Source: Owenia fusiformis (lineage: Eukaryota > Annelida > Polychaeta > Sabellida > Oweniidae). From it: a stretch of DNA of 64,000 bases. Below the pieces are notes generated by a model. The model was not told the DNA's origin. It saw nothing but the letters and a program-made list of their open reading frames with translations, and searched no databases. Shown here piece by piece: positions 1-64,000 of this stretch. Position 1 is the stretch's first letter. The number at the start of each line of letters is the position of its first letter. Both the position numbers and the translations under genes were made by a program. Location: contig CAIIXF020000005.1 in the NCBI GenBank assembly GCA_903813345.2, positions 8,003,375 through 8,067,374 of the forward strand. The letters run 5' to 3'.

Positions 1-974
1 TACTTGTCTGTAGAACAAACCATGAGAGTTCAAGCAAAATGTTTTACATCAAATACTTTGACATTCTAAAGCTAACAAATGGATTACTTCCATTATAGTG
101 TATCAGTATTATCAGATGCCAATACTTTTTACATAGATCAATCTCACCAAGATTGTTTTTTTTGCAGGGGAAGAATTTGTATTCTCCGTTAGAAACCTTT
201 AATTCTTACAACTCATCTTTTAATCTTGTCATGACATCTTGTTAGACACCTCACATAATTGATTTATAAGATTAACCTGGAAAATGTCATGAGTTATGTT
301 TTACCTTTTCTGTACTATTAAGCAATCACCATGGTTTCAGCATGATCAATCAAATATAATCAGAAGTCTAACATTTGTTCAGCAATTAAAAATAATGTAA
401 ACTTCGTTGAGAATTGCTTGGATATAGTCCTGAATTTAGTGTCTGTATATGCATTCATGCGGGTTAAATGTCACTTATTTTGTAGTAGAGAATGATTTAT
501 AGTGATATCATATCCTTGGAAATTGAATTCTATAGATTTTTTCTATCTTTAAATGTTATCTAAGATTAAATCATATAGGAAGTAATGAGGCAAATAGATA
601 GGGTTTGTTCCAAATGTGGTAAATCTCTCTCCTCCATGAAGTTTGGACCACAAAACACATCTTGATTAACAAAACCATATTTTGGCACGCTATTTCATCT
701 TGCTCACAGTTTCTCACTTTATAATGAATAATCGCTAACTAAATTGCCAGTTAGGATCCTCTGAATGGCTCTCCAGCCACATTTAGAATATCTTATCTAT
801 TGGTTCAGGTAATTATTTGAGTGTAAGTAGAGCTATATGTCATTCCAACCAAACACTCCAAGTGACACTTTCAACTCATTATGGGCTTTAACATTTTCTA
901 TTGATTGTTACTCAGGTAAGCGGATGATTTAAAATAATGTAATCTGTAATTAAATGCTTTTGATGTTTTTTTAG
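1..974 (+). other. PDE intron, unassigned
   Basis: AT-rich sequence with no ORF, repeat or exon I can support. Ends at the acceptor of the first visible PDE exon. Confidence 0.6.
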
Positions 975-1031
975 ATCCTGAACATTCCAGATATTGAGGT
1001 AGATGCAAAGTGGGGTAAAAACCAAAAAGTG
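975..1031 (+). CDS. Pde5/6: PDE exon: GAF-B segment
   Basis: Acceptor tttttttag, donor GTG/gtaagt, 19 codons, phase 0 at both ends. Encodes ILNIPD, the typical GAF motif ahead of the cGMP-family GAF-B core. First exon of this gene visible in the window. Confidence 0.88.
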
Positions 1032-4000
1032 GTAAGTAATATTTACACATTGTTCCCATACATAATCATTGTCTCATAAAGTATAAGGGACCTGAAATTT
1101 ACATTACAAATGATTCACAAAATATCCATGGTTGGAAAAATAAAGAATGCAATCAAATACATTGATGTATCAAGGAATATTGTCTTACATAGATTTACTG
1201 TATTATTTATGGACTATAATCATATGAATTTCACAAACAGTGCTAGGTTTGACACTGGTGATCCGCTCGATTACGCTGGTTACCGAAACAGTTCAAAACA
1301 AACAATTTCTTTCTTGCTCTGAACTCCTCTCTGTCAATTCAACTTCATTTAATAAACAATGTTGCATAACATGGTTAATACTGTTTCGTATGTTATTTAA
1401 CCTTTAGCGTGCTGCCGGCGGACTCGTCCGCCGAGACTAAAATGTCTCTCACAACTGCCGGCGGACCCGTACGCCCGATTTCAAACTTTTAAAAACTTTA
1501 CTTTTTCGCGCCATTCGTATTGTCCAATTAGATTGCCCGATTTATTCAGTGCCTAACATGACTTCCTGTTGACCTAGAAATGCGATATTTCGAAAAATAA
1601 TTCTCAATTCAACAATTTAAACAGTGTTTAAGTCGTTTTTAGTGAACGAATGGTACAAAATGGTGGACAAATACGATCACAACGAAAATGTGGAGGGAAT
1701 GGATTACGATTTCGAGCTCTTTAGGCTCTTGGAAGCCAATAACGGTCATCGAAAATAGAAGCTAGAATATTTTCTGAATTGAAAAATTGAACATTTGATC
1801 GCTGCAAATTCAGATTTGGATTCTGACCAGACGAAGAGGCAGAGCGGCGGATTCCGGAGGAGTATTCATGGTATATTTATGCCCAGTCGTGTTAATGTAC
1901 GAAAAAATTCATGAGAACATTTTTTTCATGAGCCAGGCCACTGTGTCTTCCCTTTGTGAAAATTTTATCCAGATTCATTCAGTAGTTATTGAGATATTAA
2001 TTATTTAGTCCAGGCATATCATTTTTTGCACTCTTTGAAAAATAAGCCAGTTGCGTGGGATATATTTGCTGAAATAAGGCAGCATGGTAAAGGTTAATGC
2101 CTCAGCATTGGCCAATCGATCCTGTTGAGTGTCCCCGACACCCTCCCACCTAACCCAGTTTAATATACTCATTGTTGTTGATGAACAATTTAAAATGCTC
2201 TAAATTAAACAATTTGAACGGCCCAGCCATTTTTCCTATAACCAGAAGTGCATCGAATGAAAACCATGTCAAATTCCCAGGGATTTCGGTGACTATTCAA
2301 TTTGGCTATTTTTTAATTCGCCAAAATAAAACACTCGTCAGTCGTCAAATTAAAGACAAATACAACTATAGAAATGTATTGCATGTTTCCTTTTCAGATT
2401 GCAGGGTTGAAAGATAATTGAATGGTGTATCAGTTGTGTTATGATCAAAGAGATTGGTCCATTAAAAATGTCTGTGTAAAAAGTGTCTATTACTTATTGA
2501 TCACCCCTTGTACAGTATATTATTTACCTTTTTACAATATATTCCCATTCATCATTTTGAAAAGTCAATTATTAGTCTGTTCTGTGAAATAGACATCTTG
2601 ACTTATCTCATACATTTCAAATATATAAATATACCAAGATTAATAAAACAAATGCATATAGCCTTATCAGAATACCATTTGTATATGTTATTATCCCATC
2701 GAAAGAAGTTCGGAGGGATATAGGGATCTAACGCCTCCGTCAGTCTGTCCGTCCGTATGTACGTCCATCCGGGCAATACTGTATAAGTGGTAATTTTGCC
2801 TAATCATTTAATTTGCCTATTTCCTAATTTTTGCCAGGTTCGGAAAATTAAATGTCGGAAATATTGTCTTTATAATGTTATCCAATGGGAGGTTTCTTGT
2901 CATTAGGAAAATTAAAATTAGGAAAATGATGAAATTTGACCATTCGGAAAATTAACCACTCGGATTAAATACCACTTATACAGTAACTCAAATAACGTTG
3001 GCCCAATTTTTTTATATTTTGTAAACACATACCCTATGGGGGTAGAAGTACTGCTCGAAAGCCGATTTCCAAAATGGCCACTCATTCAAAACTGGCGGTC
3101 ATTTTAGTGCCGATTTGACAGTAATTTAGGTACAATATGTAAAACTGTAATAGCAATATGTTTTAAATGTAAAAAATTATATAGGACATTAATAAAGCTA
3201 GAAATGTAAATCTTAAATAAGACATGGCAGCCATCTTGAAAAATGGCAGTCTTTACTCGTTATTTTACGATTTTTGCTGTAACTCGAAAAGTAGTGGAGT
3301 GATTTTGTTCATATTTTGTATGTGAATACTATAAGCATGGCACACTGTCTAATGACAATTTTGGTAGAAGGCTGCCATTTTTCAAAATGGGCGCCATTTT
3401 AATGTATTTTCCTGTAACTCGAAAAGTAGTGGAGCGATTTTGTTCATATTTGGTATGTTAACGTATTTTACTATAACTCGAAAAGTAGCAGATCGATTCT
3501 GTTCATATTTGGTATGTGAATACATACTATAAGTATGGCACACAGTCAAATGACACTTGTGGTAGAAGGTGGTCATTTTGAAAAATGGCTGCCATTTTTG
3601 CTATATACTTTGTTTGTAAAAATACCAGCCATGATGGGATGGGATTTGCTACGCTTTGGCGTTGCTGTTGTCTAGTTGAATGTAAATGGTTTGGAGTAAT
3701 CTTACAATCTTACATGTCCTGGTTAAACTGCTTGGATTCAATTCAGTTGATTAACAACCATCAAATTGAGTTTAACATTTATATACTATTTTCATGCCAT
3801 TTCTTCAATTATGGCATTCTCATATAAAACTAAAAGGACAAGGTCTTGTTTTATCTTCAAAGGAATGAAATTCAAATGAAAAGGTAAACTTGTCTATGAA
3901 ATAGTACTTAACTTTTATGTTGATGAGATAGGTTTTTACATTTGAGTAGGCAATACAGGAACACAACTTACAAGGTAATGTTACTCATTAATTTGAAGCT

Positions 4001-7000
4001 TTAGTCAACATCAAAGGAAAATATTCCAAGAGCTGTTCATAGTTTTTGATCAATAGTAATTGCTTTGCACAAATTACATCTTTCTACTTTTTATAGGTTT
4101 AATGATATGTATTCCTGTGGAACAGAACCAGCAATATTGCTAACATAAGTTCGTAAATCATGATTACTCAGCAATTTAAAAAAAATCATTCACCTTTCCT
4201 GCAAGCTAATATAGAGGTATGCATCAAAAAGATGATGCAATATTTACAATCTGTTCTAAAATACATTGTATTTGAGTATAACATTATATAAATGAAAATA
4301 AAATCCAGTTTTCTCGTCCATCATAAACTCAGAAATTAATCAACTTGTCAATAGAAATATTTGGAAAAGATAAACTGTCAGAAATTCTGTAAAAATATGT
4401 ATGTAAAAGTATCTACAGTTGTGTTTTTGTGGTAAACTTCCCCCTAGAAATTCTGAAAACTATACCAGATTAAAATAAACATATTCCAAATTCATTATGA
4501 CCAATCACGTCATCATGTTCTCTCTTTTCTTGAACATGAAATTTATCAACTGGTAAAAACAACTACCTTACTGAATGGCATTTAGCTACCTAGAAAGCTA
4601 TTTTCACTACCAGGCTAAAAAGTTAAGTTTGCTCCTGTATCATGGTTTATCACGACAGTTAATGCAAAATTAATAAAATAAGATCTCAAGTTCAGTTGGA
4701 ATTAATTGTTTGGTGTCACGAACAATTTCTGATACACCCCACTCTATATTTCTTTGTTAACCCCCACACTATTAATCTTTATTATTTTATCATTATTCAG
4801 CTAAGTTTAAGTCTAGCCTGCAGACAATTTATTCAGCAGATGTTAAACTCTAGCCTGCAGAAAATTTTACAAGGCATATTTCATCTAAATGAACATTTGC
4901 TGTATAAAAGTAAAAGTTAATAGTGTTGCCTATCATCATGGGTTTGATAAACCAATGTTTGATATTACCCATCTTTCTCATTTCTTCTTAGCCCTGTTTC
5001 ATGTCATCTTCGTTCACTCGGCTCCCGTCGGTCGCCTTCGTATATATTTAGCGTAAAAATCCAGACAATGTATATCGGGCGAGCCATGGCACATCCTAGA
5101 ATGCGCCCAATCAGCGTTCAGCATTTTAAACACATCCGCTAGAAAAGAATGGATGCACTTTTCAAAACTTTTATTACTTTAAACATTGATTAACTCATGG
5201 ACAATCGTTCTAAATGGATTATATCAGACATACTTTTATCAAAGATGAGTAAAACGTAATCAAATGACTCCTCGTCGAAAGATCTACCACATTTTGTTTT
5301 AAACGTAGATGGAGTGAATAAAAGTTAAACGCTGATTGGCTCATCGCTTTTTTGTGGCGACTCACTGTCAAAGGTCAAGGCGACCAGCTGTATTTACATA
5401 GTGGCTTCGGGTGCTAGCTAAATAAGCGAAGGGATGAACTCAGTGAAGACTGAGCGTGCAAAGATGGTTTCATGTCAGAAAGATGCTATGAGTATCAGAA
5501 TGATCTTTTTCTGAATTTCAAGTTCAACCTTGCTGTTTGTAAATTTCTAATTTTTGTTTTATATTGTTTTGTTTTGTTATCTTGATAACAAACTTCATAT
5601 TTGGCAAACATCCAATATGATTCCCAATATGATTGCTTTGGAAAATCAAATCTTGTAGCATGATCAACAGTTTTTATCCAAATTGGTTGGTATAATTTTG
5701 AAGTGCGGTGACACTTTGTAGTGGTGACATTGTTATTCTCTCCAACATATCTGTGAATGGTGTTAGGCGGTTGGAGTTAGGCATCTGTAACAGCGTCCGG
5801 TGTGTGTAACTAAACATTAAAATAAAAAGTGAAGCAATCAACATGTTCTTAATAGCTATAAGCTGGACACTTCTCAGATGCAGCGCCAAAATTGACTCAG
5901 ATTATAGGGGGTCCATTTGGCTATGTTGTGTTGGGCACCAATACACTTTACAGAAGATAATTGACCAACTGAACTATTTTCACTTGTTTATTTTAGAGGA
6001 GAAATTAATATACTGCTTACAATTAACAAATGTTGCTCTTTTTTTGGACCACCTTGTAATGGCTTTCTGCACTAAAAATAGGAGATGGATGTGAATAAAT
6101 GAAGAATGGTCTACCCTGTCAACAGTAATTATACACCTCTATGGTATATTGAGATATCCCATTTGGAGGTCAGGATAACAAATCTCTCATTGCATGTACG
6201 TCTTGCATCTTAGCAGTCTTGTAAATATATTTATATAAAACATGACAGCTTAGGAAATTAATTTTCATCATAAGTCAGCGGATAACATGATTTTCTATGC
6301 TGTGATGTCACTAAAAAGCAGTTGATTTTGAAAAGCAATTAACTCTTGGGAATATATTACCAATACACATGCATTGAATTTAATAGGAGCTTGCTAGGTG
6401 AATTCAAATCGAGCACTTTCGGCTGTTAATCACAGTCATTCTAGCCATTATTCATTGCTACAAATGATTTAATTCTCTATTTGATCTGAAAGCTTTCATT
6501 ATCCCAACAAATGAAATTCAGTAGGGATTCACTAGAGGTCTTCATCCATCAGTTCAACCATGGTTCAACTGTCTTGTTTCAGAGAGATTGGAACTGACGA
6601 CCGCATGAGTCAAGTCTAGGTGCCCTTTGTTCTGTTCTTACTTTTGTATTTTTACAGGATTTTTGACAGTTTGTCTTTTCCAACCATTTCTATTGACCTG
6701 TTGATTAATTCTTATCATGATCGATTTCATACATAACAGTGTTCTGACTTGATGATAGTCTTAGAGAACGTGTATTTTAGAGTAGATTTTAATTATTGCA
6801 TCATCTTTTTGATCTGTTCCTCTAAATTAGTGTGCAGGATGTATTAATTTTGAGATCTCTTCATATGGCTTAGATATACTCAAATTGAAGGTATTGTAGA
6901 GTACAGGTCATTGGATGAGTAAAGGTAATTTTCTCTAAAACCTTTTTTGCAATATCTAATGGCACAGGAGTAGCATGATACATTCCACTAACCATCCTTA

Positions 7001-10000
7001 AATGGCTAATATGGAGTCTTTGTTACCACGTTTTCTTTTTTGATTTTAGCGATTTTAAGTCTCATTCTGTACAATTTCTTCATTGTATACTTATGATCAT
7101 AAAACCAGTGAACAGTCAATTTTTTATTTAGAATAAGTATGAAAAACAGGCACATAAATGTTACAAAATGTACAAGATCGATTGTGCCATTTTAATTTCA
7201 ACTATGTATGGTTAACATAAAAAATTATTTTTGCTTTTTCATTTTTGAAGATTTCTTTGTCCGTCTTCTGCTTTTTGTATTATTCCATGGCAACCATGCC
7301 AAAATAGAATGCATCTATAAGCATTCGCAGCTAAGATTAACTGAATTAATGATACAAGCGTAAGTGTAATGGTTCAATAAATCTTTCTTTATCAAAGATT
7401 TCATACTTTTCTAATTCAATTAGAAATAGCTCACCAACAATGAAAAATGATATACTCTTTATGAATTAGAATTATTTATCAGAAATTGAATTAGTAAATA
7501 AGTTGGAAAGCAATAAAATTATATGTAATGCAATAATCAGGTACATGTAAGAACTCCACATTTCCCTAGATATGAGGATCATTAATGAGAAATTCAGTCA
7601 CCCTCATGGTGCAGTATCATCTTGGATTTCCCAAAAATTGTTGAAAACAAATAAGGAAACATAATATGGAATAAGCATAGAAAGCGACAAGCATGAGTAT
7701 TCTGATATTTTTGAATTCTTGAGTTATGCTTCACTTCATATCATTGAAAAAGGTTTGAAGCATGATCAGAGAATAGTATCAGTAATTTTCAAGCCAGTGT
7801 GCCATTCCCTTTTCTAAATATCTGGAAAAATACATACTATCTCATCAAATGCCCATTGGATCACCACTCACACTCAATAATACTGATACAATAATACCGA
7901 TCATGGTTACTCTTATCTATATAGGCCCATGTGTTATCAGTAGAGTCTAGTAACAAGAACATATGTATTAGAAAAAGAAAGGGTAATAGATGTGATTATC
8001 CAAATTTATTAGGGGAAAGCAGGATAAGATGGTATCTCGACATCTTAGACAGTCATTTGTCAACAGAAACTGGAATTATGATGATTTTGAAGGGGAAATT
8101 TGAAAACTGTTTAAAATGCTCAAACTTCCGACCTTTGCACTTAAAGACGTCTAATATGTCATGAAATCGTGGCATAAGCAGGCCAAAAGTCTTTTTTAAA
8201 GATTTGTTTTGAATTTTACAAGAATTGATGTAACTTCCTTTCAAATAAAAAGCAATTTAAAGCTCTATTCTTTTATCTAATTGTCCTATTTTTATTGGTT
8301 ATGACAGGGGGGATGCGATGGCTGCAAACACCCCCCCCCTCCAGCATGTTTTAGAGTAAGGTTGTAACATGTTTATAGTAAGGTCTAAATCATACAGTAC
8401 TACCATACTGTATGGGCTTTTTCCTTAGGGGATGTATTCGTAAACATCCTCTTGAAACAATAAATCTTGTAGATGCAAAAATAGTATAATCCCTTCCAAA
8501 CATGTTTCTTTAATTGATGGATGTGATTTTATTGTGCTGTATTGTACAAGTCTATAATAGTGTAGCATTTTTGCTGAAAGAAATCATCAATAAATCTTAC
8601 ATAAAAAATGGACTTCTAAGAATTACTTCCTTTTGCCGAGATGTTGATTAAACCACGGACTTGTGGAACACATCAATTGATACAGAAACTGTTTTATTGT
8701 TATTAATGAATAAATTCTAGTTTGTAAATATACATCTATCTTTTCTATGTGCTATAAGAATAGAGAATGTGTGCTATATAATTTTTTCCATGTAGCATAT
8801 TAAGACATAATGACTTAATTATCTCTGCTGTTAGAAAATGTATACCGTATTTCCAAGCATGATGTTTGTTCATGGTAAACTGGAAATTGTTAATAGTTCC
8901 GTTTGTATTGACTTAATACAACGATTCAATGCACTTTATCAAGATTTTTCATAATTCACTACATTGTAATGTCCTTATGTCCTTTAGAATTAATTTAGTG
9001 GAATATGCTTCATCGTTGTGTGAGAGGTTTTAGACACAAAAATAGTTTGAGTTTCTGCAGTGACTTTTTTAGTCATCTATGTTACCCTTTGAGGACTGCT
9101 CAGGGCATTTTAATACTTATGGATTAAGAACAGGAGGAGTGAGTAGCTCCCATAATTCTTTCATATTCTATCGTATTCGGGGATTCCCCATTACATCATC
9201 TCTTGCATCATCTCCAATCAAATTGCAGGATTTGATCACGTGAACAATCATGAGCACGTGCTCTCTCAGTGCTGCACATGCGCAGAGTTAAATTTGAAAT
9301 CGTGGGAATGGCGTTAACATCAGTTCAACATCATCATTTCAAACCTACGATAATACTATTGAAGTTACTCGATTCATACTTGAAGAGAATACTCATAAAA
9401 CTACAGTGAACATTTGGAGATCCATTTCAACGGCAAATTGAGGCCTGTTTATAAAATTTGTTTTTGAATGTGCTAATATGATAGGTCATCTTTGGGAAAT
9501 CTCCCCCCCCCCCTGGATTAAGAAGGTCACATGAAGGTCAAGGTCAAAAACCAAGTAATGAAGCACTCAGGCTGTGTCTAAGGTTTTCATTTTTCAAATC
9601 ATGAATTTTTTTAACCCCCATTTGGCCAATATCTCTTTGAATGCACCAATATCACGGGGTACCATCGAATAATTTTGGCAACGTACCGGAGAACGACATT
9701 TTACTAAGAAATGGCAATAATTTAGCACAATATATTTTTTAACTAGAGTTCTATTTTGATTTTGACAAAAGTAAGTATTCCATGCAATAACTATTTCATT
9801 CATGATCGAGTTTGTAGGAATTCTGTTGGAACCCAGTTCTGATCAAGTACGAAGTTATTGAAATCGGCGCAGACGGACTTTACTCCGAAAGATGGTTTTT
9901 CGATTATAACTTTTCACAACATTTAAGTATAGACTTTTGAAAAAAGTACAGAATAGTCCTTATACTTTTGAATAATTCTGTTATTTCTGATTCACACGAC

Positions 10001-13000
10001 TCTGATTTGTTTAATTGAAAAAAAGTTTTTTAAATATTACTTAGGAACGTAACCGGAGCTGGGAACGTAACCGGAGCAGATCAGTTGCAATATTTAATCA
10101 AAAAAAATTAAATTATATGATTTAAAGCACATATACGAGTACTAATTTAAAAACATACGGGATTGTTCGAATGCGTATTTATTAATATATATGCTTTAAA
10201 TCATATATTTTATTTTTTAAATTATATAATTCAACTGATCTGCTCCGGTTACGTTCCTAAGTAATATTTTTAAAACTTTTTTTAAATTAAACAAATCAGA
10301 GTCGTGTGAATCAGAAATAACAGAATTATTCAATAGTATAAGGACTATTCTGTACTTTTTTCAAAAGTCTATACTTAAATGTTGTAAAAAGTTATAATCG
10401 AAAAACCATCTTTCGGAGTAAGTCCGACTGCGCCGATTTCAATAACTTCGTACTTGATCAGAACTGGGTTCCAACAGAATTCCTACAAACTCATGAATGA
10501 AATAGCCATTGCATGGAATACTTACTTTTGTCAAAATCAAAGTAGAACTCTAGTTAAAAAATATATTGTGCTAAATTATTGCCATTTCTTAGTAAAATGT
10601 CGTTCTCCGGTACGTTGCCAAAATTATTCGATGGTACCCCGTGAATATAAAAGAAATAAGAAAAACCAGTGAAAAAATGTTTCAGTGACATTGTCTGTTT
10701 GATTATTTTTGCAATTAAAGAACGTTTTTACATATTTGATCATTACATGGAATGTTACTTGAATTAGTGAAAAGCCTGGGAATTCTTATTTCAAAATGTA
10801 GTTGCAACCCTGAATATAGTTCTCATAACATTTCTGTTTTATATTTGTAATACCACTAAAAAGTGTGTACATTGATATGAAGCCATCTTTTATTTGTGGA
10901 TGACATTCAGAGTTTGGTGATAACTTACCAGGGGGTGACATTTTGAAATGTTAATGTTTTGTTTGTTCTCTTGGAGTAAATATTTTCATTTCTTTACTGG
11001 CTCCCTAACTCAGATATATTTAGCCTAATCATTTTTTACTTGATCCGTTATTAAACAACCTCAGAATATATTGCGTTCAAGCTAACCTCACTGTCTTTAA
11101 TAATATTATAATTAATATGTGAAATAATAAATCTTTCTATGCATTTCCAGATGAATGATTATCCAGAATTCAAGACGCGTAGTTTGCTGTGTTTGCCCAT
11201 ATATAGCAGTGAGCACAAGGTCATCGGTGTTGCTCAAGTCATTAACAAAATCAACAATCAGCCATTCAATAACAATGACATCAACATCTTTGAGGTAAGG
11301 ACTACTTAAGTTTTCTTTGGATCAGCAAAAGTACTCCATAAAAGGGATAAACGTTCCTCCACTGTAAACCTGCCATTTGCAAGAATTTGATTTCCTAAAT
11401 GCTAGCTGTGATGAGTGTTAGGGTTACTGTTAATTAACAATTTTGAAGAAGAAGATGGAAATTGAGGAATACAGTGGAGGAACACATTTTTATTGATCCA
11501 TTTTCACAATGTACAAAAACTAAATGTACTTATAGTGTATAGTTCAACAGCTTTTTTAGTATCCCAACAATCAGTATATAGTAAAAAGGGATATAGAGAA
11601 GCTGTCTGTTCATTTGTCCATTTCTTCTTTTGTTCATTTGGGCTATAAATTAAATACTGGTTGTTGGATTTGGTTCAAATTTGATTTGTATATGAATTTA
11701 TATATAATTACAGAATGAAGTCAGTCCTTAGCGCAGGATTTCATTTTATGTTTTCATTAACCAAATTACATGCTGCTTCAAAATATTAATATCTTCTCAT
11801 AACTATTTTCATGAAACATCAAATTCCCTCAGTACACTATGTTCTCTGTAATGGAACCTGACTTTTTATGATTTTTTATCCCTCCCCCTAAGTAATTAGT
11901 TCTGTGAAATTATGGCACATTTAAAATAAAGTAAATGAGACTGCAATTACTGTGCCAGTGATGCTGAAAGGGAAAGGTGTCTGGATGACACATAGACTAC
12001 TAACATCAGCCCCTAGTGGTTCTGATAACATTTAATGGAGGTGGGAATGGAGTTGTTATGGGAATATGTTGAAAACAAGTTGACCAAAGTATTTTTCGAA
12101 CCTTAATACCATCAGTAATCTGCCTAGTTTGTTTTCTTTACAAGGTGCTAAGTCCTTATTTTGCCTATTCCCCCTCCCCTGAAAGTATCTCGATATTACA
12201 TCATCACGCTGAATGTATGCAAACAGATTTTCGATAGGGTAGCATGTAATTTAAAATTTTTCAATAGGATGCAGCACCTGGTTGATCTAAGGCTGGGAAT
12301 ATCACTGACTATTGTTTAGAGATATTGAAATGTCTGCATAGTTAGCAAAATAATTGTGCATAGAATTATTGGCAAAAGAAATAGGAGTATAGGTTTTAGT
12401 ATATCACCACCAGTAAATTATTGACACTTCAGCTATGGTATCTGATTGATTTGCTATTAAAGTGATTACATCAATGATACCATACTGTATTAGCCATAAA
12501 TGTAAAATGATTACCTATAAGTGGAAATGGGAAAAACGCTGATGGCTGATAATGTAACTTTGTTAGACTAAAAGGAAGTTACCATATACAGTGTGACACC
12601 ATTGTGGCATCCTCAGCCTCTCTCAAGCATTAGAGAAAGGTGGACTCTGCTAAATTAGAATGTGTATCACTGACATCTTGCATTATAATGGAGTCCAATG
12701 CTCTACTGACTAAATAATCATGTCAAAATCAATTATTTATAACATCTCTGATGGAAGAACAATGTATTTATTCAATTATGAGCTATATAGCTTTAAGCTA
12801 ATGCCTGTAATGGACCCCAGGTCTGAGCCCCAACTATGGCTTTTCGTAGAAGTTATATACCCAGCTAGGGAATTTGTAAGAAGTTCTAAAAACAGGCCAA
12901 AGGAACAAGAGGCAAAATTTTGGGAAGTTATTATTATAACATGAAACAATTGCTACACCTTTTACTTGCTCCCAATAATACAAGCTACACCACATGAAAT

Positions 13001-16000
13001 ATCTGGTAATGGGAAGTGTAATAAAAATTACTGAAATGAATATGAAATATAAAAATATTCTTTTTTTTTATGTCACCACCAAAAGTCTCCAACTTTTTGT
13101 GGGTAGTGTTTGGGGATCGATGGTTGGTGTTCGGTGCTTGGCATCTGTAACAAGTGGCAGGTGGTGACATTTTGCATGTTAATGCGATGTGTTTGTTAAT
13201 TTTGAATTGATTATATTAACTTATTCTGAGTTGATAAACACAATCAAAATAACAAGAAACTGATTTAAGTCAAAAAATCATGAATGTCACAAATTACGCA
13301 AAAGTCATCATTTCAACTTTAACTCAGCACCTTTCTTGAAAATGCATATTCTGTTGTGATTCTACTAAGATGAGTGATGTTTGGTAATATGTATCTCGTT
13401 ACATGAAATTGGATGGATAAATCTGATTTGTGTGAGAAAGATCGCATCGATTTATGATAGATGCTCTCTAAATAGTCAGGCTTTACTTTATCTTGATTTT
13501 GCCAAATGTAAATGTCAAAATGTCACATCAATATAAGTAAATTGTCCATCATATCATACATCATGCCATAAGATAAGACAGTAGAATACCGACATTTTCA
13601 TCCTTGCTTTACATACCGTAATCGCCGTAATAAGGGACCAACCCTAATAAGCGCCCATCCGGCTTCACAGAGATCAAGAAATATCAAGGAATGACCAAGT
13701 ATTAACAAATATATCAGAAAAAAATCAAATTTCCTAAGAAATATAGTGGGCGATAATAGAGTACTTACGCTAAAATGCAGAAAACATGACGCATTTTGTA
13801 ATTCGATGCATCCTCCCGACTCTGAATTATCTATCAGTACATGTACCATATCATACTAAGCTAATATTATCTCAAGTAGTCAATAGTCCATAATGAATGA
13901 AGGAAATGATCACGTTTCAGAGTTTTGTTTCGACATTGTACTAACTAGCGATTGTCAAGGTCATGAATTTTCTTGTTTCTTTTTAAGATTTCTCGACTTT
14001 TACATGAAAAATGATTATCTTGCATCAAATTAAAAAAATAAGGTATAACTTTAGATCGATATCTAACAGTCTATAGCAGGAATATTGAAGATAATCGTGG
14101 AACACAATTCCTTCACCTTGAAGGGCTCTGCTGGGGAGTTCTTCAGTCACTGTCAATATAGTAAGATTCTTCCTTTATTTTAGCGATCTTTACCGTATTC
14201 TCTCCAATAACGATACATATCATTAATGTAAAAATATACTGTCACTTTCGTTGCAAATAAGGCATTTTTGGCAAGAAACATTCCCATACATGAAATTCCT
14301 GGGGATTTTTTACTTCTCTCATATATGGGCGGTCTTTGTAATGGGTTACAATGGGAATTTCAATTTCAAAGGCGCCCTCGGCACTTTTTATGGCGAATAC
14401 GGTATTTAATATCGCTGAAAATTGTTCCGTTTCATATGAATGTAAAGTTGGATAAATTTGTGTTTGATTATTTTGTAACCATCACTGTATCAGCATAATC
14501 AGCCATTTTTGATTCATCACAGCTCATCTTAGGGTCTCCTCTGATTGCAAAATTGAAAGCAATTTGGTATACCATGATGATCACATCAAACGGAAAAGTG
14601 TGAGATACCCATAAGTGTCCATTTTCAAAAATGGCAGACATGGCTGTGCGATGGAATTTGCTATGCCTTGGCGTTGATGGTATCTATTTACTCCCATTTT
14701 TAATTACTCTCTAGTCACATCTTTTCATGTATTTGTAATGGTACAAGACCACCCCTGTCCAGGAGTCTTATTATTGAAATACATTCATTTGTGATTAATT
14801 TATGCAACATTTGATGGATTAAAGCTAGTTGGCACCTTAAAATAACAAAATACTCTGGCTTCTTATTCCTGTGTGTTCCCACATTTATCTTTACACGTAT
14901 GATTAATATTTTAATATGTTGTAAGTTTACCTCTCAGTTGATAAAATATGAGAAGTAGAAATATCCTATTACTGCCTATTACAGTCTTATCTAATATATT
15001 TCAACATCTTTATATTGATGATGTTATATTGCTTGATAAAGCATATAAATCACAATGAATGCTTTACTCAGAGATGTTATTGTCCAAAGCAATCAGTTAT
15101 TACTTCAGCTATATTGGCAATAATTCAGAGACTAAAGAAAGTACATGTACTAAAATAATGACCATGAATATTACATTACAATGATTTCATTGAGATGGTT
15201 TCTTTCTTTAAAACAATTTATCATAATTTTATTAACAAATTTTATACTCCAAGTTGTCTGCACTAAGTGCACTTAGGATAGAATATGTTTAAGTTGCAGT
15301 GAAGAACAGAAAGTGTGAAATGTTAGAAATAATCTTTTCGAAAAGCATGCCAATGTGTCCCCACTATTCCAATTTTGCTAGCTGAAAAAAGAATTGAGAT
15401 ATCAGATCAGATTATAAAGTGCCCAGATCCATTTGAATTGAAAGGGATACATCCAGTTCTTTCAAATAATCAAATAAAAGCATAAAACCATAAAATAAAG
15501 TCAGTTTAGAAAAGGCGTCATGTAGAATGTGGAGAGAACACCTCTGTTAGTGGAACACTTTAGAGTCCCAATACCAACTGGCTCAATGTTTAATGAACCT
15601 CTTTAGTAGAACACATTCCAAGTGGAACACTTTTGGGGTACCAAAGATGTTCTACTTAGACAGGTTTTACTATATTAATTTGGCAATTCTTTAGAAATCA
15701 TCTACCAGTGCATGTCAAGAGTGAGACAGATTATCAATAGTCCTTAAAGAAATTGTTAGCTTTGAATGGTATTCTCACTTGAAAAATCATATGCCTTTAT
15801 CAGCCCAATGAACCTCTAATTACAGGAAGTGTTTCAAACATAGCTTACAAGGTTATTGCATGGACAACATCAGAATAATAATTATGATGTTAAAACATCA
15901 ACCTGAGATTTTCTCAAAAGAAGTACATGTAGTACATTGAGATTCCCAATCAAATTCTGAAACATTTCTTACAAACATAATATACATGCATGTTATAAAT

Positions 16001-19000
16001 ACTACATGGATAAGTATAATATTCTATGGTTTCATGAAGTACATTTTTTAATGTCAAGAATATGACACTTAAATGGTCAACTTGATATCTATTGTTAATT
16101 TTGATCTTCATTGTAGACCATTTATGTTGCAGGCATTTGGGATATTCTGTGGCCTTGGCATATGCAACACACAGATGTATGAGGAAGCAGTGAAACTTAT
16201 GGCCAAGCAGAGTGTCGCACTGGAGGTACTTTCCTATCATGCTACAGCCCAACAGGAGGAAACCATGAAACTGAAGGTAAATAAAATCGTGTTCCATGTA
16301 AACTTTCAGGGTTTGGCTCCATAAATCAACATCTCTCAAGCCTCTCAAAACATGTAATTAATTGCATCGACCACATACCCTTAACCTGCCCCCCCCCCAT
16401 ACCCACCTACAAAACATGTATCAACAAATAACCAAAATATGTAAAATAAAATTGTCATGTTTTTTTTTCGTTTTATTCTCTCCCTTGATGACTGTATGTA
16501 CATATCACAATATTTTACCCTCAATGCTGTCTTAAGTTTTATTGAAAATGCTGTGAAATTCCACAGGAATTCTTTACAATTTTCCCTTTAGGCTGAATTC
16601 ATTAATTTCACTTGCAGAATTCAGCATTTCAACATGCAAAGAACTGGGGGAAGTGATGTATCAAAAACTTTTTGATAAACACAAGATATTAATGCTATCA
16701 TTAAATTGAATGGACTTTGGGTCTTACATGTAGTTTTTTTTTAGTTTCTTTTCACCAACTTTTTCCATAGTTCTCTGACATTGACCTAAATATTGTTATA
16801 ACAGGGTTCGTACACACCTGGAAATGTCAGGGAAATTGATTTATTTTTCCAGGTGCTGGAAATGTCAGGGAATTTCAAAATTGGGTTAAAAAGGGCCAAA
16901 AATGTCAGGGAATTTTGAAACAGTAGATGTGTCAGGGAAATGTCAGGGAATTTTGTATCATTGTTGAAAAAATAATGTTCCAGCAAAATACATTTAAGGC
17001 TATGATAGGATATCAATGAAATCCAAAATCGAACATTTAGTTGTTTCCACAAATTGCTTATCTTTTCATGTGAAAAACTCTTTTCAGTTTAAAATTGTAT
17101 CATATTAATATTCTGTCATATTCTGTCTGTCTGTCTGTTCGACAGTCCGGTAGTATTCAGTCTATTTATCTAACTCAAATATCAGTTGACAGATTTGGTT
17201 AAAGTTTTATATACCAATGCTTTTGTTGCTGTCTCTGCTCAAGAAGATAGTTGCCATTTTTCATATCATGTTCACAATGATAGTATTCGATATATATGTT
17301 TCATTAGGTAGGAATTGGCATTCAAGGGAGTTGCTATTTTTCTTTAGATCAACATTTTTAAGTTTCAGTTTTATTTGGATTCATTACAAAACATCAACAA
17401 ATTATAGTTTGAAATGCTTAGAATGCACCATATACAATTGTCAATTTTGAAAAATTTCCGGGGGTGAACCCCCGTACCCCCCTTTGGGTTTCCTTCACTC
17501 GCAGTGATGCAAACCTCTAAAAATGCACCCCCTTGACACTTGCTGACTATGTCCCTGTACATATATGTTAACCTTCGTAAATACATGTATGTAAAATTAA
17601 GAACATAATGTATCAGGAATAAATTGGTGAATAACGGCCTGTAGAAGTAAAGTTGAGTCATGAGAAATGGTACTAAAGGATAAACCCAAAATGTTTCACA
17701 ATAAGTCTTTTAAATAATACAGTTGTTAGAGACTTTTTAGAGGCCGTGCAAGGAAAACTGGATCTGGAAATTTTATTTTATGCCTGGAAATGTCAGGGAA
17801 ATTCATTTTGAAAAGGTGTACGAACCCTGTATAAGCTACTCATTTAAATGATTCTGACAATAAATTGAAGCCATTAGCACTTACATGTAGGTAAATGTTG
17901 AGTTATAATTTGTTTCTAATAAAAAAGCAATAATAGCTGTGAAATTTGAAGATGTTTTAGTTATTACTTTTAAATTAAATACAGGGATCAGATGAGAATA
18001 AACCTGATACTGAAGGGTAATTTCATTTTCTGCCAAGGAGTATGGTGAAATTAAGACAAATCTATTAGAAAATGTCAGTTGCGGAAGATATCAGGAAGCA
18101 AACGGGTGAACATATTGCCAAGACTGTATGCTTAACTCTTGTCTATTGTCATACTGTAAATGTGGTGATTTTGCCAAAATGAAAATCTACTATTGTGCCC
18201 AAAATTCAAGGCAACAATGATAATTCATGTACCTAATTCATTGACATTGTCTTTTAACACAAGCCTGAAGTACTGTTTTTTATCCTAATCCAGTGTAACC
18301 ATCGTAAATTCAGGTAAAATCACTCCTTGCACAGTATGATCAAGCTAACTGACACTTTTAAATACAATACCCATGGAGTCTACACTTTCAATTTTTATAT
18401 CTCATTTATTTTACATGTTTCTGACAGCTTGAATATTATCAGTTATTCCAGTATATTCAGTTCTTTCATTAAACTCTAAGATCAAAATAAACTGGAAAAC
18501 TCCCAGAGATCCTATCATCTTTATTTCATGTTAGAATATCCTTCCTTGAATAATCTATTGAATGTGAAGGGACTATTAGCAACCCAGAAATCCCCATGGC
18601 TAAAAATTCTTTCAAAATCATGCTATTTCCACTATTCTGTGCATTTCTCAAGTGATTTGGGGTCAAAGTTCGGGTCAAATGTGAGCCCCTTGGGATTTTT
18701 TTGAAAAGTGAAAAAGCTTGGCAAAAGCTGGCTATGGGCCTGATTAGTTAGTAGATTCTAGAAATTTTGGTACAGAGAAAATTGTTGATAATGGCTACCT
18801 TTCAACATTTACATGCACCGATCCATTAGTCTATAACATGGATTTCCAATTTAGATAACATGTTTGTCTGAAGAGATGTACCATTAATAGACTGGTATTC
18901 CCAGAAATCTTCTGTGAGATTCTTCTATAGATTTTACAATTAGTCTGAGTGGGTTGACACAGACACAATTAGATATTGTGTTATTCCTCTATTCAGTGTT

Positions 19001-22000
19001 TCTCTTGTATATTTGTTCTATATGGTAAATCTATCAGTGTGGTGGGAAGTAACATACTTGAAAGCCATTAGATAAATGATATAACAAAGAACTGTATTAG
19101 ATTTAGATGATATTGTATCAAATTACAAAACAATAAATCATCAGATGTACAATACAATAATGATTGTGTTTTTTTATTTTATAAAAATTATAGATAAATG
19201 ATGGGGAGGGGTGCAGACTTACCATGATTGTTGCTCCTATCAGGACTTAATAACTAATGTCAGGGTTGATTGTTAAAAAAAGTCTCAGTTTGGAGAAAAG
19301 TCTAATAATGCGCTAAACATTTTTTATGAAAAATATAGAAATAACACCCAAATTAAATTATGGATATTCAAAAGAGGACATTTAAATCTACAGTATGTAA
19401 AAATACCAAAATTGTCCGAAGCAGGCGTAACATCCAGTAGACTGATTCAATAAAAGGCAATTCTCGATTTGGAGAACGAAGTTCATCATTCTACTGCGTT
19501 AATAATTTTTTTATGAAAAATGTGAAAATAACACCCAAATTAAATTATGGATATTCAAAAGAGGACATTTAATATCTACAAATATTTAAAAATATCAAAA
19601 TTGTCCAAAGCAGGCGTAACGTGCAGTAGACTGATGAACTTCGTCCTCCAAACTGAGACTATTCTTTTAACAAATAAATATGATTGTTAATCTGAAATTG
19701 TATTCAGAAATTGTTTCCACTGCAACCAACTAAATGTTTCCTTGTAACCACTGCAGCCTAAACGTTTCCTTTTAAATTATATTTCAGAAAGCTGTCATTC
19801 CCAAAGCAAGCAAGTACAACCTCTATGGGTTTGACTTCAGTGATTTCCCATTGAGTGATGATGACACAGTGAAAGGAACAATCAGAATGTTTTTGGAGAC
19901 AGATATCATGTCACAGTTTCATGTACCATATGAAGTAAGTCAAAATAGGTAATAGTAAAGAATCGTGAATTTTGGTCTTATTTCCTAACGAAAAATTCTA
20001 AAACTCACAGGAAATGATCGAGATATTGGTTCGAATCTTTTGAACTGTTTATTTTGAATTTATAATCGGTTACAAGGAGGATTGGAAGCCAGGGTTCCAA
20101 CTCGATATTCTTTAATCTCCACGCATGCGTCATTTGCTATTCGTGTCTGTATAATTTGTACGACTGCATGGAGAATGACCCGATACGTTCCAACAAAGCT
20201 ATCGCTAGGTGATTGTTTTGCAGAATATCGGTGTTGCATTCTGGGAGCCAATCCTCCTTGAATCGGTTATAATTTCAGAAAATAACGACATCTCGGCGTT
20301 TTCATTGTTGGAAAATATCGACTTCGATTCTGGGAGCCAATCCTCCTTGTCGTGTCTGTATAATTTGTACGACTGCATGGAGAATGACTCGATACTCTCC
20401 AACAAAGCTATCGCTAGGTGATTGTTTTGCAGAATATCGGTGTTGCATTCTGGGAGCCAATCCTCCTTGGTATTTTAGCCAACGTATTAGAACAGAAAAC
20501 TAGCATACACATAAACAAATCTTGCTGTTTTTTCTATAATAGAGTTTTAATATGATGTATACCAATATGTTAGGTTCCAGAAATGTTTCTTGACAAAAAT
20601 AAAAAAAATTCAAGATGGCCGCCGACCTTACAATTTATGAAATGTCTCATTCTGTGATAATGTCAAATTGATATTAGTGTTTCCGACAAAGTTATCAATA
20701 AATAATACTAAATACATCTGATTATGATCTTTTTCTCACATATAAAATATCTGAAATGAGTAAAAGGTAACCTACATAATAATAATGATGTTCCACAAGG
20801 GTCATTTCTTGGTGCTATATATTTCTTGAATTTATGAATTATCTTCTTTTACTAAGATTTCATCAAGGATTTCCCTCAATAAATCCTCATCAGTTTCTTC
20901 CAATTCCTGTTCAGTTACTGTCTTTTATGTTGGTTATTGCAATCATTCCCCTTGCAAACACAGAACAATGTACATGTTAATGATGCCTTGGAGCATGAAC
21001 ATCGCCCAGTTCTACATACATTGCCCTCTGATATAGGAGGGATTTTAGCTTTTGTGCATTTGTAATGTGTTTTGCAGCATTTTCTTTGCCCATACAGCAT
21101 ATCTCACATCAGACATTTTGTCTGTGACTTTAGGTGTAATTCCATAACATCTAGAAACAAATCCTGTTGAAGTTTTCTCAACTTCAGTCATGTCTGCATT
21201 GACATCTCCCAAGTTAGCGAGTGAGTATCTATTTAACACCTTCAGGACTTTTAGCTTGCCAATTCCATGCATGCAAGATATCGTATCACTGCCAGAGAGA
21301 CCATGCGCAGCTAACAAGTTTGGGATTTTTAATTTGTGTTCATTTACGGTTACATTAATGTTAATGTTTGCTCGGCCAGATGATGTTGCCTCCATTATGA
21401 TGTTATTTTCCATTACTTTGTGCTTGAGACAGTGATGAAGAAGTAGAAGGAACACATCAGTATCATCACTGAGTACACTGATATTCTGTTGGCCTTTACT
21501 GGCAGCATGCAGAACTTGGTGTACGATAACAACATCTGCTTCTTCTTGAGTGTTCCTTAAAGGGAATGCGAAGTTTCATGTTCTAATTTACACGCTGGCT
21601 ACTTATAACCATCATCTATCACTTCAGCTCACTCATGGGACATATCGTGTTTGAACTAACATATAATTCAAGTTCAAAGTACCCATATCTGGATCGCTGC
21701 GGATGCCGCCATTGTTATGTATCAATGACGTCATTGATGCCTTAAAATTGATGCCTGGAAAATGTCGCTATATAATCACGTCATACTCGGATCGCAGAAA
21801 TAGAACACATTTCACTGATATTTTATAACTATTTCTGTCCGCTTAACATTGTTGCCGCATGTTCGAATTCATGTCCATATCATATCATATATTTTGAAAG
21901 GTTGTTTCAATATATTCTTCATAGAAATTGAATTGTTGCAATGTATTTTTTCAAATGTTTGTATTTATTTTCTCCAATGTGATATAGTATAGGCTAGGTA

Positions 22001-25000
22001 GAAAACTCACTAAACTTATGAGATATCGTCTGCGCGATTCGGAAGTCATCGCATTATATTCCACTTGAAAAATATCCACTAGAATTATTTTATATAATGA
22101 TAACATTGGGTCAAAAAGGATAAATCTGTTCAAATCCTGTAAATGCTTTCTTGTATATTTAACCAATAAATGAGGTAAATGCATTAAAATATACAAAATG
22201 GCATTTACACATAATTATATAAATGCATTACTGTGCATCAATGGGGATTTATTTAACTTTAATGTGGCTAATGTGTTGGCGTATTTGTGGTGAAAATAAG
22301 TAAGTTATATCATCGGCTGAACGCATCCAACAAATAGTTGCATTTACCATATTTATGTAAATACACGACATACCATTTAAAATATCAAAATCTATGCTAA
22401 TGTTCATTAATGCGCTCATTAATGAGCATTTACGGCACATCATTATTAACCTTAAGGTTTACGTTGGCAAATAGGCATACTGCCGCAATTGCTTTCTTAC
22501 CTAATCATAAGTGATAGATTTCTTCAATCTGTAGTATTCTATTCAAATATGAATAGGTGCATATTGGAGAATAAAAGAAATAAAACAAAAAGTAGTAATC
22601 CAATGAAACAATAACTCCCTAAAGTGTTTAGCCATTTAAATTCTGATGAAAAACGCAAACAAAAAAAAACGAAAAATCGATGTCGTCTAAATGATACGTA
22701 TGTAAATGTCAATCTCCTAAATACTAAGATTGGCAATAGCTTTACAAGGACATGCCACTGTCATATTTTCAAAGAATAATCCGTAATGTTTAATTTTTCC
22801 TCAGTTGTTAAACGACCAATTTCAATCATCATATCACCGTAGCGACATTCGATATGACAAAAAAGCTTTTCAAAATTCAATGGTATTTCACCTTGGATCA
22901 TGACAAGAGAAGGCTCATAACATTCAGTGATGCGGGGAGACGATGGGGTCGATTGTAGTATGATATTTCATTTCAACGACGATAAGGCAATTGCCGTATT
23001 GATAGTACGCCAATAGTTTAATATTTATTTTATTATATATTTATTTTTTGCTAAAAACAATTCCTGATTTCGAGCTCGAATATAATTATATAACATCCGT
23101 GGTAAGTACAGTTCTACAGTATTTTCGAAATAACGATTTTCAATTTAATGGCATACAACCTTTTGTTTTTCTATATCGGAAAATAAATGGAACTTTAAAA
23201 GCTTCAGTCACATTTGTTCAATGCGACCACACGTCGATCGTACATGTATTTCCCTGAAATCAGTAAATTTCTGCGGCAAACATAGGAAAACTACAGTCGA
23301 CTTAAGGTCACTGCACCTTGCTGTCTACGTACACGACATATCCAGTTTTTATCAGGCGTAGAGTCGGAGTTATAACTTTTTCTTTCCTGTGGTCACTATA
23401 GATATCAACAAGCAGCAGCCAAACCGTAGGTCTCACGACGGGCGTACGTCGGGTTCACGGTCGACTTGCGGCTGCGCTTGGATTTCATAGGTTACAATTG
23501 ACCTTTCCGAACCATAGAACCCCTTGTGGATGCCTTCAAGAAAAACTATGCACGTCGTAGGGCCGCCCTACGCTGATCGTGCGTCATCATTTATCAGCTG
23601 TACGGGAATCGTAGTTTGTCCTCATAATCAAGATACGCCGTACGGCTATCTTAGCAAATGTGACTGCTAAATTATCTGACTGCAGAAATACTTAGGCAAC
23701 CGTAGAAATCCTGCTTACCACAGAAATGATAGAGCGTACGGTCCCCGTAAAAATGTGACGTGAGGCTAAGAATCAATGATAGTAATTGAATACGGTTTTA
23801 ATTTAATTTTAAAATTTTAGTTTCTTTGAATACCTGTGTTAAAGATAAACATAAATGCAATGAATATTAAAGTACGAACACGTACTTTTGTAATGAGACT
23901 AGCAAATTTAAACCATTGCATTCTTGGAAATTCAAGATGGGTTGGTTGGATTAATTTTATTATGTTTTATTCAAATAGTTTGCATTCGCCTGATAGAATT
24001 AGCATTCTCTGTTCGCATTTAGCGCTAGACCTAATAAAAACGAATCCCAGATTGTTTCAAGTGTAAATAAAGAATAAATCTAACCCGCATTCCATGTCTA
24101 GATAGGTAAAAAGCAATTCAGAAAATGCCGGCGTTAATATTCTATTGAAATCGTTCTTTATTATGGGTGGTATATACGTATTCTTTTAGTACCTTTGAAA
24201 TGATTTCTTTGGTTGGTAAATACACGACATACCATTTAAAATATCAAAATCTATGCTAATGTTCATTAATGCGCTCATTAATGAGCATTTACGGCACATC
24301 ATTATTAACCTTAAGGTTTACGTTGGCAAATAGGCATACTGCCGCAATTGCTTTCTTACCTAATCATAAGTGATAGATTTCTTCAATCTGTAGTATTCTA
24401 TTCAAATATGAATAGGTGCATATTGGAGAATAAAAGAAATAAAACAAAAAGTAGTAATCCAATGAAACAATAACTCCCTAAAGTGTTTAGCCATTTAAAT
24501 TCTGATGAAAAACGCAAACAAAAAAAAACGAAAAATCGATGTCGTCTAAATGATACGTATGTAAATGTCAATCTCCTAAATACTAAGATTGGCAATAGCT
24601 TTACAAGGACATGCCACTGTCATATTTTCAAAGAATAATCCGTAATGTTTAATTTTTCCTCAGTTGTTAAACGACCAATTTCAATCATCATATCACCGTA
24701 GCGACATTCGATATGACAAAAAAGCTTTTCAAAATTCAATGGTATTTCACCTTGGATCATGACAAGAGAAGGCTCATAACATTCAGTGATGCGGGGAGAC
24801 GATGGGGTCGATTGTAGTATGATATTTCATTTCAACGACGATAAGGCAATTGCCGTATTGATAGTACGCCAATAGTTTAATATTTATTTTATTATATATT
24901 TATTTTTTGCTAAAAACAATTCCTGATTTCGAGCTCGAATTTAATTATATAACATCCGTGGTAAGTACAGTTCTACAGTATTTTCGAAATAACGATTTTC

Positions 25001-28000
25001 AATTTAATGGCATACAACCTTTTGTTTTTCTATATCGGAAAATAAATGGAACTTTAAAAGCTTCAGTCACATTTGTTCAATGCGACCACACGTCGATCGT
25101 ATTTCCCTGAAATCAGTAAATTTCTGCGGCAAACATAGGAAAACTACAGTCGACTTAAGGTCACTGCACCTTGCTGTCTACGTACACGACATATCCAGTT
25201 TTTATCAGGCGTAGAGTCGGAGTTATAACTTTTTCTTTATCAAATAAAGAGCAAACATTAACATTAATGTAACCGTAAATGAACACAAATTAAAAATCCC
25301 AAACTTGTTAGCTGCGCATGGTCTCTCTGGCAGTGATACGATATCTTGCATGCATGGAATTGGCAAGCTAACAGTCCTGAAGGTGTTAAATAGATACTCA
25401 CTCGCTAACTTGGGAGATGTCAATGCAGACATGACTGAAGTTGAGAAAACTTCAACAGAATTTGTATTTAGATGTTATGGAATTACACCTAAAGTCACAG
25501 ACAAAATGTCTGATGTGAGATATGCTGTATGGGCAAAGAAAATGCTGCAAAACACATTACAAATGCACCAAAGCTAAAATCCTTCCCACCAACAACAGAA
25601 GCATTTTCCCAGCATGTGAAGCGAGCTCACTTCCAAGTGGCTATATGGAAAAATGCTGATATGCCTGACCCCCCACTTATCCTTCCAACAGATTATGGTT
25701 GGGAAATTAACAGCACGGGCTCACTTGTCCCAACAACAATGCCCAAAGATACACCCTGTACACCTGAAAGAATTCTCCAGCTCATTATTAGTGCACATGT
25801 GCATCAGAGGGCAATGTATGTGGAACTGGGCGATGTTCATGCTCCAAGGCATCTTTATCATGTACATTGTTCTGTGTTTGCAAGGGGAATGAATGCAATA
25901 ACCAACATACAAAGACAGTAACTGAACAGGAATTGGAAGAAACTGAAGAGGATTTATTGAGGGAAATCATTGATCAAATATTAGTAAAAGAAGATAATTG
26001 ATAAATTCAAGATATATATAGCACCAAGAAATGACCCTTGTGGAACATCATTATTATTATGTAGGTTACTTTTTACTCATTTCAGATATTTTATATGTGA
26101 GAAAGAGATTATAATCAGATGTATTTAGTATTATTTATTGATAATTTTGTAGGAAACACTAATATCAATTTAATATTATCACAGAATGAGACATTTCATA
26201 AATTGTAAGGTTGGCGGCCATCTTGAATTTATTTTTTATTTTTGTCAAGAAACATTTCTGGAACCTAACATATTGGTATACATCATATTAAAAGTCTATT
26301 ATAGAAAAAACAGCAATATATGTTAATGTGCATGCTCGTTTTCTGTTCTAATATGCTGGCTAAAATACATAAAACGTGTGAAAATTCAAAATGGCCGCCA
26401 AAAAAATTCCTCAAGGATGCCCGTTGGGCATCCGACAGTTTCTGAATATGGATATCATGTTTAAACAGAAAATGCAAAAAAAGTTCATATAATAAGCATT
26501 TCCACCTCTATTGGCTCTACATCCAGACTATAGTGAATATATGAAAGTTCACTAGGAAAATGAAGGTTTAACATCATGCTGAGAAAAAACTGGGAATATC
26601 ACAGTAATATGTCAGGTCATTTTTCCAGTGAAGAAGATTTATTTGCCACACTGATTGATATAACAAGATCCTTTTGTTGTATAGAAAAGGTTTGTCCAGT
26701 TGACATTAAGTTCAAAATTGTAAGCATAAACTCATGAATGAATTTACTCATTCTTATTGTTAATTGAGGAGTTAAATATTAGTAATATTTCAGGTCTTGT
26801 GTCGTTGGATCCTCAGTGTAAAAAAGAATTACAGGCCTGTCACCTATCATAACTGGCGTCATGCTTTCAATGTAGCACAAACCATGTTCACCATGCTCTA
26901 TGTAAGTAAAACAACAGACAATTTTCACGCTGTTGATCGGGGCCTATTTCTCCAATGTATCATTTGTGAATTCAACTGTTACAAGGATAAGAAGATATGA
27001 GTTTGAATTGTTATTAAATATGACAGCGCAACATGGTGTTGCTAGGAAAGTTAGGAAATGATTTATTGTATTGTAGTTGTGTAATGTTTAAAGTGTAAAG
27101 TCAGTTTGACTTTACTTCCTTGTAGACTATAAAAAAACTTTTCTATTGATTAATAAGAGTCCTCCCTTGAATTTGCTCTTTAAATGGGTTGATAAAAGCT
27201 TACTAAATGAATTGTTGAATATTTCATAAAATGATACTAATTAGTTGTCTAGACATTCAATTGCTGGTCTGAATGTGTAATATGACTGAAAGTATATTGT
27301 TGCAGACAGGGAAGATCAAGAAGGTGTTCACTGAGCTGGAGGTATTTGGACTGCTGGTTGCTTGTCTTTGTCATGATCTCGACCATAGAGGGACCAATAA
27401 TGCCTTTCAGAGCAAGTCAGTAACAATTAAGTCACATAAAGTGCTCTGTCTGAAAGTCAATAGCAAAGTCATTTAAAATTGACCTGTTTCTTAGAAATAC
27501 ATGGTAGAAACAGATTGATTTTTATGTCACTTGGGGACCTGTCAGCTCGATGTCTGTAACAGATAGTGACAGGTGGTGACATTTTGCATGTTAATGCTAA
27601 TGTTAATTGCATGTTAATATTTTTGTACACACTTATGATCTTAATATTATTTTTGGCTCACATGGTGAACTCATCTCCCACTTGTCTATTATGCCTATCT
27701 ATAAACATTGTATGAGGAGACATCCATCCATTGGTTTTTGCCTATAATTACGCTGGTCATGAAATGACTCAATTTATATGATTTGTTCACTCCTGTTTCA
27801 GGTCAGATTCACCACTGGCTATGTTGTACGGGACATCCACTATGGAACACCATCACTTTGACCACTGCATCATGATTCTCAACAGTGAGGTATACACAAA
27901 AGTTGACTTGGTTGAAGTATTCTTTGGAAATGCCTTTCAGACAAATCAAGATATTATTCTCCTATTAGGCCAATATATCTGATAAAATAATCAACTTGGT

Positions 28001-31000
28001 CGTAAAAGACCAGATATGGTTTGGCCAATGATTTTAGACAGTCATTATCTTTGACCATAACTGCATTCTGACCATAAATACAACATTAGTTTATATTGAA
28101 ATGATATATAAAGTGATCAAGTTAATAAAGATATCAATCCATCTGTCCAAAAAATCATTGTTTAAGACCTCATTTTTATGAGGGTCGGATTGATAATTTT
28201 ATTACCCTGGGGACCTATTGCAGGAAGCATATTATTCGATGAGAAATGTTTTATTTATGGTGAGAAAATACTCATGGTCCAAGATATGACTCTAAAATCA
28301 TTTGCCATATCATACCTGGTCCTCCACTCAACCTTATCTTCAAGCCTATTGATCAGCGTTAATGCCAACCTGTAGTGCACATGTCAGTTTGTCTTAGACT
28401 CTTTGTTGTTTCATGTACATTTAGTTTAATTGATTAAAAAATAAACCTAATAATTTGAATAAAATTGTATACTTTCAAGAAGTAAATATTTATATGATCA
28501 ATTGATATTTCAGGGCAACAACATATTCCAACATTTGAATCCAGAGGATTACAGAAAAGTTATTAAGGTGTTAGAAAGTGCAATCTTATCTACTGACCTG
28601 GCTCTGTATTTCAAGTAAGACATTCATTCACTCTCTGTGCAACTCAACTGGTGCTATTGTCGCAGATTTTTAATTTCCAGAGATTTTAAGCTATTAAAAT
28701 GTTGCCATAATAAAAGTAAATTATTTCATTGAAAAATGTGTGCTAAAAGTGTCAATTTCTAAACCCCTGAGAATAGATGAATTTAGATCTGCAGATGGCT
28801 AATTCTGTTCTTGTCAGATGACGTGACAGACATACTAAAAGTTCCTCTCATCTTGGATTAAAAGTAGATCTAGTTGGTCATTTTTCCTTTCCTTTTAGAG
28901 TATGATCAAAATATAATTTAAAATACTTTAGTATAAATAGAATTATTATCTGTTTGATATTATCTGTTCGACAGTGAAACAAAAGTTTTTCACGTAATGA
29001 TTTCTTACATTGGGCTGTGTGGGGAACACACCTGACATAGAAATCAATTGAAAATATGAAAACAAAATTTTTAGGTGTAATTTTGATAAATGTTTTTTTT
29101 TTCAAATATTATACCACATTGAATTTTGATTATTGATCATAAAAATCCAGATTTTTCTACTGATTCTTTGAATCTGTCGTTTGCTACTCACTTTTAAGGT
29201 TAATATAAATTACATTTGGGTCATCAATAGCATTAATGCTTATTGGTTAGCTAGTTTGCATTGAAGAAGCATTGAAAATATTGATCGAGGACAAAGATTT
29301 TACTGCACTCGAACCTTGATTTATATTCCCTTATGACTGCTTTATATTGTTTAAGACGAAACCATATCTAGAGACATCATAGTTTATGGCAATAATGCCT
29401 CTATTTATGGCAATTATGATTATATTGCCAATTACCATTGGTTTTCCGTAAACTACAGCTCAATTTATTGCAATAGGATATCTTAGAATCCAATATCTGG
29501 AGCAACAGATATGAGACCATAAAGGTCAAGGTTCATCACAACTAACCAAGCAATTTGTTACATGCCAAAACATACCAAATACCAAACATACTGCAAACAT
29601 GGATCTAACAAGAATCCATGATACATTTTGATCTAACAAGAATCCATGATACATTTTCAAATCATGGTATTGGAAAATAGAGATGCAATGCAGAAATGTA
29701 TAAACTACAGTATTTACATGTCTGTGCATTAAAAAACGAACATTACATAACATTGAATGTATGAATTTATCTGAAAAGAAATAGAAGCAACATAACTTGG
29801 GATTTTTAGAAAAAAATTATTTTAAATCCAGCTGGGTTGATAAACTTTACTTTTTAACTCTCAAATATTTGTTGGTTGTCTGTATTTCTGCTAAGTTTTA
29901 AGAGATGATTCCAAATGTTTTCTAAGATAGGGGATTCCTTACAAATCTATTAATCACCAACATAGGCTATGAATCAAAAATAAATATTTCAGGAAACGTG
30001 GTGGTTTTGAGAAACTAGTATCATCAGGAGAAAGGAAATGGGAAGATGACAACTCAAAGGAACTTCTCAGGTAAACCCTCATATTTTTTATGATATGATA
30101 TTAACCTTTACCATGCTGCCTTATTTCAGCAAATATATCCCACGCAACTGGCTTATTTTTCAAAGAGTGCAAAAAATGATATGCCTGGACTAAATAATTA
30201 ATATCTCAATAACTACTGAATGAATCTGGATAAAATTTTCACAAAGGGAAGATACAGTGGCCTGGCTCATGAAAAAAAATGTTCTCATGAATTTTTTCGT
30301 ACATTAACACGACTGGGCATAAATATACCATGAATACTCCTCCGGAATCCGCCGCTCCGCCTCTTCGTCTGGTCAGAATCCAAATCTGAATTTGCAGCGA
30401 TCGAATGTTCAATTTTTCAATTCAGAAAATATTCTAGTTTCTATTTTCGATGACCGTTATCGGCTTCCAAGAGCCTAAAGAGCTCGAAATCGTAATCTAT
30501 TTCCTCCACATTTTCGTTGTGAACGTATTTGTCCACCATTTTGTACGATTCGTTCACTAAAAACGACTAAAACACTGTTTAAATTGTTGAATTGAGAATT
30601 ATTTTTCGAAATATCGCCATTCTAGGTCAACAGGAAGTCATGTTAGGCACTGAATAAATCGGGCAATCTAATTGGACAATACGAATGGCGCGAAAAAGTA
30701 AAGTTTTTAAAAGTTTGAAATCGGGCGTACGGGTCCGCCGGCAGTTGTGAGAGACATTTTAGTCTCGGCGGACGCGTCCGCCGGCAGCACGCTAAAGGTT
30801 AAACTGGTATACAGTACAGGTATCAGTCCTTATAGCTTGGTCATGAATGTAGGGCTACTGTGCTAGTGTGCTGATATAATGGAAATGAAAATTACTGATA
30901 TTTAGAATAGAATCACAAATTGATTTACTAAGCGGATTTAATAGCGATTTTGTATCATTTTTTATCATTCATTTACTATTTTTCAGGACTTAAAAAGTGA

Positions 31001-34000
31001 TTTTAGAGATTTTTGAACAAAAACTTTTTTTTTGGTATAAAAAAGTTGTGAGCAATTCATTTCTCAAATATTCAAATTTCCCGCCGTTTTTCAAAAAAAG
31101 TTGAAATTTCTTAATCATCAAATATTTCTTAATGCATTTCAAAAAAGATGATCTTTTTAACACCAATGCAAAGATTGAACAAAGGACACACTATTTCAAT
31201 AATAAAATGCCATATTTAATGGGCCACTTCGATGTTTTAGCATATCAAAAATATTTTGAAACATTAGTGATGTCACTAAGGTAGCAAAAATTTTTTGAAA
31301 AAATTGAATTTTTTTTCGATGTCAATCTTTTCTAAATATGCTAGACTTTCATAAAAAAACAATGTTGATTGTCTAACCAGGTTAAAAGGAAGAATAAATT
31401 ATGTTTTAGATATCATTGTACCATTGGTTTCTATGAGAACTAAAATTTTGAAATGCATTTTTCTCAGAACCATTTTCATGCACTGATAAGTTCATTTCTC
31501 GCTTATTTATGAACCGATTTTCTCAATTTTTTCGGCAAAAAACATGGGAAGATGAATGCTATGCATTGGTATGAATTGTGGCTAATTAGAAGATATGAGT
31601 GACCTCTAAAAGTTGGTTTTAAATAAATTCACAAATTTTGGAACAAAAAGTCTATCAAAAACTACTTTTTGAAATTTAAAAAAAAAGTTTCACATATCAC
31701 ACTTTGATAACATTTGGTAAGACTACTATATAAGCCAAAGTTGTTTAAACTTTATATGGGGCCTTTAAGGTTATCCCTTGGGGACCTGAAATATTATGTA
31801 AGTGGTATATAAATCATATAATACTCATTGCATGTCCTGTTTATTAGTACAGTAAAATCTGTCTTAGTGATACACCTACTCTCTTGGTTGATTTAACATT
31901 AAGTCAGTTGGTCTTGGGACTCTGAAAAGTGTTCCAATTACAGAGGTGTTTCACTTCTAGAAGTGTTCCACTTTACAGGTTTCACTGTATGTATATTTAA
32001 GGGGGATGATGATGACAGCATGTGATGTGTCTGCAATTACAAAACCATGGGAGGTACAACAACAAGTTGCTGAATTAGTCTCAGCAGAATTTTTTGAACA
32101 AGGAGACCTTGAAAAAGAACATTTTGATGCTGGTCCAATAGTGAGTGTGGCGAAACATATTTTTGTATATGTGAAGTATTTTCTCAAATTTGGTTCAATG
32201 ACACAGCTGCACATAATTTAGATAATAAACATTTAATGTTACGATTTAGACTCTCAAAAGAAAGAGTGTCTACAGGGTGTCTTACATGGCATGTAGAATG
32301 AGCATGTCATTTCCTTTTTAATGGGACACCCTGTATAGAATGTTAATAGCTGGAACTAATCATTGAACAAAATTAATGATAGAAAATACTTCTAATACAT
32401 ATTCTAGTTTTATCTTTATTTGATAATGTTTGTTGTTGCCCACTATAGGGGTATGATGATGACAGCTTGTGATGTGTCGGCTATATCTAAACCTTGGGAT
32501 GTACAAAAAGAAGTCGCTCAACTTGTATTCAATGAGTTTTTTGAGCAAGGAGATATAGAGAGAACCAAGTATAACACTGCACCGATTGTAAGTTTGTCAG
32601 ACATTTGGCACGTTTTGGTTGATATTGTGCTACATACAGAAACCTCCTCTTCACTCTGCTCATCATTATCTATCACTGCATGCATATATTTCTGACTGTA
32701 TGGTATAGTACTTCTGTCCATGTTTCTCTGCTCTGCATTTGGTTATGAATGCATCTTTGTGCATTTGCTTTATTCAGCATTTCAGCATTGGTTTATAAGT
32801 ACATGAGTATGGGATCTCGATAACCTAATGGTTAGTGAGTACACCTTGTGTATATGCTATCCTTAGCGTTGGTGTATTTTGTGCAAGTGCTCTACACCAC
32901 ATCCATTTACCTTTGTGCATGTGCTCTCCTCAGCATTGGTTTTTGAGTAATACTTTGTGTATGTGATTTACTTAGCAATAGTATTGGTTTCTGAGTGCAC
33001 CCTTATGTGCATGTGCTCTCCTCAGCATTGGTTTTTGAGTACTACTTTGTGTATGTGCTCTACTCAGCATTGGTCTATGTACAACTTTGTGTATGTGTTC
33101 TACTCAGCATTGGTCTCTAACTACAACTTTGTGTATGTGCTCTACTCAGCATTGGACTCTGACTACAACTTTGTGTATGTGCTCTACTCAGTATTGGTCT
33201 CTGACTACAACTTTGTGTATGTGCTCTACTCAGCATTGGTCTCTGACTACAACTTTGTGAATGTGCTCTACTCAGCATTGGTCTCTGACTACAACTTTGT
33301 GTATGTGCTCTACTCAGCATTGGTCTCTGACTACAACTTTGTGTATGTGCTCTACTCAGTATTGGTTTCTAAGTTCAACTTGTGTATGTGCTCTACTCAA
33401 CATTGGTCTCTAACTACAACTTTGTGTATGTGCTCTACTCAGCATTGGTCTCTAACTACAACTTTGTGTATGTGCTCTACTCAGCATTGGTCTCTGACTA
33501 CAACTTTGTGTATGTGCTCTACTCAGCATTGGTCTCTGACTTCAACTTTGTGTATGTGCTCTACTCAGCATTGGACTCTGACTACAACTTTGTGTATGTG
33601 CTCTACTCAGTATTGGTCTCTGACTACAACTTTGTGTATGTGCTCTACTCAGCATTGGTCTCTGACTACAACTTTGTGAATGTGCTCTACTCAGCATTGG
33701 TCTCTGACTACAACTTTGTGTATGTGCTCTACTCAGCATTGGTCTCTAACTACAACTTTGTGTATGTGCTCTACTCAGCATTGGACTCTGACTACAACTT
33801 TGTGTATGTGCTCTACTCAGCATTGGTCTCTAACTACAACTTTGTGTATGTGCTCTACTCAGCATTGGTCTCTAACTACAACTTTGTGTATGTGCTCTAC
33901 TCAGCATTGGACTCTGACTACAACTTTGTGTATGTGCTCTACTCAGTATTGGTCTCTGACTACAACTTTGTGTATGTGCTCTACTCAGCATTGGTCTCTA

Positions 34001-37000
34001 ACTACAACTTTGTGTATGTGCTCTACTCAGCATTGGTCTCTAACTACAACTTTGTGTATGTGCTCTACTCAGCATTGGTCTCTGACTACAACTTTGTGTA
34101 TGTGCTCTACTCAGTATTGGTTTCTAAGTTCAACTTTGTGTATGTGCTCTACTCAACATTGGTCCCTGACTACAACTTTGTGTATGTGCTCTACTCAGCA
34201 TTGGTCTCTGACTACAACTTTGTGTATGTGCTCTACTCAGTATTGGTTTCTAAGCTCAACTTTGTGCATGTGCTCTACTCAACATTGGTCTCTAACTACA
34301 ACTTTGTGTATGTGCTCTACTCAGCATTGGTCTCTAACTACAACTTTGTGTATGTGCTCTACTCAGCATTGGACTCTGACTACAACTTTGTGTTTGTGCT
34401 CTACTCAGTATTGGTTTCTAAGTTCAACTTTGTGTATGTGCTCTACTCAGCATTGGTCTATGTACAACTTTGTGTATGTGTTCTACTCAGCATTGGTCCC
34501 TGACTACAACTTTGTGTATGTGCTCTACTCAGTATTGGTTTCTAAGTTCAACTTTGTGTATGTGCTCTACCCATCATTGGTCTATGTACAACTTTGTGTA
34601 TGTGTTCTACTCAGCATTGGTCCCTGACTACAACTTTGTGTATGTGCTCTACTCAGTATTGGTCTCTGACTACAACTTTGTGTATGTGCTCTTCTCAGTA
34701 TTGGTTTCTAAGTTCTACTTCGTGTATGTGCTCTACTCAGCATTGGACTCTGACTACAACTTTGTGTATGTGCTCTACTCAGTATTGGTTTCTGAGTTCA
34801 ACTTTGTGTATGTGCTCTTCTCAGTATTGGTTTCTAAGTTCAACTTTGTGTATGTGCTCTACTCAACATTGGTCTCTAACTACAATTTTGTGTGCTCTCT
34901 AATCAACGTTGGTTTATGAGATTTGTTTATTTTTGTAAGTGCTTTACTAAGCATTGATTTATGAGTACATCTTTTTGCATATGCTTTATTTTAATTGGTT
35001 TATACAGATATATTTTTATGAATGTGATTCATTTGGCATTGGTTTATGAGTAAACCTTTCTGAATGTGCTCTATTTAGGATTGTATTTCCGACTATATAT
35101 ATGCATTATGCTCTACTCAACCTTGGGTTTTGATTTGATTTTTTGTATGTGCTCTAGCATTAGATTAGCATTAGTGTTTTTTGTGCATGTGGCTTTGGCC
35201 ATAAGAAGTAGATACTCTGTTTTATTTCCTAACAAAATCCAAATCATGTAAGGGTACCAGGAAAACAGACACAAACTAAAAAATCAAGCTTTTTGCCATG
35301 AAATGTAGAGGATTATTGTGCATTGTTGATTTATGAATGTATGCATTTATTCAGGACTTGAGTTAACTATTTAATTGGTCAAGTCATGTTTACACTTTCT
35401 TATTTTAATAATTCCATTCTTCATTTTTATCACACCACCGTTGGGATATAATTGTTATGTTTGCAGTGTTATTGTGATCTTGGGGACTTGATTATTTTTT
35501 GTGATTGTGATCCAGTTCGCAAATTATTGAATTATATGAATATTTTCTTGTTCTGCTTAAACTTGATTACAAATATGTGTAAATTTCTATCTTAAATTTT
35601 AAGGCAATGATGGACAGAGACAAGAAGGATGAACTGCCAAAGATGCAAGTAGGATTCATAGATGGAATATGCATGCCTGTATATAAGGTAGGGGCTTAAT
35701 ATAAGATAAAGTTGAATAATTCACAACCTCTCAATATTTTGATGAAATAAACTTAAATATGAACTTTTGTAATAGATTTTAGAATTTAGATTTTGGAATA
35801 GACATGAACATAAAGAAGTAATTAATTTCATTGAGAGTTTTATGTATACTTTTCTGAATTAGGTATGCTATAAAATAATAAAATGCTTTTTGCTGCACAT
35901 TATAATTCAATAGAATTTCTTGTATTTTGAATACCTTTCATAGTAACCATATTTATTACTCTATTTATACTTTTTATTTCTCTTCAATTTTAAAGTTATT
36001 AACTTTTGTTATAAAATTCTTTCATAACTTTACTAACATGTCAAACCAGGCATTCAATTAAACTCTTATATAATCCTTGCAATTTCAAAACCATGCATTT
36101 CCTTGTATTATATTGCACTATATATACTGTATCTTCTTCTCTTTGTTTAAACAAGGAATTACATATGCTTATTTGTTTGAAATTGTTGCTTTATTCTGTT
36201 GCAAATGATTGTTTCCAATATAAAGTGTCCTGATTTAAGGAGAAGTTAGAATTTGAAAAGTATAAGAATGACTAGAACTGAAAATTTATATATACTCTCC
36301 TTAAATCATGCAATTTATGTATTTGGCATGTTTGATTAGCTGCTGAGTGAAAAGTTTGAAGAGGTTGCACCTATGTTGCATGGGTGTGAAAGAAATCGCG
36401 ATAAATGGACAGAGCTAATGCCTGATCGCAGAGATGAGCCAAAAAAGCAAAATGGTCAGACATTAACCAAGGGTAAATTTTCTATGTATGTGGGTGTCGT
36501 GCTTCTTGTCTGCTCTGCAATAAGTGTATGTCTTCTTATAAGTTATATACTGGAAAACATGTTAACTTCGCTGATGATCTAAAGTCATATAACTTTAGGA
36601 ATGAATTCAATTGACAAAGTTCTGAAATAGTGAATGTAATATGAAATATGATTTCAAGACAATTCTCAATCAGTATGAAAATTGCATGAGTGAATTTAAA
36701 AAGTTTCACAGTATTTTAGATAATTTTATATAAGACTTGACTCAAGTCGTTTGGTTTAGAGAACTGTAAGACATTATTGGGAGCTTTGTGCTTAACAGTA
36801 TTCTACATTCATTTTTAAATCCACTATAATATGTGTGTATTACAGTGCTCTAAAAATTTGAGGCAAGATTGTTAAAGATAAGAATGATTTCACTGTTTTC
36901 TGAAGTACTTACTACCATTATATGGCATCTTTTTTTTCAAATGGCTTTCTTTATTTGCCATTTTTATCCGAGTGGTAATACCTATTCCTCATATTTTGAA

Positions 37001-40000
37001 ATATTTAGATTGCTCAAATATCTTCTGTTCAATATAATAAAATACAGCATTGAAAATATTAATACATCTACTAATTTTTGATAACTCTTTCATTATCTGA
37101 TATGTTTGCTTTGGTTTCAAAATTATTTTTGTATTTTCATTGAATACACTCTCACTGGAGATCAACTAGAAATGAAGACATCATCTCTCCATTTCAACAA
37201 CATTATCGAACTTCCAGAATTATAGATTCCAGTTGATCCCCAATGACGATGAGATTGATTTAGACTTAAACAAAATCTGTACTATGCATTAATTTCTGTA
37301 TTTTTAACAACGTACAGGGTGAGTGAAAAGAATGTTAACCACTTTTATACTGATACAAAGATTCCATGTTTATCAAAACATTGAAGTTTATCTTGATGGC
37401 AAGAAACAAAAATACAGTAAATAAACTGACAATTCCTGATTTTCAATAAATATAGGAGGAACAATAGCAATTTTTAGAGGGTAATTTTTTCACTCACCCT
37501 GTTATATATTTTATTTCACATTAAGAACTTCTTTTGTATAAAGTAAACTTTCAAATGTAAAAACAATTTCTCCTTGCATGGCTTGTTAGATCTATGATCA
37601 TGTGACCAGTAACAAGGTATAATTCAGATAGATGTAAATTGTAATCAAATATTATTAACCAATACTCCAAAATGTGAAGGTCTACTAAATGATTGTATAA
37701 TCTAATTCAGTTAGAATGGCATTAGTTAAATCATAGATTTATCAAACCATATATATTTGGGAAATTTTGGTTGCATTATTATTATAAGCTTGTTTTGCTC
37801 ACTCAGCACTCTAATCTAAGGTGGAGGAATTTTAACACTATTTTCAGGCATAATATTTAAATATCGGAAATTAATACTTTTACATTTCCCTTATTTTTAA
37901 TATGGTGCGCTGTTTTGTATTTATGCTTTAAAATTCTTTATTATCCCAATGAACAAAAGTTCAATAGGGATATATTGAAGCTCTCTGTCCATCCGTGTGT
38001 CAGTCTATGGATATTCATATCTTATTGTGATCAATTTACATGTACATTGTATTGCATACATATTGTTCATTTGGATTTGCTACTCTGTGGAGTTGCCATT
38101 TTCTAGTCTGAATATCTGCTCATTTACTTAAGAGTATTATTCTTATTAAAGTTAATTGTCTGATGTCTTATGTTTGTGTATTCCTTCTTTCTTATCTAGA
38201 CGTTTGCTCAAATGGAAAAGAATCTATCACCATTATTACATGGGTGTGAAAACAATCGGCAACAGTGGCAGAACCTAGCTGATAAAGTCACTGAAAGTAG
38301 GATACGAGAGCATGCTGCATGATAAACCCACCATTAACCATGTTATAATAGCGCTTAAATAACATTTTACTCGTTCTAGTTATTTTAACATTGTTATAGC
38401 GTCTTAGATTAAGCTTTATATCCATGGTATTACCTCCTAGTATAGATATTAGGTAATAGATCTACAACCTATTGTTACAGTCTTGTTATAATTACTGTAT
38501 AAGCTGTAGTTCCCTCAAAAATCCTGCCAAGTGTGATTTTTTTTATTTCATTATAGCTGACTCTCAGTTTTGATGTCACCACTCAAAATATGTTGATTTG
38601 CTATGAATCATTCGTTTTGTTTGTCTGTATTCAGTGTCTACTTCATGTAAAATTATTGTAATATTGCAAAATTTGTAATGGTCAGAGTCTCCGATTTATT
38701 TTGTTGAATCACAGGTATGCTAGTGTATACCAGGTTGTAAAACTTTGATGCTCAATTGTTTTGGTTGGTAAAGGATACATTTCTCTCAGGATAAACCCCA
38801 TATTTTAAATCTCTTATTACCTGCCTTCGTATAGTTTCCTTTAATTTTAAAAATTCAAAATTGTTTCTTATCTACAATATTTCTCATAGAATAGATACAG
38901 CATTTAAATAACCATGTAAATTTATATACTCAGAACTAAAATTGCTATAGCTTAATTAACCCTCTAGATTAAATTGCAAATTTAATCTTGTAAATATAGC
39001 TGAATCTCATATATATACTGGTATATAGCTAAATCTTTTAGTTACTTGAATAATCTCTGAGATATAACATTTTTATTAGACACAGCTGAAAGTTATGTTT
39101 CTATTTCACTACTTATCAAACACGGTTGGTACTCTAAGCTTCTCAAGGTTGCCATCCTCAAGACATCAATCTCAGTCCTAACTTCTGCTTTTTCAAATGG
39201 TTTGACAAGTGGTAGTTGCCCTTATAGATACTGCATTTTTATTTATCCATCTGTCCTGTCTGTTCATAACATATTCTAATAAGGTGGTACTGTCCCCATT
39301 AATGGAGCAGTTGTCTCAGCATATACATGGTGATAGTGATTGGTGGAAGCAGTTTTCAGAGGTACTATAGAAAGAAATATTCTTAAAAGTTAAATTCTCT
39401 AGTATGAATCTTTTTAATGATATAACTGAATCCCGTAGGTACATGTATAGTTGAATTAAGAAATATAGACCAAAGAGCAGGGTTACTAGTTTCGAATAAC
39501 ACCCCGCTGGTCTCGGCACAAACGTTTTCTGTACCCCAAACGACCGAAGGGAGTGAACATGAAAACTCACCAAATTGTTTCGAATATTCATCATGGTCCG
39601 CCATTACTACGACCCACCATTATGACGTCACACATTACACGTATTAACTTGGTTATTGATCTCGAATATAACCCAGCTGAAGCATTGACTTTGTTTACAG
39701 TTTATAGAAGGCGTGAATACAGTCATGTTCGAATATACAATAAAGAACTGAATCATGTAGATAAAAGTATAGCTGAATATGTATACAACTGATTTGCTAA
39801 TTATAAGACATAACTATTATACCAATGAGAGTCAGCTATGTTTTATTTATTTGCAATTAGCACCTGCATTACTTATGCAGTTAATAGCTAAATATAGGCA
39901 AGGCAATGGCAGTAAATAAAATGTTAAGCATATCCTCCCACTAGCGTATTTCACCTACTTTAACACACATGTGTCCTTCATGTACAATGTGCATATCTAG

Positions 40001-43000
40001 CCAAATGTGGGATGCAAGAATAACCTTCATCCTTCTAGAAAAACCAAAAATGATGCATATACATGTACTGTAGTTACTCAAGTCTTCCAAATTATGATTC
40101 AGTGGTTACCTTTAATTATATGATCTCCTGTGCAAACCCAGTGAATGTGTTTAACTCAGAATTTGCTGATAATATGTACTGCAAATGTACATGTATATGT
40201 AAATATGTACTGTATTTTCATTGTGTTATGCTGAATATGTCCAATCAATTACTGATCATCTACAGAATAGAATTGTTTCTTCAGTATCTCAATTTATCAA
40301 TTTATGATTATTATGAAATCACTGAATGAGTCTATAATGATCATTAACATGATTTTCAAAACTGAATTTAGAATCATAACTAATATACAGTGTATATGTA
40401 TTTGGGATTGATCTCATAGTTTAATATTTATTGCGTTGCATTGATTGTTCAGTGTTTTTAGACTACAAGTATATTGGTTGTTTTATTTTTTGCTGCCTCA
40501 GATGGTAATCCACCAGGTACATAGACAAAATTTTGCTTTAAAAGTATGTTTTCCTGTACCTTTGACTATGATTCAATAATATCAGATTTGACCCATTGTG
40601 CCATAATAAATCTGGACATACTTAATGCCTCAGTCAATATTTTTTGGCATTTCAACCTGTCATTTATCAGGGTTATAGCCAAGAACCAAATTTAATTTTG
40701 TGGGGCAAAACTTCAGCCAAAGAGTTTTAAAAGTTCTTTCTGGAAATTGACAATTGCCTCATCTGCCTCATAGCTAGCTACACCCAAGTTCATACACCAG
40801 TACACTGTATATCCAATATATTATACAAATTTATACAATATGTTGTTACTCCTTTTAAAGTATTATTTCATGTATTAACCTTTTGTTTTGTTTTTCAGGT
40901 GAGCGGACAAAAAACGGTGATCCGCCACCACAACAAACCAATAGCAGCCCAGCTGAAGTGGTGGCGGACAATAACAATAAGGTAAATAAAATAAGATACA
41001 TAGAGGTTATACCTTGAAAGGAAATGTACAATGTCAAAAGAGGATGATTTTTTATAAAATAAATAAAAAAAATAAGATAAAAAATTGATCATCACATTAT
41101 ATTAAAGGCCAGAACATAATCAAAGTGAATAAAATCAATTGTTTGAGGATTAAGTAAGTATGTATGATGTATGTGGAGTATATTGTAAAAAAAACATTTC
41201 TCAAAGTGCTTTATACACATAATATAGTGATCATGGTATAAAGTTGGATATACATCCAATATAAGGTTTACAAGGTTAGCCAAAAATATGTCCATATTTT
41301 TTCAGGTATAGGCAGATGTTTTTTCTACTCAACATTTTTCTTTATACTCAGTGAATTTCAGTGATACTTTTTATATTCCATTTTTGTCTGGAAATGATTT
41401 CAGAATAAACTGAACACCCTGCCTTATGTGTCTGTCTGACAGACTGTAGGCCTTTAAGAGGTCAGTCTAGTTTGTAGCCTCCTATTATTTGAGTCATTTG
41501 TACCAGTAATAGCATTATTATTGAATGACCCTTGTACTTAGATGATATGGTGGACGGATTATGAAATAATGTTTTACACAATTGGAGACCCTTTTCTTTT
41601 TTGTGGTTTTTGGGAGATCACTGTCACCTAAATTTGTACCTGATTAGTTTTTAGCTCATTATCATTATCATTGTCACAGTCATTATAATTTAATGTAGTA
41701 CTTTTTAAACTTTAAATCTTCTCACATATTTTCTTCACACACTAATCTCTCTGTAACTTTGCATTCTTACAGATGTTGAATGGTAATTATGTAATAACTT
41801 TTATTTAAAACAAATAAGGAGTTGGGTATCACTAGATGTTGTGCTTGCATGGAACACATTCCTTAAACTGTATGAAATGTCACCCATTTTTCTTTATGTA
41901 CTGAAAAGGGTATGCAGAAACATGTAACTCATCCCCTAAAATTCATGATTACAAGTACACCTGTCTTAGTGTTATGCATCATTGTTAAAATCAAACAAAG
42001 TTACATTTGAGAACAAAATATCACAAGCAAAAAGTGAGCTATTCTGCAATATTGTTATTTGAATTATTTTCTTTAATTCCTCCTGATAACCTTGAAATGT
42101 TTAAGGATTTAAGCCTTGGACTCAGTGCATTGTGTGCTGAACCATTCCACAAAGATGTTGTTTCCCAATCTTTGCATGACCTCGCAGGAGGAATGCAAAG
42201 TTTAGGAAACAACATCTGAGTGGAATGAAGCAGCCACATTGCTTTGAGTCTCGGGCTTAAATTCTTTTCACACACTGCAAAATATGTTCTATATAAGATA
42301 AGATACAAAATCACAAAAAGAACATATTTTCAATGAAAATTTTTGCAAGGGTCTAGTATCGGAAAATTCAATCTCAATCACTTAGCAACTGCACACAACA
42401 AATGCATTATTGATATTTCACACACTGTTCATTATGTGAATACTCTGTTCGGATTGACTGGAATCGGACACACCTTGCCTAACTATGTCTGAATTAGTGT
42501 TTACACATCCATCATTATGTCACCAGTCTCCAAACTGTAAGCAAAATATGTAACAACGTAGTCTTCAGATTTTATGCAAAATATATTTCTAAGCTTCATA
42601 TTTTAGACGAGAAATGTTGCTAGTCTTCATATTTTAGGCAAAATATGCCTTTTGATTTTAAGGAGGAAATGGTCCATGGTTCTGCACCACCCTTTAATTC
42701 AACAAGTTGAATAAGGGCTTTTTAACAATTTTAAGAAAAATAAAGTGAATAACTTATTTTCAATGTTGTTTCTTTTTCTCTATGAGGAAGTTCTGAAGAT
42801 AGTGAAAAATAAATTGTCAAAGTTGAATGTTGGTGGCATGCTTACATGCTCACATAAATGTCACATGCACACTCGGCACCATTTATTTGATGCAGGTGAT
42901 ACTTGAACTGAAGATTAGGGTTTTTATGTTATGTCACCATCAAAAAGTGGTGAATATTGTTATGGTCTCCATTCTTTTTTTGATCAAATTCGTACAACTT

Positions 43001-44623
43001 CCAATAACTTCACAAATACTGTTTAGACTGACTCTACAATTTTTCAGAAGTTCAAATCTGACTTTATATTTAAGATTTGACCTTCAGTGACCTTTTCAAG
43101 GTCAAAAAAGGTAAAAAGGTTTTTTCAACTTACTTCAAATCCACCAAATTTCTTTTTCAAAATCATCTATTATTTATTGATTTCTCAATTCACCCTTTAT
43201 AGGGTATAAGAGTACAAAAGACAAACTAATACAGTAACAAACATTAAAATAACATTTATATAAGTACATTTTTTGCCCAGACTCGATTAAAAATTTACAA
43301 AGTTTTATGAGTATATTTTTGTTTGAATTCATTAATTTCTCAAACTTCATAACTTAAAGCTTTGCATTCTAAAATGACATGAAATTCATCAAGTTATCAG
43401 AAGTTCAAATCTGATTTGAGATTTGACCTTCAATGACCTTCTCAAGGTCAAAAAGGTACTTTCGAACCAATTTTTTTTCAAAATCGCAATTTATCATAAG
43501 TTCAAATCTTACTTAAGATTTGACCTTCTCAGGGTCAAAAAAAGGTATTTTTTCAACTTGCTTAAAATTGACAGATTTTTTTTCAAAATCATCTAAGTTC
43601 TCAGAAGTTCACATCTGGCTATAGATTTGACCTTCAATGACATTCTCAAGGGCAAAAAAGATGTGACCTTCAATGACCTTCTCAAGGTCAAAAGGCCTTT
43701 CATTTTGCTTTAAATTGACCAGATTTTTTCAAAATCATCTACAAGTTTTCAATTTGCTTCAAATTGAACAATTTAGTTTTCAAAATCATCTACAAGTTCT
43801 CAGAAATTCAAACCTGACATAAGATTGAACTCATAATATTGTGAGCAACTAAGCGGTGACATTTTGTAATGTTAATGCCTTGTCATTCCTTTCTTCTATA
43901 GGCACACAACACACAGCAACTAAACTTTGAGTTGAACCTTACCCATGCATGAAATATCGTGCATGTGTATGTACAATCTATCTAAGGATATTATTAAAGA
44001 ATATTGGATATAATGCATAATTTACAGTAAATCAAAGCTTGATAGCTGATAGCATTGGGGTCTCCTGGATTAGACTGAGCAAAAGTTTATCTGTCTGTGC
44101 CCAATCTCAAAGAATCACAAATATGATCAAGCAAAATTGCCCTTTAAATGGTTCGTCAATCATGTGCATTGACATAATGGGATGGGGGTTTTAAAAAATG
44201 GTTTACCCTATGATAAATAAAAACATGGGCTAATATCCACAGGATTTATCCTTTGTAAAAGTGATTGGTAATTTTTGGGAAAGTTTAGGTTTCACTTGAG
44301 ATAATTTGATATAAACATACCTTATAATACCTTATTAGTTAAAGTAGAAATATGGAATATCAATATAGATGAAGATTGTTCTTTAAAATATAATGCAAGC
44401 TCACTGCATGCATGTTTCAAATTAAAAGTAGATTTTAATGACTGGGTTTTCTGGGTTATTAAGAGGGCCAAGTTTTTGATTTGACTGTGTTCTCAACATC
44501 ATTGTAAAAGTTGTTTTGGTTTCATTTACACTGTAAATCATAATTCATTTCTATTTTCAGGAGGGCGTGACTGACAAAAAAAAGTTAACAAAAAAGAAAA
44601 GCACCACATGCATTATGGTCTAG
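975..44623 (+). CDS. Pde5/6: cGMP-specific phosphodiesterase, PDE5/6 type (3' part of gene, 14 constitutive-path exons)
   Basis: Hydrolyses cGMP to GMP. Joined exons give about 492 residues to the stop, with compatible phases throughout. Order: end of GAF-B ([27 protein letters not shown]), linker ([13 protein letters not shown]), then the HD-type catalytic domain with metal ligands in [16 protein letters not shown] and TACDVSAI, the EHHHFD motif, [10 protein letters not shown], and the invariant glutamine in [14 protein letters not shown] and the start codon lie left of the window. Similarity is to vertebrate PDE5A and PDE6 rather than PDE11 ([24 protein letters not shown]). The tail is lysine-rich and ends CIMV, a CAAX-like box as in PDE6 catalytic subunits and insect PDE6, absent from PDE5A. 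Two catalytic exons are duplicated (see exon entries). Family assignment is firm; PDE5 versus PDE6 orthology is not decided here. Confidence 0.93.
1401..2093 (+). mobile_element. piggyBac-like non-autonomous element, copy 1
   Basis: Flanked by TTAA on both sides (1397-1400, 2094-2097). Ends CCTTTAGCGTGCTGCC and GGCAGCATGGTAAAGG, an imperfect TIR. Near the left end a GC-rich hairpin (GCCGGCGGAC / GTCCGCCG) stands out from the AT-rich surroundings. A short in-frame stretch with [18 protein letters not shown] near 1660 may be a remnant of a transposase N-terminus. A second copy of nearly the same length lies inverted at 30105. Confidence 0.85.
2689..3675 (+). repeat. interspersed repeat with tandem middle
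   Basis: Starts ATTATCCCATCGAAAGAAG, carries a Cyt-rich TCTGTCCGTCCG block, has diverged internal units (AACTCGAAAAGTAGTGGAG and GCCATTTT recurring) and ends GGGATTTGCTACGCTTTGGC. The same end is seen at 14639-14690 and, inverted, at 63930-64000. Related starts (TATCCCAACA...AGGGAT) are near 6500, 11560 and 37940. Class not determined. Confidence 0.6.
2779..2993. mobile_element. TA-flanked MITE
   Basis: 215 bp with TIR CTGTATAAGTGGTA / TACCACTTATACAG and TA on each side, as for Tc1/mariner-type MITEs. Nested inside the 2689-3675 repeat, so it is younger than that copy. Confidence 0.75.
3676..9652 (+). other. PDE intron, mostly unassigned
   Basis: AT-rich, without supportable exons. At 4990-5460 a degenerate inverted pair (ccttcgtatatatttagc against its counterpart near 5420) hints at an old TIR element. 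Diverged pieces of the GGTGACA repeat lie near 5697. C-runs occur near 8330 and 9505. Confidence 0.4.
9653..10643. mobile_element. 1-kb palindromic foldback element
   Basis: Ends CACGGGGTACCATCG and CGATGGTACCCCGTG, with AATAT duplicated at 9648-9652 and 10644-10648. The two arms are inverted copies over more than 400 bp each (AACGTAACCGGAGC, CCAGTTCTGATCAAGTACG and GAGAACGACATTTTAC recur inverted), and the centre is again self-complementary. No coding capacity. Lies in a PDE intron. Confidence 0.85.
11151..11294 (+). CDS. Pde5/6: PDE exon: GAF-B core
   Basis: Acceptor catttccag, donor GAG/gtaagg, 48 codons, phase 0/0. Encodes [14 protein letters not shown] and [10 protein letters not shown], then F-x3-D. 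The NKxnFx3DE GAF signature is present except that the final Glu is Ile (NNNDI). A 10.1-kb intron separates it from the previous exon. Confidence 0.93.
13071..13185. repeat. GGTGACATTTTGCATG repeat, short copy
   Basis: Starts TGTCACCACC and ends GGTGACATTTTGCATGTTAA. The same end recurs at 27525-27597, 56161-56252 and, in a long form, 42932-43879; a left end alone is at 58143. TGTCACC / GGTGACA form a short terminal inversion. Confidence 0.6.
13616..14402. mobile_element. TIR element with CCGTA-type ends
   Basis: Ends CCGTAATCGCCGTAATAAG and TTATGGCGAATACGG with TA on each side. Further inner copies of the motif (ttaccgtattctctcc near 14190) suggest subterminal repeats. No intact ORF. Confidence 0.55.
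15525..15680 (-). mobile_element. decayed pogo/Tigger-like MITE
   Basis: Contains GAACACCTCTGTTAGTGG and CTTAGACAGGTTTTACTATA, the inverted relatives of the MITE at 31850. Ends are worn, so borders are approximate. Confidence 0.4.
16133..16276 (+). CDS. Pde5/6: PDE exon: end of GAF-B and linker helix
   Basis: Acceptor tgttgcag, donor AAG/gtaaat, 48 codons, phase 0/0. Encodes [19 protein letters not shown] and [15 protein letters not shown], matching the GAF-B to catalytic linker of PDE5/6/11. A second AG (ttgtag, 16 nt upstream) is in the same region but would shift the frame. Confidence 0.93.
16802..17829. mobile_element. 1-kb DNA transposon remnant with CAGGGTTCGTACAC TIR
   Basis: Perfect TIR CAGGGTTCGTACAC / GTGTACGAACCCTG, TATAA duplicated at 16797-16801 and 17830-17834. 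Subterminal copies of GGAAATGTCAGGGAA occur at both ends. CAGGG ends recall hAT-type non-autonomous elements, though the target duplication is 5 rather than 8 bp. No transposase ORF. Confidence 0.8.
18154..18334. mobile_element. TA-flanked MITE
   Basis: 181 bp, ends CTGTAAATGTGGTGATTTT and AAAATCACTCCTTGCACAG, TA on both sides. Its ends resemble those of the MITE at 2779 in outline (CTGTAxA...GTGGT). Confidence 0.65.
19281..19660. mobile_element. small TIR element with internal duplication
   Basis: TIR AGTCTCAGTTTGGAG / CTCCAAACTGAGACT. Inside, AACACCCAAATTAAATTATG and GAGGACATTTAA occur twice about 180 bp apart, and GAAGTTCATCATTCTACTGC is inverted relative to the right end. Lies about 130 bp before a PDE exon. 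No clear target duplication. Confidence 0.65.
19788..19934 (+). CDS. Pde5/6: PDE exon: start of catalytic domain
   Basis: Acceptor atttcag, donor GAA/gtaagt, 49 codons, phase 0/0. Encodes the first catalytic helices ([23 protein letters not shown]), corresponding to PDE5A FSFSDFELSD. Confidence 0.93.
20073..20260. mobile_element. MITE with 9-bp target duplication
   Basis: TIR CAAGGAGGATTGG / CCAATCCTCCTTG, flanked by AATCGGTTA at 20064-20072 and 20261-20269. A 9-bp duplication suggests a Mutator-like (MULE) origin. Two further right ends follow at 20349 and 20469, with the segment CGTGTCTGTATAATTTGTAC repeated. Confidence 0.75.
20261..20469. repeat. partial second copy of the 20073 MITE
   Basis: Begins with the 9-bp duplication, has its own sequence to an extra TIR end at 20349, then repeats the internal body of the 20073 element to a third TIR end at 20469. 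Probably made by recombination or nested insertion. Confidence 0.55.
20909..21455 (-). pseudogene. element-encoded protein with HGLSGSDT motif, left copy (broken)
   Basis: Encodes [36 protein letters not shown] and [11 protein letters not shown], then in a shifted frame the cysteine-rich end [20 protein letters not shown]. This layout (HAxxGCDTxS core, then a Cys-rich tail) is common in multicopy uncharacterised proteins of marine invertebrate genomes and is probably mobile-element encoded. A frameshift follows VWAKK, and about 213 bp of the region before the Cys-rich end are deleted. Confidence 0.7.
22357..23385. repeat. 1.03-kb direct duplication, copy 1
   Basis: Begins GTAAATACACGACATACC and ends ATAACTTTTTCTTT. 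Nearly identical to 24216-25238; the differences I see are a 6-bp indel near 23243 and one A/T change near 23081. No TG...CA ends, so not an LTR by that criterion. Confidence 0.9.
24216..25238. repeat. 1.03-kb direct duplication, copy 2
   Basis: Second copy, 1859 bp downstream of the first, 6 bp shorter. Its right end abuts the inner end of the right inverted arm. The 830 bp between copies has a GC-richer stretch (about 23400-23760) with repeated CGTAC/GTACG and CGTAGG motifs and no ORF. Confidence 0.9.
25251..26001 (+). pseudogene. element-encoded protein with HGLSGSDT motif, right copy (frameshifted)
   Basis: Same protein as the left arm but longer: [20 protein letters not shown], then after a frameshift at VWAKK it continues [37 protein letters not shown], and after another shift the Cys-rich end ([20 protein letters not shown]) and an acidic tail ([18 protein letters not shown]) to a stop near 26001. 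The VWAKK frameshift is shared with the left copy. The N-terminal part of the protein is missing. Confidence 0.7.
26794..26901 (+). CDS. Pde5/6: PDE exon: first metal-binding histidine
   Basis: Acceptor atatttcag, donor TAT/gtaagt, 36 codons, phase 0/0. Encodes [13 protein letters not shown] and [12 protein letters not shown]. The two histidines of HNxxH are the catalytic acid and a zinc ligand in this family. Confidence 0.95.
27306..27415 (+). CDS. Pde5/6: PDE exon: HDLDHRG metal site
   Basis: Acceptor tgttgcag, donor AA/gtcagt (phase 2). Encodes [14 protein letters not shown] and [15 protein letters not shown] and the following H are metal ligands. It begins inside the H-loop as defined in PDE5. 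Confidence 0.95.
27802..27889 (+). CDS. Pde5/6: PDE exon: EHHHFD motif
   Basis: Acceptor tgtttcag, donor GAG/gtatac. Completes a Lys codon and adds 29 codons including SPLAMLYG and [16 protein letters not shown]. Confidence 0.94.
27999..28322. mobile_element. foldback element, short member of the 48068 family
   Basis: Left part (AATGATTTTAGACAGTCAT, GACCATAACTGCATTCTG) is inverted at the right (ACTCATGGTCCAAGATATGA, TCTAAAATCATTTGCCA). The same arrangement, longer, is at 48068-48741. Lies in a PDE intron; borders approximate. Confidence 0.55.
28514..28614 (+). CDS. Pde5/6: PDE exon: [10 protein letters not shown] helix
   Basis: Acceptor gatatttcag, donor AA/gtaaga (phase 2). Encodes [13 protein letters not shown] and [10 protein letters not shown], the counterpart of PDE5A ILATDLALYI. 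Confidence 0.94.
29993..30070 (+). CDS. Pde5/6: PDE exon upstream of the alternative pair
   Basis: Acceptor aatatttcag, donor AG/gtaaac (phase 2). Encodes [16 protein letters not shown] and KELLR. It leaves two bases (AG) that both downstream alternative exons complete to Arg with their first G. Confidence 0.92.
30105..30798 (-). mobile_element. piggyBac-like non-autonomous element, copy 2
   Basis: Inverted copy of the 1401 element (694 versus 693 bp), flanked by TTAA at 30101-30104 and 30799-30802. Same TIRs and the same GC-rich terminal hairpin. Sits in the intron just after the exon at 29993, upstream of the alternative exon pair. Confidence 0.87.
31850..31987. mobile_element. pogo/Tigger-like MITE abutting alternative exon A
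   Basis: Ends CAGTAAAATCTGTCTTAG and ACAGGTTTCACTG with TA on each side (31848-31849, 31988-31989), internal GTGTTCCA / AGTGTTCCAC repeats. CAGTA(A)AACCTGTCTTAG ends are typical of pogo/Tigger MITEs. The right end is 14 bp before exon A. Confidence 0.75.
32002..32140 (+). CDS. Pde5/6: PDE alternative exon A: TACD metal site and M-loop, copy 1
   Basis: Acceptor atatttaag, donor ATA/gtgagt, 139 nt: one base plus 46 codons. Encodes [27 protein letters not shown] and [11 protein letters not shown]. Asp of TACD corresponds to PDE5A D764. Its acceptor has almost no pyrimidine tract because a MITE ends 14 bp upstream. Same length and phase as exon B; 31 of 46 residues match by direct comparison. 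Mutually exclusive use is inferred from the frame. Confidence 0.92.
32273..32333. mobile_element. 61-bp hairpin MITE between alternative exons A and B
   Basis: Ends CAGGGTGTC / GACACCCTG, TA on both sides; CATGGCATG and GCATGTCAT lie inside. The short intron between exons A and B is 308 bp, so this hairpin takes up a fifth of it. Ends resemble those of the MITE at 37315. Confidence 0.6.
32449..32587 (+). CDS. Pde5/6: PDE alternative exon B: TACD metal site and M-loop, copy 2
   Basis: Acceptor cccactatag, donor ATT/gtaagt, 139 nt, same phases as exon A. Encodes [27 protein letters not shown] and [11 protein letters not shown]. Against copy 1 the changes cluster in nine residues of the M-loop and at the position of PDE5A A783 (Ser in A, Phe in B). 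The intron between A and B is only 308 bp. Confidence 0.92.
32765..35175. repeat. 42-bp minisatellite in the PDE intron after alternative exon B
   Basis: Core about 33050-34910, roughly 44 units of 42 bp; diverged units of other lengths flank it. One unit reads TCTCTGACTACAACTTTGTG then TATGTGCTCTACTCAGCATT and GG. Because 42 is a multiple of 3, the array stays open in several frames and yields long artificial ORFs on both strands. Variants (GGTCTC, GGACTC, TTTCTAAGTTC, GTGAATG) recur in a fixed order about 419 bp apart, showing a 10-unit block duplication. Confidence 0.95.
35604..35687 (+). CDS. Pde5/6: PDE exon: invariant glutamine
   Basis: Acceptor aaattttaag, donor AAG/gtaggg, 28 codons, phase 0/0. 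Encodes [20 protein letters not shown]. The Gln corresponds to PDE5A Q817, which binds the purine, and the Phe to F820 of the hydrophobic clamp. Confidence 0.94.
36340..36472 (+). CDS. Pde5/6: PDE exon: last catalytic helix, version 1
   Basis: Acceptor tttgattag, donor AAGG/gtaaat (phase 1), 44 codons plus one base. Encodes [20 protein letters not shown], then a basic linker ([10 protein letters not shown]). Splices in frame to 40899. If the donor is not used, the frame continues 36 codons into the intron through a very hydrophobic stretch to a stop ending at 36582. Confidence 0.88.
37036..37041 (+). terminator. possible alternative poly(A) signal for intron-retained PDE tail
   Basis: AATAAA 454 bp after the in-frame stop of the version-1 read-through. 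Such hexamers are frequent by chance in DNA this AT-rich, so weight is low. Confidence 0.2.
37315..37501. mobile_element. MITE with CAGGGTGAGTG ends
   Basis: Ends CAGGGTGAGTGAAAA and TTTTTTCACTCACCCTG, preceded by TA and followed by TT. About 187 bp, non-coding, in the intron between the two last-helix exons. Confidence 0.7.
38200..38322 (+). CDS. Pde5/6: PDE exon: last catalytic helix, version 2 (alternative, terminal or cassette)
   Basis: Acceptor cttatctag, phase 0 like version 1. Encodes [20 protein letters not shown] and [12 protein letters not shown], closer to the PDE5A NRQKWQALA helix than version 1. Read through, it ends SRIREHAA-stop, giving a tail without the CAAX box. A weak donor (GAAA/gtagga, exon end 38296) would instead give phase 1 and join 40899 in frame (S-E-R-T-K). 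About 10 of 30 aligned residues match version 1, so the duplication is old. Confidence 0.75.
   Translation, partial: TFAQMEKNLSPLLHGCENNRQQWQNLADKVTESRIREHAA
40899..40981 (+). CDS. Pde5/6: PDE exon: hydrophilic tail
   Basis: Acceptor gtttttcag, donor AAG/gtaaat. Completes a Gly codon and encodes [20 protein letters not shown] then VVADNNNK, a low-complexity linker beyond the catalytic domain. Phase fits version 1 exactly. GC-richer than the flanking intron, as expected of coding sequence. Confidence 0.85.
42103..42266. repeat. 164-bp imperfect hairpin
   Basis: Ends AAGGATTTAAGCC and GGGCTTAAATTCTTTT pair, and the stem tightens towards the loop (CCATTCCACAAAGATGTTG against its complement AACATCTGAGTGGAATG). 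Loop near 42180-42195. Either a palindromic MITE or a hairpin RNA gene in the last PDE intron but one. Confidence 0.6.
42932..43879. repeat. long member of the GGTGACATTTTG repeat with tandem middle
   Basis: Left end TGTCACCATCAAAAAGTGG, right end GCGGTGACATTTTG...GTTAATGCC. Inside are about six diverged units with AGATTTGACCTTCAATGACC, TTCTCAAGGTCAAAA and TTTCAAAATCATCTA. The short copies elsewhere may be deletion derivatives of this type. Confidence 0.6.
44561..44623 (+). CDS. Pde5/6: PDE terminal exon: polybasic tail with CAAX-like box
   Basis: Acceptor ctattttcag, phase 0, 20 codons and TAG. Encodes [20 protein letters not shown]. Eight lysines (counting the two KKK runs and neighbours) precede C-I-M-V, the arrangement of an isoprenylated membrane-targeting tail. 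X = Val is not a classical farnesyl or geranylgeranyl choice, so lipidation is inference. Confidence 0.85.
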   Translation, partial: EGVTDKKKLTKKKSTTCIMV

Positions 44624-47600
44624 ATGAACTGTTAAAAGCATTGAAGCAAAATACCACCACTTCATAATGTAATCCTGGCTCTGTGGACAGTTGATAATAT
44701 ACTATAGATTACATAAAAGAACTGATAAGTGTTGAGTTCTTTTAATGTTGCTATTACTGTATGGAATATTTACTGAAGTAATAGACCCACTGATTTGTAT
44801 CTTCGAATACAAACAATTAATATTTTAAAAATTTCTTTTTTTTTCCAAAATAGAATGGAAACATGTCCATCTTCATGTGTATTTGTACTTCAATCAATAG
44901 GTATTTTAAAAAATACACATGAAAATAGCAAAGTTTATATTAGACATGTGTGGATTGTGTGGTATTAGGTGACAACATTGCATTTTAAGTGAAACGGGTG
45001 ATTTTCAAGAATTCTAAATATGTTATGTTTTTGAGCCATGCTGATTATACTGGTAAAAAATATTATATTTTCAATGTGGAAAGTTCACTTTGTAAAATGA
45101 AAAGTAGAATTACAAATTTTATATGTCCAGTACTCAATATCACTGTGGTGGAACTCTTCAAACTCTTTACAAAAACAGATCTGTTTCAGTAACAAAATGT
45201 TGCAGCCTCGAAGGTACGATATCTCCTTTTCAATGATTTCTAAACATTTATTTATGGCTTCTATTATTATACATTACCACACATGCCATATGTGATATAT
45301 ATTTTATATATGTTTTGTGTACATAAGATAATCTTCACCATCCAAAACTCCGTAACTGCATAATCAGAGGTATAACCATGGTTATAATCCTGCATGTAAT
45401 TAAAACGCTGTGCATAATTATTATAATACTGCATACTAGTATTGCATAATGCAAGACCTATGTAAATATACATTGTATGCCATGATTATTCTAAGGTACA
45501 TTATATTGTTTGAAATGTTTTAGTAGAGAATCCAGAGTAAAGATGTAAATACCTCTAGTTAAAACCTGAGTCTAGTATAAATGCCGAGGAATCTGTTTTT
45601 GCTGTATTCTTTCTTCCATCTTTATTGAATGCTATTTTATTATTACTTGTATTTTAAGTTGTTTATTTACATGCTGATCTGCTATTGTTATGTTTCCAAT
45701 ATATTAATTTATGCAGTGAAGGGTTAGGTCAAAATATAGATGTGTTTTAGTGACACAAATTTTACTAAGCCTCAGAACACTCCCTCGGGTCATAAAAACA
45801 GTATTGCACTCTGAAATCACATTGTCATCCACTCAATCTTTAATATTTGTCTCAAATCTGGTAGTTACTCCCCTCTAACTTATTTTCCACTTTGATATTT
45901 GAACTGACCTCTAAGAGATATAATTAAAAATATTTGAAAAGTATAAACTATATAGATTTGAAAACTCAATTACAACCTGTATAGAAGGTATACTTCTTTA
46001 CCTCCCTGCCTTCTTTAACTGCCAATTTCTTGTGAAATCCCACATTTCTCAACCAATTGTGAATTAATGACTTCCCATGACTTGTTAATACAACTTTTTA
46101 GTATGTATTTAGAATGCCTGTATTTTTACAGCATCACCATCATCAGTTGTTCTTCACCACTGTAATAATTGTATAATTGTGTGTGTGTGCTATCTATGAA
46201 GTTTGTTGCCCTGTCTGAGGTATTTGATAATATGAGTGAAATTTTTTGTTTTGAAATGTCTTAGGGTATATATGAACTATGCTGTGTTTTGTGCCTTGAA
46301 TGAAATGTTTTATGCCCTCTACGAGGTATTTCATGGCCTCATTGAAATGTGGTCTGCACACTTGTATGTTTAGCCAAGCTCATCTGTTTGTTCTAAAATT
46401 AATGTGTATGTTTAATGATCAGGGATTATTTGTAGTTTGTGATATTTTTCAAAATATGCTTTACTATATTGTTTTTTCTTTACTTTGCTATTTCTTATAT
46501 CCATGTATATCTGTCATTGTATGTTTTACTTATGTACATGTATGCTGTTTATCTCACTGTTACATGTATTGTTATTAAAGCAACTTCAAAATGTTCCTTT
46601 CTAGTCAAACTGTGTGATGGGGATGTTGTGAATAAAAATGTAAGAATCTCTGTACATAGTTTGCTCCAGTATTATTTTAACTTGACCAATATAGTCTAAC
46701 AAATAATAAAGTTGTATTGCTTTATTAATATTGCCATGTCACTGCTTTCATTTTTTATTTAAAAATAACTACTTCATTGTATTTTTATGTTCTTCCAATA
46801 CACTTACTTGTACAATGTATCAATGCTCCTACAAGTAATCCAACCTGTAGTTGTTATAACCTGATAACATATAAATGTTCTTTGGTTTTGAGGAAATGTC
46901 AGCATAATTTATGAAGATGGTACATTTATTATATTTGCATAATTCTTAATTTTCAAAGCAGCATAGTATAAACTCTTTACTTATACTGTATTTAGTTAGT
47001 TCTGAAACTATTTAAGTTGGAACATTTTTTATGCTGACACTTTATACATATTAGTATCTATAGTTATTGTTATATAATTGTGTGATGGCAATATCTGTGA
47101 TTCTTCTGGAGAGTGGGTAGATAGAAAAAGTGGAATGATCGTAGACCACATTGTGAACATGTGAATTTGGTTATAGCCAAGTATAAGATATGAATTCAAA
47201 ATCTGAGTATGTTTTTTTGCATTTATGGCCTAGGCCATTTTAAGACCTTATGTCATGTGTGTGTACAATCCCAACACAAGTTTGACAAAGATGTTAGTGG
47301 CTTTCATGAATGAATGTTTGGTAGGTTAATATGTTCAGCGATAAGAATGTTTATTCTAAAAGAGAATAGGCCTATTCATTTTGCGCTGAATGCCAATTTG
47401 AACAGGATGTTTTATGCTGACAACATACCAAACACATGACATTAATGCCAATAATTAAGCTATCTGGTGTCATGTTTGAATTGTTGTTGTTTATTTTTAT
47501 TTATTGTCATGGGAAAGGTATTAGGTATAGTATAGTATCTACCATGCATGTTGTACAAACATACACCATACCAGTTATTAAGTATGCAAACTGAATCTCC

Positions 47601-47840
47601 AATAAATGTATTACAATTTGTACATAGTTTTACTCAATTGTATCTATCATTATTTGTGACTTCAAAATAGAATTGTAAATACTGTTATATTATGTTAAAT
47701 AAATTGTTCATGTCTTAAAAACTTTGAGGTTCAGGAATAAAACTTAAAAAGGCATAATATCTGCCATTCTTATGAACACTGTTTTATGTAAATTGTATTT
47801 GTTTTGTTTTGTATTTTCTGCTTCAATCTGTTTGGATTGA
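44624..47840 (+). other. PDE 3' UTR and downstream sequence
   Basis: AT-rich, with candidate poly(A) signals at 46705 and near 47698 and no supportable exon. The convergent UBLCP1 gene ends 5.8 kb after the PDE stop. Confidence 0.5.
46705..46710 (+). terminator. candidate poly(A) signal of the PDE gene
   Basis: AATAAA about 2.1 kb after the PDE stop codon. The stretch between is AT-rich without convincing exons and reads as 3' UTR. Another AATAAA near 47698 is an alternative; I cannot tell which is used. Confidence 0.45.
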
Positions 47841-48067
47841 ATATTGTCAGTGGCGTAGCCAGGATTTGTCAAGGCAGGTTTTCCACGAGCTAACTCCAGG
47901 TCAATATTTGGTGAAAACCTGCTTAGATTTGCTAACATTTTGCCAAATTTGCTAAATTTTGCCAACTTTGATTAATTTTTGATGGCCCGCTAAAGTTTTA
48001 ATTTCTCCTTTGCCAAAATTCTGACAAATTTTTCTGCCTTTGCAAAATGCAAGTGAAATTTCCCAAA

Positions 48068-48741
48068 AGACCATGTGCAGTATGGCAAGTGATTTTAGAC
48101 GGTCATATCTTTCACCATGAGTACTTTCTGGGCATAAATACAGTGGTTTTTTATTATTATTAAAACAATATGTTTTATTTCAAGTGAAGTACCCATGATG
48201 ATAAAAATATCAATCAAACAATTCGAAAAATTATGAATAGGGACCCCATGTCAACATTTTTTTCAAAATATTGCACCTATTTACTCAAAAAAGGATCTCC
48301 TTTTTCTGATTTTTATTGCATGAAAAGATTATTCAACAAGGGGTCTAAAACATCTTCAAAAATATAATGGTATTGAAAGTCTAGTTTTGAAGATATCAAT
48401 TTTCGATGACCATATGTGGTTTTTAACTTTAACGCTTCTCAATACGCATCCCCTTTTCAGAAATTGTTAATATAGTGTAGAAGAAACTTTTGATATGTTT
48501 AAATTGAGAAAAGCAAGATCCTCTTTTTAGAAAATAAGCCTAACATTTTTTAAAAAGTGCCAGGGTGGGGCCCTAATCCATAATTTTTCAGAGAGTTGGA
48601 TTGATATTTTACTATCATGGGGACTTCACTTGAAAGAAAACATATTGTTTTAATAATAAAAAACATTGTTTTTATGGCCAGAAAGTACTCATGGTAAAAG
48701 ATATGACTGTCTAAAATCACTTGCCACACTGCACATGCACC
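48068..48741. mobile_element. foldback element, long member
   Basis: Arms pair: ATGGCAAGTGATTTTAGACG and ACCATGAGTACTTTCTGG at left; CCAGAAAGTACTCATGG and TAAAATCACTTGCCACAC at right; AAACAATATGTTTTATTTCA is inverted too. Preceded at 47851 by CAGTGGCGTAGCCAGGATTT, a frequent transposon left end whose partner I do not find nearby. Confidence 0.6.
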
Positions 48742-49382
48742 TTTTGACAGATTGGTTCATTTGATACTTTTATGAGCACACTTTTTAAAGGTAGTTTTCA
48801 AAAATTGAGACCCTTTTACAACAAAAGCCTTATTAAATCAATTTAAATTCTTAACTACCCAACCCTAGTGGACCCCTGGATAAGTCAGTGAATTAATTCA
48901 AGCTAATAGAGGTCATGTAATTGATGCATAAAATATATTATTTACTGTATTACATTCACTTGCACAATGAGGAGGAGGCAAAAAATTAGCAATGAAATTC
49001 AGATTGAATTTGACATTTTTTGCTTGTTCATGACTTGGCCCCTAATTTTAAAAGGATCACTGTGTAACTCTTATAACTGAATAACCTCTTGTAACCAAAG
49101 CCACAACCCAGCTACGGGTGAGTGGAAAGTCGGAAACCCATTGATTAGAACGTTGATTACATGCCTGGCAATAATAAATAAATGAATAGTACCATGGGTA
49201 CTGCGCTCACATGGGAATAAATAATCATTTATCATACGTTTTTTGCACATTATGAAAGGTTGATAATAATTTTGTAAAAGTACTTGGCTAGCTGAAATGA
49301 AAATATAATTTTCTATTATGAAGTTGGAACAGAGGGATTTCCCAAGCACACTAACTGACTAAGAGGTAGCTTTATACATGGT

Positions 49383-50085
49383 TTTTCTCCAATAAAAGTG
49401 GTGGCCATTTTGAAATTTGCAACATATTTTGGCGAAACTTGTAAACAAAGTATTGATAAATTAAGGTACTTGTACAATTTCAAGCAAATTGATGATGAAA
49501 TAATTGTGTGATAACTTAGAAATTAAGGTACCTGTCCAATTCAATCAAAATCAAATATTCAAATATCTGTAAAGTTATGACAAAAAAAGAGCTAAAAGCT
49601 TGATTTTTCTGCAATAAGAGTAGCGGCCATTTTGAATCTTGCGATATGTTTTGCTGAAACTTGTAGACATTGTTGATAATCTAGAAATAAAGGTACCTGT
49701 ATAATTTCAAGCAAATTATGTAACTTATGGAGTTTTGACAAGCTAAAAACCTGTGGCCATTTTGAATCTTTGCGACTTGTTTTGCCGAAACTTGTAGGTC
49801 TTATTGATAACATATAAATTAAAGTACCTGTACAATTTCAAGCAAATTGGTGGAGTTAAAACCAAAAAGAGCTGAAAGCCATTTTAAAACAAGGAAAGCT
49901 TTTGAGACTCCACTTATGGAACAATTGACGACCTTATACAATAGACACATTTTAAAAATGAAACCATTCCAATTGTTGAGGAGGATTTGGAATTAGTTGC
50001 CAATGTGTTGACACACAGACAGACGGACGGATGGACAGACAAGTGGGGGATAACAATAGTTCACCATGTGAGCTAAAAAGCTACC
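49383..50085 (-). repeat. interspersed repeat ending TAGCTCACATGGTGAAC
   Basis: On the minus strand starts TAGCTCACATGGTGAACTAT, then CCCCCACTTGTC and a TCCGTCCGTCTG block, followed by three diverged tandem units (GGCCATTTTGAA, CGAAACTTGTAG, GGTACCTGTACAATTTCAAG). A short piece is also at 27654. The same start is widespread in marine invertebrate genomes. Confidence 0.65.
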
Positions 50086-50423
50086 ACAATTAATATGTTG
50101 TTAGACCTATTCAATTTTCATTCACAGTTCCGGGTACGGGTAGCCTAGTTTTCATAGTTAATAATCAAACCGGAACCTGCAGCAGTATAAATGAATTTGA
50201 AAAACAAGTTTTTTTCATAAGTTTTCTTTGATATTTTTAACTTTTATCAATTAAAGTGTCACAACCAAAAGTGAATTGCAATTATTGTTCGATTAAACAA
50301 ACTTCATTAGCAGATTGTTCTTACATATTGTTCAATTGTACAATGTTCAGTGCTACAAGGTCAACATGATTGTGAACCATTGCAAATTGCATATATCGAG
50401 ATCCATAACTTGTTCAGTTAGTT

Positions 50424-50505
50424 TCAAGTAGGCTCACTAGTTGGTGTGTCTGTACTGGATGAGGAAGGTTTATCTGATGTGCGCTTTTGCTTGTGAGGCT
50501 TGTAT
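50424..50505 (-). CDS. UBLCP1: UBLCP1 exon 9 (terminal)
   Basis: Acceptor tgatttcag, ends TGA. Encodes [13 protein letters not shown] then a Ser/Thr-rich end ([13 protein letters not shown]). It replaces the shorter YLSKKQGQ end of the human protein. Confidence 0.9.
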
Positions 50506-53500
50506 CTGAAATCAACAAATTATGATTCGGAAATTGAAGGAAGATTTTCAATGTTAAAATTTTTACTGACAAGAAAAAAGTCAATATAAAACTTACTACT
50601 GTAAATTAACTTACTAAATATTTACAAAACATGGATAGTGGATCGTCTGATATTTGATAAGTAAACACTTTAAAATGTGTCTTGATAATATATTTTTCTC
50701 TCACATTCGATGTTTTCACTTGTTAACAAAGCAATTTCTTGATTTTTCTCACCTTTCCCATTTCCTATGATTGAGTATAGTAAAATCATCTAATGTTGCT
50801 ATATCACTGAGATACTTAGAGAGCTTAACAAGTTCTCTGTCTGTATCTCTGTTACTATGAGCCTGTTTGAATGGTCGGATCTGAAAAATTTGTATCACAT
50901 TTAAAAGGCAGTTTACACAAGATCTAGTACATGAAGTATATCTCAGATAAAATAGCTTGAATCAAATACTGAACCTTGTAAGAAAATTTGAATCAATAAA
51001 AATACAAAACTGGTTCGGTCAGGCATTAAAGCAAATCTATAAAACATGCCTGATTCAAAGCTGATTTTTTCAAATGTATTTTTGAAATATTTTTTATCAA
51101 ACACATCTGATCAAAACACTTAATCACCAAAACATACTATTTATTGGCTAAATAAAAAATGGCAAAATCAGAGTGAACTCCGGCTGCTGTACCTTTAATC
51201 CTGACTGGGGGTTCATAATGAAGTTACGCCTTATATCATCAAACATTATGGTATTTTTGGGACTGTACTGTGGAAACTTTCCCCATATTACACCAAGTGG
51301 TTTTACCTGCAATAAGATGAACATTCTATTAAAATTCATGAAAGTCAACTCCTAAATGCAATAGTACATAAGAGAAACATCAGACCCATGATATGTATAC
51401 ATATTTAAGCTATTCAGCTAATTCTGAAAATTAAGGCATCCATGTAGGCCTAACTTGTTATTTCGCTTCCATTATTTAACTTTTATGCAATTTTCAAACT
51501 GACGATGAGGTACGTCAGATGAAGCATGATATAGTTATTTTTCATCATTTTTCAATCTCTCGTACTTTATCCTCTAAAACTCCATATTTGGGTGTGTGCT
51601 AAGATAACTAACCTCTATAACTCCATATTTGGGTGTATGTACAGTGATCATTGCACTACTGTCCAGCATGAAACTCAGTTTGTAGTTTGTATTAGATGAG
51701 ACACCTAGTTCCTTCATTTTTGCTTCTATCCATTTCATCCCTGTAGCAGCTGTAACAGAATACAAATAATTCAGTAAAACCAGTGACAAACCTACTTCTT
51801 GACTTTTTCTCACTGAACACAAAACTCTAATTTAACAATTTTGACTAAGATTAGCCCATAAGCAAAACTCATTCAAACAGATCAATGTGCAAGCAGACTC
51901 AGCTTGGTTCAAAATAATTTTTGGAATAGTTTGGACTTCAATTCTTGGCAGATAACTGCTCTTTGTATTATTTTTGCTTTCTCTATTGACTTTATGTATT
52001 TAACTGATTGGGTTCCACAATAACCTTTTCATATTTCCATTATAACTAGTATTAGTTGTTCGACTTTATCACTTAATGTAGTTTAGGATTGTGTTATTGC
52101 GAATACACTCCTGAACTGATAGGGTGGTCAGAAAGTTCCACTATAGGCCTGCCATTGAAGTAATTATCATTGTAATAAATATGGCAAATATTCTGACTAA
52201 TGAAGATGAAATGAGAATAACTACTTACACCAGATCACTATGTCATAATCTTCATATGCAGCAGTGAGAAACTCATGTAGATAAGGCCTCATCAACTCCC
52301 GTCCTGTCTCAGCTACAGATCTGTGGTCTGCAATATAGAAACAATACAGTGAACAGATATGGACCAGCAAGAAAATCAATTAACATATGAACTACATCAT
52401 ATGACCATGCAATATTACACCACAAGACTACCACACATATTATACTATATGACTACAAAATACAACACAATATGACCATCCCATATGACCTCCCCATATT
52501 ACCCATATGATATCAATTCTATCAGCCATTGACAAGAATTGATTCATGTTGCAACCATCTGGCTGCCTGCATGCCTCAAATGCCCATCAGCACAATATAA
52601 ATATATAATAACACTTTTTCAAAGTGTGATAAATAATCAAATATCATTTTGGTATTAATGGACAATGAGCAAAAATTTTACATTTAAACAATATATTTTC
52701 TGTTGACTTACCAAATATTGTATAGTCAATATCTAATACAAGGAGATTCTTTCCTTCTCTTGGTTCATTCAAGATCTTTACTTCATAGTCCTTTATTCGT
52801 CTATCAACTTTAGTCAGGTACTCCTCTCTACAAATAATGAAGTACATGTAATCTATTTTGTGATTTTTTATAGGTTAATATTCTTTTTTTGGTTGTATTG
52901 TACTTTATTTATTAAACTGCATACTCAGTAACTCCCAAAGTAGCAAATCCCATTAAACAGAACCTATTTTATCAAATCTATATTTTGAACATTTCATAAT
53001 AATTGTATCTTTTCTGCAAAATTTACACCCATAATGCTACATATGATTCACAGAACCTACCTGTTTTCTACAAGTATTTCATCTTCTTCAATATCGAAGT
53101 CATTGACAACATCTGGTAAGTCTTTGGGAGGTTCTATAACATCAGCCTGAAAAGTATACAGTATATATGTGAACAGTCATAAGGTAAGCGTAACAATATT
53201 TTTGATTTTGAATCCCGCTCCTCTAATGCAGACAATGTAAAAACAAACCAACTCAAGCCAGACAATCTCACAGCCAAATCAGAAGTCAACAAATCTGAAC
53301 TAACATACACACACTTACATGCAGCTATTTAGGCTAATATAAATGTAGATGACTTGAAAAAATATGGATACTGGAACTGGAAGACATATGTCAATATTTA
53401 CAAAAAACAGTCACTTTTTATGTAGCTTTCACTAAAGTGTACAGTTAGGAAGTGAATAATACAGATTGTAAAGTACAAACCAATGCCTCCTCTCTTGTAC

Positions 53501-54402
53501 CCATCATCATGATCTTTGTGTTAGGTTTCATCTTTAGCAGGGACAGTTCAACATCATCATCTGGCACTTTTCCTGGAAGAAGACAAGAAATAGTGTTACC
53601 ATGGTTACGATTGTTGCCAGTCGCTCATGTAGTTAGAAAATGCGTACATGACAAGGGGTCAACTATACCTGGCATATTGAAACGACAATATGTTTGAAAA
53701 TTAAAGGATTTTGAGTCTCATAGTAGCTAGGCATTGCTGTCAGCCCAAAAAAACACAAAAACAACAACAAAACAATGAGTGTTTGTAAAATTTTTATAAT
53801 TGAGTTACAATTAGGTACTAGTCTGCGGCGTGCGTCTAGGGCGTGCTTCTACGCGACAGGGGCCCTTCCTACAATATTTGACATCGCTATCGTGAAATAT
53901 TTTCTTCTATATTTAGCAGCAGATGTCTGAAAACCATTTTCTAATAAATCAATATCTTTCTTTGAAGGCATGGTTGAGTGACACGTCACAAGTCATGAAG
54001 TAGATACATGGTTACTGTACATCACATCATTAAAATTGACTGAAACATCACCAGGGAAACATCACAACACACGACATGTTGTATCTGTAAACTAGCCAGT
54101 GAGTAATAATGTCTGTCATATCTAAGCTCTGGGGTTTCCTCCTCTAGCCTCAGGTCAGGTCCACTGTTACTGTGTATCAATTTTGGAATCATCATGATAG
54201 GCTAGATCAAGAAGATGAAAATTATGAATTTTTGAAAAATAATACCTTTGTATTTTAGCCCTAACAGCTTCTGTCGCTCTGGTAATACGCCGGTTTGCTT
54301 TCTAATAGCATGTTTGAGATCTAAGACAGTATCTGTGCTACTTGTGTCTTCTATTTTGTACTCTGTACCGCTCCATTTCACGATCACACATATTTGTGAC
54401 AT
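50424..54402 (-). CDS. UBLCP1: ubiquitin-like domain-containing CTD phosphatase 1 (complete, 9 exons)
   Basis: Nuclear phosphatase that docks on the proteasome base through its ubiquitin-like domain and dephosphorylates 26S subunits (family knowledge). Nine exons join in frame to 336 codons plus TGA; human is 318. Ubiquitin-like domain at about residues 1-80 ([29 protein letters not shown]), acidic linker (DFDIEEDE), then the HAD/FCP-type phosphatase with nucleophile motif [11 protein letters not shown] (Asp144, Asp146), [72 protein letters not shown] and the C-terminal helical region ([19 protein letters not shown]). All catalytic landmarks are intact. The extra length is a short Lys/Ser-rich C-terminus. 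ATG at 54402 chosen because upstream codons are non-coding in type and it aligns with the family start. Convergent with the PDE gene, divergent from the PRR11-like gene. Confidence 0.97.
50753..50880 (-). CDS. UBLCP1: UBLCP1 exon 8
   Basis: Acceptor aatttttcag, donor AG/gtgaga. Encodes [20 protein letters not shown] and the helical tail ending NHRKWER. Confidence 0.95.
51193..51306 (-). CDS. UBLCP1: UBLCP1 exon 7
   Basis: Acceptor ttattgcag, donor AAG/gtacag, 38 codons, phase 0/0. Encodes [11 protein letters not shown] and [20 protein letters not shown]; the DD pair is the Mg-binding motif IV of the HAD fold. Confidence 0.95.
51613..51749 (-). CDS. UBLCP1: UBLCP1 exon 6
   Basis: Acceptor ctgttacag, donor GAG/gttagt, 46 codons with the split Ser. 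Encodes [17 protein letters not shown] and [17 protein letters not shown]. Confidence 0.95.
52229..52327 (-). CDS. UBLCP1: UBLCP1 exon 5
   Basis: Acceptor atattgcag, donor TGGT/gtaagt. Encodes [20 protein letters not shown] and YEDYDIVIW. Confidence 0.95.
52712..52827 (-). CDS. UBLCP1: UBLCP1 exon 4: catalytic DxDxT
   Basis: Acceptor atttgtag, donor TTTG/gtaagt. Encodes [20 protein letters not shown] and VLDIDYTIF. The first Asp is the phosphoryl acceptor in HAD phosphatases. Confidence 0.96.
53061..53146 (-). CDS. UBLCP1: UBLCP1 exon 3
   Basis: Acceptor cttttcag, donor AG/gtaggt (phase 2). Encodes [17 protein letters not shown], the acidic linker between domains. Confidence 0.94.
53481..53572 (-). 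CDS. UBLCP1: UBLCP1 exon 2
   Basis: Acceptor tcttccag, donor TTG/gtttgt. Encodes [20 protein letters not shown] and [11 protein letters not shown], the end of the ubiquitin-like domain. Confidence 0.95.
54246..54402 (-). CDS. UBLCP1: UBLCP1 exon 1
   Basis: ATG to donor AAAG/gtatta, 52 codons plus one base. Encodes [15 protein letters not shown] and [15 protein letters not shown], the start of the ubiquitin-like fold. Confidence 0.95.
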
Positions 54403-54476
54403 TTTCACTTTTGGAAACGGAAGTGATTTTCAAACTGAGGCTGGTCATGTGATCCCGCTAATTTCAAAATTTCAAA
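54403..54476. promoter_or_regulatory. bidirectional promoter between UBLCP1 and the PRR11-like gene
   Basis: Only 74 bp separate the two divergent start codons. It holds ACGGAAGTG (54417-54425), an ETS/GABP-type site typical of bidirectional promoters, and TCATGTGA (54445-54452), an E-box variant. No TATA box is evident. Because both 5' UTRs must fit here too, transcription starts either lie within this gap or overlap the opposite gene. Confidence 0.7.
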
Positions 54477-54522
54477 ATGGAGAATGGAGGTGGTTCTGAA
54501 AAGATCAGTAAAGAAAAACAAG
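54477..54522 (+). CDS. PRR11-like exon 1
   Basis: ATG GAG AAT ... to donor CAAG/gtaata, 15 codons plus one base (MENGGGSEKISKEKQ). Short exon supported by exact phase fit with exon 2 and by position at the shared promoter. Confidence 0.75.
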
Positions 54523-57500
54523 GTAATATGGATTCCTCTGGAGTAAATGCTTAATTTAATCAAAAAATGAACATATGAACATTTTTGACACACGCAAAAG
54601 GATCGAATTACATTCGATCGCAAGTCAGTGTCCTATTATTGAAGACATAACACTGATGTTTTCATTGAAAAAATTTCAACTTTCAATAAATTCAATTTTC
54701 ATTGAAATTTTCAAATTAGATCTAATTTCAATAAATTCAAAATTGAAACTTTCAAACCATTTCAGTGAAAGAATAATATTAATTACTTGGTTTATAGTTT
54801 ATCCTAGGCAAAACACATAGTGTGCACCACCTAGACTATATCCTATTTAGTCTGAATAATATTCAGACTATAAGGCACCTATGTTAAAGTTTGGTAATCC
54901 TAAATATTTGTTTACATAGGAAGTGCTATTCAAAATGGCCGATTGGGTAAAATTAATTTGCACATTTGTTACTTCAACTAGCTTTATTTCCACTTGACAA
55001 TATGCTGTGTTATTTTTTATTGCATTTAATTGTACCTTACTATTTAATTGAAATTTTGTAATGTTTATTTTATTGAAAAAATGGTTCCTCTAATTGATAA
55101 TTTTGTGCAAAAAAATTCACTGCAATTTCCACAGGAAAGTAGTACATCATAACAGACTGACTTCTAGTCAGTCTGTTGGATACATACTAGTGCACCACCC
55201 CTGTTGCATCGAAGCCCCTAACTCTTATTACCCAAGGGGCACCTGTGGCACCAAGTCCATGTATCATATGTATAGACAGGAGAGATTATGGTAGATGATG
55301 TTCAAGTTGATGCACAGGGGCTTGTATGGAAGATCGAGCAGAGATCTTATGTCTTATAAGCCTCCTTCTTATAGATAGGACCTTGGCCACATGAGGGCTC
55401 TGTCCGATCTTCCATACAATTCAAGCCCTTGTGAACCTACTGCCGAGCTGGCTAATACATTGAGCCCTGCGACACAGCCATAATACTGCTGAGCAACTAA
55501 TGGTGGTTACTCGTGTCTTTAGCTTACAGCTAGATGTAGATGTGACTTCATTGATTCGCATGTACTCTAGAAAAAAATGTCACACGCACCTTATTAATAA
55601 TTTTTATAAATTGAAGCATTGCTTGTCTGGATTTAGATATTTCAAAATTCATTTTTGGAAATAACTCAAACTCAACGGATCCGCCATTTATACAGCTCAC
55701 TCAGTAGAAAAATTGAGGCCATTTTGAATTGAAATTTCGCTAAGCTAAATTAGATCCTTAATAACAATAGATTCAGATAGGATATGAGCTGATATTCTGC
55801 AGATGTATGCATAAAAGTATGTTTCATATAAATTATGCCGTAACAACTGCGTGTGTTACCATGATTTATAAATTTTGAATACCACAGCTGCTGTAACTAT
55901 CACTCTTTGAAAGCGTTGGACCTTTGTAAGCTCATGGTTTCATCACGTCTGCTTTACATTCATGAGCCTACATTGTTCTACCCTGCACCATACCTTCATG
56001 AATTCTTGGTGAACTATTACATAGACATTGCACTCAACCCCATCTACGTATAGATCTATCCTTTTCCTATTTAAATAAATGAAGTCTAGGGATTACTGTG
56101 AGTGTTCTAAAATTCCATGTTACATTTACATGTAAATATGTAACATAAACCCACCAATTATTATGGCGCCACTTGTGGACAATGTTTGGTGGTTTGTGTT
56201 TGGCTGTAGCAAATGGCAGGTGAAGGATGGTGACATTTTGCATGTTAATGCCTTTTTAAAAATCAAGAAACATTAGTCTAGTTAAGTTAAGTAGCACAGG
56301 TATCAGAATATAGTAGAATTAACTCAATGCTGACTTTTTTTGTTTGTTTTTTCAGTGTATGAATGGCAGAGAGAAGACATGTCCCCTGCTAAACTACATG
56401 CAATTTTAGATTCTCGACGGGAACAGTTACTTTCTATTATTCCAACAAAAGAAAATAAAGGTACTTTTACGCGTACATCTGGATTTGTACATGATTATGT
56501 AATAACGCAGATGCGAGTAGGTAGTTACCAATTTCACCACCAGGTGGCTCGTTCGGGTCAGATAGCATGGCGCCGGGTATAGTAGAAAGTTCCCTTTGAC
56601 TTAAATTACATCTGTTTTAGTGGTTTAATCTTCATATAAACCTTATGTATCTAATAGTTATGCAAATTAAAAAATGTCCAGTAAAGGAAAATGTTATTTG
56701 TTGATTACAAGAAAAGATATTTCACTTTTTGTGACTTTGTAACATGGGGTCTATGGGGATTCAACCCGAACCAGAAATCACATTTTCAAAATAAATTAAA
56801 TTTTCAAAGTTGATAAACAATTTTCGAAACCATATTTCTAGATGTACTTTTACATGGAGATTTCAAATATGACATCATTTTGACTGAATTTTCAATATTT
56901 AATGACGTAAATCAAGATTATTTCTACTCGCATCTACTCTATTGTAATACATGTACTATGTGATCATGTGTGTTAAAGAAAACAATATTCACTGATAAGG
57001 TTGGTAAAAAATTTCAAGTAAATTATCGTCAAACTCTCGCAAATGGCAGATAAGAGGGGCTCTGGCATACCAGAATGATAGCAGATCTATGAATCACATC
57101 TAGGTATGTGTAATTGATAATAGAAATGTCTGAGTACTGAAATCTGCTAAAATTCTTTTTATTATACACCTGCATAATAAACATTTTAGCTAAAGGTGTG
57201 TTTCATAAGGGACTACATGTAGATATCAGATGGGTGTGATCGCACCCATCGCACCCCCCCCCCCTCGGCTACGCCTATGTTCTGATTTACCCGAACAGTG
57301 ATAAGACAGTGGATTTTAAAAATGGTTACATATTATGATATTACACACTGAAATCTCTTGTATAGTTTGTATCATATTATGAGGTAAATCTTATTGCTCG
57401 TATCAAAATGGAAAATACTGCATTATTGGACTCCTTGGACACATACTAAAAATATATCAAATGTATATCTGACTTTGGGCATATAATTGGAAGACTTGAT

Positions 57501-60500
57501 AACTCCTGGAAGTTTTTGTTTTTTCTCAAACAAGACAATATGTATTCCACCTATCAAAAATTTTACTCTCATTTTGTCTGTAATATTTTGCAGAACAAGA
57601 ACCATTGGTGCAGGAATGGCTTGCCCTCTTGGTGGAGCGAGATAATCTAGTTCAGCAGGAATTCATGAAGGTATGGTGCATGGTAGAACTAATATGAAGC
57701 AAGGGTATCAAACCTGGGGTTAAGGTTCAGCTGGAAAGTAACATTTTGGTAAAAAATTGCTATACCTGCACATGTTATTTTCTGGTACAAAATTAAGTAT
57801 GAAGTAATGTGTGTATTTCCTTGCTTTTTTCAGGAAAGTATCATTACACTGTTTACTTTTAGAATATCTGGAAACAGGTCAATGGTAGCTCCTGTGTTGT
57901 CTGGAAACTTTGAAAGAAAATTTGGAAAAATAGAAAGTGTGAAATATCAGAATTTTCCGGAGTTTTCATTGAACCCCTACCAGATATTCTAAAAGAAGAC
58001 AATGTAAAGATACTTTCCTGAAAAAAGCAAGGAAATTGACATATGCCTTCATACTTTATTTTGTACCAGAAAATAACATGTGCAGGTATAGCAATTTTTT
58101 ACCAAAATGTTACTTTCCAGCTGTACCTTAATATCCTCTTTATGTCACCACCACAAGTGTAGACATATTGTTGTGGTCTCCAACTGTTTGTGGATGTTGT
58201 TCGGTGGTTGGTGCTTGCTGTGATATTTCAAAAGGAATAGCAGGGGTTTCATTTGAAAAGCAGGAAACGGGCGATTTTCACTGGTTGTTTTCACAAAATC
58301 GCCTGTTGTTTTTAGGGACTTTTCAACTGATCCATGTTAAATTTATGATTTCCATTAATTTTGCCTGTTGTTTTCATTTATTTAGTCATGAGAAATTCTA
58401 GTGAGACCCCTGAACAGGGTCAGAATTTGTATACCCATATTCCACAAATATTCACAAAAATAATTATGTTTCGGGAGGATGGGATAGAAGATGATGATTT
58501 GAAGGTGAACATTGTCTCTTGAAAGGAAATGACTTTTGATTTAAAATTCTTTAACAATTACATTTTTGGAAGGGTATGGGTTAATCTGATCTGAAATGTA
58601 ACCAACTATGTCTCAATTGACCTTTTGTGATCAGAATTCAGGAATTTTGTTTATGGATACTGTTGTCACGTATTTCGTCTTATTGATGTGACGTCATATA
58701 GAAATGATATTAGACATGATGGAATCACAAAATGGTGGACACGTGGCAGTTTTGAGCTAAAAATATTGTTGTTTCTTCTATGAAAACCATGGGTCGGATA
58801 TTTACCAGATATGCCGATTTGACTAGATCATGAGTATATCTATATATGTGTGAAGTTTGGGTGAAATTCATACTAAACATCGATGCCTATAAGCGGGGTC
58901 AACCCAGTTGTCCGAAACCCAGTTGTCCGAAACCCAGTTCTCCGAAACCCAGTTTTCCGAAACCCAGTTGTCCGAAACCCAGTTGTCCGAAAATTAGGGG
59001 ATCTTATTTGAAAAATACAATTTTTTTAAACGAATCTCATTGTCGCAACCTCTGCGAATCACAACATAACATTGGAATAACGTTGACATCATTGCAAAAT
59101 TAGGCTAAATATGCTAAGTCAAGACGTTAATTGTTTAATGTTTAGCCTACGAAAGTTCATATACAGGTGATATAGATGTTCAAACAAACAAAGTTAAATT
59201 ATGTTATTCTCATTGTAAAATGGCGTTTACACAACATACATAGATAGGGGTCTACAATTTTTAAACCAATTTTCTTTATGGCCCATGGGCCTTTTTTGAG
59301 AGGGAACAACATTTTTCCAATGGGTGATGAGCGTTCATAAAAGGAAAATAGCTTTCCCAAGCCAGTGGGCATTTATTTAGTAAAGTTGACATGTACATCT
59401 TTTGAAACCAAAACTTATTCTTCATTTACGTACTCTGTTCGAGAAATAGAGTTTAAAAGGATGAAGTGAGTACATGGCGAAAATGAAACTTCTTGCGAAT
59501 GGGAGAACATCCATTTTGATACGAGGACAGCCTGCCTTCGTTTCCAGTTGATCCCAAGTGATTAAGTTAAGAATGTTTTGTTCTTTTACGATTTGATAAA
59601 ATACAGAGACTAAGAAATTAAATGCGACGAAATATTTTGACAACGTAATATGTATACTGTTTTATTCTTAAAGTACTATATGCGTAAACCTATTTTATCT
59701 GTTTCAAAATGATTCATTTTATTTTGCCTATATACAGATATAAAAGAGATTGAAGAAGATAAGATAAACTGTTCCGTAATATATATTGTGTTTTGATAAC
59801 CTTTTTTAGAATCACAATGTAAAATAAATCCCCCGTTCCTGCCATTCTGGTAACGCGTGCAATGGATGCAATTCAAAGTGAGAGAGAGAGAGAGATCTAT
59901 GAACATCAGAATGCGTCCATGCCATTAATTTGGCCAAATACATGGCATGAAACTGGCATGAAACCGGAGTAATGGGTTTCGGACAAGTGGGTTTCGGAGA
60001 ACTGGGTTTCGGACAACTGGGTTTCGGACAACTGGGGTGCACCCCCTATAAGCGCCCCCCGTTTTTGTCAAAATCGGGGGGCGATTAACCGCTATCTAAA
60101 TCATGTCAGTACGATCTTAGACTTGGTATGTGCTTAGGATGAATGTTGATCTAGTCAAATCGAACGCTTTCGTGAAAAATAAATCAATAAAGCACGAAAT
60201 ATAGAAGATAAACTCTCAAAACCAAGCATCTAAAGCTGGATGGCCTAATTGTGACGTCACTAGACCCCGGTAAATGAATGCTATTAATCAGAGAGGGCAA
60301 TGTATTTCCAGGAAAATCAGAAGATGTTGGACAGACATATTAAAGAACTCAAAAGAACACTGGTGAACATAGGTCACCTGAGCCATTATAACACGCGTAC
60401 AAACCTGAAGTATAATCTGGCCAGTCTCTATCACGAGGTCGTTCAGTACTGCTCAGATCGCAACATTGAGGATTCTACTGAAGAACAAAAGGTTGTTGTG

Positions 60501-61001
60501 GCTCATCTCCCCACTGCCCCTCCCCCACCTCCTCCTGGACCACCTCCCCCAGTAGTGGCTCCACCCCCACCACCCCCTTTGCCAAACACTCCATTAATTA
60601 AAACCAGGAGGGTGTCATTCTATGAGAAATCAAAGCGCACTCCAACTCGCAGTAGAAAGTCGACAGAAACTACACCTAAGAGCTCAAAGATTACGACCAG
60701 ATCATCAAAGCCGAACACTCCATTGTGTGCTCTTAATCCAGAATTGAAAAGCAATATTATGTTGGGACGGGGAAAATTACGTTCTACACCTGGAGTTCGC
60801 TCACCAGGGGGCACTCCTGTTTGTAAGAAACCACGTAGATCAACAAGCAATCATAGTGATTTGATGGTGCTTGCATTACAGAGAAAGTTCCAAAATGTTC
60901 GCCGGCCTAGTTCAAGTCCTACTATTACTTCTCCCACCTCTGCCCCCTTACCATCCAACACCTCTGACCTTGAGTCCTCATTCACAATAAGTATTGACTG
61001 A
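54477..61001 (+). CDS. PRR11-like proline-rich protein (4 exons, complete)
   Basis: Four in-frame exons give 305 residues. N-terminal third is helical (SPAKLHAILDSRREQLLSII, then VQEWLALLVERDNLVQQEF and KMLDRHIKELKRTL), probably coiled coil. A proline tract follows (HLPTAPPPPPPGPPPP, PPPPPPLP), then a basic Ser/Thr-rich region (TRSRKST, KSSKITTRSSKPNTP) with several SP/TP sites. The C-terminus has VRSPGGTPV and LALQRKFQNVRRPSSSP, matching the conserved RSPGGTP and ALxRKF blocks of vertebrate PRR11, a cell-cycle protein. The MTFR family has a similar layout and is the main alternative; EWLxLLxERDxLVxxE also recalls one helix of bMERB domains. Family call is by motifs only. A 2.6-kb last intron holds two mobile elements. 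Confidence 0.8.
55314..55433. repeat. 120-bp inverted repeat
   Basis: ACAGGGGCTTGTATGGAAG and CTTCCATACAATTCAAGCCC pair, as do GATCGAGCAGAG and CTCTGTCCGATC. A perfect short stem CAGACTGAC/GTCAGTCTG lies just upstream at 55155-55177. In the first intron of the PRR11-like gene. Confidence 0.55.
56356..56460 (+). CDS. PRR11-like exon 2
   Basis: Acceptor gttttttcag, donor AAAG/gtactt. Encodes YEWQREDMSPAKLHAIL and DSRREQLLSIIPTKENK, an amphipathic helical segment. Confidence 0.85.
57594..57670 (+). CDS. PRR11-like exon 3
   Basis: Acceptor attttgcag, donor AAG/gtatgg, encodes EQEPLVQEWLALLVERDNLV then QQEFMK. A foldback element starts 53 bp downstream of its donor. Confidence 0.85.
57724..58127. 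mobile_element. TTAA-flanked foldback element
   Basis: 404 bp between TTAA at 57720-57723 and 58128-58131. Long arms are inverted copies (CAGCTGGAAAGTAACATTTT, GCTATACCTGCACATGTTAT, CCTTGCTTTTTTCAGGAAAG and their complements). The left arm contains ttgcttttttcag, a strong-looking 3' splice site, just downstream of a real exon. Confidence 0.75.
58895..60045. mobile_element. TIR element whose ends are tandem repeats
   Basis: Left end has six units of AACCCAGTTGTCCGA type, right end four inverted units (GGGTTTCGGACAACTG). CTATAAGC is duplicated at 58887-58894 and 60046-60053 (8-9 bp, hAT- or MULE-like). A (GA)n run is at 59878-59895. No intact transposase. In the last intron of the PRR11-like gene, 266 bp before its last exon. 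Confidence 0.75.
60312..61001 (+). CDS. PRR11-like exon 4 (terminal, proline-rich)
   Basis: Acceptor tatttccag, 229 codons plus TGA. Starts ENQKMLDRHIKELKRTLVNI, then a helical stretch (NLKYNLASLYHEVVQYC), the polyproline tract, the basic region and the RSPGGTP / ALQRKF blocks. The ATG just upstream (60300) is intronic, so this is not a separate intronless gene. Confidence 0.92.
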   Translation, partial: ENQKMLDRHIKELKRTLVNIGHLSHYNTRTNLKYNLASLYHEVVQYCSDRNIEDSTEEQKVVVAHLPTAPPPPPPGPPPPVVAPPPPPPLPNTPLIKTRRVSFYEKSKRTPTRSRKSTETTPKSSKITTRSSKPNTPLCALNPELKSNIMLGRGKLRSTPGVRSPGGTPVCKKPRRSTSNHSDLMVLALQRKFQNVRRPSSSPTITSPTSAPLPSNTSDLESSFTISID

Positions 61002-63929
61002 GATGATCTGTGCCTGTTGTCATAGAAACTCATGTACAACATATAGAAACCTAAATATATATGGATTTGGTTAAAGACCATGACCTCATTATGCCAGTAG
61101 AGTGATTTGAAGCCATTAGGAAATCGCACTAGGAAATCACATGAATGTGAATGCCATATTAAGCTATAAAACTCTAAAATCCAATAAAAGGTTCATACAG
61201 TAACTTTAAAACATTGGATTTATAGTAAGCTGATAAAGTAAATACAGAATTTTTTACAATTCAGCAAAACCTGGAGACAATAAAGTAAAATCTGTTTACA
61301 ATGCAGGAGTATCTGTGTCTGGTTAACGCCTTCGTTTCTACAAAAAGTGTTCATAAAGGTAGACGTCCAACACAAAGATTCAATACAAATATATTTAACT
61401 ATACAGTCAGCTTTACAAGTCAAACATTTCATTCCACAATGACATTTCAAATGATGCTTTTAGCAAATAGAATTTTACTTTTAAATAAATGTAAAGACTA
61501 TTCGTAATCAAAATCTGTGATATAATACTGAACTTGTGTTCATCAAAATTAAATGAAATTTTTTAAATAAATAACACTTTTACAAACATGCAGTGAGTCT
61601 TAGTCTAGGTGCTTTTCACAAAATAGATTGTATATATATAGTTTATGGTACTAGTGTACTGGTTTATGGTAATAGTGTACTATAGATTGATTTTAGTTTT
61701 TAAGATCATTTAGTTCAAATAGTATGTCGTGTTTAATATTATATAGATGATGCATGTTGTAAAATGATGACTGGTCTCAAATGCAGTTTTAAAAACAGAT
61801 ATTACTTCCAAAATTGTGTGATATTAACTTCTTCCTGGAAAGCTGCAATTTGAAGTTAAAAATTATTTAAAAAAACAGAAGTGGTTATTTTGACAAGTAT
61901 GATACATATTTGACCTTTTGATGAACTTGTTTATCAGGTTAAATTACCAAGGGGCCATTAACAATAACTTCGTAAAGTTAAGAAATCGTAAAATCAGTTG
62001 TTTACAATTGATTTACGAATTCGTAACTTTAAGAAGTTTCTGTTAATGACCTCCAGTACAATAGGGGGTGTGACTAAGTTACACCAAATATGATGTTGGG
62101 AAAACTGTCACTGTATAGTCAAGAAGACAAATGTAACTAAATATAGATTTTTACTTCTTTGCAATCATGGAACCATTGCAGTAAGTCACTCTACTATACC
62201 TTGCATTTGGTGTTCATGGGCAACCCATTTAGCTTATCAGTAATGATTATGTTATTGTGTCTGCTGCTTATGAATGGTTTATCGGATGACTGTTAGATGT
62301 TAATAAAGTACTTTCAAAAATATACTAAACAATACAATTAGACAAAGAGAATATCTTATGCATTTCTAGGGATTAGGTATAGTACAGTAGAATGTAAGTA
62401 GAGCTCAACATACAAAGCTGGTTCATTCATTCTGCTTGAGTGATTTAGATATTTAAGATCTCATAGCATCATCATGTGAATTGTTATGATAAAAAAAAAT
62501 GTAAAATCAAAGTGTGAATTGTGAGCATATATTTTTCAAATAAAACTGAAGATTTAAAATCAAGTATGATCTCTTCTGTCATGTAGTATCTCAGGAAGAA
62601 CCTTTTCAGACATGACGGAATGGTGTAAACCTGAACATGTAACAACACTAATCTCTCCATCATTAAAGCAAATAGGCACTGCACCCATCTGAGGTTTTAA
62701 TAATAGGCCCATCTTAGAGGCTATTTCCCCCCACTTGAAATAAGAAAATCATGAAAATAGGCATATTTTATCAAACTTTGGTCTTAATTGCCATAACAAA
62801 TTTTTGTACCACTAGAAAAAGCTCATGGTTTGGGATAGTTGGGGTTTGTTTTTCTTATGACGTGTTGGGCTACTCTTCTATCAATGTTTTCTTGATGTAT
62901 TCTGTAACAATTTTGGTCCTTTCCATTTGGCACTTGTGCACACATATATTTACCAGCTATACCTGCCATATTTTCAGTAAATCCACCAAACATTAGTCAT
63001 CTATACAGTAACTGATTCAGAGTTTGGATTGTCTTTTAGCAAACACTAGAGGCATATGGTCATACCCCATTAAAGAAATGAGTTTGGTTTAAAGTTTGGC
63101 ATTGTTTGTAGATCTGGGGGTATTTTGAATAACATTGATCTTGACTACATAAACCTGGTTTGCTCAAGATTCTCTAAATGCTTCCACTGATAAGTAAAAT
63201 GTCAAGCAATTTCAAATCATGAACTTGAATTGAAGCTATCACTGAAGAAAAGAGTTATTTGTACAAGTAATTCCGAACAAGACTACATCTAATATTGCAC
63301 ACTATATTTCAATTTATATCCTACAATTGAGCAAAAATATGAAGTTACTAAAGAAAAAAATTTTTACTCCATTAATCGTTCTTTACAAAGACGCTTTGCT
63401 GACAATTTGTATATTTTAATTATTTAATAGTTCTATGACAGAAAGATACAAAATGTTTGTAGGTGAAATAAAACACCCTTAGACAATGTTAGATCAGCCC
63501 TCATCTGACTTTTAATACAAAATAAGTGCTAGCCTTCATTCATAAATGATCATCAATTAAAAGACATAATATTTCACCACAGAACGTTTTGTGCTTATGT
63601 ACTGTAACAATCCACAATGTAATGTAATGAGAAAATGGTTTATTGAAGGCCAGAACTACATGCTTTAACTAGCAGTATGTATATGCACTGTACAATGTTA
63701 GGTAACATTAAAAAATTCACTAAAATGTTTCAAGTTCATAAATTCTGCTTTATCTTGATCTGACATTGAATGCTAGAAGATACATTTAATCCATAGAGTG
63801 CCCTTGCATTCAATATTACCAAATTCCTAGCCATATCATAATAGCTCTACCCTTTGTAATAGCAGGACTTGTCTGCACTCTTGAAATATAGACAATATTT
63901 TGATCTTGCTTCAGATTCTCATCACAAAT
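61002..63929. other. intergenic, unassigned
   Basis: AT-rich DNA after the PRR11-like gene. A small inverted pair at about 61951-62052 (GGCCATTAACAATAACTTCG against AAGTTTCTGTTAATGACC) looks like a MITE. No exon recognised. Confidence 0.5.
61183..61188 (+). terminator. poly(A) signal of the PRR11-like gene
   Basis: AATAAA 182 bp after the stop codon, in a sensible position for a short 3' UTR. Confidence 0.6.
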
Positions 63930-64000
63930 AGAGTCAGAAACCAGAACAACGGCAACGCCAAAGCGTAGCGAATCCCATCGAACAGAAATAGCTGGCATTT
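63930..64000 (-). repeat. end of the GGGATTTGCTACGC repeat, inverted
   Basis: Reads on the minus strand ATGGGATTCGCTACGCTTTG then GCGTTGCCGTTGTTCTGG, the same end as the 2689-3675 repeat. Runs off the right edge. Confidence 0.6.

Follow-up and report, generated by a model that had tools for sequence, protein, structure and literature searches.

The window, the whole stretch of 64,000 nucleotides of Owenia fusiformis DNA analyzed here, contains a phosphodiesterase (PDE) gene in which two similar exons, A and B, lie one behind the other in the part that encodes the catalytic site. Are both copies used, one at a time, to build two versions of the same enzyme, or does only one of them encode functional protein? 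The first-pass annotation of the window had proposed a mutually exclusive pair that exchanges part of the catalytic site. Based on the equal length and phase of the two exons, the logic of the reading frame, and purifying selection on both copies, this is still the best reading. Very probably, A and B arose by an ancient tandem duplication and are mutually exclusive in coding for a PDE5/6-type phosphodiesterase, of which two differing proteins are made.

The window gene is a PDE5/6-type phosphodiesterase by sequence

The features of the gene, and those of related loci discussed below, are collected in Table 1. The class I PDE catalytic motifs are present, and their best match is to PDE5/6. Isoform A shares 147 of the 265 residues of its catalytic part with human PDE5A, and isoform B shares 146. 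The top solved relatives are PDE5/6 chimeras (347 bits for A and 344 for B), and PDE5A is next (e.g., 1udt, 341 and 337 bits); PDE6C scores 323 bits with A and 325 with B, and PDE10A scores 262. No PDB chain of PDE11 is among the matches listed, and this family lies outside the comparison. A gene at C1:49.23 Mb is, as we assume from its motifs, PDE11-like.

Table 1. Coordinates of the features discussed in the text (positions without a prefix are those of the window; x, number of repeat copies)
Feature	Position	Strand	Remarks
GAF-type exon	11169..11294	+	match to PDE5A sequence, E ~4e-5; edges approximate
GAF-B end and linker	16127..16276	+	68% identity over 50 residues to human PDE5A; edges approximate
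Linker ahead of catalytic domain	19791..19937	+	match to PDE5A; edges approximate
Catalytic exon a	26794..26901	+	
Catalytic exon b	27306..27415	+	HDLDHRG metal site
Catalytic exon c	27802..27889	+	
Catalytic exon d	28514..28614	+	contains LALYFK
Catalytic exon e	29993..30070	+	upstream partner of A or B
Exon A	32002..32140	+	TACD with the metal Asp; PDE5A position 783 is Ser; LEKEHFDAG is first part of M-loop
A-B intron	32141..32448	+	308 nt; strong hairpin at ~32271-32335
Exon B	32449..32587	+	homologous to A and in tandem with it; PDE5A position 783 is Phe; IERTKYNTA is M-loop start
Catalytic exon f	35604..35687	+	joined downstream to A or B; encodes the purine-binding Gln
Last exon g	36340..36582	+	frame enters hydrophobic stretch ahead of stop
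Alternative last exon h	38200..38322	+	same phase as g; stop; without hydrophobic tail
PDE10-like gene	C1:15891560-15900341 (15.891-15.900 Mb)	-	three exon clusters; best PDB match PDE10A, 228 bits
PDE9-like gene	C10:29642118-29642627 (29.64 Mb)		114/114 nt pair
PDE9-like gene	C10:26.879 Mb (26.88)		114/114 nt pair, same as at C10 29.64 Mb
PDE9-like gene	C1:14.3156 and 14.3112 Mb (14.31 Mb)		metal-Asp exon pair, 105/105 nt
Exon-edge minisatellite	L013 9270-9784		87 bp x5.9
Exon-edge minisatellite	L018 8128-8435		103 bp x3
Exon-edge minisatellite	L021 743-2198		112 bp x13
Exon-edge minisatellite	L025 1388-2805		79 bp x17.7

Upstream of the catalytic exons, a PDE5A query gave matches at 11169, 16127, and 19791, whose succession is the one to be expected of GAF and linker segments. 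The Pfam GAF model gave no match at this locus. By sequence, we class the gene as PDE5/6-type and do not file it as PDE6. The ends of both last exons that we found, g and h, are without a C-terminal CaaX prenylation box, and a genome search for the PDE6 gamma subunit (PF04868), which may miss short exons, gave no match over the cut-off and one at an E value of 6.7. An invertebrate PDE6 gamma is likewise absent according to the part of PMC4906994 that was available. A role for PDE6 gamma as the partner that reads the M-loop choice is not supported, as PF04868 had no match over the cut-off in this search, in which short exons may escape notice.

The final catalytic motif is encoded in both last exons, as GCERNRDKW in g and as GCENNRQQW in h. 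The hydrophobic stretch of exon g has a 19-residue Kyte-Doolittle mean of 2.76, and choice of g may give a membrane-bound enzyme and choice of h a soluble one; exon g could instead be spliced further.

Exons A and B fit the same place in the reading frame

A and B are tandem exons of 139 nt each with identical phases. One nucleotide completes the codon that is split after exon e, and the 3' end is a codon boundary. Both exons are flanked by AG and GT (A, ttaag|..|gtgagt; B, tatag|..|gtaagt). Of their 46 residues 31 are identical, as are 97 of 138 bases, with 11, 6, and 24 base differences at codon positions 1, 2, and 3, and both have TACD and FFEQGD. The coordinates, lengths, phases, residue identity, and conserved motifs agree with the first-pass annotation. 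When exon A is used as the query against the 498-Mb genome, B is the best of 15 scored matches after A itself (E value of 4.8e-16), and the sequence comparison excludes a chance likeness of the two. With either exon as the query, A and B are the sole full-length matches at the window gene, and these genome searches found no third exon of this type there.

When exons a to e are joined through A or through B to f and g, the open reading frame has 316 residues in either case. Joint inclusion of A and B and joint skipping of the two both cause a frameshift and an early stop, as 139 is not divisible by three. Each intact mRNA would then pass from exon e through A or B to exon f, and mRNAs with both copies or with neither would meet an early stop and be degraded.

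As a point against the pair, the 3' splice site of exon A appears weak by eye, and a further AG lies 23 nt upstream, the use of which would break the frame. Regulated exons often have a weak splice site. The intron between B and f contains a 42-bp minisatellite of 45 copies (33006..34893, plus strand).

Frame and mRNA decay would suffice for exclusive use

Judged from the sequence, the frame rule and decay of wrongly spliced mRNAs are sufficient for exclusivity. Steric exclusion is unlikely, with an A-B intron of 308 nt and an AG-free zone of only 39 nt ahead of exon B. With so short a zone, the branch point should lie roughly 270 to 300 nt away from A's 5' splice site, which is not near.

It is also conceivable that RNA structure enforces the choice, either through the hairpin in the A-B intron or through pairing between introns. 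The hairpin at ~32271-32335 beats all 200 shuffled sequences (z of -4.0), and it has one match in the genome by a search that skips very common words, which does not support an origin from a recent transposon. In addition, an 18-bp pairing, with G-U pairs allowed, can form between the A-B and B-f introns; this came from a search without a shuffled control. Such a mechanism would be compatible with mutually exclusive coding exons, but frame and decay are already enough, and we regard a structural device as rather unlikely.

Differences between A and B are denser in the M-loop

In PDE5A numbering, the two isoforms differ at positions 769, 773, 776, 777, 780, 783, 784, 792, and 794 to 800. The metal-binding Asp764 and residues Gln775, Phe786, Gln817, and Phe820 are the same in both. 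The first-pass annotation had placed the nine residues at the end of the exon on PDE5A 792 to 800 and had them all change. The gap-free alignment bears out the placement, but 8 of the 9 differ, as E793 is common to both exons. It had also described the Ser/Phe difference at A783 as the one further change; the position is correct, but there are six more besides 783 and 792 to 800.

Position 783 is taken up by Ala in PDE5A, by Ser in isoform A, and by Phe in isoform B; in PDE5A this residue presumably forms part of the wall of the H pocket. Human PDE5A, PDE6C, PDE2A, and PDE10A have the same catalytic motifs as the window gene, and PDE2A and PDE10A have a Tyr at 783 that is bulky like the Phe of B. 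The differences between A and B are denser in the M-loop, where they affect 8 of 13 exon residues, than elsewhere in the exon, where they affect 7 of 33 (Fisher p of 0.012). According to the available part of a 2025 review, the M-loop comprises PDE5A residues 790 to 810, lies near the active-site entrance, and may shift on inhibitor binding (PMC13095499), and excerpts of PMC9501832 place it close to the H pocket. The location of the exon's end segment inside the M-loop, as proposed earlier, is thus correct, and the loop is close to this pocket. The same part of the review describes PDE10 as a dual-substrate enzyme and PDE2 as hydrolyzing cAMP and cGMP (PMC13095499). Given the changes in the M-loop and at 783 together with the substrate range of PDE2 and PDE10, it is plausible that the A/B choice alters substrate or inhibitor behavior. 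The metal site and the purine-binding Gln would be common to the two proteins, but their M-loop starts would be distinct, and residue 783 would be small in one and bulky in the other. The likeliest effect would be on substrate affinity or turnover and on inhibitor binding, rather than a loss of activity.

A second reading is that A and B diverged by neutral drift in a variable loop and that the isoforms are redundant in catalysis, with only the regulation of splicing being of consequence. Exclusive splicing is compatible with this. The 792 to 800 segment also differs between PDE5A and the paralogue of the window gene on C9, so divergence of A and B there need not mean new function, and the dense M-loop differences may reflect weak constraint. 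Ser versus Phe at 783 argues against drift, as does the fact that both sequences have been kept long enough for synonymous sites to saturate, and we consider redundancy of the isoforms improbable.

Both copies are old and under purifying selection

Comparison of dN and dS between A and B, which had been suggested as a check on the pair, was made within this one genome and indicates purifying selection on both copies. By the Nei-Gojobori method there are 20.5 synonymous changes in 27.5 sites, a saturated dS of 3.83, and 20.5 replacement changes in 110.5 sites, a dN of 0.21. With saturated dS and low dN, neither copy looks decayed. If half of this dS is assigned to one neutral branch (an expected difference of ~0.69 per site), the probability of 21 or fewer replacement changes on it is ~5e-27. 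In the C9 paralogue, the one homologous exon matches A at 32 of 46 residues and B at 31 of 46 (pN of 0.196 and 0.197), and this equal distance indicates that neither copy is relaxed. By these measures the duplication is old and, at this exon, about as old as the split from the C9 paralogue. Neither exon-query searches nor inspection of 10 kb of C9 intron found a second full exon copy in that paralogue.

These values bear on two other explanations. In the first, one copy makes functional enzyme and the other is a regulatory poison exon that lowers enzyme levels by nonsense-mediated decay, either through joint inclusion with its partner or by competing for splicing. The early stops in the A+B and skipped products fit this idea. 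However, both copies keep the protein motifs and combine saturated synonymous divergence with few replacement changes, and a reading frame of enzyme quality is not needed for such a role. We therefore consider a poison exon quite improbable. Recent inactivation of one copy, with its decay yet to come, is more improbable still, as stops and loss of splice sites are absent from both copies and replacement divergence is 0.21 at saturated synonymous divergence.

Tandem catalytic exons in other PDE genes of the genome

A genome search with PF00233 gave at least 96 matches, which were grouped into 14 loci. Besides the window gene, four other PDE loci have tandem catalytic exons of the same phase (Table 1). 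In the PDE10-like gene these form a pair of exons of 156 and 156 nt (HD pair), a set of three of 112 nt each with the motifs TASD, TACD, and TAAD (D set), and a pair of 81 and 81 nt (G pair). AG/GT flanks and matching phases are found throughout the three clusters, and synonymous sites are saturated in every comparison. The dN values are 0.23 for the HD pair, 0.16 to 0.54 for the D set, and 0.30 for the G pair. The second G copy has a Glu just before VGF, a position occupied by Gln in the first copy and in PDE5A (Gln817); in the available part of PMC13095499 this purine-binding Gln is called invariant.

The other three loci are PDE9-like, and the PDE9A label comes from a query that joined exons of two PDE9-like genes. 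When the two C10 genes are compared, dS is 0.17 for copy 1 and 0.04 for copy 2, which indicates that the exon pair is older than the gene duplication. Because lengths of 156, 81, 114, and 105 nt are divisible by three, the frame alone does not forbid joint use or skipping of these exons.

The metal-Asp exon is present in more than one copy in three PDE families. Exon edges differ among the PDE5/6-type, PDE10-like, and PDE9-like genes, and on this ground the duplications look independent across families. We tentatively suggest, at somewhat below even confidence, that a combinatorial choice of active-site exons diversifies PDEs at five or more loci and that some of the choices shift substrate preference. 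This would comprise 2 forms for the window gene (with 2 last exons in addition), 2 x 3 x 2 = 12 for the PDE10-like gene, and the three PDE9-like loci, with the metal-Asp exon independently multiplied in three families and one isoform in which Gln is replaced by Glu.

Three of the PDE genes, and a PI-kinase gene as well, contain minisatellites in which the repeat unit is made up of the 3' end of an intron and the start of a coding exon and the array ends in the real exon (Table 1). Such arrays raise the number of 3' splice sites and may offer this genome a path to duplicated exons. A PDE-specific origin for them was rejected since one sits in the PI-kinase gene.

Are PDE genes special in this genome?

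For comparison, we took a census of three control families, PTP, PI-kinase, and G-alpha, which were picked after the PDE result was known. The numbers of matches are minimum values, and the control loci counted are those with at least three of them. A locus was flagged if two matches fell on the same part of the profile; for PDE and PTP these had to be neighbors no more than 5 kb apart, whereas for PI-kinase and G-alpha any two matches up to 10 kb apart were considered. By this measure 6 of 14 PDE loci were flagged, compared with 8 of 37 control loci (PTP, 3/21; PI-kinase, 2/8; G-alpha, 3/8), a raw p of 0.12. Three more flagged PTP loci, each with two matches in one long open frame, were taken as two-domain genes and set aside unread.

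When the sequences were read, the flagged PDE loci at C1:26.2 Mb and C10:34.2 Mb turned out to be a minisatellite and consecutive exons, respectively, and five of the flagged control loci were likewise consecutive exons or a minisatellite. The unflagged PDE locus at C10:26.88 Mb was added on the basis of tblastn and reading, an extra search that the controls did not receive. This leaves 5 of 14 PDE loci, or 4 of 13 with the C10 genes taken as one, and 3 of 37 controls (PTP, 1/21; PI-kinase, 0/8; G-alpha, 2/8). Compared with the 3/37 controls, p is 0.028 for 5/14, 0.065 for 4/13, and 0.080 for 4/14. Enrichment of tandem exons among PDE genes is thus no more than suggestive, in a post hoc test in which PDE loci were scrutinized more closely and the lists are incomplete, and duplicated exons may be frequent throughout this genome.

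The control loci that were retained are of several kinds. A PTP gene (C11:10900.4-10901.5 kb, minus strand) has a tandem pair of WPD-loop exons of 158 and 152 nt in the same phase. At one G-alpha locus, two exon copies 6 kb apart (C6:39186499 and 39192596) are nearly identical, which indicates a recent duplication. On the minus strand of C5, at 26.8674 and 26.8729 Mb, a G-alpha gene has two first coding exons, MGCGPSSEDQAAYQ... and MGCAVSSEDKVAQE..., that are homologous and lie 5.4 kb apart.

Discussion

The nearest functional precedent, by analogy, is coq-2. In the available part of PMC7434440, two tandem homologous internal exons likewise exchange part of an enzyme core, and the exclusive exons are reported from nematodes, other helminths, annelids, and molluscs. 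The enzyme is a different one, and the substrate switch was shown in Caenorhabditis elegans, whereas here a functional change is inferred from sequence. More broadly, substitutions of tandem duplicated exons number 236 events in 214 human genes and 154 in the fly (PMC9741552, in part). These are also tandem homologous exons, mostly ancient, with key residues kept. Neither phosphodiesterase nor PDE is mentioned in the main text of that paper, and the present case differs from that set in that several genes of one enzyme family are affected. In the oyster alternative oxidase (PMC5589949, in part), a duplicated exon is used alternatively in another marine invertebrate enzyme. The PDE5/6 chimera (PDB 3jab, 3jwq, and 3jwr) is similar in that its PDE6-like stretch begins in the M-loop region in which A and B differ, but it is engineered, and the segment replaced is longer.

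The PDE splice variants described in the covered part of the 2025 review have altered N termini or missing parts, e.g., PDE7A3, which is without part of the catalytic domain, and the term "mutually exclusive" is absent from that part (PMC13095499). Among the titles and starts of abstracts that searches of open-license PMC papers returned, none described mutually exclusive exons for the catalytic domain of a PDE. As far as these partial sources go, the mechanism is already known and what is apparently new is its probable use in PDE catalytic domains.

The selectivity of PDEs is a much studied drug problem, and their variety is normally ascribed to separate genes. If the reading given here is true, splicing exchanges the M-loop, residue 783, and even the purine-binding Gln, which would amount to a natural mutagenesis series on a fixed scaffold. 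Such a series would give a direct view of the residues that set affinity, the choice between cAMP and cGMP, and inhibitor binding. The recurrence of tandem exons across PDE genes and the exon in which Gln is replaced by Glu add to the interest of the system. A signaling enzyme family would then join coq-2 and the alternative oxidase as a case in which splicing of duplicated exons alters the core of an enzyme.
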